Positions 1 through 47,593 of a stretch of 47,593 bases of DNA are shown piece after piece. The first letter of the stretch is position 1; each line of letters begins with the position of its first letter. The DNA comes from Clostridiaceae bacterium (lineage in GTDB: Bacteria > Bacillota > Clostridia > DSM-8532). The translations under genes and the position numbers were made by a program. The notes beneath the pieces are model-generated. The model saw nothing but the letters and a program-made list of their open reading frames with translations. It did no database searches and was not told the DNA's origin. The stretch covers positions 1 to 47,593 of the forward strand of contig JAAYFY010000015.1 of NCBI GenBank assembly GCA_012728015.1, given 5' to 3'.

Positions 1-84
1 AGCATGCACAACTTCCTGCGACGAGGACTGAAGGAGAGACTGAACAGCACGGCTGCAAGACGCATTAACTCAGGAAACGTAATA

Positions 85-123
85 GAGATCGCCGCGCCCG
101 GCTTTGCCGGGCTCGCAATGACA
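85..123. repeat. REP-like hairpin element
   Basis: A 7-bp GC-rich stem (GCCCGGC at 96-102 pairing with GCCGGGC at 106-112, loop TTT) sits between the flanks GAGATCGCCGCG and TCGCAATGACA. Read on the minus strand it begins TGTCATTGCGAGCCCGGC, which I recognise as the style of a dispersed intergenic repeat found in many unrelated bacterial genomes. It lies just downstream of gnd (minus strand), so the hairpin may also stabilise or end that transcript. There is no T-run, so I do not call it a terminator. Bases 1-84 hold no gene I can support. Confidence 0.5.
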
Positions 124-133
124 TACTATCGTG

Positions 134-1585
134 CTATGCATTGTATGATGAGGAGGGGGTGGTTCCGCCGCTTCCGGTCCAGTTATGGTGGAAGAACTCC
201 CCTCTTGGCCTGTCAACGCGTTCGAATGTATGGGCACCGAAGTAGTCCCTCTGTGCCTGGAGGAGATTTGCCGGAAGCCTGGCCGTCCTGTAACCGTCAT
301 AATATGCAAGGGCACTGGACATGGCCGGTACAGGTATCCCGTTCGATACGGCCTGTGCCACCACCTCACGCCAGCTGACCTGGGCCTTTTCCAACGCTTC
401 CATAAAAAAACTTTCCAACATCAGGTTCTCAAGATCCGGATTATTATCGAATGCTTCCTTGATTTCTCCCAGGAAGACAGATCGGATTATGCATCCGCCG
501 CGCCACATGAGCGCAATGCCGCCGTAATTCAGTCGCCAGCCGTAGTTTTCGGCCGCGGCTCGCATCAGCGCGAATCCCTGTGCATAGGACACTATCTTGG
601 ACGCGTACAGGGCTTTTCTGATAGCTTCACAGAAGGCCTTCCGGTCACCCGGAGCATTGATGGGCGGGCCGGTAAACACCTTTGAAGCCTTAACCCTTTG
701 CTCCTTCATAGCCGACAGGCTCCTGGCAAAAACCGCATCGCCTATCAGGGTAAGGGGCACTCCATGGTCAAGGGCAGCAGTTACTGTCCATTTCCCCGTA
801 CCCTTCTGGCCCGCCGCGTCGAGGATGATGTCCACCAGCGGCTTTCCATCATCATCCTTAACCTTCATAATATCCCGTGTGATCTCAATAAGATAGCTGT
901 TAAGCTCTCCCTGGTTCCATTTGTCAAATACCTCGCTGATGGTGTCGGCATCATAACCTAAAAGATCTTTCATAAGATGGTATGCCTCGCAGATCAGCTG
1001 CATATCACCGTACTCTATACCGTTATGGACCATCTTCACAAAATGACCCGCTCCATCCTCGCCTACCCAGTCACAGCAGGGAGTGCCATCTTCCACTTTG
1101 GCGGCAATGGCCTGGAAGATGGATCTCACAAGAGGCCACGCCTCAGGTGATCCGCCGGGCATGATGCTGGGACCCTTCAAGGCTCCTTCCTCCCCTCCCG
1201 AAACGCCGGCACCTATGAAGTAAAACCCCATTTGCTCAAGGTGTTTCGTCCTTCTTATGGTGTCCAGGTAATGGGAATTGCCCCCGTCTATCAATATATC
1301 ACCCTTTGAAAGGTGTGGTATCAGCTGCTCTATCAGGTCGTCCACCGGGCTTCCGGCTCTGACCATCATCATGATTATTCTGGGGGGGGTCAGGCTCCCA
1401 ATAAATTCCTGTACGCTGTATGTTCCAAGGATGTTCTTCCCCTTTCCCCTGCCTTCGGTAAAACGCTTCACCTTGTCGGCGCTCCTGTTGTACACCGATA
1501 CAGAGAACCCTTTGCTCTCCATGTTCATTACCAGGTTCTCTCCCATAACAGCCAGGCCGATGAGACCGATATCACTCTTTTGCAT
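134..1585 (-). CDS. gnd: 6-phosphogluconate dehydrogenase, decarboxylating
   Basis: This 483-residue protein catalyses the NADP-dependent oxidative decarboxylation of 6-phosphogluconate to ribulose 5-phosphate, the third step of the oxidative pentose phosphate pathway, in the cytosol. The N-terminus has the dinucleotide-binding motif GLAVMGENL. The substrate loop IDGGNSHY, the active-site region GAGVSGGEEGALKGPSIMPGG and the KMVHNGIEYGDMQ motif all follow in the expected order. The C-terminal tail with YFGAHTFERVDRPRGEFFH matches the long (about 470-485 residue) form rather than the short Gnd type. The ATG start is preceded by AAAGGAGAGG. The gene is followed by an ABC exporter gene upstream on the same strand, with about 110 bp between them, so it may be its own unit. 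Confidence 0.96.
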   Translation of the reverse strand: MQKSDIGLIGLAVMGENLVMNMESKGFSVSVYNRSADKVKRFTEGRGKGKNILGTYSVQEFIGSLTPPRIIMMMVRAGSPVDDLIEQLIPHLSKGDILIDGGNSHYLDTIRRTKHLEQMGFYFIGAGVSGGEEGALKGPSIMPGGSPEAWPLVRSIFQAIAAKVEDGTPCCDWVGEDGAGHFVKMVHNGIEYGDMQLICEAYHLMKDLLGYDADTISEVFDKWNQGELNSYLIEITRDIMKVKDDDGKPLVDIILDAAGQKGTGKWTVTAALDHGVPLTLIGDAVFARSLSAMKEQRVKASKVFTGPPINAPGDRKAFCEAIRKALYASKIVSYAQGFALMRAAAENYGWRLNYGGIALMWRGGCIIRSVFLGEIKEAFDNNPDLENLMLESFFMEALEKAQVSWREVVAQAVSNGIPVPAMSSALAYYDGYRTARLPANLLQAQRDYFGAHTFERVDRPRGEFFHHNWTGSGGTTPSSSYNA

Positions 1586-1697
1586 GGTCTTCCTCTCCTT
1601 TCTCCAGCACCATTCTTTTTCTGATGGCTCCGCCTGTCACCCGGCGGTCATCGGTAAAGGAATAACACCAGAGGGACCGTCCCCTTGTTCCTGCGGT

Positions 1698-3473
1698 TCA
1701 ACAGTTGCTGAAACTGCCGCCATCTTCTCTTCCCGCGCAGACCCGCATCCCGGCAGCCTCCTGGTACAGCCGGGCATACGGGCCGCCTGCCTTCAGCAAT
1801 TCCTCATGGGTACCCGTCTCTTCAATGCCCTTTGAGGTAAGCACCACGATCAGGTCGGCATTCTTGATGGTAGTAAGCCTGTGGGCAATAATCAGTGTGG
1901 TTCTGCCCCTGGTCAGTACACCCAGCGACTCCTGGATAAGCCTCTCGCTTTCATTGTCCAGCGCGGATGTGGCTTCATCCAGTATCAGGATCGGCGGGTT
2001 TTTCAAAAAGGCTCGGGCAATGGAGATCCGCTGTTTCTGGCCACCGGAGAGCTTGACTCCCCGCTCGCCCACAAAGGTATCGTAGCCGTTTTCAAATTCC
2101 ATGATGAAGTCATGGGCGTTGGCAAGTTTGGTCGCGGCGACCACTTCATCTTCGCCGGCGTCAGGCTTGCCGTAGAGAATATTATCACGGATGGTGCCGC
2201 CAAAAAGGTATACATCCTGCTGCACCATGCCTATATTCTTCCTGAGGGATTCCAGCTTGATCTTGCGGATATCTGTGCCATCCACAAGGATTCTACCCTC
2301 ATTTACCTCATAGAACCTTGGGATAAGGCTGCAGAATGTGGTCTTTCCGCTTCCCGATGGCCCTACAAGCGCAACAGTCTGCCTCGGTTCTATCCTGAGG
2401 TTGATGTTCTTCAGCACCTCGGTTTTATCATTATAGCTGAAGGAAACATCATCGAAAACGATCCCGCCCCTGACCGACTTAAGCTCCACAGCGTCGGGGC
2501 TGTCAACAATCTCGGGCTTCGTATTGAGCATGCTCCAGAAGCGGTCAAATCCCGACATCCCCCTTTGGAATGCCTCGGTGAAATTCACAAGCCTCTCTAT
2601 GGGATTCAGGAAGACATTGATGTAGAGGATAAATGTAACCATCTCGGTGGCGCCGATTGTCCCCCGGGTCACAAATATGCCTCCTGCCACCAAAACGGTG
2701 ATATACAGGATCCCCTGGAGGAAGGAATTGCCGCTGAAGAAGCGCCCCATGACGGTATAGCTTTCTTCCTTTGTTTTAACAAATTCATGGTTGTCGTCAT
2801 TGAATTTGTTCAGTTCTATTGTCTCATTGGAGAAGGATTTGACCACGCGGATCCCCGCCAGGCTGTCCTGTATCCTGGCATTGACCTGGGCGATTTTCTC
2901 CCTGTTCTTTGCGAATACCGCCCGCATCCTGAGGTTATAAAACGCGGTGAAAGCCACGATGAAGGCTGTCAGCCCGAGCAGGATCAGGGTAACCCTCATG
3001 TCGATGGTCATCATGATCACAACCGAGCCGACTATCTTAAGCAGCGAAATAAAAACGTCCTCAGGTCCGTGGTGGGCCAGCTCCGATATCTCGAACAGGT
3101 CATTGGTGATCCGGGACATGAGTTTACCTGTATTGCTGTCATCATAAAAGGAAAAGGACATCTTCTGCAGGTGGCTGAAAAGGTCCCTCCTCATGTCGGC
3201 CTCCATCCTGGTTCCCATGATATGTCCCCAGGAGGTGATGTAATACTGGCAGAAATACCGGATGACATAAATTATGAGAAGCCCGGCCGCCGAAAGGAGA
3301 ATGATCTGCAGCATGTTGTCAGGCCTCTTACCGTACACCTCGTCAAGAAGATACCTTATCAGTACAGGGAAAAAGACATCAATCCCTGAAAGGACCGTAG
3401 CACACAGCATATCCATGATAAATATGCCTTTATATGGCTTATAGTAACTTATAAACGCCTTAATCTTATCCAT
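1698..3473 (-). CDS. ABC exporter, fused permease and ATPase (MsbA/LmrA type)
   Basis: This 591-residue half-transporter has an N-terminal six-helix ABC transmembrane domain (about residues 15-310) and a C-terminal nucleotide-binding domain. The Walker A motif is ALVGPSGSGKTT, the Q-loop lies in GMVQQDVYLF, the signature is LSGGQKQRIS, and Walker B is ILILDEATSALD followed by the switch His in IIAHRLTT. Such proteins work as homodimers or as heterodimers with a second half-transporter. None is adjacent, so a homodimer is the simplest view. The substrate cannot be read from sequence. The annotated ATG at 3473 gives the N-terminus MDKIKAFISYYKP and has GAAGG nine bases upstream. ATG at 3479 and TTG at 3482 are in frame but too close to that site. 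The 220-bp gap to the next gene (3474-3696) shows no clear promoter or terminator. Confidence 0.9.
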   Translation of the reverse strand: MDKIKAFISYYKPYKGIFIMDMLCATVLSGIDVFFPVLIRYLLDEVYGKRPDNMLQIILLSAAGLLIIYVIRYFCQYYITSWGHIMGTRMEADMRRDLFSHLQKMSFSFYDDSNTGKLMSRITNDLFEISELAHHGPEDVFISLLKIVGSVVIMMTIDMRVTLILLGLTAFIVAFTAFYNLRMRAVFAKNREKIAQVNARIQDSLAGIRVVKSFSNETIELNKFNDDNHEFVKTKEESYTVMGRFFSGNSFLQGILYITVLVAGGIFVTRGTIGATEMVTFILYINVFLNPIERLVNFTEAFQRGMSGFDRFWSMLNTKPEIVDSPDAVELKSVRGGIVFDDVSFSYNDKTEVLKNINLRIEPRQTVALVGPSGSGKTTFCSLIPRFYEVNEGRILVDGTDIRKIKLESLRKNIGMVQQDVYLFGGTIRDNILYGKPDAGEDEVVAATKLANAHDFIMEFENGYDTFVGERGVKLSGGQKQRISIARAFLKNPPILILDEATSALDNESERLIQESLGVLTRGRTTLIIAHRLTTIKNADLIVVLTSKGIEETGTHEELLKAGGPYARLYQEAAGMRVCAGREDGGSFSNC

Positions 3474-3696
3474 GGCCATCAACCTTCGGAGTATAGTTCT
3501 TTAATTTTAAAGCATTGGCATGGATAATTCAACCCGCATGGGAGGCTGCCATAAATAAAAAAACCCGGAAAGACTCAGGAATGGTCAGGCTCAGACGCGC
3601 ACTTCCCGCGTCAGCCGGAGAGGAAATAAGTTTGTTTAAGCTAAAAGCAGCGGTGATTCACTAAAACCACCTGGGTCTGACAGGGGGGCCGCGGTA

Positions 3697-6693
3697 CTAC
3701 TTAATGATAAACAGATCAGCCCTTTCCATGTCTGAAAGCGTTCTTCCGTCAAGCTGCCTTTCCGCCTTCTCTATGAGCATACGGGTATCATAGAAAGGAA
3801 TCAGGAGCAGTTCATTGGCATGACTGCTGACCAGTGTTTTGAAATCGGGAGAAACTCCTATCAGTCGCTCCAGGTAACCCAGCTTCTTTTTGTTCTCCCA
3901 TCGCCAGATAATGGCTTCGGCTTTGTCACCCATGGTGATAAGGAAGGTCCGGCTGTCATCAAAAACAACATTTGATGTTACCTGAGACATGCCCTTCAGC
4001 TCTGCCTCCAGCTTCCCGGATGCCGCTTCATAGCAGCGCAGGCTGTAATCATCCATGCAGACAAACAGATACCTGCTGTCGTCATCAAACAACACATCCA
4101 TTGCCTCTATATCAAAATCATTGATGATAAGGCGCTCCTTAAAACTGCCGGAATCCAGCAGACCGATACTGTTATCCGGGTAGATGGCCGCTATCATGTT
4201 ACCCTTGCCGCTGACAGCAACAGCCCGGATATCTTCCTCCGGGAAGGTAAAGAGTTCCTCTCCGGACTCGGTGCTGTAAACCGTCGTACCGCTGTGAAGG
4301 GACGCCAGGATAACCCTCCTGTTCTGGTCATAGAAATGGGCTGTTCTGAAAAAGGTGTTATGGGTTTCGGCCGCAAGGCTCAAATCCTTCGTGCGGATAA
4401 TCCGGGAGCCGTCGGTTGTTCTTGCCACGCAAAACGAGCCATCGGGACTTATGTGATTCATCTCAACGCTGTAGTCGTATGTATCCTGGGCCAGAAGCTC
4501 CAGGGTCCCGGCATCGTATACCGACAGCACACCCTCAAGGCCGGTAGCGAATATCTTTCGGCCTTCATCCGTGAAACAGGCATATGTAAGATTCATCCCG
4601 GTTTCGATTATACCTTTGGGCTCCCTGGTCTCCCAATCCCAAACCCCTATTTCCCCGGTATTGAATGTATAGGAAAGAACCATGCTGGAATCGGGGCTGA
4701 AGTCGCATCTGTTAATGGTATTACCAAGGCCGGACAGCCTCTGGATGTCCTCATTCTCCAGGTTCCTGAGCAATACTGCCTTGTCTGAGTAATCGTATGA
4801 GGCTGCTATCACGCCCGAACTGATCATGAAATTGTTGACGCCCTGGGATAGCTCAACTCTGCCGAGGAAATACTCCCAGCCGATACCATCCATGACCCAG
4901 AAACGGATGGAGCCGTCATAGGACGATGATACCACGAACCCATCCCAGATGATGTAGTCGCTGACATTGCCGCCCGAGATAAAGGTGTATAGCAGTTCAT
5001 CCATGGAAACGTCCAGGACGTTAATTTTTTCGCTCTCCGTGAAAAGAAGCAGGTTTTTGTCATAAGGCGAGAAAGCCAGGTCGCTTATACTGGAGTAGTC
5101 AAACTGCCGGTTAATAAGCCTGTAACCGTCAAAGTCAAAGATATCCAGGGTGCCTTTCCCCTTTGAAAGCAGGTCGGATGTTTCCAGGACAAAGTCGCTG
5201 GACGCCACTGCCACGACACCTTCGGAAACGGCAACATCGGTAATCTCATTATACTCTGTCAGATATTTCTGAAGCAGGCCGTCCTTCTTAATATCAAACA
5301 GGAGAACCTGGCCGGAATTGGTACCCAGGCACAGGTAGCGTGCCGTGTCGTCCATGCTCATGCTGGTGACTGAAACAAAGCCGTCACCCTCCAGGTAGTC
5401 CTCTATGTCGTGCCTGAAAAGTACGGCGCCTGTCGGAATATCCAGCAATGCCACAGCGTCGCTGCTGACAACAGCCACACTGCGGCCGTCCGCGCTCAGT
5501 TCAAAACGGGTGATATAGTCATCATACTCCCAGTTCGCCTTCATGGTTTCAAGATCCAGGCAGGTCAGCCTTCCGTCGGCTATGTAAACTATGGTCCTGT
5601 CGTCGGCATACCTCAGGCTGTCCTTCCTGGGATATCTGTCGCCGACGAAATGCTTGTTGAGTAAATCCCCGTGCTGGGTGTCCCAAACATAAAGATAGCC
5701 GTCTTTAGCCCATGTCACGGCGGTTTTGCCGTCGAAGCTCAGGCAAATGAAATTCACGATATTGTCATGCTTTAGCGCGACGTCCGGAAGAAATCTGTTA
5801 TCGGTTTTATAGACATGCAAAGCCTGGCCCAGGGCATATTCGGCTTCCTCAACATATGGGCGTTCGGGATTGTCCAAGTCGGCAGGCAGAGCTTCCCTTG
5901 CCACCATTATGGCCGTCCTGCGGTCGCCCTCCGCCAGGAGCTGGGTTGATATATTGGCCATGTATAGAGACTGCCCTTCAAGCGTTTTCTGCACCTGCTG
6001 CTCAAGAAGAATGGATTTCTGACGGATCTGCCAGGCCTGCCACGCACTGAAGGATCCAAAACCCAGGAAAAAGACCGAAAGGGATATGGACAGCGACAAA
6101 ATCCGCTTAATAGCCCGTTCCCTGTGACGCTGCCTCAGGTCGTCGAACCGGCAGTTGAGGATGGGCGCCAAAAGGCGCAGGATCTCCATCTTGAGCTTTT
6201 TCTTCATCTTCCCCAGGCTGTCCGCCCGAATATCAGCCGCCAGCGGCTCAACCTCTTCAGTGACTTCCCTGATCCCCCCATCTTCACCCACCACCTGGCG
6301 TCTGACATAACGCAGGGGTTCGGGAAAAGATTCATAGGGCTCCCCCTCAATAAGGAGAGCCAGGATCCGCTCCTGTCCGTGAAGCTTAGAAAAGGTTTCT
6401 ATCTCCTTCATCACCCACTTGGATTGGGATGTCCTGGGTGAACAGATAACTATAAGGTACTCTGAGTTTTTAAGGGCTTCGTTAATATTGTCAGCCAGGT
6501 TTGAGGAGGTGGGAAGCTCTTCACGGTCCCGGAAAACCCTGCCCACCTTCTTCTTTATTCCCTTTCTGGCCAGGCTTTTTGGAACCTTGAAGCCTTCCAG
6601 CATCCTGTGCAGCTTTTCGGCTATGGTCTTATCCGGCTCGGTGTGGCGATAACTGATAAACGCGTCATATTTAAAGATCTCATTCTCCCGCAT
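3697..6693 (-). CDS. TIR domain / membrane anchor / WD40-like repeat protein
   Basis: Three parts are visible in this 998-residue protein. Residues about 7-130 form a TIR domain that starts KYDAFISYRH, contains FRDREELPTSSNLADNI and has SKWVMKEIETF. Glu97 in that last motif lies where NAD-cleaving TIR enzymes such as SARM1 carry their catalytic glutamate. Residues about 195-218 are a single hydrophobic helix, flanked by basic residues and a short coiled stretch. Residues about 250-995 are a long array of beta-propeller-like units with repeated patterns such as DGKTAVTWAKDGYLYVWD and DSRYLFVCMDDYSLRCYE. The layout suggests a cytosolic or membrane-tethered TIR with a large sensing or scaffold platform. 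Related TIR-WD40 proteins occur in Clostridia, but their role (NAD signalling, defence, or plain scaffolding) is not settled. The ATG has only a weak GGGG site upstream. Confidence 0.82.
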   Translation of the reverse strand: MRENEIFKYDAFISYRHTEPDKTIAEKLHRMLEGFKVPKSLARKGIKKKVGRVFRDREELPTSSNLADNINEALKNSEYLIVICSPRTSQSKWVMKEIETFSKLHGQERILALLIEGEPYESFPEPLRYVRRQVVGEDGGIREVTEEVEPLAADIRADSLGKMKKKLKMEILRLLAPILNCRFDDLRQRHRERAIKRILSLSISLSVFFLGFGSFSAWQAWQIRQKSILLEQQVQKTLEGQSLYMANISTQLLAEGDRRTAIMVAREALPADLDNPERPYVEEAEYALGQALHVYKTDNRFLPDVALKHDNIVNFICLSFDGKTAVTWAKDGYLYVWDTQHGDLLNKHFVGDRYPRKDSLRYADDRTIVYIADGRLTCLDLETMKANWEYDDYITRFELSADGRSVAVVSSDAVALLDIPTGAVLFRHDIEDYLEGDGFVSVTSMSMDDTARYLCLGTNSGQVLLFDIKKDGLLQKYLTEYNEITDVAVSEGVVAVASSDFVLETSDLLSKGKGTLDIFDFDGYRLINRQFDYSSISDLAFSPYDKNLLLFTESEKINVLDVSMDELLYTFISGGNVSDYIIWDGFVVSSSYDGSIRFWVMDGIGWEYFLGRVELSQGVNNFMISSGVIAASYDYSDKAVLLRNLENEDIQRLSGLGNTINRCDFSPDSSMVLSYTFNTGEIGVWDWETREPKGIIETGMNLTYACFTDEGRKIFATGLEGVLSVYDAGTLELLAQDTYDYSVEMNHISPDGSFCVARTTDGSRIIRTKDLSLAAETHNTFFRTAHFYDQNRRVILASLHSGTTVYSTESGEELFTFPEEDIRAVAVSGKGNMIAAIYPDNSIGLLDSGSFKERLIINDFDIEAMDVLFDDDSRYLFVCMDDYSLRCYEAASGKLEAELKGMSQVTSNVVFDDSRTFLITMGDKAEAIIWRWENKKKLGYLERLIGVSPDFKTLVSSHANELLLIPFYDTRMLIEKAERQLDGRTLSDMERADLFIIK

Positions 6694-6830
6694 ATGCGTA
6701 CCCCATCAAATACTTCGTGTTGCCAATAAAAGGCTGTTATTATTTTAGACTATATAACAAAATCTGAAAAGTCAACAAAAAGCCTGCGTATGAAGTCACG
6801 CAGATGCCGTTTGAGGCCGCAGGAAAGGAA

Positions 6831-6854
6831 AACAGGGAAGATTGCTTCCCTGTT
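6831..6854 (-). terminator. Intrinsic terminator of the ABC-2 exporter operon
   Basis: A perfect 10-bp stem, AACAGGGAAG / CTTCCCTGTT with a 4-nt loop, lies 70 bp past the stop of the permease gene. On the minus strand it is followed by TTCCTTTCC, a pyrimidine/T-rich tail. The rest of 6694-6924 holds a possible minus-strand promoter for the TIR gene (TTGACT near 6774, TATAGT near 6754, spacing short at 15), which I do not list separately. Confidence 0.7.
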
Positions 6855-6924
6855 ATATCCTGTTTCATGGTAAACAGCCTCTATAAACGGTTGGCCTGCC
6901 AGTGAACTTACCGGGCAGGGGTCA

Positions 6925-8601
6925 TCAGCCCTCCAGCCTGCTGTATACCCGCGCCGCGGTTTTCCCTAAGACGATAACCCCAGCCAGCGACAAGGCAGTT
7001 ATTACAATAGCAATGACGCCATAGAGCAAAATCGGGCTTGTCTGAAGCTTGATCAAACCATAGCCAATAGCGCCCAGGGCCAGAATAATGGTAGCTCCCG
7101 CAAGCATTCCCAAAACCACATTCAGGTTCTGCTTGATGGCTTCGGTGGGGTTGTTCCAGTGAAGCTTGGGCCTTGCAAGATCTATGAGTATTCCTGCCAG
7201 GCAGACCGGGAAAAGCGCCGCGGCGCTTAGGGCTGCACTGGAAAGCCATACAAGAAAGCTCAGCTTCATGGAAAGAGCCATGGCCAGCGAGGTGGCAATG
7301 GCACATGCCAGGGATATGGAATAACCGGCCATCAGCTTTCCCGCTGCCTGGACCTGGGGCTTTACCGGAATGCTCTTTAAGACCCACAATGTGCTTCCCT
7401 CCCGGGAGTATGTGCTGGATACCGCCGCGTTTAGAGCCCCGAAAAGGGTCAGGATCCCGGAAAAGATCAATACCCGAACCGGAGATGAGCCAAACCAGTC
7501 AATAAGCGCGAAAATCGCCTGCAGATCGGGATCCTGGGCCAAGGCACCGCCGAAGAGCGGCATGATCATTATCACTGGACCGATAATGACACCAATCAGT
7601 GAGTTGAGCGCATAAACAGGTGTCCTCAGGATAATCCTCCACTCATTCTTGAAAATCACCATGATGGGCGAAGAACCTTTGTATGTCAGTTTTTTGCTGA
7701 CGGTCTTTTTTTCAGCCTCCAGCTGGGCAGTCGCACCCTTTTGGTAGATAAGGGAGGATAGCAGCCAGACCGGTATGAAACAGGCGGCTGAAACCAGAAC
7801 AAGCCAGCCCAGATTCTTCAACGCTTCCGCGCCTGTATGGGATAGGGCTTTGGTAATCCAGACCGATGGCGGGAATATCCTTCCGGACCATTCAACCAGC
7901 CCGTCCCTCCTTTGCAGGATATCAAGAAAGAGATCCATCTCCGAGCCTCTCTCAGGCATCCGGGAAAGCAGGAGGTTCTGCCCCAGGAAAAGGGCCAAAA
8001 ACAGGACCAGGGAACCTGTAATAATAATCAGATCCCTTCTCCTTGAACGGCTTACGGCATGCATAAGGCTCATGGACAGCAGTGAGGATATGACCAGCGG
8101 CACTATTGGCAGCAGCAGAATACATACCAGGGCCGTAATGTAATAAAGTATACCCTTCTGGGCCCCCACTTCGTAAATGATGACAGGGGGCAGCATGAAA
8201 AACAGGGCTATGGGATATTCTCCTAATAGAACCAGTATGAATTTGGAAAGGAAAACGCTGCTCTGCCTTATGGGCAAAGAGGCCAGAAACTCCGTATCTT
8301 TGGCGAGAAACAGGGCCCCCAGGATATAGAATATTCCGAAAAAAAGGATGAGCAGTCCGGCGGCAGCCGACCCCATGGTAAGGATTAGCTGGGGTGAGTT
8401 CATAAGCATGGCCGCCCCATGGAATTTGCTCATTAATAAGGTATAGATAAAGACAAACTGTCCCAGGGCGACAAGAATGACCAGTGTCATCCCTATGGCC
8501 TTCCACAGCTCTTTCCTGTTGTTTCTGAAATTGTATTTCGCCAGGGACAGACCGAACCGGGAGTTGATCTGCAGCTTCAGGAGGCTCAGAAACTTACTCA
8601 T
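6925..8601 (-). CDS. ABC-2 type exporter, large permease subunit
   Basis: This 558-residue polytopic membrane protein has about ten or more hydrophobic segments (for example VILVALGQFVFIYTLLM and LLILFFGIFYILGALFLA), with two similar halves each containing a soluble stretch. It resembles the large YtrF/ABC-2-like permeases partnered with a single ATPase. I chose ATG 8601, giving MSKFLSLLKLQINSRF, because it has GAAGGAAGTG just upstream and overlaps the stop of the ATPase gene by 8 bp (ATGAGTAA). Longer in-frame starts would lie deep inside the ATPase gene. The overlap argues for translational coupling with the ATPase and one membrane complex. The substrate is unknown. Confidence 0.85.
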   Translation of the reverse strand: MSKFLSLLKLQINSRFGLSLAKYNFRNNRKELWKAIGMTLVILVALGQFVFIYTLLMSKFHGAAMLMNSPQLILTMGSAAAGLLILFFGIFYILGALFLAKDTEFLASLPIRQSSVFLSKFILVLLGEYPIALFFMLPPVIIYEVGAQKGILYYITALVCILLLPIVPLVISSLLSMSLMHAVSRSRRRDLIIITGSLVLFLALFLGQNLLLSRMPERGSEMDLFLDILQRRDGLVEWSGRIFPPSVWITKALSHTGAEALKNLGWLVLVSAACFIPVWLLSSLIYQKGATAQLEAEKKTVSKKLTYKGSSPIMVIFKNEWRIILRTPVYALNSLIGVIIGPVIMIMPLFGGALAQDPDLQAIFALIDWFGSSPVRVLIFSGILTLFGALNAAVSSTYSREGSTLWVLKSIPVKPQVQAAGKLMAGYSISLACAIATSLAMALSMKLSFLVWLSSAALSAAALFPVCLAGILIDLARPKLHWNNPTEAIKQNLNVVLGMLAGATIILALGAIGYGLIKLQTSPILLYGVIAIVITALSLAGVIVLGKTAARVYSRLEG

Positions 8602-9331
8602 GGATCTCACTTCCTTCATCGGTAAGTTCCAGGAATATACTCTCCAATGATTTATCCCCCGAACTGCGGAGCTCATCCAGGGTGCCTACCGCAATAATCT
8701 TACCCTTATTGATAATACCGATGCGGTGACAGAGCCTTTCCGCCACCTCCAGGATATGGGTGGAGAAGAAAACGGTATTTCCCTTTTGGCAATGGCGGTT
8801 CATTTCCTCCTTCAGAAGATGCGCCGATTTTGGATCCAAACCGGTCATGGGTTCGTCCAGAATCCAGAGGGGCGGGTTATGGAGGAGGGCCCCGGTAACG
8901 ATGATCTTCTGCTTCATGCCGTGGGAATAGCTTTTGATGGGCTGGCCGGCGGCCTGCTTCATGTCAAACATATCCAGGTACTTCTCAATGCTTTGTTTCC
9001 GCTCCCCATGGGATACACCATAGACATCGGCTATGAAATTCAGGTATTCAATACCGGTGAGCCGGTCATAAATGTCATGGGTATCGGGCACATAGCCCAT
9101 GCTCATCTTGGCATTTATGGGATCCTTCTCAATATCATACCCGTTAACGGTTATGGTTCCCAAACCAATTGGAAGCACCCCGGTAATCATCTTGATGGTG
9201 GTTGTTTTTCCGGCGCCATTGGGCCCCAAGAATCCAAATATCTCTCCCCGCCTTACCTCAAGAGAAATATGGTCTACCGCTTTAACCTTTCCTTTTGCGT
9301 AGCTCTTGGAAACATTTTTTATGGAAAGCAA
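8594..9331 (-). CDS. ABC transporter ATP-binding protein (ABC-2 exporter type)
   Basis: This 245-residue ATPase powers the permease encoded immediately downstream. It shows Walker A GPNGAGKTTT, a signature replaced by SYSHGMKQKI (the usual variant in this CcmA/NatA-like group), Walker B PLWILDEPMTGLD and the switch His in FFSTHILE. TTG at 9331 gives MLSIKNVSKSY and has GAGGTG at ideal spacing. The in-frame GTG at 9340 lies inside that ribosome site, so I prefer TTG. A promoter is visible 30-60 bp upstream. Confidence 0.9.
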   Translation of the reverse strand: MLSIKNVSKSYAKGKVKAVDHISLEVRRGEIFGFLGPNGAGKTTTIKMITGVLPIGLGTITVNGYDIEKDPINAKMSMGYVPDTHDIYDRLTGIEYLNFIADVYGVSHGERKQSIEKYLDMFDMKQAAGQPIKSYSHGMKQKIIVTGALLHNPPLWILDEPMTGLDPKSAHLLKEEMNRHCQKGNTVFFSTHILEVAERLCHRIGIINKGKIIAVGTLDELRSSGDKSLESIFLELTDEGSEIHE

Positions 9332-9358
9332 AACAATCACCTCTCCCTGTCTGCTTTA

Positions 9359-9388
9359 AGTTTACTTAATAAACGAAAAGGATGTCAA
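9359..9388 (-). promoter_or_regulatory. Candidate sigma-A promoter for the ABC-2 exporter
   Basis: On the minus strand a perfect -35 (TTGACA, 9383-9388) is followed after 18 bp by TAAACT (9359-9364). It lies upstream of the ATPase start at 9331. The -35 is exact, while the -10 matches four of six bases. Confidence 0.5.
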
Positions 9389-9445
9389 CCATTGTCTATG
9401 CTTTTACCGGGGCTATTTCGACTTGGTTAAATGCCAGGCAAAGGT

Positions 9446-12157
9446 TCAGTTTTGATCCTGTTCATGCTCCTGCGGCAAACCGGGTTTTCTCGCGCCAAAA
9501 ACGCCAACCAGTATCGGCACCAACAGGCTTATTCCCCCGGCAATAAGCCATTCGTTCAGCGCCAGGGCCGTGGTTCCGAAGACTGCCGAAAGGAATGGGA
9601 GGTAAATAATCCCCAAAAGCATGAGAACCGAAGACAGTACGGCCAGGATCAGGTATTTGTTCGAGAGCACCGGCAATTCAAACAGGCTCTTGTGCTCTGA
9701 TTTGCACTCAAATACATGGATCAGCTGGGACATGACAAGGGTCACCAGCGCTGCCGTCCTTGCGGCGGCAAGGTTTTTGCTCATGGCATTTACAATCATG
9801 AAGCTTGCTATTGCAGAAACAGCAATGAATACGCCTCTTACCAGGATCATCCTGGCGAGCCCGAATGAGAAAATGCTTTCATCAGGGCTGCGGGGAGGCC
9901 TCTCCATGGTATCGGGGTCACCCGGCTCCATTCCCAGGGCGATGGCAGGCAGACCGTCAGTTGCCAGGTTCACGGCCAGCACCTGGGCGGGAAGGAGCGG
10001 AATGGGCAGCCCCATAAGCATGGTCAGGAACATGGTAAGCACCTCGCCCACATTGCAGGAAAGCAGGTACCTGATAAACTTCCTTATATTGGAATAGATG
10101 TTGCGGCCTTCTTCCACCGCGGCCACAATGCTGGAGAAATTGTCGTCCATCAGGATCATTGATGCCGCATGCCTGGTCACATCGGTTCCTGATTTGCCCA
10201 TAGCAATTCCTATGTCCGCATCCTTTACCGCAGGCGCATCATTCACGCCATCCCCTGTCATTGCAACGATATTGCCATTGTTTCTGATAGCTCTAACAAT
10301 TCTTAGCTTATGCTTCGGGTAAACCCTGGCGAAAACCGTTGCCTTCCGGCAGACTTCCTCCAATTCCCGGTCCGACATCCGGTCTATCTCGCCGCCGCTT
10401 AAAACCAGATCGCCTTCCCTGTATATATCAAGGGCCTTGGCGATGGCCTCGGCTGTTTTTATATGGTCCCCGGTTATCATAATGATCTTTATTCCCGCCC
10501 GCCTGCATTTGGCTACCGATTCAAAGACCTCTTTCCTCGGCGGATCGGTCATTCCCGCCAGGCCTATGAAGACCAGATCGGATTCCAGGTCATCCCGCCA
10601 TAATTGGGGAGGCTTAACGGTGCGATATGCGAACGCAATGACCCGTAGTGCCCTGGAAGTCATGGAACTGCATTCATCCCTGAGCTTTTCCAGGTCTTCA
10701 TGGGTAATGTCCCTCTCCCTGTCAGCGATCATAATTTTGGAGCATTTGTCCATGATAATCTCGGGAGCTCCCTTGGCAAAAAGGAATAACTCGCCGCTTC
10801 GGGATCTGCAGATGACCGACATGAGCTTGCGGTTCGAATCGAATGGTATTTCCCTTACCCTTCTGTAGGCGCTGAAAACCGATTCCTTATCAAATCCGGC
10901 ATCAATGGCGGCTCTAACCAGCGCTGCCTCGGTTGGATCCCCTTCTATATCTATACCCGCATCCCTGTCACCCATGATCCTGGTGTTGCCGCAGAGCATG
11001 CCGATCTTCAAAAGCAGCTTCAGGCCTGTGGTCTTTTCAGCGTATACTTCTCTGCCGCGGCAAAAAGCGGTGAGCCTGCCCTGGCTGTTCTTCCTCAGCA
11101 CATAGGGATTTTTACCGGCATAGGCTTCAACTACGGTCATCCTGTTCTCGGTAAGGGTTCCGGTTTTGTCCGAACAGATGACCGTGGCACAGCCCAGGGT
11201 TTCAACGGCGGGCAGGCGCCTTATGAGAGCGTTTTTATGGACCATTCTCCTGACGCCTATGGCCAGAGCGATGGTTACAACAGCCGGCAATCCCTCGGGG
11301 ACCGCGGCCACCGCAAGGCTGATGCCGCCAAGAAGCATCTGTATGACAGGCTCGCCCCTCAGGATCCCCATGACAGCCACGATAGCGCAGATGGCCAGGC
11401 ATCCGGTAACCATGTATTCTCCAAGCCTTTCGAGCTTCTTTTGGAGAGGGGTTTCCTGGAGACCCGCCGTTTCCATCAACTCGGCGATCCTGCCCATTTC
11501 GGTTTCCATGCCGGTAGACATGACAAGGGCTTTTCCGGTTCCGTTGGTGACCATGCTTCCCATATAAACCATGTTCCGGGAGGCAATACCGGCCGGGCTG
11601 GCGTTCAACCGGTCGGTGCCGGATTTGGCAACCGGGATGGACTCTCCGGTAAGCATGGACTCATCTGAATAAAGGTTGTTGGCCTCCATCAGGACAGCGT
11701 CAGCAGGAACGCGGTCCCCTGCCCCCAGAACGATCAAATCCCCGGGAACCACTTCTTCAGCAGGGATGTCCCGAACAACCCCATCCCTGATAACCCTGGC
11801 ATGGGGAGCGGCCAGGCTCATGAGGGCTTCCATGGCTTTTTCGGTTCTCATTTCCTGGATGAAACCCAGAAGCCCATTCAATAGGATGATGGCCAGAATG
11901 GCAATTCCTTCACTGTTTTCACCCATTACAAACGATATTAAAGAGGATGCTATAAGAATAATTATCATAAGATCTGTGAACTGTGAGAACAGGGTTTTAA
12001 CCCATCCATGGCGCTTTACGGGCTTCAGCGCGTTTCTTCCATGGATTTCAAGCCTTTTTTGTGCTTCTTCTCCTGTCAGTCCACATACGGCATCTCTTAA
12101 ATTGTCCATTAAGGGGAGTTGCCTTTGCGCTTCCACATAATCACTCCTCAGGCACAT
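9446..12157 (-). CDS. Calcium-type P-type ATPase (SERCA/PMR1-like)
   Basis: This protein of about 903 residues exports or translocates a divalent cation, most likely Ca2+, using ATP. It has the A-domain motif MLTGES, the M4 motif VPEGLP, the phosphorylation motif ICSDKTGTLT (Asp about 330) and the hinge TGDGVNDAPAVKDADIG. M5 has NVGE and M6 has NLATDGLPA, matching ion-binding positions of Ca2+ pumps. An N-terminal cation-ATPase domain and a C-terminal four-helix block complete the usual length. Start choice: ATG 12157 (MCLRSDYVEAQ) has GGAGG six bases upstream. The in-frame ATG at 12178 lies ahead of that site, and a GTG a few codons on is also possible. It is a single gene; no regulator is adjacent. 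Mg2+ or Mn2+ transport cannot be excluded. Confidence 0.93.
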   Translation of the reverse strand: MCLRSDYVEAQRQLPLMDNLRDAVCGLTGEEAQKRLEIHGRNALKPVKRHGWVKTLFSQFTDLMIIILIASSLISFVMGENSEGIAILAIILLNGLLGFIQEMRTEKAMEALMSLAAPHARVIRDGVVRDIPAEEVVPGDLIVLGAGDRVPADAVLMEANNLYSDESMLTGESIPVAKSGTDRLNASPAGIASRNMVYMGSMVTNGTGKALVMSTGMETEMGRIAELMETAGLQETPLQKKLERLGEYMVTGCLAICAIVAVMGILRGEPVIQMLLGGISLAVAAVPEGLPAVVTIALAIGVRRMVHKNALIRRLPAVETLGCATVICSDKTGTLTENRMTVVEAYAGKNPYVLRKNSQGRLTAFCRGREVYAEKTTGLKLLLKIGMLCGNTRIMGDRDAGIDIEGDPTEAALVRAAIDAGFDKESVFSAYRRVREIPFDSNRKLMSVICRSRSGELFLFAKGAPEIIMDKCSKIMIADRERDITHEDLEKLRDECSSMTSRALRVIAFAYRTVKPPQLWRDDLESDLVFIGLAGMTDPPRKEVFESVAKCRRAGIKIIMITGDHIKTAEAIAKALDIYREGDLVLSGGEIDRMSDRELEEVCRKATVFARVYPKHKLRIVRAIRNNGNIVAMTGDGVNDAPAVKDADIGIAMGKSGTDVTRHAASMILMDDNFSSIVAAVEEGRNIYSNIRKFIRYLLSCNVGEVLTMFLTMLMGLPIPLLPAQVLAVNLATDGLPAIALGMEPGDPDTMERPPRSPDESIFSFGLARMILVRGVFIAVSAIASFMIVNAMSKNLAAARTAALVTLVMSQLIHVFECKSEHKSLFELPVLSNKYLILAVLSSVLMLLGIIYLPFLSAVFGTTALALNEWLIAGGISLLVPILVGVFGARKPGLPQEHEQDQN

Positions 12158-12317
12158 TGGGTCCTCCAGGCAGGACAATGTATCCTATGCGGTTTCGGTT
12201 CGTAATAGTACAGGCTTCCCGTAAAGACGGGAGACGGCAGTTTTGTGAAAATATTATGTGTATAAGAGCATCAAGCAGCATAGGCGGTAATAAATAAGTG
12301 CTAAATGCTTCTATACA

Positions 12318-12481
12318 GGGATCCCGTAAAACAAGGTCGCCTTGCGATAAGGCGCCGAAACATCCCGCGAGAACGGGAAAAGGGCGGCTGCTGTTTGAGC
12401 GAAGCGAGTTCAGCCGCGCCCCGTTCGAGTGGTTGATGTTTCGCAGCCGTGCAGCACAGCGACCGGGCTTTACGGGATCCC
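12318..12481. repeat. Large imperfect palindrome (MITE/REP-like element)
   Basis: The outer arms GGGATCCCGTAAA (left, from 12319) and TTTACGGGATCCC (right, to 12481) are exact inverted repeats. The homology continues inward with GGTCGC, then CGAAACATC on the left and its complement GATGTTTCG on the right, then GAACGGG/CCCGTTC. The centre holds GAGCGAAGCGAG flanked by CGGCTG/CAGCCG, so the whole element can fold into one long hairpin. Both strands carry open frames that are only a by-product of the repeat, including the peptide FERSEFSRAP, a familiar spurious translation in Clostridia. It lies in the 442-bp gap between the divergent P-type ATPase and ytaF genes. The gap also contains a 12-bp palindrome, ATATACGTATAT (12505-12516), and otherwise no gene I can support. 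Confidence 0.75.
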
Positions 12482-12599
12482 ACCCATTATACCGACTGAT
12501 TTTTATATACGTATATCTGCCGTCCCCTGGCTCATGGCTTAACTCCATATAGCCGGGCTGCATATCATGGGAAGAGAGCTTAGTGGGGGATGCTGTTTT

Positions 12600-13247
12600 A
12601 TGTGGATATTGGTTATGACCCTTATCTCGAGCTTTGACTGTGTCCTGGCCGGGATGTCCTATTCTGCCAGAGGGATACGGATCCCGTTTGTGTCGAAGCT
12701 CCTTATTTTTGTAACAGCCCTGGCTGTCGGCTGCCTTTCGGAGCTTGCCTCGGCTTCCCTTGCCAGATTCATTCCTGGAGGCCTTGCCGGGGTTCTGGGT
12801 CAGGTAATACTTGCCGTAATGGGGTTATTCATGCTGCTCGCGGCATTATTGGAAAACAAGCCGAAACACAAAAAAAAGAGCCTCCCGGAACCTCAATCGC
12901 CAAGAACGCTCTTCAAGCTTGTTCTGAAATCGGCCGGCATCACCATTCAGGTCCTGAAACATCCATCAGAAGCCGATATAGACCAGTCCGGCAGGATAGA
13001 TCCCCTGGAATCCATCCTTCTGTCCATTGCTCTCACATTGGACTCGGCGGGCCTAATCCTGTGCAGTGCCCTTATGGGAAAGAATACCATTATCTTTCCC
13101 GTGGCGCTGAGCGTTGGGCAGCTGGCAGGCCTTATCGCAGGCGAGAGACTGGGGGGCAGGATCTCCAAAAGGACATCCTCCCCCATTGCCAGGTATTTTC
13201 CTCCGCTGGTCCTGATCTTTATGGCGGGAATCGGACTTATTCTATAA
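12600..13247 (+). CDS. ytaF: Sporulation membrane protein YtaF / MntP-like efflux protein
   Basis: This 215-residue membrane protein is of the YtaF family, related to the MntP manganese efflux pumps (LysE superfamily). Each half carries the acidic membrane motif: [12 protein letters not shown] near the N-terminus and [14 protein letters not shown] in the second half. Between them is the YtaF hallmark [18 protein letters not shown], an EF-hand-like loop. About six hydrophobic helices are visible. I chose ATG 12600 ([14 protein letters not shown]) because GGGGGA lies just upstream; a longer frame from 12567 adds residues that do not belong to the family. The gene converges with and overlaps the exodeoxyribonuclease gene by 11 bp. 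A role in sporulation is known from B. subtilis expression; the transported ion here is inferred only. Confidence 0.85.
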
Positions 13248-13992
13248 TCAATTCAACGGGACAGTGATCAGAGCCATAGATATCTGATAAAATGGAGGCG
13301 TCCACAAGCCTTGTCCTGAACCTTTCCGATACGCAGAAATAATCGATTCTCCATCCTATATTTTTTTCCCTTGCCTTGAACATATAGGACCACCAGGTAT
13401 AGGCGTCGGTCCTGTCGGGATAAAAATAGCGGAAGGTATCTATGAATCCGGATTCCAGAAGTTGAGTCATCTTGCTTCTTTCTTCAGGAGTAAAGCCCGC
13501 GTTTTTTTCATTTGATTTGGGGTTCTTTATATCGATCTCCTTATGGGCTACATTGAGGTCCCCGCAGAAGATAACAGGCTTGCGGGCATCCAGTGATAAG
13601 AGGTAGCTTCTCATGTCATCCTCCCATATCATCCTGTATGGAAGCCTCGCCAGGCCTCTTTGGGAGTTGGGGGTGTAGATGTTCACCAGATAGTAATCCT
13701 CATACTCCAGGGTAATCATTCTTCCTTCTCGGTCATGGGCTTCTATGCCCATGCCGTAGGTTACCTTAAGGGGCTGAATCTTTGTGAAAACGGCAGTTCC
13801 TGAGTATCCTTTCTTTTCAGCATAGTTGAAGTAGAGGGTATATCCCTCCAGTTCCAGGTCAAGCTGACCCTCGCTCAGCTTGGTTTCCTGCAGACATATT
13901 ATATCCGGCGACCTGCTGTCTAAAAAATCAAAAAAACCTTTCGCTATCGCGGCTCGCAAACCATTCACATTCCAGGAAACCAGTCTTGTCAT
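13237..13992 (-). CDS. xth: Exodeoxyribonuclease III / AP endonuclease
   Basis: This 251-residue enzyme of the exonuclease-endonuclease-phosphatase fold cleaves at abasic sites and degrades DNA 3' to 5' in base excision repair. All family motifs are present: SWNVNGLRA, the metal-binding [22 protein letters not shown], the YTWWSY substrate loop and the C-terminal [10 protein letters not shown] with the catalytic Asp-His pair. The start is ATG 13992 ([11 protein letters not shown]), with AAAGGA nine bases upstream; ATG 13998 is too close to that site. The gene lies 67 bp downstream of the MutS-like gene on the same strand and is probably co-transcribed with it, forming a small DNA-maintenance pair. 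Confidence 0.95.
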
Positions 13993-14059
13993 ATCCATCC
14001 GTCCTTTCCATGCACTGCGCAAAGCGGTATAAACCGGTGGCGTGTTTTCCAGTCAGTTC

Positions 14060-15748
14060 TCAGGCCTCTTCGATCCTGTTCCAATGCCTTGTGGCTTCAA
14101 ATCGGGCAACCGCGTCCATGCTGTCTGACACTATCCCGGGATCAAAGCCCATGACCTTCAGAAGTTTTATGGCATTTCTGGTAACAGCCCGTCCCTTCCT
14201 GATCCTGTAATCAAAGCTTACCTCGCTTTCGGTGACAGTTTCCTCAAAATGCCTGTTTTCGTATATCCCATCAAGTATATCAGCAAGCTCCTGATCGTGG
14301 GTGGCTGCAATAAGGCAGACATTTTCACGGGCAAGCGAATGCAGGACCCTTGACGAGGCCGCGATCCTTTCAACTGTATTTGTCCCCCGCAGAACCTCAT
14401 CGATGACGCACAGGCATCTGATTTGAGGATTAACAGTCTGGAAGATCCTTTTTAAGGATTTGATCTCGGCGATGAAGTAACTCTCGCCATTTACGATGCT
14501 GTCCCTCAGCGCCATGGAGGTAATGGGAAAAAGCGGAACCGAGGTCCAGCTTTCAGCCAGGCAGGTGCCGGCAGTGTGAGCCATAAGAGTATTGAGAGCA
14601 ACGGTTTTTAGGTACGTGGATTTCCCTGATGCGTTGGAGCCCGTAACCAGAACAGGCTTTTTCAGCAGCACAGGATTTCCGACACAGTTTTTGACCAGGG
14701 GATGCCTTACGTTTGACGCTTCAATGCTGTACATGTTTTCGTCATGCTCCCACGCGATCTTCGGGACGCACCATTCATCCAGCGTCCTTCTGTATGAGGC
14801 AAGGCATATGGTGGCATCCAAAAGTCCGATGAGTTCAAACAGCCGGGCAAAATCATCCACCTTTTGCCTGAGCAGGAGAACCGAAGCCTGGTAGCTCCAT
14901 ATATCGATCAGGAAAACCATCTTTGGAATCGTCGCCGGATCATCAGCGACTTCCTTATTGATAAACAGGCTTGGAGAACCCTTTTTGGCGACCTCCTTCA
15001 GACTCTTGAGCAGTTCATCCAGGCGGGAAGTTACACTGGGGATACCCCGGATATCCAGCCCGGAAATCCTCCCGGCAAGGGCTATGATAGATACGGCCGA
15101 CGTTACGATGGATATCTTTGAATCAATTTCTTTTATCGCCTTTTCATGGTACAGGACATTGAAACCGACGGCCAGGATCAGCAAAAGCATGCCCAAGCCC
15201 ACATTAAAGAAGATTACAGGCAGGGCGAAAAGCGGAAGGAAGGTAAACAGTTTAAACCAATTACCTGCCCTGAGTTTGAGATGTTCGGTGTCTCCCATCA
15301 GTGTTGACGCGCCCTTATCCCTGTACTTGCCGAACCTCGCCAGTTGCATCTGGACACTTTCCCTTATCTCCGGATCCTCTTCCCAGTACCGGATGAGCCG
15401 GAGCCTGTCCTCCATGCTCTCCCTGTCGTACAGAGGCGTCCTTAAGAGGGAATAGAGAACCTCATCACCCATTGAGGTATGGGTGCTGTTAATCAGAGTA
15501 TAGAACTTATCCATATCCAAGTCATTCCAGGTGGTGTCATCGATAACGTATCGGGCATTCTTTTTCCCATACTCCCTGAAAAAGGTTGAAACGCGTCTAA
15601 AACCAAAATCGTCCGGGCTGTTGTCGGGGAGTTTGCCCCACTGGTCCCTCAGACGTTTCAGTATCCTGCCATCCCTTTTGCCCCTGTCGATGAGGAGGCT
15701 GATTAACACAAATATTCCGAATATGGCCGCTGCATATATGAAATCCAA
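14060..15748 (-). CDS. MutS-related ATPase with N-terminal membrane segments
   Basis: This protein of about 562 residues has a C-terminal MutS-type ATPase. The Walker A motif is TGSNASGKST at about residues 369-378, Walker B is CVIDEVLRGTN, and the LIAATHDQEL motif follows. It lacks the mismatch-recognition domain of MutS1. Instead it has one hydrophobic helix at its very N-terminus (FIYAAAIFGIFVLISLL) and a second hydrophobic hairpin near residues 165-195, so it is probably membrane-associated. It belongs to the group annotated as MutS family DNA mismatch repair protein, whose function is unproven. TTG 15748 is the likely start: GGAGGG lies six bases upstream, and the longer TTG at 15763 overlaps that site. 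An upstream -10 TATAAT (15779-15784, minus) may be its promoter. Confidence 0.85.
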   Translation of the reverse strand: MDFIYAAAIFGIFVLISLLIDRGKRDGRILKRLRDQWGKLPDNSPDDFGFRRVSTFFREYGKKNARYVIDDTTWNDLDMDKFYTLINSTHTSMGDEVLYSLLRTPLYDRESMEDRLRLIRYWEEDPEIRESVQMQLARFGKYRDKGASTLMGDTEHLKLRAGNWFKLFTFLPLFALPVIFFNVGLGMLLLILAVGFNVLYHEKAIKEIDSKISIVTSAVSIIALAGRISGLDIRGIPSVTSRLDELLKSLKEVAKKGSPSLFINKEVADDPATIPKMVFLIDIWSYQASVLLLRQKVDDFARLFELIGLLDATICLASYRRTLDEWCVPKIAWEHDENMYSIEASNVRHPLVKNCVGNPVLLKKPVLVTGSNASGKSTYLKTVALNTLMAHTAGTCLAESWTSVPLFPITSMALRDSIVNGESYFIAEIKSLKRIFQTVNPQIRCLCVIDEVLRGTNTVERIAASSRVLHSLARENVCLIAATHDQELADILDGIYENRHFEETVTESEVSFDYRIRKGRAVTRNAIKLLKVMGFDPGIVSDSMDAVARFEATRHWNRIEEA

Positions 15749-15838
15749 ATCTATACCCTCCAACTACCGGCTCTTCTAATTATATAATTCATTTGACACA
15801 AAGGAAAGGTCTGACCTGACCGACCACAATTCATCAGG

Positions 15839-15883
15839 CCCGGGAAGTAAATCGGGTTTTTTTGTAAAGTCTTGTCCCGATTT
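15839..15883 (+). promoter_or_regulatory. uraA: Possible attenuator in the uraA leader
   Basis: In the 253-bp gap before uraA, CCCG (15839-15842) can pair with CGGG (15853-15856), followed by seven T residues, giving a weak intrinsic terminator. AAATCGGG (15849-15856) can instead pair over 8 bp with CCCGATTT (15876-15883). The two foldings exclude each other. Further on, ATACT/AGTAT closes a loop reading TCCAAGAG, faintly like the PyrR-binding loop. I recognise no riboswitch class here. Confidence 0.3.
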
Positions 15884-16001
15884 TCCGATTTTGTATGGAC
15901 TAATCATGTGTCTTTGGATATACTTCCAAGAGAGTATGCTGTTGCCTCTGTCATGGCCCCGGCATCTGGAAATAAACCATTAAGTAAGGGGGAACATCTG
16001 T

Positions 16002-17393
16002 ATGCAGCGTAAGATCTATCATGTGGAAGAAAGGGTGCCCTTTCTCCTGGGGCTGCCCTTGAGCCTGCAGCACCTGTTCGCCATGTTCGGCGCGTCGGTG
16101 CTGGTGCCCTTTCTTTTCAACAGTGCGGCCCGGACCGATTATGTAGCCAATGTGCTGAATACCACAATGGACAAGCTGACACCGGAACAGATCGCGCAGG
16201 GCAATTCCATCACCATCATAGATCCGGCTCTGGTTCTTTTGATGAATGGTTTGGGAACGCTTCTCTACATTTTCCTCTGCAAGGGGAATTCTCCCGCTTT
16301 TCTTGGTTCAAGCTTTGCTTACCTTGCTCCTACCTTCGCCATAATCACCAGTTCCACTCAATATCAGGCCAATTTCTCGAAAGCACTGGGCGGTTTTGTC
16401 GTTTCCGGTGTTCTTTTTTGCCTGGTAGCAATCCTGATCAAGATAGTGGGTACCAAATGGATCGATATCGTATTGCCGCCCGCGGCCATGGGACCAATCG
16501 TGGCGCTTATCGGGCTCGAACTGGCAGGCACGGCGGCAGGCAACGCGGGACTTCTTCCCGACAGCAGCGGCGGATTCCACTGGCCGAATGTGGTCATCGC
16601 CCTGTTTACGCTTGCGGTGGTAATACTGGGGACACTGCTTTTCAGGGGATTTTTCGCGGCGATTCCCGTGCTGGTAGCCGTGGTTGCCGGCTATGCCCTT
16701 GCTGCCATCCTGAACATCAATAACCCCGGTATAATCAGTTTCGACGCGGTGGCCGCCGAGCCATGGGCAAGGCTGCCCGAATTCACAACGCCCACCTTCG
16801 ACCTCAATGCCATACTCATCATTTTGCCGGCTACATTGGTGGTGGTTTCCGAGCATATCGGCCATATCATAGTGACCAGCAGGATTGTGGACAGGGACCT
16901 GGTCAAGGATCCCGGGCTGACACGCTCCATGCTGGGCGATGGTATTTCCACCGCCATCTCGGGTCTTGCGGGCTCCTGCCCCACCACTACTTATGGTGAG
17001 AACATGGGCGTCATGGCCATCACCAAGGTGTACAGCGTATGGGTCATTGGCGGGGCGGCTGTCATCTCTATCATTATGGCCTTCATAGGTAAACTGACCG
17101 GCATAATCAACAGTATACCCGGCGCCGTTATGGGCGGTATAAGCATCCTTCTCTTCGGAGTTATCGCGGCTTCGGGTATCAGGATGATAGTAGAAGCCAA
17201 GGTGGACTACAGCAAATCCAGGAACCTGATCCTGACAGCGGTAATCTTTATCGTTGGCCTTAGCGGCATGTCCATCAGGCTGGGAGAGGTGGACCTGCAA
17301 GGAATGGCCCTGGCGGCTGTAACAGGTGTCGTGATGAGCCTCGTGTTCTATGTGTTTGAAAAGCTGAAGCTGGTCGATGACGCAGAAGAATAG
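16002..17393 (+). CDS. uraA: Uracil (xanthine) permease, NCS2 family
   Basis: This 463-residue nucleobase:proton symporter is in the cytoplasmic membrane. It starts with the family pattern VEERVPFLLGLPLSLQHLFAMFGA, has the proton/substrate helix with VVSEHIGHI (Glu and His are conserved in UraA), and ends with the strongly conserved SCPTTTYGENMGVMAITKVYS signature. Around 14 hydrophobic segments fit the UraA fold. The ATG follows GGGGGA at 8 bp. The gene stands alone: it is followed by a strong terminator and preceded by a possible attenuator, so it is probably regulated by pyrimidine supply. Uracil is the most likely substrate, since the closest pattern is UraA/PyrP rather than xanthine permeases. 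Confidence 0.93.
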   Translation: MQRKIYHVEERVPFLLGLPLSLQHLFAMFGASVLVPFLFNSAARTDYVANVLNTTMDKLTPEQIAQGNSITIIDPALVLLMNGLGTLLYIFLCKGNSPAFLGSSFAYLAPTFAIITSSTQYQANFSKALGGFVVSGVLFCLVAILIKIVGTKWIDIVLPPAAMGPIVALIGLELAGTAAGNAGLLPDSSGGFHWPNVVIALFTLAVVILGTLLFRGFFAAIPVLVAVVAGYALAAILNINNPGIISFDAVAAEPWARLPEFTTPTFDLNAILIILPATLVVVSEHIGHIIVTSRIVDRDLVKDPGLTRSMLGDGISTAISGLAGSCPTTTYGENMGVMAITKVYSVWVIGGAAVISIIMAFIGKLTGIINSIPGAVMGGISILLFGVIAASGIRMIVEAKVDYSKSRNLILTAVIFIVGLSGMSIRLGEVDLQGMALAAVTGVVMSLVFYVFEKLKLVDDAEE

Positions 17394-17427
17394 CGGTAAT
17401 ACTTGCTTTCAGGCAATAGTAACCTAA

Positions 17428-17455
17428 GCCGTCGGCGCATGCCGGCGGCTTTTTA
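17428..17455 (+). terminator. Intrinsic terminator after uraA
   Basis: GCCGTCGGC and GCCGGCGGC form a 9-bp GC-rich stem with one G-T pair around a GCAT loop. TTTTTA follows directly on the plus strand. Confidence 0.85.
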
Positions 17456-17471
17456 TCATCGCCGAAGACGG

Positions 17472-17828
17472 CTATTCTTCGTCCTGCTTTGCCTGCTCCC
17501 TTCGGGTCTTGGCCGCCCGGCTGACAATGAGCATCGGGTAGATGGAAAGGCCTACGACCACCAGGGTTATGAGAAAAAGCGTCATGATGGTTTTACCGGT
17601 TTTGGACGCCTGGGAATCATGGTTTCCTGTTGAGTTATCCCGGATGCCGTCCGCAAGCTCTTCCGCCTTATTACCGGTCCGCGATGACATGGCAGCCACA
17701 GTATGATGGGCCGGGCCATGCCCGGGGATCTCTGTTTCGCCGGTAACCGTAACTGCGGCCTGTCCGGCGTTCATGCACAGGCAGGCGCATATACACATGG
17801 ATATTATGAATATGGCTGTCCTTTTCAT
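17472..17828 (-). CDS. Small secreted or membrane protein, unknown function
   Basis: This 118-residue protein is not recognised as any family. Residues 1-24 (MKRTAIFIISMCICACLCMN) form a clear signal peptide rich in Cys, ending near GQAAVT. A hydrophilic middle of about 45 residues rich in His, Asn and Ser follows, then a C-terminal transmembrane helix (TIMTLFLITLVVVGLSIYPM) and a basic-acidic tail, KTRREQAKQDEE. The likely topology is an external domain anchored by the C-terminal helix. ATG 17828 has GGGAGG at 8 bp; a longer frame upstream has no ribosome site. An extended -10 (TGTTATAAT, 17986-17994, minus strand) could be its promoter. Confidence 0.6.
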   Translation of the reverse strand: MKRTAIFIISMCICACLCMNAGQAAVTVTGETEIPGHGPAHHTVAAMSSRTGNKAEELADGIRDNSTGNHDSQASKTGKTIMTLFLITLVVVGLSIYPMLIVSRAAKTRREQAKQDEE

Positions 17829-18033
17829 CTCCTGTTCCTCCCGGCGCCATTGAAGTAAAGCACTTACTGACTGCCGGGTGACCGCAAGGCATAATTTTGC
17901 TTGCAAACAGACCGCATATGGCGCCACCGGCATAGGCTTTATGAATAATCCTTGTCACCGGACTGTTTCCCGCCAGTCGCCTAATATTATAACAAATCTT
18001 TGAAAAAACTGTTGCATGATCAGAAAACACGTG

Positions 18034-18232
18034 CTAAGCTACAATCCTGAAATCATGGATCTTTGCGAGAAGAACCAGCTGGCCTGGCTTCTGGGCCAGG
18101 AGCAAAAGTAATATTCCCATCCCTGGATTCAGGAACCTGAAACAGGCCCAAGAAAACGCAGGCGCTATCAAATTCGGTCCCCTGGCACAGGAACAGATGA
18201 AAGAGATCGACAGCCTGCTGGCCGCTGTATGA
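18034..18232 (+). pseudogene. Remnant of an aldo/keto reductase gene
   Basis: Two frames together give pieces of an aldo/keto reductase C-terminal region. From 18034 one frame reads LSYNPEIMDLCEKNQ and then LAWLLGQEQK before a stop. One base over, another frame reads NIPIPGFRNLKQAQENAGAI and then FGPLAQEQMKEIDSLLAAV up to the stop at 18230-18232. IPIPGFRN with QAQENA is a hallmark of the NADPH-binding end of this family. The N-terminal two-thirds, including the catalytic Tyr region, is absent, the segment between CEKNQ and LAWLL is deleted, and there is a one-base frameshift near 18106. It is a dead gene fragment, not a functional small gene. The long minus-strand frame over the same bases is a shadow. 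Confidence 0.7.
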
Positions 18233-18278
18233 GGCTTTTTCGGCATCGGTTTTCTTAAATAAAAAAGCCTTGCATCTC

Positions 18279-18308
18279 TTGACAGGACAAGTTCATTCAA
18301 GTTATATT
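18279..18308 (+). promoter_or_regulatory. Sigma-A promoter of the trpP-ecf operon
   Basis: TTGACA at 18279-18284 is exact. TATATT at 18303-18308 follows after 18 bp (or TTATAT after 17). The transcript would start near 18315, directly before the triplet array. Confidence 0.75.
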
Positions 18309-18317
18309 TATTTAAAG

Positions 18318-18360
18318 AAGCAGAGATGAGATGAGAATAGATCAGAAGAGATGAGAAGAG
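18318..18360 (+). promoter_or_regulatory. trpP: Candidate TRAP-binding site, nine NAG triplets
   Basis: The triplets AAG, GAG, GAG, GAG, TAG, CAG, GAG, GAG and GAG begin at 18318, 18323, 18328, 18333, 18338, 18343, 18348, 18353 and 18358. The period is exactly 5 nt throughout, leaving two-base spacers. TRAP (MtrB), the 11-subunit tryptophan-sensing protein of Bacillus, binds 9-11 (G/U)AG triplets with two- or three-base spacers. Seven of nine triplets here are canonical. The array lies at the very start of the predicted transcript of a TrpP-family gene. TRAP itself is not encoded in this window. Confidence 0.65.
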
Positions 18361-18368
18361 GCTAATGG

Positions 18369-18420
18369 CTGAAAGATGATACATATCATGGTCAGGCGTC
18401 TCCTGGCCATTTTTATTTTA
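18369..18420 (+). terminator. trpP: Leader terminator with competing hairpin
   Basis: ATGGTCAGG (18388-18396) and CCTGGCCAT (18402-18410) form a 9-bp stem around CGTCT, followed by TTTTATTTTA, a good intrinsic terminator in the leader. An alternative hairpin uses CTGA (18369-18372) with TCAG (18392-18395) and ATGAT (18376-18380) with ATCAT (18385-18389). It would occupy the terminator's 5' arm, so the two structures cannot coexist. This is the layout of a transcription attenuator. Confidence 0.65.
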
Positions 18421-18475
18421 TGCCATTCCTTTCATCCCACCTCTGCGAAATTTAAAATTCAAGGAGGTTTTTTTC

Positions 18476-19066
18476 ATGTCACAGGAAACCATGCGCAAAA
18501 GGACTATCCAAAACAAATCCAGGAAAGGCATGTCGGCAACCGATATTATCCTGGTGGGCGTGCTGCTGGCAGCGGGCGCGGTTCTTAAACTCTTTGTAGG
18601 AGCCTTTTTCACGGCTGGTATGAAACCCAATTTCATAATCGCTATGTATTGCCTGGCCATCATCCTGATCAGGCCGCGCCTGTACGAGGCCCTTATTATC
18701 GGAATCCTGGCAGGAGTCATATCCCAGTTTTTCCCTGGCACACCCTACCTGAACCTGATCAGCGAACCCATAGGGGCCGTTATTATGCATCTGCTGATGC
18801 TTGTCCCCATCAGGATGGAGGTGGGAAGGATTTCCTTCAAGCCTGTTTTTGCCACCTTTATCGCGACGCTGTGCAGCGGTTTTTCCTTCCTGGGCGCCCT
18901 CTATCTTCTGTTCTATGCCGGGGCCAATGTCTCGGCTATGCCTGTGGCTGTCTTTTTGGGCATTATTCTGGGGACCGCGGCTATCAATGCCGTAATAGTA
19001 GAGGTGTTGTATGTCCCGGTTAAACTGGCCCTTGGAAGGAAGGTAACCAATGATCCGGTTCAATGA
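18476..19066 (+). CDS. trpP: TrpP-family tryptophan transporter, ECF S component
   Basis: This 196-residue membrane protein has five or six hydrophobic helices. It resembles TrpP (YhaG) of Bacillus, with the family feature of a GMKPNFIIAMYCLAIIL segment and a RPRLYEALIIGILAGVISQFFPG stretch matching the MKPDMMLLM and TGIISALTTAFPG regions there. In ECF systems such a protein binds the substrate in the membrane and docks on the shared EcfT/A/A' module. Here the module is encoded directly downstream (17-bp overlap with ecfA1), so this is a dedicated four-gene transporter. The ATG follows AAGGAGG. Tryptophan as substrate is inferred from family and from the TRAP-like leader; another aromatic compound is possible. 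Confidence 0.8.
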   Translation: MSQETMRKRTIQNKSRKGMSATDIILVGVLLAAGAVLKLFVGAFFTAGMKPNFIIAMYCLAIILIRPRLYEALIIGILAGVISQFFPGTPYLNLISEPIGAVIMHLLMLVPIRMEVGRISFKPVFATFIATLCSGFSFLGALYLLFYAGANVSAMPVAVFLGIILGTAAINAVIVEVLYVPVKLALGRKVTNDPVQ

Positions 19067-19931
19067 TGTTTCCTTTTCATATGAGCACGGCGAGGGGTTC
19101 GCTGTGCAAAACATCAGCACGCATATAGGAAGGGGCGAATTCGTGGGCATTATCGGCCCGTCCGGGGCCGGCAAGTCCACCCTTCTTTCCATGATTAACG
19201 GCGTGATACCTCATTTCCACAAGGGCGACTTCTATGGTGAGGTTCTTGTTTGCGGCAAAGACACGGTGGAAAGCACCTGCGGCGAGATTTCCCATCATGT
19301 GGGAAGCGTGTTCCAGGACCCGGAAGCCCAGATAGTTTCGATGGTTGTGGAGGATGAGATTGCCTTTGGCCTGGAAAACTTCGGTATCCCTGCCGACGAA
19401 ATAGAGACCAGGATGGCCGAAGCCCTGAAAATGGCTGGTATTGAACACCTGAGGCGTCAAAGCACCACCGCCCTTTCAGGAGGACAGAAACAGCGGGTAA
19501 CCATTGCCGCGGCCATCGCCCTGAGGCCTGAAATACTGGTTCTGGATGAACCAACATCCCAACTTGATCCTGTGGGAAGTCGGCAGGTCTTCAGAACCCT
19601 TAAGCGGCTTAACCAGGAATATGGCATTACAATCCTCATTGTGGAACAGAAGGTCTTGCTTCTGTCCGAGTTCTGCAGTCGGTTCATGGTTATGGATAAG
19701 GGTCGGATCATCATGGACGGGCCCATTCGCCAGGTCCTGGAGCATAACGACAAGCTGTTGGAGTTGGGCATCAACTGTCCCAGGGTCGTTACCCTCACAA
19801 AGCTCCTGCAAGACGCCTCCCTCTACTCCGGCGGATATCCCGTGGATGTGGACGAGGCTGAATCGGTTATAAGAAAGATAATGGAGGAAACCCATGATCA
19901 GTATCAGGAATCTGAGCTATCGGTACAATAA
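19050..19931 (+). CDS. ecfA1: ECF transporter ATPase A (EcfA1)
   Basis: This 293-residue cytosolic ATPase is one of the two nucleotide-binding subunits of the ECF module that drives import through EcfT. It has Walker A GPSGAGKST, Q-loop SVFQDPEAQIVSMVVEDE, signature LSGGQKQRVT and Walker B ILVLDEPTSQLD. The FQDPEAQ pattern is typical of ECF ATPases. The start overlaps the end of trpP by 17 bp, with GGAAGG upstream. Its 3' end overlaps ecfA2 by 38 bp, indicating a tightly coupled operon. Confidence 0.92.
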   Translation: MIRFNDVSFSYEHGEGFAVQNISTHIGRGEFVGIIGPSGAGKSTLLSMINGVIPHFHKGDFYGEVLVCGKDTVESTCGEISHHVGSVFQDPEAQIVSMVVEDEIAFGLENFGIPADEIETRMAEALKMAGIEHLRRQSTTALSGGQKQRVTIAAAIALRPEILVLDEPTSQLDPVGSRQVFRTLKRLNQEYGITILIVEQKVLLLSEFCSRFMVMDKGRIIMDGPIRQVLEHNDKLLELGINCPRVVTLTKLLQDASLYSGGYPVDVDEAESVIRKIMEETHDQYQESELSVQ

Positions 19932-20721
19932 AAAAGCGCCGTTGGTTTTGGATGATATCAGCCTGGAGATAGGACAAGGAGAGTTTGTGGCGCTTATCGG
20001 ACAGAACGGCGCCGGCAAGACCACTTTGCTGAAACAGCTAAATGGCCTCTTAAAGCCATCTTCTGGCAGTGTTATCATCAAGGGCCTGGACACGGCGGCC
20101 ACAAAGACCAGCAGGCTGGCCCCCCATATCGGTTTTCTGTTTCAGAACCCGGATCACCAGATCTTCTGCGGTACAGTCTACGATGAGATCCGCTTTGGCC
20201 TGGTCAATACCGGATGCCAACAGGAGCTGATTGACGGGAGGATAAGGAGGATCTCCGGGCTGCTCGGCCTTAACAGCATATTGGACCAGAATCCCTTCGC
20301 ATTGAGCAAGGGTGAACGGCAAAGGGTCGCCCTCGCATCGGTTCTGGCGCTTGAAACCGATATCCTGGTCCTGGACGAGCCCACCACCGGCCAGGACTAT
20401 AAGGAATGCGTCGAGATCATGGAGATCGTGAAAGACCTGAACCAGCGGGGAAAAACCATAATCATGGTATCCCACGACATGGAGGTTGTGGCGGACTACT
20501 GCAAGAGGGCCGTCGTTCTTCATAACGGCCGTGTGCTGGAAGACGATGATACCGGTGTCGTCCTGCGCAAAAGCGACAGCCTTAGGATGGCGGGCCTGGA
20601 ACCGCCCCAGATAATACAGCTCGCCCTCCGCTTCGGACCTATTTTTAAGAATGTTATCTCGCCCGAGGATATGGCCCATGCCATCGTTTCCCGTGCTGTG
20701 ACGGGGGGTATGAGGGTGTGA
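19894..20721 (+). CDS. ecfA2: ECF transporter ATPase A' (EcfA2)
   Basis: This 275-residue ATPase is the partner of EcfA1. It has Walker A GQNGAGKTT, FQNPDHQIFCGTVYDE (the ECF Q-helix region), a variant signature LSKGERQRVAL, Walker B ILVLDEPTTGQD and the switch His in MVSHDME. The variant signature suggests one of the two ATP sites may be asymmetric, as is common in heterodimeric ABC ATPases. GGAGG lies upstream of the ATG. The stop overlaps the GTG start of ecfT by four bases (GTGA). Confidence 0.92.
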   Translation: MISIRNLSYRYNKKAPLVLDDISLEIGQGEFVALIGQNGAGKTTLLKQLNGLLKPSSGSVIIKGLDTAATKTSRLAPHIGFLFQNPDHQIFCGTVYDEIRFGLVNTGCQQELIDGRIRRISGLLGLNSILDQNPFALSKGERQRVALASVLALETDILVLDEPTTGQDYKECVEIMEIVKDLNQRGKTIIMVSHDMEVVADYCKRAVVLHNGRVLEDDDTGVVLRKSDSLRMAGLEPPQIIQLALRFGPIFKNVISPEDMAHAIVSRAVTGGMRV

Positions 20722-21479
20722 AGCAAATGCTCGGATATGTCCATGGCAACTCGGTCATTCACAGGCTCAACCCCCTGACAAAGCTCCTGTGGGCAGTTGC
20801 TGCCTGTGTGGCATGCTTTGTAAGCAGCAATCATCTTTTCTTGCTGGGGGTACTGGTGCTCACCGTCGTTATAGCCGGCGTGAGCGGAGTTCTGGGCAGG
20901 GCCGCGGGCGTATACAAAGCCCTGTTCATACTGGGCTTGTTCCTCATGCTGTTCCAGCTTTTATTCACACCCCATGGTCGGGTTTACTTCTACATACTTC
21001 CGGGCGTGCCAGTAACCGATATGGGTCTTGGCTTCTCATCCCTCCTGATGCTCAGGATGATGGCCGCGTTGTCACCCTTATCGCTGATGCTTATGCTCAC
21101 CCCCATGAACGAGCTTCTGACAGCCATGACACACAGCCTCAAGGTCCCCTACCGGTATGCCTTCGCGGTGGTTACGGCACTGCGCTTCATACCCGCCTTC
21201 TCGCAGGAGATGGACCAGATAATGCAGGCACAGCGGTCCCGCGGCCATGAAACCGATACCAGGAATCCTATTAAAAAAATACGGGTTATCATTCCCATGT
21301 GCGTTCCCCTGTTAATCTCATCGGTCAGGAAGGTTGAAACCATGGCCATATCTCTGGAAACAAGGGGATTCTGTACCGGGCCGCGTTCATGCAGGAAAAA
21401 GCTTGGATTTACATTATTCGACCTATTGGCTATAATCTTAGTCATGGCTGTTTTGTCGCTAAGCGTCATCATTGGTTGA
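20718..21479 (+). CDS. ecfT: ECF transporter transmembrane component EcfT
   Basis: This 253-residue integral membrane protein couples the two ATPases to the TrpP-like S component. It has about five transmembrane helices and a cytosolic coupling region with two Arg-Gly motifs, QAQRSRGHE and SLETRGF, which dock into the ATPase grooves in known ECF structures. It starts at GTG 20718, overlapping the ecfA2 stop. It is followed by a 106-bp gap to iorA that contains a CAGCAG/CTGCTG hairpin without a T-run and no evident promoter, so read-through into iorA is plausible. Confidence 0.9.
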   Translation: MKQMLGYVHGNSVIHRLNPLTKLLWAVAACVACFVSSNHLFLLGVLVLTVVIAGVSGVLGRAAGVYKALFILGLFLMLFQLLFTPHGRVYFYILPGVPVTDMGLGFSSLLMLRMMAALSPLSLMLMLTPMNELLTAMTHSLKVPYRYAFAVVTALRFIPAFSQEMDQIMQAQRSRGHETDTRNPIKKIRVIIPMCVPLLISSVRKVETMAISLETRGFCTGPRSCRKKLGFTLFDLLAIILVMAVLSLSVIIG

Positions 21480-21585
21480 CTATATGCTGAAACCGGCGCG
21501 AAGGCAGCCGTTTCTTCATGTTAAAAAGCAGCAGCGACGTTTACTGCTGAAGGCAGCAGGGTAATGGAAAGCTGGGTGATTTACA

Positions 21586-23382
21586 TTGATAAAACTTCTG
21601 ATGGGCAATGAGGCTATTGCCCTTGGAGCCATAAAAGCGGGAGTCCGCGTGGTTTGCGGATACCCGGGCACACCTTCAACCGAGATTCTTGAAACCGTTG
21701 CAAAGAATAACGACGGTTCCATATATACCGAATGGTCGGTAAACGAGAAGACCGCCATGGAAGTGGCTGCCGGAGCTGCCTATTCAGGCGCCCGGGCCAT
21801 GGTAACCATGAAGCAGGTGGGTCTTAACGTCGCCTCAGACCCGCTCATGAGCCTGGTCTATATAGGCGTAAAAGGCGGGCTGGTTATCGTGGTTGCTGAT
21901 GACCCCGGGCCGCTGTCTTCCCAAACAGAGCAGGATACCCGGCACTTTGCGAAGTTCGCCAACCTGCCCGTCCTGGACCCCTCGACCCCTGAAGAGGCCT
22001 ATGAGATGGTCCAGGCAGCTTTTGAGCTGTCTGAACAGGTAGGTCTTCCTGTTATCCTGCGCCCGACCACAAGGATATGCCATGCCTGTTCTTCCATCGA
22101 CGTGTCCGACACCCGTGAGGAACACGTACCCGCGGGCTTTGAAAAAGACTCACGCTGGGTCATATTCCCCCAGCTTTCCTATAAAAGGCATATCGAGACA
22201 GAAAAGCTCCAGATCGCCCTGTCGCTTATTTTCAGCAAGAGCCCGTTTAACAGGATTTCGGGTAAAGGGCCGCTGGGCATAGCCGGATCGGGCATCGCAT
22301 GGTCATATGCCCAGGATGTGATCAGCGACCTGGATATGGATATCAGGACTTTTAAGGTGGGCACACCTTATCCGTTCCCGGCAAAGCTGGCTGAAAGCTT
22401 CCTGGACGGGCTTGATGCCGTACTGGTATTGGAGGAACTGGATCCTGTGGTGGAAGAGGCCCTGCTTGAAATAGCGGGCAGCAAGGGACTCAAAATAAGT
22501 ATCCTGGGGAAAAAGACCGGAAATACGCCCTATGCCGGGGAGTTTTCCTACGAGCTTGTACATAAAGCCATCTCTGATTTTGCAGGCTTACCAAATCCGG
22601 ATATCGCTGATCCGGCCATTCCGACCCTTCCATCGCGAATTCCCGTGCTTTGCGCCGGATGCCCCCACCGGGCTTCCTTCTATGCGGTCAAAAAGGCCAT
22701 GAAGGGACAGAAGGCTGTTTTCACCGGCGACATTGGCTGCTACACCCTTGGGAACGCAAAACCTTTAAGCATGGTGGATACCTGCCTTTGCATGGGCGCT
22801 TCCATCAGCGTGGCGCAGGGAATCAAGCGAATTGAGCCCGATACCAGGCTATTTGCCTTCATCGGCGATTCAACCTTCTTCCATACAGGCATACCCGGGG
22901 TTATCAACGCTGTCTATAACCAAACCGATATCGTTATCGTGGTTCTTGACAACGGCACAACAGCCATGACAGGGCATCAGCCCCATCCCGGAACAGCAAA
23001 TACCATGATGGGGAACATATCTGAAAAGATAGATATCGAAGCCCTTCTAAAATCTGTCGGAGTGAAGTGGGTACGGAAAGTCAATCCCTTCGATCAAAAA
23101 ACCGCAATCCTTGCGGCGAAGGAAGCATCCGTCGTGAAGGGCGTTTCAGCAATAATTTTCGAGGCTCCCTGCATAGCCCTTGTGAAGAAACCTGAGCCCC
23201 TCAATGTGGACTCCGAAAAATGCAGGGCATGCGGTCTGTGCATAAGGGAAATCGGATGCCCGGCCATGGTCCTTGAGGAAAACGGCAGGGTCCGGATTGA
23301 GCCGTCCGCCTGCTACGCCTGCGGTTTATGCGGCAGTGTATGCCCCTTTGAAGCCATTGGAGGGATGAGTAATGAGGACTGA
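21586..23382 (+). CDS. iorA: Indolepyruvate:ferredoxin oxidoreductase, alpha subunit
   Basis: This 598-residue thiamine-diphosphate enzyme subunit (with IorB) interconverts arylpyruvates (indolepyruvate, phenylpyruvate) and aryl-acetyl-CoA plus CO2, using ferredoxin. The N-terminal pyrimidine-binding domain has GYPGTPSTEI and EWSVNEKTAMEVAAGA. The diphosphate-binding domain has GDIGCYTLG and DNGTTAMTGHQPHPG. The C-terminus carries two [4Fe-4S] ferredoxin motifs: CRACGLC near residue 546 and CYACGLC near 576, each with its distal CP. It starts at TTG 21586 with GGTGAT as the nearest ribosome site. It overlaps iorB by 11 bp. The enzyme is oxygen-sensitive, consistent with an anaerobe. Confidence 0.95.
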   Translation: MIKLLMGNEAIALGAIKAGVRVVCGYPGTPSTEILETVAKNNDGSIYTEWSVNEKTAMEVAAGAAYSGARAMVTMKQVGLNVASDPLMSLVYIGVKGGLVIVVADDPGPLSSQTEQDTRHFAKFANLPVLDPSTPEEAYEMVQAAFELSEQVGLPVILRPTTRICHACSSIDVSDTREEHVPAGFEKDSRWVIFPQLSYKRHIETEKLQIALSLIFSKSPFNRISGKGPLGIAGSGIAWSYAQDVISDLDMDIRTFKVGTPYPFPAKLAESFLDGLDAVLVLEELDPVVEEALLEIAGSKGLKISILGKKTGNTPYAGEFSYELVHKAISDFAGLPNPDIADPAIPTLPSRIPVLCAGCPHRASFYAVKKAMKGQKAVFTGDIGCYTLGNAKPLSMVDTCLCMGASISVAQGIKRIEPDTRLFAFIGDSTFFHTGIPGVINAVYNQTDIVIVVLDNGTTAMTGHQPHPGTANTMMGNISEKIDIEALLKSVGVKWVRKVNPFDQKTAILAAKEASVVKGVSAIIFEAPCIALVKKPEPLNVDSEKCRACGLCIREIGCPAMVLEENGRVRIEPSACYACGLCGSVCPFEAIGGMSNED

Positions 23383-23992
23383 TATTCTTATCGCGGGAGT
23401 CGGCGGACAAGGCCAGATCCTGGCGTCACGACTGATAGGCACTGCAGCCATCCTGGAAGGCTATGCCGTAAGGACGGGCGAAACCATCGGGATGGCCCAG
23501 AGGGGCGGATCGGTGGTCAGCCATGTCCGTATAGGCGGGGAAAGCATGGCAGCCACCATTCCCTTCGGCAGTGCCGATCTTTTGATAGGTTTTGAACTGT
23601 GCGAAACCGTAAGGAATATAAAGCGCCTCTCGAAAAACGGCAGACTCATTGTTAATATCCAGAGGATCAACCCTGTCACGGTATCGCTGGGCATGGATGA
23701 ATATGACGGTACCGCAATGGAAGAAGCATTAAGGGATGTGACCAGCAGCCTTATCATGATTGACGGTTATGCCCTGGCCATTGAAGCAGGATCAATCAAG
23801 GCTGTAAACACAGTCCTTTTGGGAGCCTCGGTGGGATCAGGATACCTGCCCATATCAAGGGAATCCTTTATGGAAGCTATAAGAAGCATAATCCCTCAGA
23901 GGTTTCATAGCATTAATTTTACCGCGTTTGACAGCGGCTATCATATGGCCCGCCACATAATTGCGGAAGACGTTGAGTTGAAGGAGAGATAG
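23372..23992 (+). CDS. iorB: Indolepyruvate oxidoreductase, beta subunit
   Basis: This 206-residue gamma-type subunit of the 2-oxoacid:ferredoxin oxidoreductase superfamily partners with IorA. The motif GVGGQGQILASRLIG binds cofactor, and GETIGMAQRGGSVVSHVRIG is the family signature. The start overlaps the iorA stop by 11 bp, so the two are translated together in near-equal amounts. Its stop is 3 bp before the first start of the CoA ligase gene. Confidence 0.94.
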   Translation: MRTDILIAGVGGQGQILASRLIGTAAILEGYAVRTGETIGMAQRGGSVVSHVRIGGESMAATIPFGSADLLIGFELCETVRNIKRLSKNGRLIVNIQRINPVTVSLGMDEYDGTAMEEALRDVTSSLIMIDGYALAIEAGSIKAVNTVLLGASVGSGYLPISRESFMEAIRSIIPQRFHSINFTAFDSGYHMARHIIAEDVELKER

Positions 23993-23994
23993 CA

Positions 23995-25260
23995 TTGATG
24001 AGCTTAGCAAGAGGAGAGATTAGCATGAGAGCAGACCAGTTCGCAAACATAAAGGAATTGCTGGAAAGAGTCTTCGCCAACAGTCCATTCTATCGCAGAA
24101 AGTTTCAGGAAGCAGGGCTGACTGCGGACTGCATCAGATCGCCCGAAGATTTTCTTAAAATCCCCTATTCAAACAAGGAGGAGCTTAGGCTGGCCTATCC
24201 CTTGGGTCTTCTGTCGGTCCCCCAGGACGAGGTGGTACGCATCCATTCTTCCTCAGGGACAACCGGAATGCCTGTTATCATCCCCTATACCCGTCAGGAT
24301 GTGGAGGACTGGGCAGAGATGTTCGCCCGCTGCTATGAGATAGCGGGCATAACCAAAAGGGATGTGATCCAGATCACGCCGGGCTATGGGTTATGGACAG
24401 CGGGAATCGGTTTTCAGGCCGGTGCCGAAAAACTGGGCGCCATGGCCGTACCCATGGGACCGGGCAATACCGACAAGCAACTCCAGATGATGATGGATCT
24501 TAAAAGCACCGTGCTCTGCGCCACATCCTCCTATGCCCTGCTGATTGCCGAGGAAATAGAACGGCGCGGAATTAAGGACAGGATCCATCTAAAGAAAGGA
24601 GTCATCGGTTCGGAGCGCTGGGGCGACCTTATGCGAAAGCGGATCAAGGATGGACTTGATATAGAGCTTTTTGATATCTATGGACTCACTGAAGTCTATG
24701 GCCCGGGTATTGCCATAGACTGTGAGCATCATAAAGGCATACACTATTTTGACGATTTCCTGTACTTTGAGATCATCGACAGTGAAACCGGAGAGGTCCT
24801 GCCCGACGGCCAATTCGGGGAACTGGTTGTTACCACCTTCAAAAAGGAAGGCGCGCCGCTGGTCCGCTATCGTACCCACGACCTGACACGTATTATTCCT
24901 GAAAAGTGCCCCTGCGGCAGGAGCTATCCCATGATAGACCGGATAATAGGAAGAACCGACGATATGGTCAAGGTTAAAGGCGTGAACATCTATCCGGGCC
25001 AGGTGGACAGCATCCTTAAGGACATACCCGGTGTAAGCAGCGAATACCAGATTGTCATTGACCACAAGAACGGCAAGGATACTCTCACGCTGCGGGTAGA
25101 AAGGGAACCTGACTGCCGCAGGTCTGATCTTGACAGCATGATTATGGATTGTTTCAAAAAAAGGGTCGGTATCAGGATCAATGTTGAGCCGGTTGACTTC
25201 GGCCTGCTTCCGCGCAGCGAGAAGAAAAGCCAGAGGATACTCGATTACAGGGCTAAATAA
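23995..25260 (+). CDS. paaK: Phenylacetate-CoA ligase family protein
   Basis: This protein of up to 421 residues is an AMP-forming acyl-CoA ligase that activates arylacetates such as phenylacetate or indoleacetate to their CoA thioesters. The P-loop is SSSGTTGMPVI, the A5-type motif is YGLTEVYGPGIA, and the hinge is GRTDDMVKVKGVNIYPGQV. CPCGRSYP carries the two Cys often seen in this family. Two starts are plausible: TTG 23995 with AAGGAGAG upstream (used here) and ATG 24025 (MRADQFANIKELLE) with GAGGAG upstream. It is directly coupled to iorAB. In anaerobes this gene pair can run either way: arylacetate to arylpyruvate for amino-acid synthesis, or the reverse for fermentation. Confidence 0.9.
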   Translation: MMSLARGEISMRADQFANIKELLERVFANSPFYRRKFQEAGLTADCIRSPEDFLKIPYSNKEELRLAYPLGLLSVPQDEVVRIHSSSGTTGMPVIIPYTRQDVEDWAEMFARCYEIAGITKRDVIQITPGYGLWTAGIGFQAGAEKLGAMAVPMGPGNTDKQLQMMMDLKSTVLCATSSYALLIAEEIERRGIKDRIHLKKGVIGSERWGDLMRKRIKDGLDIELFDIYGLTEVYGPGIAIDCEHHKGIHYFDDFLYFEIIDSETGEVLPDGQFGELVVTTFKKEGAPLVRYRTHDLTRIIPEKCPCGRSYPMIDRIIGRTDDMVKVKGVNIYPGQVDSILKDIPGVSSEYQIVIDHKNGKDTLTLRVEREPDCRRSDLDSMIMDCFKKRVGIRINVEPVDFGLLPRSEKKSQRILDYRAK

Positions 25261-25322
25261 GAATCAGGAACAGAGCCTTCCACATAGATAATGGGCACCC
25301 AAACATTCATTATAGAATCTAA

Positions 25323-25357
25323 TGGGGAACCGCTTGATGCGATTCCCCATTCATTTT
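25323..25357. terminator. Terminator between paaK and the sugar ABC operon
   Basis: TGGGGAA (25323-25329) pairs with TTCCCCA (25343-25349), and CGC/GCG extends the stem around a TTGAT loop. TTCATTTT follows on the plus strand. It lies between convergent genes and can serve paaK; the minus side is less T-rich. Confidence 0.7.
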
Positions 25358-25382
25358 CAGGCTATCATGCCTGTTCTTCGGT

Positions 25383-27062
25383 TTATTCGTAGAACTGTGC
25401 GTATTTCTCGGCACGCTCGTCGATGATTGCCTGTCCGCCGGAGTTCATGTAGTCCTGCATACCGGCATCAAACACGGCATCAAATTGATCAGGAGAGCAG
25501 GACACTGCCTGAACCAGGAAGTTGTCACGCTTCTCGGACAGAGCCGGTCCCATACCCTCTTCAGCCTTGATCTCACCAACAACGAACTGCGGAATGATGC
25601 GCCCATCCTTCGTGGAGAGCGGCCATGCCTTTTCTATGAGCCTGGGATCGACACCAGCGTAGTTGAGGGACAGCGACCTGGCGTTCAGATCAGGATTACC
25701 AAGATCCAGACCATTGATGGTGATGGTATAGTCGATATTGTTTGGTGAATTCATGATCTTTTCGCCGGTGGCGCTCGTCAGCCTGATAGCTCCGTCGGGC
25801 ATAACTTCATGGGTTACGCCTTCCTCACCGATCTGGAGGAACCTGCGGTTCTCAATATTGCTGATCCAGTCGAGGTACAGCAGGGAAGCAACAGGCTCAT
25901 CATTGGTGCTGGGGAAGAATACCTTACGGTCAATAGGATTGGAGAGGAACTTCCTGTAGAGGCCAGCATCGTTCTTGAAGGCCGCAACCGCGACAAATGC
26001 GGCGTCCGGACCGACCAGCTTCTGCATATTGGCATGGATGCCCTCTTCACCGCCACGATAAGGATAGTCCCAGTTGTGGATGAAGGAGCCGACATAACCG
26101 GCCTTCATCAGGTTGTCTTCGGTATTGTCACCTGCTCCGTAGAGGTTAAAGTCCTGCCAGATAAGGCCTTCATTGTACCACTTGTTAAGTACCCTTACGC
26201 CCTCTTTAATGCCAGGCCACAGAATGTGTCTGTCGTCGAAGCCGCGTATGTAGGCATCCTTGTCGGTCAGGTCGTTGGGAACGAAGGAAGCCAACAGATG
26301 ATCGGCGCGCCATCCGATGTCGTAGCTGATGGAGAACGGAATCATCTGGTTCGCTTCCGAACCCAGCAGCAACTGGGCATTGTCCTTGAAGGCCCTGAGC
26401 ATATTCTCGAATTCCTCAAGGTTTGTAGGTTCATTCATATTCAGTTTCTTCAACCAGTCTTCACGTACAAAGGTGTTGATACGGGCATTGTTGAACAGAA
26501 GCGCCTCGATAGCCCATACGGTACCTGTCTGAGGATCCCTGTTCCAGAACAGGTTTCTCTCACCGAGCAATTCATACAGGTTGGGCAGAATATCCTTGTA
26601 CTCTTCGAGGTAGGGTGCCATGTCCAGAACACCGCCCATGTTGGCGTAGGTCTGGATGGTAGGATAGCTGTAGGTTACACAAACGTCGGGAGCGTCGCCT
26701 GCAGCAAGCAGGTTGTTGATCTCCTCAACCTCTGTCCAGCGGCCTACCGGTATGAAGGTTACCTCGATGTTATGATCGCGGAGCACGCCTTCTTTGATAA
26801 AGTCTGTGTAGAAGTTGTCTTCCGGTGGAGAACCGCCATCATTGCTGCGATCATAGATCTCGACTGTGATGGATCTGGTCTTCGTAAACCTTCGGTCAAC
26901 AATCTCAGGTTCCGGCGCCGGATCGTTTGGATCCTTGCTCTCAGAAGGCTGGGACGATGTCTGGCCCGGTGTAGGCGATGTTGATGCCGGCTCGCTGCCG
27001 CAGCCTGCCAAGAGCGTGACCATCATGAAACAAACGAGCAGGATGGAAATCGTTCTCTTCAT
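25383..27062 (-). CDS. Sugar ABC transporter substrate-binding lipoprotein (LplA type)
   Basis: This 559-residue extracellular lipoprotein has a signal peptide ending in the lipobox LLAGC (Cys21). A Ser/Pro/Thr-rich linker of about 30 residues comes next. The mature domain has the group features of large LplA/family-1 binding proteins: DFIKEGVLRDHNIEVTFIPV and LLAAGDAPDVCVTYS. Such proteins deliver oligosaccharides, often plant-polysaccharide breakdown products, to LplB/LplC-type permeases, which are encoded directly upstream in the operon. The ATG follows AGGAGG at 6 bp. Its place as third gene (after both permeases) is less usual than first. Confidence 0.92.
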   Translation of the reverse strand: MKRTISILLVCFMMVTLLAGCGSEPASTSPTPGQTSSQPSESKDPNDPAPEPEIVDRRFTKTRSITVEIYDRSNDGGSPPEDNFYTDFIKEGVLRDHNIEVTFIPVGRWTEVEEINNLLAAGDAPDVCVTYSYPTIQTYANMGGVLDMAPYLEEYKDILPNLYELLGERNLFWNRDPQTGTVWAIEALLFNNARINTFVREDWLKKLNMNEPTNLEEFENMLRAFKDNAQLLLGSEANQMIPFSISYDIGWRADHLLASFVPNDLTDKDAYIRGFDDRHILWPGIKEGVRVLNKWYNEGLIWQDFNLYGAGDNTEDNLMKAGYVGSFIHNWDYPYRGGEEGIHANMQKLVGPDAAFVAVAAFKNDAGLYRKFLSNPIDRKVFFPSTNDEPVASLLYLDWISNIENRRFLQIGEEGVTHEVMPDGAIRLTSATGEKIMNSPNNIDYTITINGLDLGNPDLNARSLSLNYAGVDPRLIEKAWPLSTKDGRIIPQFVVGEIKAEEGMGPALSEKRDNFLVQAVSCSPDQFDAVFDAGMQDYMNSGGQAIIDERAEKYAQFYE

Positions 27063-27114
27063 ATTAATCCTCCTATTTGTTATATTTTAGACACATAGTG
27101 TCCGGGGCACAGAT

Positions 27115-27984
27115 TTATTCCTTTATGGCACCAAGGGTTGCGCCTGTAATGAAGTATTTCTGCAGCCAAGGGTAGACACACAGGATCGGCACCGTAGCGA
27201 ACATGATTGTTGCCGATTTAAGCGTTTCTGAAAGTCCAGGAGGAGCAAACCCTTCCACCGTGGTCGTCTCGATCCTGGTCATGCTGTTGATAAGTAGGTA
27301 TAGCCAATGCTGGATGGGATAATACTCCCTTTTCTTCACAAACATCAAGGAATCTGAGAAACCATTCCAGCGCCCTACCGCATAAAAGAGGGCAAGTGTG
27401 GCAATAACCGGTGTGGACATGGGCAGATAGATGCTTACCAGTACACGGACCGGGCCGGCGCCGTCAAGTTCCGCCGACTCGCGCAGGCTTTCGGGTATAC
27501 CGTAAAAGAAACTGCGCATAATGATCATGTTGAATACACTCAGGCAATACGGCACGATCAGAACAACCGGTCTGTTAAGGAAGTTCAGATCCTTGAGCAG
27601 CAGGTACATGGGTATGGTCCCCGCATTGAAGTACATGGTGAAGATAATAATGGTGTTGAAAAGGCGGCGTCCCTTAAGTTTCTCGTATGTAAGCGGATAT
27701 GCGCAGATGGTGGTCATAAACAGGGATAAACAAGTTCCTGTAACAGTCAGCATGGCGGTCCATATAAGGGACCAGGTATACTTGGAGTCATTGAGAACCA
27801 TTTTATAAGCATCAAAGTTGAGGCCAACAGGCCAGAGCCATACCTTGTTCTTGATCAACGCCTCTGATGAGCTTAATGAGCGAGCCAGCACATTAAGTAT
27901 CGGCAGCAAACAGACTACTATCAGTAGAAAACAGAGGAAGACAACAATCCAGTCGCCGTATCTTGATTTTTTAGACTTAATCAT
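27115..27984 (-). CDS. Sugar ABC transporter permease (LplC/YteP-partner type)
   Basis: This 289-residue inner-membrane permease has six helices. The EAA coupling loop reads ESLRESAELDGAGPVRVLVSIYLPMSTP, the docking site for a MsmX-like ATPase. AGGAGG precedes the ATG. It lies between the second permease and the binding protein, with 36 and 52 bp gaps, so the three form one operon. No ATP-binding gene is in the operon, as expected for Lpl-type importers that share a common ATPase. Confidence 0.93.
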   Translation of the reverse strand: MIKSKKSRYGDWIVVFLCFLLIVVCLLPILNVLARSLSSSEALIKNKVWLWPVGLNFDAYKMVLNDSKYTWSLIWTAMLTVTGTCLSLFMTTICAYPLTYEKLKGRRLFNTIIIFTMYFNAGTIPMYLLLKDLNFLNRPVVLIVPYCLSVFNMIIMRSFFYGIPESLRESAELDGAGPVRVLVSIYLPMSTPVIATLALFYAVGRWNGFSDSLMFVKKREYYPIQHWLYLLINSMTRIETTTVEGFAPPGLSETLKSATIMFATVPILCVYPWLQKYFITGATLGAIKE

Positions 27985-28020
27985 GCAGTAGACCTCCTAA
28001 AGCAGTGGTGCAACCTATCC

Positions 28021-28971
28021 TTACCAGACACCGCGCTCGCCGAACCTCTTGGCTAAGGCGTTTGCTATAAAAAGGAATATGACGCATACCACGGATTGGA
28101 ATAGCCCAACCGCTGTTGCCAGCGAGAACTGAAGACCTTGTATGCCATATTTGAAAACAAAGATGGATATAACATTTGATACATTGTTGACCATATGGTT
28201 CATCAGCGCGTACGGCCGGTCGAACTCGCTGCCCAGTATACGGCCCAGGCTCAGGATAAGCAGGGTCACTATGGTTGTGCGTATACCTGGCAACGTAATA
28301 TGCCACATCTTCCTGAAGCGGCCTGCACCGTCCATTTCGGCGGCTTCATACAACTCTGGGTTGATACCCGCGATAGCGGCAAGGTAGATGATGGTATTCC
28401 AACCTACACTCTGCCAGATCCCAAGGAATACATAGGTTATCACCCACCATGTAGGCTCGTTAAGGAAGGGAATAGTCTGCATGCCTATCTTATCGAGAAA
28501 ATTATTGACAAGACCGGTGGAGGGAGCAAACAACTGCCTGGCAAGTCCGGCTATGATAACCCATGAAAGGAAGTGGGGCATGTAAGCAACAGTCTGAGTT
28601 ACGCGTTTGTATCTTGGAAACGGCAATTCATTGAGCAGCAGCGCAAGTATGATGGGGGCCGGGAATCCGCAGATAAGGTCCAGGAAGTTAAGCATGATGG
28701 TATTTTTTACAGCATTAATAAAGTCTTTGTTCGAAAAAGCTTTAATGAAATACTCCAGGCCGTTGTTATCCGCCCAGGGCATTTCCCAGACGCTTTTTAC
28801 GATACTGTATTTCTTGAATGCAATCTGAATATATTGCATGGGTATGTATTTGAATATAATAAAATATGTAAGAGGAAGAAGCAGCAGAAGATAAATAGTC
28901 CAGTAACGTTTAAGGTAGGCAAATAGTTTTTTGCCCCTTCCGGGTGAGCTATCCAATGCTACGGTTTTCAC
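28021..28971 (-). CDS. Sugar ABC transporter permease (LplB type)
   Basis: This 316-residue permease is the partner of the LplC-type protein. It has six membrane helices from LLLLLPLTYFIIFKYIPM onward and the EAA loop ELYEAAEMDGAGRFRKMWHITLPG. I place the start at GTG 28971 (encoding a protein beginning MKTVALDSSPGRGKK) because AAAGGGGA sits seven bases upstream. A longer in-frame extension to 29097 lacks a ribosome site and overlaps the promoter. The segment 28972-29332 holds two divergent promoters and a palindrome, listed separately. Confidence 0.88.
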   Translation of the reverse strand: MKTVALDSSPGRGKKLFAYLKRYWTIYLLLLLPLTYFIIFKYIPMQYIQIAFKKYSIVKSVWEMPWADNNGLEYFIKAFSNKDFINAVKNTIMLNFLDLICGFPAPIILALLLNELPFPRYKRVTQTVAYMPHFLSWVIIAGLARQLFAPSTGLVNNFLDKIGMQTIPFLNEPTWWVITYVFLGIWQSVGWNTIIYLAAIAGINPELYEAAEMDGAGRFRKMWHITLPGIRTTIVTLLILSLGRILGSEFDRPYALMNHMVNNVSNVISIFVFKYGIQGLQFSLATAVGLFQSVVCVIFLFIANALAKRFGERGVW

Positions 28972-29087
28972 TGTCGCATCCCCTTTACTTTTCGTATTAT
29001 AAAATGCCGGGGCAGAAGATGCCTTGTACTTCTTTGCCTGGCCTGAAACCAAAACATATGCACAATCTTCTTGCCTTCCTTGAATAA

Positions 29088-29116
29088 AGATTACCACGAA
29101 CCTTCATGCGTGTCAA
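29088..29116 (-). promoter_or_regulatory. Promoter of the sugar ABC operon
   Basis: On the minus strand TTGACA (29111-29116) is followed after exactly 17 bp by TAATCT (29088-29093). The resulting leader before the GTG start is about 110 nt. Confidence 0.7.
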
Positions 29117-29177
29117 TACTAGGATACTAAAATATCACGCACATTCAACATATAGAAAACGTTCAAAAGACGCATTG

Positions 29178-29194
29178 TTGCGCATATTGCACAA
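29178..29194. promoter_or_regulatory. Candidate operator between divergent sugar genes
   Basis: TTGCGCA-TAT-TGCACAA is a 17-bp inverted repeat with one mismatched pair. It sits between the minus promoter (29088-29116) and the plus promoter (29244-29272). This is a natural place for a shared regulator, but no regulator gene is adjacent. Confidence 0.4.
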
Positions 29195-29243
29195 AACACC
29201 GCCGGACTGCTGTCCTATAAATATTAGTTCAGGTTAATTATAC

Positions 29244-29272
29244 TTGTAATAAAACGTATGAAATCCTATAAT
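29244..29272 (+). promoter_or_regulatory. Promoter of the sialate O-acetylesterase gene
   Basis: TTGTAA (29244-29249) and a perfect TATAAT (29267-29272) are 17 bp apart. The start codon lies about 55 bp beyond the predicted transcription start. Confidence 0.75.
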
Positions 29273-29332
29273 ATGCTCAACCGATAACACGGCCAATTTG
29301 GACATGATTTGATCCGGGAAGGGGCGGTTTTT

Positions 29333-30868
29333 ATGAGCATAGTGCTCCCAAAACTGATATCAGACGGGATGGTAATCCAGCGGGGCACCGCGGCCAGGAT
29401 ATGGGGAAAGGCCCAAGAGCCTGTAAACCTCACCTTCCTGGGAAAGCAATACAAAGCGGTTCCCGACTCATCGGGCAACTGGGAGATCCTTCTAAACGAC
29501 ATCCCGCCCGGGGGCCCATATACCATGAGTATAAATGAAATAACCATAAAAGACGTATTTGCCGGCGATGTATGGCTCTGTTCAGGCCAGTCAAACATGC
29601 AGATTCCCATGTCGAGGGTAAAACACATGTATCCGGAGGAGATCGCGTCTGCAAACCCTAATATCCGCCAGTTCACGGTACCCCAGCGTTTCGATTTCCA
29701 CAGTCCCCGGGACGACTTGGACGGCGGGCAGTGGTCCGCGGCTTCCCCCGACACCATCAGGGATTTCTCAGCAGTTGGTTACTTCTTCGCAAAGCGCCTT
29801 CAAGAGAGATACCAGGTTCCCATAGGGCTGATTCTGTCGGCCGTCGGCGGAACCCCAATCCACGCTTGGATGAGCCGAGGATCACTTATAACTTTTCCCG
29901 AGCTGATCCGGGAAGCCGAACTCTGTGCCCATGACGGCTATGTGGCAAGGATGCAGGCTGAAGAAGAAAAGAGATGGGAGAACTTCTATGGCGGAATTGA
30001 CGCCTCCGACCCGGGGCTGAAGGAAAAATGGTATTCACCAGACTACAACGATGAAGGCTGGGAAGAACGGGACCTTCTTGACCCCTGGCCCGGCTCAGGC
30101 TCGGTATGGCTGCGGAAGACCATTAATATCCCCCCTGGTCTGGCGGGAGAAAAGGCAACCCTCTTTTTGGGGACACTGGTTGACTGGGATATGGTTTATG
30201 TCAATGGCGAGGTGGTGGGAAACACCACATACCAATACCCACCCCGTGAGTATGTTGTGCCTTCGCTGCCTGAAGGACGCTGCGTAATAGCCATCCGGGT
30301 CATAAGCAAGAACGGCGGCCGTTTTACTCCCGGAAAGCAATACCTGCTCTCCACCGATTACGGCGCATTTGATTTAAGCGGCAGATGGCGTTTCCGCCGT
30401 GGCGCCCATGCTTCTCCTCCGGCTCCGGAAATCTTTTTTACATACAAGCCTGCGGGACTGTATAATGGCATGATAGCGCCGCTTAAGCGCTTTACAGTAA
30501 AAGGCGCGCTCTGGTACCAGGGTGAGGCCGATGCCGACAATCCTGAAAGGTATGCTGAAAAACTCAGGGCTCTTATAAGCACCTGGCGGGCGGACTGGGG
30601 GTATGAAATGCCCTTCCTCCAGGTGGAACTGCCCCATTGGGAAGGCGGACCCCACTGGCACCTTTTAAGGCGACAGCAGCGGCTTGCGCTGGACATGTCA
30701 AAAACCGCCATGGCAGCGGCTTTCGACCTGGGTGAGCATAACGACCTGCATCCACAGGGTAAGCAGGCTGTGGGCGACCGGCTGGCGCGCTGTGCCATGC
30801 GCCTGGTCTATGGCGAAAACTTGCCCCACTCTCCCTTTGAAATAGTGGGGTCCCATAAAACAGAGTGA
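29333..30868 (+). CDS. Sialate O-acetylesterase family carbohydrate esterase
   Basis: This 511-residue SGNH-type esterase removes acetyl groups from sialic acids or plant polysaccharides. The nucleophile block is CSGQSNMQIPM, block II-like AVGGTPIHAW follows, then WYQGEADADN, and the catalytic Asp/His pair lies in DLGEHNDLHPQGKQ. A beta-sandwich insert (about residues 200-330) interrupts the hydrolase fold, as is usual in this family. No signal peptide is visible, so it is probably cytosolic, acting on imported sugars. ATG 29333 has GGAAGGGGCGG upstream; the in-frame TTG at 29309 is less likely. It is divergent from the sugar importer, suggesting that the acetylated substrate enters through that transporter. 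Confidence 0.9.
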   Translation: MSIVLPKLISDGMVIQRGTAARIWGKAQEPVNLTFLGKQYKAVPDSSGNWEILLNDIPPGGPYTMSINEITIKDVFAGDVWLCSGQSNMQIPMSRVKHMYPEEIASANPNIRQFTVPQRFDFHSPRDDLDGGQWSAASPDTIRDFSAVGYFFAKRLQERYQVPIGLILSAVGGTPIHAWMSRGSLITFPELIREAELCAHDGYVARMQAEEEKRWENFYGGIDASDPGLKEKWYSPDYNDEGWEERDLLDPWPGSGSVWLRKTINIPPGLAGEKATLFLGTLVDWDMVYVNGEVVGNTTYQYPPREYVVPSLPEGRCVIAIRVISKNGGRFTPGKQYLLSTDYGAFDLSGRWRFRRGAHASPPAPEIFFTYKPAGLYNGMIAPLKRFTVKGALWYQGEADADNPERYAEKLRALISTWRADWGYEMPFLQVELPHWEGGPHWHLLRRQQRLALDMSKTAMAAAFDLGEHNDLHPQGKQAVGDRLARCAMRLVYGENLPHSPFEIVGSHKTE

Positions 30869-30875
30869 CGGAATA

Positions 30876-31349
30876 TTAACCGATGTATTTTGCCATGAAA
30901 AGGCAGGGGTTCTCCTCGTTCCAAAAGAGGGGAAAGACCTCCAGCGGAAAGAACCCGCTTTTAAAATAAAATGCCCTGGTCCGTTCGTAGGGCTCATACT
31001 GTGCTGAGGCATCAAGGGTCTTGACGGTGATGAACTTAAACCCGTTTCTCCTGCCATAGTCCTCGACAGCCTCAAGCATAGCGCGGCCTACGCCCTGCCT
31101 GTGGTATTCCCGCAGAACGCCCATGGTATACATGTCAATCGTGTATTCATTATGTATTTTCAGGGCAACAAAACCGATGGCCCTGTCCCCTTCAAATGCG
31201 GAAAAGAAGGGCATGTCCCGATGTACCACAGATTTTCTTTCAATATCTTCCGGCGGGCTGAACCAATCGGGCAGCGCGTTCATGATATCAAGGGTTATGC
31301 TGGTCTTAAGGTCCTTATCGCAGACTTCCCTTACTTCGAACAAATCCAT
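30876..31349 (-). CDS. GNAT family N-acetyltransferase
   Basis: This 157-residue acetyl-CoA-dependent acetyltransferase has the motif A acetyl-CoA loop VLREYHRQGVGRAMLEAV, followed by a YERTRAFYFKSGF motif B typical of GNAT proteins that act on small molecules. The substrate cannot be told. The ATG follows AAGGAGG. It converges with the esterase gene with only 7 bp between stops and no terminator. It lies 22 bp from the next GNAT gene, so it is probably co-transcribed with it. Confidence 0.88.
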   Translation of the reverse strand: MDLFEVREVCDKDLKTSITLDIMNALPDWFSPPEDIERKSVVHRDMPFFSAFEGDRAIGFVALKIHNEYTIDMYTMGVLREYHRQGVGRAMLEAVEDYGRRNGFKFITVKTLDASAQYEPYERTRAFYFKSGFFPLEVFPLFWNEENPCLFMAKYIG

Positions 31350-31371
31350 ATGCCTCCTTCATTTTGCGGCT

Positions 31372-31851
31372 TCAAACCAGAAGTTCCATGCAGCAGACAG
31401 TAAACGGCAGATGCGGGAACCGCCTAATTTCAGTTTCAACAAATCCCATGCTCCTGTACCATTCCTTAAGGACTGTATTCTCGTTTATTATCCCGATGGA
31501 GATCCTCCTGCCGCCGGCTTCCCTGACAGCCTTCACGGCAAAATCCACTAACTGCCGCCCATACCCCCTGTGCCGGAAGCCAGGCAGTACGGCAAGTTTC
31601 TCCATGTAGTAAAGATCATCCTTTGCTTTCCTGACGGCCACAAAGCCTACTAGCCGGCCATCGCAAAATCCGCCGTACATCCGGGCTCCTTTTTGCTGCA
31701 GGCCGATAAGGGAATCCAGTTCAATGAAAGCAGCGTTTGTCGGCGCATTCTCTTTTGTCAGGCCGAACTCATTCGCTACGGTTATGAATGAATCCCTTAT
31801 GACCCTGGCACATTCTTCATTGGCATTATCTATCCTTTTTATCACAAGCAT
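31372..31851 (-). CDS. GNAT family N-acetyltransferase
   Basis: This acetyltransferase of about 159 residues has motif A VLPGFRHRGYGRQLVDFAV and motif B ENTVLKEWYRSMGFVETE. I place the start at ATG 31851 (MLVIKRIDNANEE). An upstream in-frame TTG (31905) lacks its own ribosome site. The strong GGGAGG nearby instead serves an ATG in another frame (31900), which opens a 24-codon frame ending at 31826, inside this gene. That overlapping short frame may be a coupling leader or a sign of a frameshift. Confidence 0.82.
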   Translation of the reverse strand: MLVIKRIDNANEECARVIRDSFITVANEFGLTKENAPTNAAFIELDSLIGLQQKGARMYGGFCDGRLVGFVAVRKAKDDLYYMEKLAVLPGFRHRGYGRQLVDFAVKAVREAGGRRISIGIINENTVLKEWYRSMGFVETEIRRFPHLPFTVCCMELLV

Positions 31852-31973
31852 TACACAACACCCGGCTCTCATCGAAATGAGTCTGCAGACTCTCTGCCAT
31901 GGCAATCCTCCCGGTTTACATTTTGATATACATTTTAATGCAACTATGCCAGACAGTAAATACCAGGGAAAAA

Positions 31974-32831
31974 TTATGCTGATGTTTCTTTTGCAGACAG
32001 CGACTTAATCCAGTTGTACAGCAACTCTGCGACAGGATTGTCATACAGGAATATCCCGGCGGCCAGGTTGGAATGGCACATGCTCTTGTCTTTGACAATA
32101 TGGCACCATGCCAGCCCCGGTTTATAGCTGTTTATCCTGTCGGTGAAGCCGACTGCATTCCCGGTTTCCAGGAAAGGATCCCTTTCGGCATGAACACACA
32201 GCACCGGTACATTCTCATCGCCTCTTACAAGGGACCAGGGATCTGCTGATTTTCTGTCATAGTCCTTTGGGAAAAGGCCGTTCAGAAGGACAGCGATCGT
32301 TCCGCCCCTGCACTCTTCAAATACCAGGGGACCGCTAAGAGAGATGAATCCTTTAAATATATCACGCTTTATGCCGTATTTCTCCTGCAGGCTTCTGTCA
32401 TAAACCAGGAGAGCCCCCAGGTGGGCGCCTGCTGACGAGCCGACAACAATAATATCTTTTACAGGATTGCCCATGCTGCTACGCAGTGTCAGGTAGCCTA
32501 TAAGTCCTGAAAAAACGTCCTCAGCCTGGGCAGGGTACTTGTGCCGCGGCGCGTGCCTGTATCCGGTCAAAACAGCATGATAACCCATGTCCGCAAACCT
32601 CTGCCCGATAAACCTGAAGTCATTGGGTGAGCCCTGCCTCCATCCGCCGCCGTGTATGTAAACCACTGCAGTGTCACTATTAGGCTTTTCGGGAGTGAAA
32701 CACAGGATATACTGGTTTTTTTCAGCGCCGAAAACATGCTTGTCCGCATTTATTCCTTTATTCCCGGTGAAGAGCTTCCGGAACAACCCCGGATAAGATA
32801 AATATTCTCCCAGTATGTTCACAAACCCCAT
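31974..32831 (-). CDS. Alpha/beta hydrolase (esterase, HSL-like)
   Basis: This 285-residue hydrolase has the oxyanion motif VVYIHGGGWRQG, the nucleophile elbow VVGSSAGAHLGAL and a C-terminal segment, VLCVHAERDPFLETG, carrying the acid. The His is likely in SMCHSNLA. It resembles the BD-FAE/kynurenine formamidase-type group, whose HGGGW motif it shares, so an ester or arylformamide substrate is possible. No signal peptide is seen. ATG 32831 has AAGGGG upstream; an earlier in-frame GTG overlaps that site. Confidence 0.85.
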   Translation of the reverse strand: MGFVNILGEYLSYPGLFRKLFTGNKGINADKHVFGAEKNQYILCFTPEKPNSDTAVVYIHGGGWRQGSPNDFRFIGQRFADMGYHAVLTGYRHAPRHKYPAQAEDVFSGLIGYLTLRSSMGNPVKDIIVVGSSAGAHLGALLVYDRSLQEKYGIKRDIFKGFISLSGPLVFEECRGGTIAVLLNGLFPKDYDRKSADPWSLVRGDENVPVLCVHAERDPFLETGNAVGFTDRINSYKPGLAWCHIVKDKSMCHSNLAAGIFLYDNPVAELLYNWIKSLSAKETSA

Positions 32832-32904
32832 GCTATACACCCCTTAAAGTCTTAAGTCGGAAGGAGAGCCGCAGGATTAAAAGAAGCCATAATGATGGCA
32901 GAAA

Positions 32905-32936
32905 GCAGCAATGTCTATAAACAGGATTATTGCTGC
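32905..32936 (-). terminator. Possible terminator after trpB
   Basis: GCAGCAAT (32905-32912) and ATTGCTGC (32929-32936) can form an 8-bp stem with a 16-nt loop. On the minus strand TTTCTGCC follows. The T-run is short, so this is tentative. Confidence 0.35.
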
Positions 32937-32982
32937 CTTCTCCAAATATTACAATAAACCGGATTCAAATCATTCGTAATTA

Positions 32983-34209
32983 CTACTTAATCCCAAGCTT
33001 CTCCCCGTATTTTTCGATCACATAATCCATATCCTTGTCACCGCGGCCGGAAAGGTTGACCAAGATGGAACCGGTACCCATCTCCCTGGCGAGTTTCATG
33101 GCATATGCTACGGCATGGGCGCTTTCCAGTGCCGGGATAATGCCTTCCATCCTGGATAAGGTGGAAAAGGCATGGATGGCTTCTTCATCATTTGCCGTTA
33201 CATATTTGACACGCCCCAACTCTTTCCAGTAGGCGTGTTCCGGACCACTTGAAGGATAGTCCAGACCGCTTGCGATGGAATATACCGGAGCGGGCTTGCC
33301 GTTTTCATCTTTCAGCATTATTGAATTAAACCCATGCATAATACCTTCAGAGCCATATGTCAGGCTGGCCGCGTGCTGACCGAGCTTTGTGCCGAGACCC
33401 AGCGGTTCAACACCGTACAACTCTACCGGGTCATTCAGAAAAGCCGACATGATACCTGCGGCGTTTGAACCCCCGCCCACACAGGCAACAACGGCATCGG
33501 GCAATTCGCCGGTCATATCCAGGAACTGCTGTCTTGCTTCAACTCCTACCACCGCCTGGAAATCCCTTACCATCATGGGGAAGGGGTGCGGCCCTACAAC
33601 AGATCCTATGCAATAAATGGCGTGTTCATATTCATTGAGATATGCCTCAAATGCAGCGTCAACCGCTTCCTTCAGGGTTTTCAGCCCGTGGGTAACCGGT
33701 ATCACCCGCGCTCCAAGAAGTCTCATGCGGGCAACATTTGGCGCCTGTTTTGCGATATCCACTTCACCCATATAGATATCGCATTCCAGGCCGAAGTAAG
33801 CTGCGGCTGTGGCCAGCGCAACGCCATGCTGACCTGCGCCGGTCTCCGCTATGATTTTCTTCTTGCCCAAAAACTTCGCCAGAAGTCCTTCGCCCATACA
33901 GTGGTTCAGTTTGTGGGCTCCGGTATGGTTCAGGTCTTCACGCTTCAGATAAATCTGGCAGTTCCCGATGGAGTTGGACAGGCGTTCGCAATGGCATACC
34001 GGAGTCGGGCGACCCTGAAATTCCTTCCTGATCCTTCTCAGTTCATGAATGAACTTGGTGCTCTTGCATATGGTATGATAGGCCGTTTCAATTTTCTTAA
34101 ACTCATCCACAAGCTGCGGAGGAACATAGGCACCGCCATACCTTCCAAAATATCCGTTTTTATCGGGTGTCGTCTTTAAATACACTGAAAAATCCATTTC
34201 TTTTTGCAT
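32983..34209 (-). CDS. trpB: Tryptophan synthase beta subunit-like protein, standalone
   Basis: This 408-residue PLP enzyme joins indole and serine to make tryptophan in canonical members. The PLP lysine lies in [45 protein letters not shown], the phosphate-binding GGGSNAAG and the C-terminal SGRGDKDM are all in place. It differs from the usual TrpB in [12 protein letters not shown] (normally HKxNNxxGQALL) and [13 protein letters not shown]. No trpA or other trp gene is near, so it probably uses free indole or has drifted in substrate. AAAGGAGA precedes the ATG, and a good promoter lies 95 bp upstream. Confidence 0.88.
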
Positions 34210-34304
34210 CTCAGATCTCCTTTGCCTTATGGTAGTCGATATAATCCGACGATGTTGCCCCTGTCATATGCGGGTTATTTCCCTCAGTTTATTCATACTT
34301 CTTC

Positions 34305-34333
34305 AACATAAGGCATTACTTCTGTGCTGTCAA
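34305..34333 (-). promoter_or_regulatory. trpB: Promoter of trpB
   Basis: On the minus strand TTGACA (34328-34333) is exact and TATGTT (34305-34310) follows after 17 bp. The leader of about 90 nt shows no TRAP-like triplet array and no T-box. The remainder of 34210-34504 holds nothing else that I recognise. Confidence 0.7.
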
Positions 34334-34504
34334 CCTGTATGTTCCGGGCGACCAAAAAAACCCCGCCAAAACCATGCCGCACAAGAGGATATTTTTATCA
34401 TGCCTGCAAATCAATACAGAAATACCGGTCAGTTTAAGTCAGGATAGAAATATTGGGAATATGAGAACCGGGATTTTTGCAGATTCTATGGAACAGGTTA
34501 AACC

Positions 34505-37500
34505 TTACTGGTCTTTGAGCAGCTTCAGAGCCCTTGCCTTGGTTACGGTCTGCAGCCTCCTGTTTACCCCCAGTTTCGCGTATATGTTCTTTATATGCCC
34601 CTTTACCGTGTTCACAGTAATATCCAGGAAATTGGCAATCTCCTTGTTTGACATTCCCTTTGCAATCAGGTTGAGAATCTCGGTTTCCCTTTCAGTAAGA
34701 GGTTCAATAAGGCTTGCCTGCCCCACTTCCTTATTACCGGCATGTTCTTCAATAATATAATCCTGGAGCTTTTTTGCATAGGCAATCTGCATGGACAGGA
34801 GCTTTACAATCTCCAGGCGTTTTGGAGCAAAAGCTCCCGGCAGAAAACTGTTTTCCAGGTACATCACGCCGAAAGGAATCCCCTGGCACAACAGCGGCAG
34901 GCATGCAATGGACTTGCAGTCGGATTTCTTTATATAAGCATCACTGGCAAATATGCCTGCTTCATCTTCTGAATTTATAACGGTAGTGTCCAGGGTCCTG
35001 GCCACATAGTTCACTACAGACTTCGCAATATCATCATATTCATCGAGGGGGATGGTTGTTGCTGCTGCCTTACTGCTGTCGGTATTCCTCATTACTTCTA
35101 TGAACAAATCGCCGCCTTTTTCGAAAATAAGATAGCTGGAATCGGCGTTGATGCTCTTTACGACTATATCCAAAAAGCCTTCCAACAGCTTGTTGATGTC
35201 AGTCTCACCCCTGATGCTCTCAATAGCCTTGCTGATGTAATAGGAATCTGAATTGTCGTCCATCTGCCCGTTAGTCGGCAAAGCTGTATTGAATGCTTCG
35301 CTTGATGAATAATAATATGGGTCTTTTTCTTTTTCCACGTAAATCCCATGCAGGATGTCGGGATACTTTGCCTTGAGGTCATTTACTTTGGCAATGGCTC
35401 CCCACTTTTTATAGCCCTTGCAGGCATCGGTCATATAGGTTTGGGCTATCCTGTCCATGCCAGCTGCCAGATAAAACCTGGCTGCCAGTTCATTTGCAAG
35501 GGCTTCATTCTGTATATAGCCATAAATATAGGCCGATCGTATAGCCCGATCGTAGAATAGCATCGCTTTCTCCCGTTTGTTTTTCAAACTTACAGCCTGT
35601 GCGCATACTAACAGGTATTTGTGCTCAAAGTTGTCCTTGCAGGACTGTGCCCATTTTTTCAGCATGCGCAGATTCTTCCTGAGGATTCTGCCATAAAGCC
35701 TTTTTTCCCGGGAGGACAGTTCGTTATATACCGATGTAATAATCAATGAATCATAGAAATAGTATTCGGCATAAACCATAAAGCCCATAATGGCGCCTAT
35801 GATCGGTCGGATCTTTTGCGACATGGACAGGGCTGTCCTGTAGTTTCCGGCCATATAATGTATCTGCATCCTGCGTACGTAATATGTTGCAAGGGAAGAC
35901 TGATCTTTCTGCACCAAATCCAGAAGCTCGCCCTTTTCCAGTTCCGCAATGACAGCTGCCAGCGCATCCGCGTTCTGTCCCGTCAGCGCAGATACGACCG
36001 TATCATATATCGCGTTATTGACGCAGAGATGATGATGTTTTGTTTTTTTCAGTATTTCATTCTTTTCATGTACTACTTCCATCATCCTTTTCAGGGGAAC
36101 ACCCATAATATACTGGTTCTCGATGAGCAAGCAATGAGAATAACCTGCTACTACTATGTTACCTGCTTCGGCTCCGGCGGCGGCCGACTCTCTGAGGTAA
36201 TCCAGCCCGATGGACGCATGACTGGTCCAGTGTGAAAGCAGTGATCCCACAACAAAATTAGCGATGCACTTTGACGAACTCAGGTTATATTTTTCGGCCA
36301 GCTGTAAACTTACTTTTCCATACCTTTCACCGGCCTTGTAATCTCCGAAGAGGCTTCCAGCAGTAATACCGTATCCTAAATAGCCTACCGAAGAAAGTTC
36401 GCTGTTCCCGTGCCGGACTGCAAAATTGCCGGTTTTCACAACGATAAAGCTGTATAATTCAGGAAACGTAGACATGGTTACATAGCACAAGCGGGACAAA
36501 AGCTCTGAGACCTTTATGAGCCGTTCATCTTTCATATCGGGCAGTAAAAGAAGGTCCTCTATTGACTTGTTTCTCATGTACCACCTATACAAAAACAGCT
36601 CCCGCGCAAAATCAAACTTGGTGGGATGGATCGGTATTCTCATTCCAAGGTCATTAAGGGCTTTAATACCTATATGGACTGCCTCGTCAAGTTTTCCAAT
36701 GCCTGCACACAACACCATTTTTGAAGCATAAACGTCCGCACGCTCCATTGCCGTTTGAGACATTTTCAGACAGGTGTCAAACAGTTTTTCAGCATTTTCG
36801 GTATCGGCGCATAAGTACAGCGCCTGGGCATATTCCAGGTTTATATGGTAATTAAGTATATGATCGCGTTGCCAGGCATCTTCAGGCATCAGCAAGCTGG
36901 CGCATCTCAAATACTGCAGTGCTGAAGCGTAGGCTGCGGAAGTCCTTGCTTTACGCCCCGCAATGAGATTATATCCAGCCAGCTGAATCCTTTTTTCATG
37001 GTCTTGAATTAATTCCAGTCCGCGATTGAAATGATCCATAATAAACAGGATCCTGTCCTCAATATTGCTGTCCGGCGCGTTCTCCAGAAGATAAGAGCCT
37101 ATCATTACATGCCTTCTCTTCTTTTCTTCTTCTGAAATTTGGGAATATACCGCCTGCTGCACCCTGTCATGCAGGAATTCATAGTTTGGGCTGCCATCGT
37201 CAGTATCCAGTACTATAACAAACCCTTCATGGATGGACGGCATCAACGCGGCTGCCGTTTCATCCATGGGTTTACTCCAAAGCGCTGCCAGAGTTTTCAG
37301 GTCAAACCTGTTTCCATAGCAGGAGGCCAACATAAGCGCTTCCTGTGCTTCATCAGGAAGCATCTGTATTTTCCTCGATATAAGCTCCAGAACATCTTCT
37401 CCTTGCTGAAGGCTCTGTACGGCCTCCAGGTCCCACTTCCAGCGGCCCTCATCCATGTCGAAACTGAGAAGCCCTTCGTCGTAAATCAGTCTGAGAAACT

Positions 37501-39193
37501 GTCTTAAGGCAAATGGATTACCCGCCGATTTACGGTACAGCCATTGTACAAGGGGCTCTGAATCCTGCAGATGGGCTCCCAGCGTATCGGCAATAATCGC
37601 TTCAATACCATTTATATTCAGTGTAGAAAGAACGATTGTACCTACCCTGTTATCCTGCCCATTCTGTTCCCGGGATTCCTCCAGTATTTTAAGTAATGGG
37701 TGGCCTTCCTCCAGTTCGTTTTCGCGAAAAGCGCCTACTATAAGTAAATAATTGAGGTCCGTGTCCTGCATCAGGTATTTAAGCAGCTTTATTGAATCGG
37801 GGTCCGCCCATTGGAGGTCATCCAAAAAAAGCACCATGGGATGGCCCTTCCAGACAAATACCTTGATAAAATCTCTTAATATGTATAAAAAACGGTTTTC
37901 AGCTTCCTGGGGCAGCAGGGGTTCCGCCGGGGGCTGTTTACCGATAATCCATTCCAGCTCTGGGATTATCTCGGTTATTACCGCGCAGTTTCTACCTAAT
38001 GAATGAAGGATCTTTTTTTTCCACCAGGCAAGCTTATCTCTGTTCCAGGTCATAAGCTGTTTTATCAGTTTCCCGAAGGCATCGGCATAAAGGGCATAAG
38101 GAATGTTTTTTTGCAGTTGATCCGCTTTTCCGGCTATAAACCATTCCTTCTGACGCATGCACGATTTAAGGCCTTCTTTTACCAGCATTGTCTTTCCAAT
38201 ACCAGGCTCTCCGCTTACCAGTATGGTTTCGGACCTTCCGGCGCAAACCCGGCGATAGGCAGCCTTAAGCGTGTCAATCTCATGATTTCTGCCGTAAATT
38301 TTGTCAGGGAGATGAAAGCGTGTAAAGTCGTCCATCCTCCCGACAGGAACGCGTGTTATCTGGCCCGCTTCTTCCAGCTGCTTCTTGCATTCTCTGAGAT
38401 CCCACAGCAGTCCATAAGCACTCTGATACCTCTCCTCGGGATCTTTATTCAGAAGTTTCATAATTATATTGGATATTGCCGATGGAATAAAAGAATTGAT
38501 TTCCTTTGGCGGTACGGGTTTCCTGGTTATATGTTCATAAGCCCAGTCTTCAGGGCCTTCCGCCCGGAAGGGAATCTGACCGGTTATTATCTCATAAAAT
38601 ACCACACCCAGTGAATAAAGATCGCTGCGCCCATCAACCCCGATGTTCAGCTGGCCTGTCTGCTCCGGGGACATGTATTCAGGGGTTCCCGCTGATTTTT
38701 CAGCAACCTTGACGTTATTACCTTTCCCTGGAAGCAATGCGGCGTTGCTGAAATCTATAATGCAGCACTTCCTCCGCCTGGGATTGAAAATGATGTTTTC
38801 AGGCTTCAGATCTCTATGGATTACACGGCTCTGGTGAAGCTTTCCAAGGGCTTCTGTGAGTTGGACGGCAATGTCAAGAAAGTCATGCAGGTCTATGGAG
38901 TGGCGCAGCATGAATTCCCTGAGGGATACGGCCTCCATGTCTTTCATGACCAGAGCATAGAGCGGCCTTGACTGTATCAGTTCCACAGGCTTGACAATAC
39001 CGTCTATCTCAAGGTTATGAGTGATCTCGTACTCATGTATCAGCAAGGCAATTCCTAACGGGTTGACAGCTTCTTTTTTGATGGCCTTTATGACCACCGG
39101 CATACGATTTTTTACCGAGTATCCTCTATAAACTATCAGCCTGTCGTTTTCATGCAGTATCTCATTGATTTCATAATCAGGCAAAATAACCAC
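34505..39193 (-). CDS. Ser/Thr kinase-AAA ATPase-GAF-LuxR giant regulator
   Basis: Four parts are visible in this protein of about 1562 residues. Residues about 5-265 are a Ser/Thr protein kinase with Lys36 in VVIKAIKKE, HRDLKPEN at 126-133 and IIDFSNA (DFS replaces DFG). Residues about 300-600 are a STAND-type AAA ATPase with Walker A GEPGIGKT at 328-335 and the Walker B region LFLDDLQWAD. A long helical, TPR-like region follows. A GAF-type domain occupies about 1270-1410, and a C-terminal LuxR helix-turn-helix (LTERETEILNLIAKGMSNKEI) occupies 1498-1562. The kinase-AAA-GAF order is that of hybrid histidine kinases, but the kinase output is replaced by a DNA-binding domain. The start is GTG 39193, eight bases after GGGAGG; a longer frame to 39295 lacks a site. 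Targets are unknown. Confidence 0.88.
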   Translation of the reverse strand: MVILPDYEINEILHENDRLIVYRGYSVKNRMPVVIKAIKKEAVNPLGIALLIHEYEITHNLEIDGIVKPVELIQSRPLYALVMKDMEAVSLREFMLRHSIDLHDFLDIAVQLTEALGKLHQSRVIHRDLKPENIIFNPRRRKCCIIDFSNAALLPGKGNNVKVAEKSAGTPEYMSPEQTGQLNIGVDGRSDLYSLGVVFYEIITGQIPFRAEGPEDWAYEHITRKPVPPKEINSFIPSAISNIIMKLLNKDPEERYQSAYGLLWDLRECKKQLEEAGQITRVPVGRMDDFTRFHLPDKIYGRNHEIDTLKAAYRRVCAGRSETILVSGEPGIGKTMLVKEGLKSCMRQKEWFIAGKADQLQKNIPYALYADAFGKLIKQLMTWNRDKLAWWKKKILHSLGRNCAVITEIIPELEWIIGKQPPAEPLLPQEAENRFLYILRDFIKVFVWKGHPMVLFLDDLQWADPDSIKLLKYLMQDTDLNYLLIVGAFRENELEEGHPLLKILEESREQNGQDNRVGTIVLSTLNINGIEAIIADTLGAHLQDSEPLVQWLYRKSAGNPFALRQFLRLIYDEGLLSFDMDEGRWKWDLEAVQSLQQGEDVLELISRKIQMLPDEAQEALMLASCYGNRFDLKTLAALWSKPMDETAAALMPSIHEGFVIVLDTDDGSPNYEFLHDRVQQAVYSQISEEEKKRRHVMIGSYLLENAPDSNIEDRILFIMDHFNRGLELIQDHEKRIQLAGYNLIAGRKARTSAAYASALQYLRCASLLMPEDAWQRDHILNYHINLEYAQALYLCADTENAEKLFDTCLKMSQTAMERADVYASKMVLCAGIGKLDEAVHIGIKALNDLGMRIPIHPTKFDFARELFLYRWYMRNKSIEDLLLLPDMKDERLIKVSELLSRLCYVTMSTFPELYSFIVVKTGNFAVRHGNSELSSVGYLGYGITAGSLFGDYKAGERYGKVSLQLAEKYNLSSSKCIANFVVGSLLSHWTSHASIGLDYLRESAAAGAEAGNIVVAGYSHCLLIENQYIMGVPLKRMMEVVHEKNEILKKTKHHHLCVNNAIYDTVVSALTGQNADALAAVIAELEKGELLDLVQKDQSSLATYYVRRMQIHYMAGNYRTALSMSQKIRPIIGAIMGFMVYAEYYFYDSLIITSVYNELSSREKRLYGRILRKNLRMLKKWAQSCKDNFEHKYLLVCAQAVSLKNKREKAMLFYDRAIRSAYIYGYIQNEALANELAARFYLAAGMDRIAQTYMTDACKGYKKWGAIAKVNDLKAKYPDILHGIYVEKEKDPYYYSSSEAFNTALPTNGQMDDNSDSYYISKAIESIRGETDINKLLEGFLDIVVKSINADSSYLIFEKGGDLFIEVMRNTDSSKAAATTIPLDEYDDIAKSVVNYVARTLDTTVINSEDEAGIFASDAYIKKSDCKSIACLPLLCQGIPFGVMYLENSFLPGAFAPKRLEIVKLLSMQIAYAKKLQDYIIEEHAGNKEVGQASLIEPLTERETEILNLIAKGMSNKEIANFLDITVNTVKGHIKNIYAKLGVNRRLQTVTKARALKLLKDQ

Positions 39194-39398
39194 TACAATT
39201 GCCTCCCAGTATAAATATACCACCTGTTCTGCAAAAAGTGAAATGACCAGATCGGATTTTCCATGAGTTACGCACGGGGAAAGAAAACCCTGCAAGAGAA
39301 CACCATATCTCCGGCAGGGCTTTCAGATTATTCTCCTTCGATATAAGATGGGGGGGTATAGAAGGAGATACCATATAAATGGTTCCAGATTCGTTCCT

Positions 39399-39407
39399 AT
39401 TATAACA
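39399..39407 (-). promoter_or_regulatory. Extended -10 promoter for the giant regulator
   Basis: TGTTATAAT on the minus strand is a perfect extended -10, with no clear -35. It lies about 205 bp upstream of the GTG start. The leader between them contains no other feature I recognise. Confidence 0.45.
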
Positions 39408-39417
39408 AAAACATGAT

Positions 39418-39443
39418 AAAAAAACACCACCCGAAAGGGTGGT
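39418..39443 (-). terminator. Terminator of the SLH surface protein gene
   Basis: ACCACCC and GGGTGGT form a 7-bp stem with a 4-nt loop, followed on the minus strand by GTTTTTTT. The same hairpin and about 40 neighbouring bases recur at 42291-42355. Confidence 0.85.
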
Positions 39444-39557
39444 TTATGTGGTTTGTATGCTGTATTATGTAGAAACATCGTATAATTCAGGGAACAGCAG
39501 AATAATATGTCATCATGTGCCTGCCTTTGTATTTGCTTACCATCAATGCATGTCGCC

Positions 39558-40940
39558 TTACTGACCCGGCACTCCTTTTAAAACGGGATAGTAGTCATCA
39601 CCCCCGAAGTCCCAAATGTCTTCGCTCCATTTTGTGTAGATGATGTCACTCGGAGTTCCAGTTTTCATTTCCTCGGTGGTACGGGGTTCTCCTTTGCCTG
39701 TATCATTTTGGCCAGTAGTTTCGGAATCATAGTAGCTGGCTATAACTTGGCCTGGATCTTCATTATTTCCGCCATTAGAACCTACTAACCCTCCTGTATT
39801 AGAATTTCCCGTAACTATTCCGATTGCATAGCTATTCATTACTTTTCCCGTAGTTAAATACCCAATCAGTTTTCCCACCAAGCCGCCAACGTGTTCTGAG
39901 CCTGTAACTTCTGTGTTGGCATAACAGTTTTCCATTCCCCCCATATCAAATTTTCCAATCAAGCCACCTACACTAATGCTACCATGGACATCTCCTGTAG
40001 CCCAGCAACTATCTATATTTGATTTAACTGAATACCCCACCAGGCCGCCAACGTTTTCTGAACCTGTAACTTCTGTGTTGGCATAACAATTTTCCATTCC
40101 CACTGTATCAGTTGTTCCAATCAAGCCACCTACATCTTTACTGCCTTGAATTTTTCCTTCAGCCCAGCAATTCTTTATCTTTGAATCGTATGAATATCCG
40201 ATCAGACCACCAACATATCCTGAACCACTGTCTTTGACCTCTCCGGAAGCTGAACAGCCTTCAATTGTTCCTTCCTCAACCAGCCCGACAAGGCCACCGA
40301 CAGTTTCACTGCCAGTGACAGTTACGGTGGCATTACAGTTTTTTATAGTCCCAACATACAAATGACCTACTAATCCGCCAACATTGCCACGACCTGAAAC
40401 ATTTCCTTTTACATAACAGTCATTTATTGGGCTTTTAGCATATCCAACCAATATCCCTGTCTTATTGTTTCCTTTTACATTCGCGTTTTCCAAACCGATA
40501 TTCATTAATTGCCCGTCTGATGACAGTTCTGAAAACAGGCCTACTTTATCCGTACCTGGAAGATTTATAGTTAGATTACTTATGGTAAAGTTGTTACCAT
40601 CGTATACGCCGCTAAACGCAGGAAGGGGCTGCCAGTTATAACCACTTAAACTGATATCCTCTATCTGTTTATAATGGAGAGAGGGATTTTCTCTTACATA
40701 GGTGTTAAGTTGCTCTGCCGTGGCTACCAAATAGGGATAATCTTTGGTGCCATCACCTTTTGTGATCATTTCTGTGGGGGAACTGGTATTACTCTTTCCA
40801 TTGTATGATACAATCACGCTGATGCGTCTGCCCACATCCTGCTCGGTTAATGTGTATGTGTTTTCCACAGCGCCCTGAATGGGATTTCCATTTCTCTGCC
40901 ACTGGTAAGAAATCAGCACCAGCCTGTACCTGAGCCACAC
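39558..40940 (-). pseudogene. SLH/GLUG surface protein, C-terminal part (out of frame)
   Basis: This frame is the downstream portion of the surface protein whose N-terminal part occupies 40789-42105. It opens with an Ig-like or bacterial-adhesin domain (YQWQRNGNPIQG, then TYTLTEQDVGRRISVIV). It then has about nine GLUG-type repeats, each with a VGGLVG core, such as NVGGLVGHLYVGTIKNCNA and TVGGLVGLVEEGTIEGC. GLUG repeats build a right-handed solenoid in cell-surface adhesins. The first residues before YQW are in the wrong frame relative to the SLH part, and no ribosome site precedes the Met at 40940. So it is not a separate gene but is joined by a single-base shift near 40910-40917. Confidence 0.8.
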
Positions 40941-42105
40941 CTACGCTGCCGCTACCGATAATAGAGGTCTTCGGTGCCTGTGTTTCAATTGTACTTACTA
41001 TACCTGAAACTTCTACTGTAGTATCGGCTGCCTGCCCTGAAACGGCAAGAAACTCAGCAATTGAACCTTCGTCCACTATTAGTGTAACTCCTTCACCAGC
41101 TATATTGATATTGCTGACCTGTGCACTCTTTGCTGTTACCGTGATACCAGAAGCCTTTATCGCTACATTGCCGACAGTTCCTTCGATATAGACATCATCG
41201 GAGCCATCATCTATTACTATAACCTCAACATCCGCATCTCCTTCTACTTTTACACTGACAGTACCATTGGCCTTTGATACGATGATGTTTGACACTTTGG
41301 ATGCTCCCCTGATGATAATTGAGTTTTCTCCGCCTCCTCGAGCAACTAATCTGCCAGTCACGGTTACATTATTAAGTATGACCTCTCCATCGCCGACACC
41401 ATCACCAATGAACAGGTTTCCATAAATCACAGAATTCTCAAGGGTTACATCCGGGACATTTATCATCACGCTGCCCTCGGACACTATCTCATATTCTCCG
41501 GCCATTCTGATGTACTTCTTCACAATATTGTCCATCATGGCGGCAAATTGCGCCCTGGTCATGCAGCTTAATGGATCAAGCATTCCGTTATACCCATTGA
41601 TATATCCCGCATTAACTGCAGCATAAACATACCCTTTTGCCCAATCTGATATCTTGTCATCGTCAATAAACTGCTTCATGCAGGTATCTGCCGGCTCCAA
41701 CCTGAAAGCTTTAGCCATAACAACACAGACTTCCTGACGGGTTACATGGTTTGCAGGATACATCCTGCCGTTTGAACCCACCATCACACCCATTTGATAA
41801 GCTTTGGCCATGTAGTCCGTATACCAATCGGTGGGCTTGACATCGGAATAGCCGCTCAGATCACCCTTAACTTCAGCATTAAATGCATGACAAATTATGG
41901 TCGCCAATTGGGCTCTCGTCAGGTATTCGTTTGGAAGGATTTTGCCACCAGATCCCGACAACAAGCCATTTTCTACTGCATTCTGCAACGCTTGCGTTGA
42001 CCAGTCATTTGGCATATCAGGGAACGTGGGTAGAGTTTTCTCTGCGGCTACATCGACCGCAAACGATGGTATCTGTACCGTGCAGACAGTCATCGCTGCA
42101 ACCAT
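40789..42105 (-). pseudogene. SLH surface protein, N-terminal part (frameshifted)
   Basis: The N-terminal portion carries three S-layer-homology repeats: FPDMPNDWSTQALQNAVENG, YSDVKPTDWYTDYMAKAYQMG and FIDDDKISDWAKGYVYAAVN. They would anchor the protein to cell-wall pyruvylated polymers. A beta-solenoid-like stretch rich in Val/Ile/Asp/Gly follows (GNLFIGDGVGDGEVILNNV), and the frame is lost after QVQAGAD. At the 5' end the best start is ATG 42134 with AAAGGAGA upstream. That frame gives MRFKKFLSCLWLQR and stops, whereas one more A in the AAAAA run would give MRFKK plus VFILLMVAAMTVCTVQIPSFA, a proper signal peptide. Two homopolymer indels therefore break an otherwise sound gene of about 859 codons. 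Confidence 0.8.
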
Positions 42106-42238
42106 AAGCAGGATAAAAACTTTTTAAACCTCATTTTTGGATCTCCTTTCATCTGTAATCGATTGCTAGTGATGCGTATGTGGTTTCCCCTCAACCTGAG
42201 TGGTAGAGTAAATAGCGTTAAGGTGTACTCTTGAACAG

Positions 42239-42264
42239 TTAGTTTTGAGTTTTAGTTTTGAGTT
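42239..42264. repeat. Tandem 13-bp repeat upstream of the SLH gene
   Basis: TTAGTTTTGAGTT occurs twice in exact tandem (42239-42251 and 42252-42264). On the minus strand it lies just downstream of a -10-like TATAAT (42270-42275). It may bind a regulator; no family is suggested by the sequence. Confidence 0.55.
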
Positions 42265-42290
42265 AAAGATTATACTAATAAAAACACGGC

Positions 42291-42316
42291 AAAAAAACAC
42301 CACCCGAAAGGGTGGT
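42291..42316 (-). terminator. Terminator of the divergent ABC exporter operon
   Basis: ACCACCC (42299-42305) and GGGTGGT (42310-42316) form a 7-bp stem with a 4-nt loop, and the minus strand continues with GTTTTTTT. This closes the operon 42373-45629 and is almost identical to the hairpin at 39418-39443. Confidence 0.85.
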
Positions 42317-42372
42317 ATTAGCATTTTTTGTTGTATTATATCGAAACAGCATATGGTCCTTTTTATTATCGC

Positions 42373-43545
42373 TCATGCCTCCTGCGCCTGCCGCTTCTGC
42401 TTTATGATTACAAGGGCAACTGCCAGGACAGCAACAGCTATGCCCATCTGCATACCCAGGTAGCCCAGCCTGGGTTTAAGCAAGTCCCATGTGATGTTTG
42501 CCATATTTATGATTTCATTGTTATACTTCACGTACCAGTAGGTGGGAAGGATCCGGGCAAAGGCCAGAACCTGCTCCCCGATAAGGTACTGAGGAACGAA
42601 AGCACCGCTGGTAAAGCACATACCAAGGGACAACACATTTGTTACAGCCGACAAGGCATTACGACTGCTAAGAGCGCTTCCTATCAGGAAGCTGATACTC
42701 AGGCATACAAAGGTAAAGACAAAAGTATTGAGGGCTACAAGAATGGTCTGCTTTGCAGGCATAGCTTTGCCATACAAAACAAATCCCAACGCCATCATGA
42801 TAATCCAGCATACTACAGCATATATCAGGTTGCCCAAAAGGATCTGCATGTTCTGCTGCCTTAAGGGAACCGGGGAACAGAGGGTTCTTCTGCGAAGGTC
42901 CCGCTGGTTGAAAACCAGCATGAAAGTCCCCACTCCCAGGATCAAAAGGTTCAGGAGCACATATGACATGTAGTTATAAAATATACTGAGGGTTTCCCCG
43001 GCATCTGCGTTTACCGCAGTAGGCCTGACCTCCACAGCCGTCTCAACCGACAGATCCCTGCTGACCAGGTCAACCAGTTCCTGCTGGATTATTCCAGGGA
43101 TATTGGCAAGGTAAAACCTGGCCATATTCATATATTTGTTAATATTAATGTCCAGATACACCGAAGAAACAGAGTTGGGTAGGCTGATCTTCTCAAGCCC
43201 GACCGGCTTGCCTTCCAGAAAGCCTTCAGTGAATCCAGCAGGGATTCTGAGGATGTAGTCGACCTCGTCAAAGAAAAGCGCATCCTGCAGGGAGGCCTGG
43301 TCATGCTTTACATCAACAAAGTCTGCATATTGTAACAGGTAATTCTTAAGGCCTTCGGTCAGTATGGAGGAATCCGCCTCGTCCATAAAGGCTATCCTTG
43401 CCCTGGCATCATCAAACCGCACAGTGGATGCGGGAGCGCCACTGCTCATCAGGATTGCGGCAAAGGTAACAAACACAATAATATATATAAGCAACTGGGG
43501 TATGCTTTTCTTAATCACCCTCTTGTATGCTTGGAATACTGGCAT
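42373..43545 (-). CDS. ABC-2 type exporter permease, subunit 2
   Basis: This 390-residue permease has one N-terminal membrane helix (PQLLIYIIVFVTFAAILM), a long extracellular region (about residues 40-190) and five more helices in the C-terminal half. This is the ABC-2 topology of antibiotic or lipid exporters such as LnrM/LnrN. SD AAGGAGGG lies six bases before the ATG. The gene overlaps the end of the other permease gene by 35 bp. The two permeases are the same length and are probably a heterodimer. Confidence 0.88.
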   Translation of the reverse strand: MPVFQAYKRVIKKSIPQLLIYIIVFVTFAAILMSSGAPASTVRFDDARARIAFMDEADSSILTEGLKNYLLQYADFVDVKHDQASLQDALFFDEVDYILRIPAGFTEGFLEGKPVGLEKISLPNSVSSVYLDININKYMNMARFYLANIPGIIQQELVDLVSRDLSVETAVEVRPTAVNADAGETLSIFYNYMSYVLLNLLILGVGTFMLVFNQRDLRRRTLCSPVPLRQQNMQILLGNLIYAVVCWIIMMALGFVLYGKAMPAKQTILVALNTFVFTFVCLSISFLIGSALSSRNALSAVTNVLSLGMCFTSGAFVPQYLIGEQVLAFARILPTYWYVKYNNEIINMANITWDLLKPRLGYLGMQMGIAVAVLAVALVIIKQKRQAQEA

Positions 43546-44683
43546 ATCGATCCCTCCTTACGCTAAGATAGGTCAGCAGGCAGAACACGGCTGCAAAGGC
43601 CAGCAGCAGGATGATATTAAGGGTAAACCGCTCGTAGGTGTCATAGTAATACAGGGCATAAAGGGCATCGGTGATCAAGTTTGCCGGATTGATGTATGCA
43701 AGGACAGGAACGGCTTTTGTGACCACATACTTGAATGACGCGAAGTAAAGGCCTGCAAAACCCGACAATGTCATTGTTATTCCCAGCAGTATACCTGTTT
43801 TTATGCCATCGCTCTTCTTGATAAGGCCGCCCACCATGGTCCCAAGCGTTATGCCGGTCAATGAGCCGACCAGGCAGGTCAGAAGGATACATCCCGCCTG
43901 ACTGCCGAAGGACACTTTCAGGACCATGCTCATATAAAGGATCAGGATAGTCAGTTCCACAAACTGGATGATCCAGGCAGCCAGTATGGCAGCCAGAAGC
44001 ATTTTCATCTTGTGGACAGGAGCCAGATTTATACGGGCTCCCTTCATGCTCTGATCGGCCTGCACCTCGTTTACTGCGCGAATGCCCCAGAAGGAGCCGT
44101 ACAGGGTTGTCATGGCAAGAAGGGCATAAAAGTATGTTACGGTTATATCTGTTTTGTTTTTCCCCGGATTTTTCTCCACGATGAAATCATAATCTGCCGA
44201 GTAATCTTTCAACGTATCCCTGCTGGCCAGCAACCCAGGGTTCATTTGAAACAGTGACGTATACGAAGCGCTGACCTGCTGGTATTGGTCTAAAAAGCTT
44301 TTTATGATTGACTGGTTGAACCCCGACTGGTTTACCACCAGCTTTATATCCGGATCCAAAAGGATTATGCCATGCACTTCCCCCTGATCCAGAAGCGTTT
44401 CAGCTTCCCCCAGGGAAACCAACTCCATGGACAGCAATGGCTCCTCGTCCCCTTGCTTTTCGGCGGCCGCAGCCAATGTTTCCTGAAACATCCTGTTTTC
44501 CTGGTATGCATCATTGTTCACAACAGCAACCTTTATGCCAGCGAAGCTGGTGGCTTTGCCGAAATTGGAAAACGCCATCAGAAACAGCGTTGAAAGCAGG
44601 ATTGGGAAAACCATGGTCCAGAAGAGGGTAACCCTGTCCCCCAAAAAACATTTCATCCGATACCTGAAAACATGAGCAAACAT
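43511..44683 (-). CDS. ABC-2 type exporter permease, subunit 1
   Basis: This 390-residue permease has an N-terminal helix (TLFWTMVFPILLSTLFLMAF), an external domain and about five C-terminal helices, including TGILLGITMTLSGFAGLYFA. It pairs with the next permease and with the ATPase encoded 13 bp upstream; GAGGAGGG precedes the ATG. The operon order (ATPase, permease, permease) and sizes (310, 390 and 390 residues) match LnrLMN of B. subtilis, an exporter giving linearmycin resistance. Confidence 0.88.
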   Translation of the reverse strand: MFAHVFRYRMKCFLGDRVTLFWTMVFPILLSTLFLMAFSNFGKATSFAGIKVAVVNNDAYQENRMFQETLAAAAEKQGDEEPLLSMELVSLGEAETLLDQGEVHGIILLDPDIKLVVNQSGFNQSIIKSFLDQYQQVSASYTSLFQMNPGLLASRDTLKDYSADYDFIVEKNPGKNKTDITVTYFYALLAMTTLYGSFWGIRAVNEVQADQSMKGARINLAPVHKMKMLLAAILAAWIIQFVELTILILYMSMVLKVSFGSQAGCILLTCLVGSLTGITLGTMVGGLIKKSDGIKTGILLGITMTLSGFAGLYFASFKYVVTKAVPVLAYINPANLITDALYALYYYDTYERFTLNIILLLAFAAVFCLLTYLSVRRDRYASIPSIQEGD

Positions 44684-44696
44684 GCCGACCCTCCTC

Positions 44697-45629
44697 TCAA
44701 TCCCTGAGCTGCCTTCCGGTAAACTCCAGGAACACGTCGTTCAGGGTGGGCAGCTTTGAGTAGACACTGCCATAGCCAAGATTCTTCTTCCTGAGCAGAT
44801 CTATAAGGTTCATAAGGTTGTTTCTTCCCTTTGTGAAGGTAACGGTCAGGTTGTGGTTTTTATAATCCACCAGGCTGGTATTGGGCAGCTGCCTTATGGC
44901 ATCAAGCAAGGTTTGGTTCAGTTCAACAGATTCCACGAAAACAATCTCTCCTACCTTTATCATGGATTTCAGCTCCTCCTTAGTTCCCGCAGCGATAATC
45001 CTGCCCTTGTCAATGATCATGATACGGCTGCAGATCTGCTCCACTTCCTCCATGTAGTGTGAGGTATATACGATAGTGGCTCCCTGTCGGTTGAGCCTGA
45101 CTATACCCTCCAGGATGTTGTTCCTGCTCTGGGGATCGACGGCCACGGTAGGTTCGTCGAGGATAATGAGTTTAGGTTTATGGGCGATCCCGCAGGCTAT
45201 GTTCAGCCTTCTTAACAGGCCGCCGCTGAGCTTCTTGGGATAGAAGGACCGGAAATCGTTCAGACCGACAAAATCGATGGCCTCCTCCACCAGCTTTTTT
45301 CTTTCCCCTTTATCTCTTACATACAGGCCGCAGAAGTAATCGATGTTTTCATATACCGTCAGCTCGTTGAATACGGCCACATTCTGCATTATGACACCGA
45401 TATCCTTCTTGATGTCATAGGCGTCGGGCGCCATGGGCTTGCCAAAAACCGAGATATTGCCCTTGTCATATTTAAGAAGCGCCAAAATGCAGTTTATCAG
45501 GGTTGTCTTGCCTGAACCGTTTGGCCCCAGAAGGCCGAAGATTTCTCCCTTCCTGACCTCCAGGCTCAGGTGATCGACTGCTATAAGATCCCCGTATCTT
45601 TTTACGAGATTTTCAACTTTTATAACCAT
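44697..45629 (-). CDS. ABC-2 exporter ATP-binding protein (LnrL-like)
   Basis: This 310-residue ATPase has Walker A GPNGSGKTT, signature KLSGGLLRRL (a Leu-Leu-Arg variant), Walker B KLIILDEPTVAVD and the switch His in YTSHYMEE. A C-terminal extension of about 80 residues, typical of drug-export ATPases, follows. ATG 45629 (MVIKVENLVKRYGD) has GGAGG at 7 bp. The in-frame start at 45671 has no ribosome site. It is the first gene of the minus-strand operon and faces the kinase gene across a 201-bp gap. Confidence 0.92.
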   Translation of the reverse strand: MVIKVENLVKRYGDLIAVDHLSLEVRKGEIFGLLGPNGSGKTTLINCILALLKYDKGNISVFGKPMAPDAYDIKKDIGVIMQNVAVFNELTVYENIDYFCGLYVRDKGERKKLVEEAIDFVGLNDFRSFYPKKLSGGLLRRLNIACGIAHKPKLIILDEPTVAVDPQSRNNILEGIVRLNRQGATIVYTSHYMEEVEQICSRIMIIDKGRIIAAGTKEELKSMIKVGEIVFVESVELNQTLLDAIRQLPNTSLVDYKNHNLTVTFTKGRNNLMNLIDLLRKKNLGYGSVYSKLPTLNDVFLEFTGRQLRD

Positions 45630-45769
45630 ACCGATTCCTCCGCATCGTAAATATCCATAATATATATCCAAGGGAGACAGCCTGGTCTGAAAGGCTGACC
45701 GGATTTCTCCACAGTATCATTGTAAGCAAAACCGGGGCCTGGAATAAGTGACGGGAAAAACAAAAACGT

Positions 45770-45783
45770 ATGACATATGTCAT
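45770..45783. promoter_or_regulatory. Perfect 14-bp palindrome, candidate response-regulator site
   Basis: ATGACATATGTCAT is an exact inverted repeat in the 201-bp gap between the ABC exporter and the two-component genes. NarL/LiaR-type regulators bind such inverted repeats. The position would allow control of both divergent units. Confidence 0.55.
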
Positions 45784-45830
45784 GTTCTCAGCTTCTGTAC
45801 AATCATGTCCGGTTATGATAAAACAGGAAT

Positions 45831-46976
45831 ATGATGTTGGAATCTGGCAAGCCTCAATCCAGGAAAGATATTCCGGTTTCAACCAACACTCTGTTTGACA
45901 AGCTGGTTCTGTTCCTGTGCTGTCTTGCCGCCTGCTTTCTTGTGGCAGGTGAAGTTTTCTATGTTCCTGTTCTTGTTGTTGTAACCCTGAGCGCTTTCAA
46001 CACATATTTCGAGAAAAGGGTCCTTGTCGGTATAAACACAGGAGCATACCTTATGGCGAGCCTCTTTTTCCCGGAATGGTTCTATTTTATCCCAGTCATT
46101 ATGTACGACACCCTCCTGTGGGAAACCCCATGGATCCTCCCCTTAGCCATGCTTCCGGTTATCTCCCATCAAGGCAATCTTCCCATCATTGGTATCCTTT
46201 GCATTGCCCTGTATCTTGGGATGGCATGGTTTATGAAGTGGCGCTCATGGCGGCTGACCCATCTGGAAAGGGAATACCGGAAGCTCAGGGATACCACCAA
46301 GGAACTCATGCTTTCGCTTGAGGCCAAGAACAGGGAGCTGCTGGAGAAGCAGGATTATGAGATCAACCTGGCTACCCTGAACGAACGCAACCGTATCGCA
46401 AGGGACATCCACGACAATATCGGCCATGTTCTTTCCAGCACCCTGCTGCAGGTAGGCGCCCTGCTGGCCGTCACCCCGGAAGGCCCAATGAGGGATAACC
46501 TGATTACACTTAAGGAAACTCTATCCAACGGAATGGACAGCATCCGAAGAAGTATCCATAACCTGCATGACGCCTCAATCGACCTGCATGCAGAAATTTA
46601 CCGTATACTGAAGGGCTTTACCTTCTGTCCCGTCGATTTTATCGATGATCTTGAGGAAAAGCCCGATCTGCCCGTCATCTATTGCTTGCTGGCTGTAATT
46701 AAAGAGGCATTGTCCAATATATCAAAACACTCGGATGCCACCGAGGTGAAGCTCATCCTCCGTGAGCACCCTGCCCTCTACCAGCTGATTATCCGGGATA
46801 ACGGCAGCAAGCCTGTCCAGGGTCTTGTACTGTCCCCGGAAGGAGAATACATTCCGGGTAGCCAGGGCATGGGCCTAAAAAGCATATTTGAACGTGTGGA
46901 AAGATTGAATGGAAATGTCCGTATCACCATCGACAATGGTTTTGAAGTATTTGTTTCCATACCAAAGGGGTCATGA
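45831..46976 (+). CDS. Sensor histidine kinase, NarL/LiaS-DesK type
   Basis: This 381-residue membrane kinase has about five hydrophobic segments in residues 22-135 with very short loops, suggesting sensing within the membrane. It has a short coiled linker (HLEREYRKLRDTTKELMLSL) and a HisKA_3 dimerisation domain with the phosphoacceptor His194 in RNRIARDIHDNIGHVL. The ATP-binding domain has DNGSKP and GQGMGLKSIFER. It phosphorylates the response regulator encoded 3 bp downstream. ATG 45834 is an alternative start with better spacing from AGGA. The arrangement matches LnrJ or LiaS/DesK. Confidence 0.92.
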   Translation: MMLESGKPQSRKDIPVSTNTLFDKLVLFLCCLAACFLVAGEVFYVPVLVVVTLSAFNTYFEKRVLVGINTGAYLMASLFFPEWFYFIPVIMYDTLLWETPWILPLAMLPVISHQGNLPIIGILCIALYLGMAWFMKWRSWRLTHLEREYRKLRDTTKELMLSLEAKNRELLEKQDYEINLATLNERNRIARDIHDNIGHVLSSTLLQVGALLAVTPEGPMRDNLITLKETLSNGMDSIRRSIHNLHDASIDLHAEIYRILKGFTFCPVDFIDDLEEKPDLPVIYCLLAVIKEALSNISKHSDATEVKLILREHPALYQLIIRDNGSKPVQGLVLSPEGEYIPGSQGMGLKSIFERVERLNGNVRITIDNGFEVFVSIPKGS

Positions 46977-46979
46977 TAT

Positions 46980-47593
46980 ATGAATGTTGTAGTTGTGGAT
47001 GACGACAAACTGGTTGGCGCTTCCCTGAAAACAATCCTGGAAGCAGGCGGGGAAGTAAATGTTGTGGGAGTGGGCTCAAGCGGCCATGAGGCTATCGCCC
47101 TCTATGGGCGCCATAAGCCCGATATTCTCCTGATGGACATACGCATGTCCGGCATGAGCGGTCTGGATGCCGCAGAGAGGATTCTATCCTCTGATCCTGC
47201 AGCCAGGATCCTTTTTCTCACCACATTCTCGGACGACGAGTACATTATACGGGCCCTTAAGATGGGAGCCCGCGGCTACTTGCTAAAACAGAACTATGAG
47301 AGCATCCTGCCGGCCTTGAAGGCTGTTTACAACGGCCAGAGCGTGTTCGGGGACGATATCGTGTCACGTATTCCCACAGTGCTGCAAAAAAGCCACAAGC
47401 CCGACTTTTCAAATTACGGCATAAGCGAGAAGGAAGCCGAGATTATCGCCCTTGTGGCAGAAGGCATGAACAACAAAGAGATAGCCGCAACACTGTATCT
47501 TAGCGAGGGCACAGTGCGCAATTATCTCAGCGTAATCCTGGAAAAGCTGCAGCTACGGGACAGAACCCAGCTGGCGGTGTTTTATTATAAGAA
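46980..47593 (+). CDS. NarL/LuxR-family response regulator (partial at window end)
   Basis: The first 204 codons are visible and the gene runs off the right edge. The receiver domain has the acidic pocket VVDDDK, the phosphorylated Asp53 in ILLMDIRMSG, a conserved Thr in LFLTTF and Lys in YLLKQN. From about residue 145 it has a LuxR-type helix-turn-helix (SEKEAEIIALVAEGMNNKEI). AAGGGG precedes the ATG at 46980. The partner is the kinase just upstream. It probably controls the divergent exporter operon, with the palindrome at 45770-45783 as a possible site. Confidence 0.93.
   Translation, partial: MNVVVVDDDKLVGASLKTILEAGGEVNVVGVGSSGHEAIALYGRHKPDILLMDIRMSGMSGLDAAERILSSDPAARILFLTTFSDDEYIIRALKMGARGYLLKQNYESILPALKAVYNGQSVFGDDIVSRIPTVLQKSHKPDFSNYGISEKEAEIIALVAEGMNNKEIAATLYLSEGTVRNYLSVILEKLQLRDRTQLAVFYYK

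Follow-up and report, generated by a model that had tools for sequence, protein, structure and literature searches.

This locus raises the question of whether an importer of tryptophan in a clostridial bacterium is controlled by TRAP. To our knowledge, nearly all work on TRAP has been done in Bacillus. In the window, by which we mean the whole stretch of 47,593 nt that was analysed, the original prediction had pointed to periodic NAG triplets upstream of a TrpP-family gene, close to a predicted transcription start and next to a terminator. It proposed a tryptophan-dependent switch working by a route unlike that of Bacillus subtilis trpP.

TRAP targets consist of about 9-11 NAG triplets, mostly GAG or UAG, separated by spacers of 2-3 nt (PMC4347634, PMC3913778). 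In B. subtilis, TRAP acts on trpEDCFBA by attenuation and by favouring a hairpin that hides the trpE Shine-Dalgarno (SD) sequence, and at trpP, trpG and ycbK it blocks the ribosome site directly (PMC3913778, PMC4347634, PMC11255114).

The triplet array and its surroundings

Read directly from the window sequence, the array comprises the triplets AAG, GAG, GAG, GAG, TAG, CAG, GAG, GAG and GAG, starting at 18318, 18323, 18328, 18333, 18338, 18343, 18348, 18353 and 18358. It fits the definition of a TRAP target, with nine NAG triplets, seven of them GAG or UAG, and 2 nt in every spacer. When the first 80 nt were shuffled 5000 times with dinucleotides preserved, no shuffle gave nine NAG triplets spaced at exactly 5 nt (mean, 2.3). 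The run was the longest on both strands of the window, the best on the minus strand being 4 and that in a reversed-sequence control 7. We also counted unbroken chains of (G/U)AG alone. The chain in this leader is merely four long because CAG interrupts it, and it was equalled in 273 of the 5000 shuffles. Being weak by itself and too insensitive here, this measure was dropped.

The array begins about 3 nt past the transcription start predicted from the promoter (Table 1), and sites resembling TTGACA/TATATT are also found upstream of the arrays of relatives. The neighbouring terminator was recovered as a pattern match and the downstream gene as a member of the TrpP family, so that the arrangement originally described was confirmed throughout. 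The genes from trpP to ecfT make up the complete composition of a TrpP-type ECF transporter, with the TrpP S component, two ATPases and EcfT. About 100 nt separate the array from the trpP SD sequence, and there is no overlap with the trpP ribosome binding site in the window leader. Thus, the layout of B. subtilis trpP is not found here, as had been anticipated. Searched with Rfam at gathering thresholds, the window gave no match, including to the T-box (RF00230). The T-box sequence of relatives, GGUGGNACCGC, is absent from the leader.

Table 1. Features of the trpP-ECF operon, its leader and related loci. Positions are those of the window unless a locus is named.
Feature	Position	Strand	Basis
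Sigma-70-type promoter, TTGACA-18-TATATT, predicted start ~18315	18279-18308	+	pattern match, 11/12
TRAP-type array, nine NAG at 5-nt period	18318-18360	+	sequence, shuffles, arrays in 16 leaders, TRAP gene in genome
GCAGAG, anti-anti-SD segment in array 5' end	18320-18325	+	pairing analysis, model
Predicted antiterminator partner (array 3' part and next bases) of terminator 3' arm and U-tract (18396-18419)	18348-18367	+	model only
Intrinsic terminator, hairpin and U-rich tail	18388-18410	+	pattern match
ACCUCUGC element: ACCUCU (18439-18444), anti-SD; CUCUGC (18441-18446), pairs with 18320-18325	18439-18446	+	
SD sequence of trpP, GGAGGU	18463-18468	+	sequence
trpP, tryptophan-type ECF S component	18476-19066	+	PF17099, E=1.5e-13
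ECF ATPase	19050-19931	+	PF00005
ECF ATPase	19894-20721	+	PF00005
EcfT transmembrane component (CbiQ/EcfT)	20718-21479	+	PF02361
Six (G/U)AG triplets over trpB2 ribosome site, outside the window	L019:2935-2962 (G000:C40:76934-76961)		
TRAP gene locus with L/I in place of F32/K37	L020:6317-6571 (G000:C93)		

TRAP is encoded in the genome

The original prediction held that a genome without mtrB would speak against it. A PF02081 match (E=1.3e-35) lies at G000:C93:16343-16543 in the window's genome; of the 14 control genomes, only B. subtilis had one. The protein was identified as MtrB above the NCBIfam equivalog cut-off, and a phmmer search with it retrieved solved MtrB structures. Because TRAP is encoded here, the objection falls away. 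A TRAP gene was present in 16 of the 32 genomes of the family, including all five of the window's genus.

The TRAP of the window's family keeps IKVRG (K56, R58) and has L and I at the positions of Bacillus F32 and K37, both of which are kept in Ruminiclostridium. F32 and K37 of Bacillus TRAP take part in RNA contact. RNA recognition in the window's family may differ in detail, though its apparent targets remain GAG/UAG.

Leaders of trpP in relatives

TrpP was found in 11 of the 32 family genomes. In the five members of the window's genus and in G014, trpP is preceded by an array and then by the adjacent terminator hairpin. A wider scan of TrpP loci revealed arrays in Ruminiclostridium cellobioparum, whose trpP operon is likewise of the ECF type, R. 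hungatei, R. papyrosolvens and a related MAG, and a family search yielded five further arrayed leaders. TRAP-type arrays precede trpP in all 16 leaders of two lineages, one being the window's genus with one other family member and the other the Ruminiclostridium family. Conservation among relatives, an expectation of the original prediction, was therefore observed throughout the genus and the Ruminiclostridium family, with a T-box instead in relatives that lack TRAP. Such T-boxes precede trpP in G016, G019, G020 and G021, with Rfam E values of 1e-15 to 1e-17 at scores slightly below the gathering score.

Some leaders have both elements. In G001, which encodes TRAP, a GAG array covering the trpP ribosome site comes immediately after a T-box (L027, last 100 nt before trpP). 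This array was reached by 19 of 2000 shuffles and is fairly convincing. Judged from these elements, the G001 mRNA would carry two sensors of tryptophan, a T-box and a TRAP array. In five Synergistaceae leaders from TRAP-encoding genomes (L035, L036, L037, L039 and L071), a T-box is followed at the ribosome site by a GA-rich tract that is not significant against shuffles.

TRAP was encoded in 22 of 22 genomes with an array or GA-rich tract at trpP versus 1 of 23 without, and in 17 of 17 genomes with a trpP-leader array when the five Synergistaceae were excluded; these counts are not phylogenetically independent, and a single clade holds the array-only trpP genes. An exception is the TRAP-encoding G064, where trpP has only a T-box (L091) and the TRAP array precedes trpE.

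Two predicted, mutually exclusive helices

In all 16 leaders, GYAGAG is kept at the 5' end of the array and CCUCURC shortly before the SD sequence. Among the 15 distinct leaders, GYAGAG and CUCURC can pair in 100% of cells, compared with 33-51% in slid controls. At the Y-R position, eight leaders have U-A, six have C-G and one has U-G. This two-sided change probably reflects a single evolutionary event between two clades, with one intermediate besides. The covariation argument is somewhat weaker because the A of the Ruminiclostridium CUCUAC can pair in the anti-SD helix too. The anti-SD and SD sequences, ACCUCU and GGAGGU, can pair in 85% of the nine-pair cells, and their core, CCUCU:GGAGG, can do so in all when G-U is included. 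No covariation was found in this helix. As the two helices share an overlapping element, they are mutually exclusive.

The leaders were folded in models that give equilibrium predictions. With the array of the window leader blocked, the probability of the terminator rose from 0.07 to 0.89 and that of the anti-SD:SD helix from 0.25 to 0.98; the outcome was similar at 25-50 °C. When triplets 6-9 alone were blocked, the terminator flipped and the SD sequence stayed free; when the first three alone were blocked, the SD sequence was masked and the antiterminator stayed. Among the six leaders modelled in this way, a terminator switch was predicted only for the window leader (G000) and G031, the terminator being stable without TRAP in G029, G030, G028 and G014. 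An SD switch was predicted for G000, G031, G029 and G028, figures that leave out G030, in whose model the mask missed the 5' triplets. In the Ruminiclostridium leaders we saw no terminator comparable to that of the window, and the model masked the SD sequence with or without TRAP. Since it is masked in both equilibrium states, a switch in these leaders would have to work co-transcriptionally.

Proposed control and its alternatives

From these sequences, it is highly probable that TRAP represses the trpP-ECF operon. It also seems likely that the leader of trpP-ecfAA'T is a target of tryptophan-activated TRAP, with proposed effects on both the terminator and the ribosome site. Binding, its dependence on tryptophan and the two switches at the window leader are proposed from sequence and folding model together. 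With ample tryptophan, the TRAP ring would wrap the nine triplets as they emerge. On the 3' triplets it would take away the antiterminator partner, so that the hairpin terminates transcription; on the 5' triplets it would break the long-range pairing of GCAGAG with CUCUGC. With that pairing broken, the anti-SD could therefore pair with the SD sequence and hide the ribosome site on read-through mRNA. When tryptophan is scarce, TRAP would leave and the importer would be made. That termination and SD masking act together is about as likely as not.

One alternative is that TRAP acts on translation only, through the 5' triplets and the anti-SD, and that the hairpin is a constitutive partial terminator. 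The anti-SD and anti-anti-SD elements occur in every one of the 16 leaders, the terminator just in the window's genus and G014, and four of the six models have a terminator that is stable without TRAP. However, blocking triplets 6-9 alone flips the terminator in the window-leader model, and the hairpin with its U-tract is conserved beside the array in the window's lineage. We consider this alternative rather unlikely. The converse, that TRAP binds and only attenuates transcription while the complementarity of CUCURC to the SD sequence is incidental, would agree with the closeness of the terminator to the array and with the switch modelled in G000 and G031. It is made improbable by CCUCURC itself, which is retained across 15 distinct leaders, among them those of a lineage with no visible terminator, and changes in step with the array.

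Purine-rich tracts do occur, and the Synergistaceae tract before trpP was no better than shuffles, but an array that is simply low-complexity GA-rich sequence without a regulatory role seems very improbable given the exact 5-nt period, which no shuffle reproduced, and triplets that are conserved and confined to TRAP genomes and tryptophan genes. A T-box or another tryptophan-sensing RNA needing no TRAP has in its favour the T-box at the same place in TRAP-less relatives, but with neither an Rfam match at gathering thresholds in the window nor the relatives' T-box sequence in the leader, its probability is negligible.

Other TRAP-type arrays

The window's genome has arrays at two places, the trpP leader and the ribosome site of trpB2, which encodes a TrpB-like enzyme (TIGR01415). 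The latter array is a candidate second TRAP target, with the direct-block layout; like the anti-SD element and its possible pairing with the 5' end of the trpP array, it goes beyond the original prediction. Such an array at trpB2 was present in all nine TRAP-encoding genomes of the family, G028 having the weakest (score 2.9), versus 1 of 14 without TRAP, the single case being G013, an assembly 86% complete.

We also scanned 66 genomes for five perfect triplets, with a reversed-pattern control. Nearly all of these strict arrays lay before trpP, trpE or trpB2 and in TRAP-encoding genomes. Those before trpE (anthranilate synthase) were in G028, G032 and G064 (L195, L196 and L197). In G032 the control gave four matches and the signal two, and the case therefore rests on the location before trpE. 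The remaining matches were a single one in G033, equalled by its control, and simple GAGAA repeats in G048, for which control and signal were likewise equal. Leaving these aside, the scan found no other strict arrays in TRAP-less genomes.

Evolution of the tryptophan sensor

In a maximum-likelihood tree of TrpP, midpoint-rooted purely for display, the array-only leaders of the window's lineage and Ruminiclostridium fell in one clade (97/92). Leaders with a T-box and an array or GA tract lay outside it, in a weakly supported group (62/15), and T-box leaders lay further out. The branching fits a path from T-box to both and then to TRAP. Our fullest reading is tentative, and we lean slightly against accepting it whole: one TRAP site would serve two switches, its 5' half acting on translation through the anti-SD and its 3' half on transcription through the terminator, and the trpP lineage would record a passage from T-box through both (G001, perhaps Synergistaceae) to TRAP alone. 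As the same operon has a T-box, TRAP or both among relatives, replacement of the sensor is directly testable.

Comparison with known systems

The window leader resembles that of B. subtilis trpEDCFBA in having a promoter-proximal array, a downstream terminator and a possible SD-hiding hairpin once TRAP is bound (PMC3913778, PMC11255114). It differs in that it precedes an ECF tryptophan importer in another host lineage and has 9 triplets rather than 11, and in that the 5' end of the array itself is a possible pairing partner of the anti-SD. The trpP of B. subtilis (yhaG) belongs to the same transporter family as the window's trpP, which is a predicted TRAP target as well. However, at B. subtilis trpP, trpG and ycbK TRAP covers the translation start (PMC11255114), whereas the array here lies well upstream of the SD sequence; it is the trpB2 array that shares their layout. 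Judged by sequence, the leader is a trp-operon-type build on a gene of the directly blocked group. On sequence and model, the locus most likely encodes an importer repressed by TRAP, with a leader closer in kind to that of the B. subtilis trp operon than to B. subtilis trpP.

The T-box leaders of trpP-ECF operons occupy the same position in the same operon. If their specifier is UGG, a reading made by eye, they would also respond to the same signal, low tryptophan. Unlike the window leader, a T-box senses uncharged tRNA by RNA alone and is present in TRAP-less relatives.

In the open-licence papers searched, we found no description of an ECF trpP operon controlled by TRAP or of TRAP in Ruminiclostridium, nor was the layout of this leader described there. 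The present results add a predicted TRAP circuit for an ECF tryptophan importer in Clostridia, cultured Ruminiclostridium species included.

Neighbouring genes

Elsewhere in the window (32983-34209, minus strand), a TrpB-like PLP enzyme (PF00291) is encoded; among the longer ORFs listed, none of its neighbours is a trp gene. Downstream of the ECF genes and on the same strand lie iorA, iorB and a gene for a PaaK-like CoA ligase (21586-25260), neighbours that suggest a link between import and the breakdown of aromatic amino acids. They may be set apart from the ECF genes by a promoter-like site at 21408-21436.

Follow-up and report, generated by a model that had tools for sequence, protein, structure and literature searches.

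A probable recent pseudogene of an accessory SLH-anchored surface protein in a Clostridiaceae genome

When a surface-protein gene cannot be read in a single frame, is it switched, recoded, lost, or simply missequenced? The question is raised by contig JAAYFY010000015.1 of a Clostridiaceae bacterium (47,593 nucleotides, all of which were analysed and are hereafter called the window), which carries such a gene, for an SLH/GLUG surface protein, on its minus strand, flanked by genes for an ABC-2 permease (42373-43545) and for a 1596-residue protein kinase/AAA/GAF/LuxR-type protein (34505-39295). The sequence-only reading had described two homopolymer-type indels, one in an AAAAA run of the signal peptide and the other at a TTT farther downstream, and had offered phase variation, recent pseudogenisation or sequencing error as explanations.

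The only good start codon of the gene is ATG 42134, which lies 8 nt behind a Shine-Dalgarno sequence identified by direct reading (AAAGGAG, 42143-42149) and whose frame stops after 14 codons (MRFKKFLSCLWLQR, then TGA at 42092-42090; the remnant frame, read from the sequence, covers 42090-42134). The SLH frame, which is -1 relative to the frame of ATG 42134, is open from 42123 to 40792 (444 codons), and the Ig/GLUG frame, open from 40940 to 39561 (460 codons), is the third one. Pfam confirmed the three SLH domains (PF00395; 42027-41902, 41850-41728, and 41664-41542, together 41542-42027) and the GLUG repeats (PF07581) that had been read from the letters alone; the latter lie in a segment (39558-40910) that begins with the second half of an Ig-like domain and is open to the stop codon. 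Positioned 3' of the SLH domains is a "stem" region (40912-41530, the upper limit being approximate), conserved by blastp with proteins at three other loci (L007, L008, and L065) and truncated at its downstream end. All these features are on the minus strand. The gene has the three SLH domains (PF00395) of an SLH-domain surface protein and lacks a signal peptide, assigned by eye, in frame with them, as the Shine-Dalgarno start gives 14 codons only. A 162-nt tandem duplication, 80% identical, is also found inside the GLUG repeats (39874-40197), and no tRNA or Rfam matches were found in the window.

The N-terminal piece of the protein matches 52 of 61 genomes (own included) at E-values of 0.001 or below, in many cases through the SLH part alone. 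E-values below 1e-100 were obtained in two genomes besides its own (G028, 62% identity, 3.7e-162; G005, 49%, 2.5e-112), and within the family a match at 1e-60 or below occurs in 3 of 32 genomes, own included. A scan of a collection of named genomes returned three loci, in an Anaerovorax odorimutans MAG (43%), Intestinimonas butyriciproducens (39%), and Candidatus Pseudobutyricicoccus lothianensis (37%). The C-terminal piece matches 18 of the 61 genomes (own included), the best E-value in another genome being 3.8e-30.

The first break falls in an A5-G-T5 stretch of the signal peptide (42115-42125, minus strand), and the AAAAA run is indeed there, at 42125-42121. In all five relatives compared (L007, L008, L065, L066, and L067), a single open frame runs from the start codon through the signal peptide (assigned by eye), the SLH domains, and the stem, in keeping with the earlier description of a frame break at this place. 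Measured against this continuous frame, the break behaves as if one base were missing, and the missing base cannot be assigned to one position of the stretch. The uninterrupted reading in these five proteins also bears on the idea that programmed -1 frameshifting or reinitiation yields a working, shorter SLH-stem protein whose GLUG half is left unused. That the SLH frame is the -1 frame would fit the former; for the latter, the TGA that closes the 14 codons shares bases with an ATG in the SLH frame (ATGA, 42093-42090), as in coupled genes. The sequences A AAA AAG and U UUU UUA are slippery heptamers for -1 frameshifting; inspection by eye found neither here, and the shift is conserved in none of the five relatives. 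As to reinitiation, ATG 42105 lacks a Shine-Dalgarno sequence, and the products would be without the charged beginning of the signal peptide; the overlapping ATG could permit weak reinitiation without a full signal peptide. We therefore regard recoding of either kind as very unlikely.

The second break (40908-40915, minus strand), located by blastp, sequence reading, and sub-threshold Ig profiles, is of another nature. The TTT noted earlier is present at 40912-40910 and the change of frame there is real; a one-base slip at this TTT was nevertheless ruled out, because homology to L007, which extends over 397 residues without gaps (62% identity, blastp) up to residue 404 (D, codon 40914-40912), ends abruptly at the junction. 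Past this point the third frame reads SYQWQRNG..., that is, the middle of an Ig-like domain. In L008, 105 residues, a Gly-rich linker among them, separate the motif at the end of the stem from YQW; the window has 15 residues from this motif to AGAD, with SYQW directly after. By this comparison about 90 residues, comprising the end of the stem, the Gly-rich linker, and the first half of the Ig domain, are absent relative to L008, a protein that is 49-50% identical and stands in for the ancestral form of the window gene, which is not among the sequences compared. The alignments identify the break as a deletion of a net length not divisible by 3, probably of a few hundred bases. As roughly the second half of the Ig domain is all that is left, removing one T would not restore a continuous protein with an Ig-like domain, as had been thought, and of the two proposed homopolymer-type indels only the first, which acts as a one-base loss in the A5-G-T5 stretch, keeps that character.

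The truncation of the Ig-like domain is also apparent from other comparisons. A motif search of the loci examined found a domain of the same kind at only two others (L008/L069 and L052), in which, with domain starts set by eye, about 33 and 39 more domain residues precede YQW/IQW. Matches to Ig profiles, all below the Pfam cut-off and the only profile matches that this half gives, begin at profile position 43 (SCAB-Ig) or 48 (IG_AIR9) in the window and at 17 and 2, respectively, in L008. A coding-frame model placed a frame change inside the gene at 40934/40933; it did not see the first break. The two halves might once have been two separate genes, against which speaks L007, in which SLH, stem, linker, Ig-like, and GLUG-like regions are found within one protein.

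A deletion of this kind weighs heavily on the proposal that slippage in the signal-peptide run switches the protein on and off. The product is a surface protein and the A5 lesion lies at its very start, an efficient place for a switch. Runs of 7 nt are, however, the minimum applied for phase variation in a frameshift survey (PMC3711429), and the runs at the frameshifts of this gene are an A5 and a T5 (42125-42115) at the first break and a TTT at the second. A/T runs of at least 5 are ordinary in this genome (1,878 in 533 kb, or one in about 284 bases). If the first frame were put back into register, translation would still leave the frame at the deletion and finish in a wrong tail, so that, if the assembly is right, the off state is not reversible by slippage alone. 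Because the A5 run is ordinary and slippage cannot undo the deletion, phase variation is disfavored, and we give it hardly any chance.

The remaining option of error takes the real gene to be intact, a base of the A5-G-T5 stretch being missing by mistake and a linker region of about 270 nt having been dropped by the assembler. Both lesions are known from one assembly of 97 contigs and one genome of the species, and the absent stretch would encode a Gly-rich linker, that is, low-complexity sequence. Outside the lesions the two frames are open throughout (904 codons), neither half having gained a stop codon, which would also fit a working gene with sequence errors. Moreover, the authors of the frameshift survey, where they discuss unclustered frameshifts validated by BLASTp, expect these to stem from sequencing error and not from real indels (PMC3711429). 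We addressed this issue by running the coding-frame model on the window and 38 further stretches of the same genome (533,016 of 2,193,329 bases, about a quarter), the model being blind to nonsense mutations and to lesions near gene ends. Among 425 coding segments it found 137 same-strand frame changes, in 13 of which the upstream frame stayed open for more than 45 nt beyond the switch. Of these overruns, three look like intragenic breaks, and they fall in two genes, the SLH gene (once) and uxaE (twice).

We attributed the other ten overruns to ordinary gene boundaries with a start codon nearby: the open reading frames at one (L100, 8292-6384) were read and give two different complete proteins, and the other nine were judged on start codons alone, including two whose nearest start has only a weak Shine-Dalgarno sequence (L078, 13364/13437, and, on the plus strand, L100, 13355/13356). 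In control stretches from relatives, the counts were 67 segments and 17 frame changes; the switch was overrun at 2 of these, each with a good start codon. In an earlier pass, 8 of 84 same-strand frame changes had lacked a Shine-Dalgarno-like start. Two of them were the SLH gene and uxaE; at the remaining six the upstream frame stopped no more than 29 nt from the switch, as genes ordinarily end. On this basis we rejected the idea that frameshifts are overabundant in general in the sampled assembly.

Random error would scatter, whereas intragenic frame changes were confined to two genes with two lesions each, in spite of the 1,352 A/T runs of exactly 5 that the 533 kb contain. The sampled stretches include six of the genome's ten other SLH loci, and none was flagged; a genome-wide SLH search cannot serve as a control on its own, since even the broken gene turns up in it as a stop-free frame. 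As for the assembler, another SLH gene with a long Gly/Ser linker was assembled open through it, and the junction sequence and the Ig/GLUG half each match once in the genome, no paralogue of the latter being found, which leaves no known repeat to cause a misjoin. An artefact is accordingly less likely than a pseudogene, and on balance we consider it unlikely.

Whether the gene could be lost without harm may be judged from its genomic setting. The ABC transporter genes are present in two genomes of the same genus (G003 and G004, 88% and 76% identical DNA), and the segment with the kinase and SLH genes has no counterpart beside them in either. The two other same-genus genomes are uninformative on the site, because in G001 the place is unreadable and in G002 the contig ends there. 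No close homologue of the SLH gene was found in any of the four (G001-G004), in which the kinase gene gives domain-level matches only. On these comparisons the SLH gene is accessory, being absent at this place in both same-genus genomes where the place is readable, and its loss was therefore probably tolerated. The stretch at 32847-42368, which includes a PLP-dependent enzyme gene together with the kinase and SLH genes, has no counterpart at this place in G003; in G001, the PLP enzyme gene lies near the ABC genes. In the same genome the ABC permease seems fused to the gene after it in an 834-codon frame; we rejected this fusion, as the join reads N.

The SLH gene is flanked by a 46-nt direct repeat, the upstream copy of which (42271-42316, minus strand) consists of a terminator hairpin and an AT tail that by eye resembles a promoter; the downstream copy (39398-39443, minus strand) is 87% identical. 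With up to 2 mismatches the hairpin occurs nowhere else in the genome, and with up to 1 mismatch it is absent from the four same-genus genomes (in G002 the contig breaks off within the first ten bases of the hairpin). This repeat may mark how the gene was inserted. One could also imagine that the open half-genes between its copies form a silent surface-protein cassette, reactivated or swapped by recombination at a variable surface-antigen site, a scenario to which we attach next to no weight.

Taken together, these data make it quite probable that the locus is a recently inactivated accessory gene for an SLH-anchored surface protein, and of the three explanations offered at the outset it is recent pseudogenisation that two separate lesions, one of them a sizeable deletion, in an accessory gene support. 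The gene is disrupted relative to homologues that are open from the start through the stem (L007, L008, L065, L066, and L067), and it carries more than one disabling lesion, the loss of the signal-peptide frame and the junction at 40908-40915. Since lesions are paired in two genes and no others were flagged in the sample, recent pseudogenes fit better than scattered error. The original protein would have comprised a signal peptide, three SLH domains, the stem, a Gly-rich linker, an Ig-like domain, and GLUG repeats. One lesion would have inactivated the gene, selection would have been relaxed, and the other lesion would have followed, in an order that the sequence does not fix; neither half would now be exported or anchored. 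Relative to L007, codon positions 1, 2, and 3 carry 103, 68, and 224 substitutions (397 codons), a pattern that shows purifying selection in the past of the gene. The lesions cannot be dated, because dS against L007 is saturated (2.4).

In practical terms, the gene should be annotated as a probable pseudogene rather than a phase-variable antigen. The second break ought not to be corrected as if a single base were wrong, because a protein translated in that way would be without its linker and half an Ig domain. The locus adds one more case of the loss of an accessory SLH surface protein and has little significance beyond annotation. Our literature search returned no paper joining SLH domain or S-layer homology with GLUG, and none treating together at least four of the five subjects SLH, pseudogene, frameshift, S-layer, and phase variation.

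The nearest intact counterparts show what the gene may have looked like. The SLH protein of G028 (L007/L068, a 1571-codon open frame) shares with the window the signal peptide, the three SLH domains, and the stem (62% over 397 residues), and has Ig-like (Big_2) domains and a weak GLUG match downstream, as in the layout of the window gene; unlike the latter, it is uninterrupted, retains the Gly-rich linker, has Ig-like domains of another family (Big_2), and lies among other gene neighbors. That of G005 (L008/L069, 584 codons) resembles the window gene in the SLH-stem part (49-50% identical) and in its YQW-kind Ig-like domain, and differs in being uninterrupted, with a complete linker and Ig domain, and in having no Pfam GLUG match. 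Within the same genome, the closest parallel is uxaE (L072, about 5343-6878, G000:C63), which also has two frame breaks in the same assembly. Unlike the SLH gene, it encodes a metabolic enzyme (tagaturonate epimerase, PF16257), and both its lesions are small deletions: the copy in the same-genus G003 (L089, 80% identical DNA) is intact, and against it uxaE of this genome is short by 2 nt at one place and by 1 nt at another. The alignment of the two also contains two nearby single-base gaps of opposite sign that cancel out. On a broader scale, the GeneTack survey, which covered 1106 complete genomes (Antonov et al. 2013, PMC3711429), reports that most annotated pseudogenes among its frameshift genes are singletons of this unclustered, BLASTp-validated kind. 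The SLH gene resembles these pseudogene and singleton frameshift genes, as the survey describes them, in having a change of frame with neither a recoding motif nor a long run.
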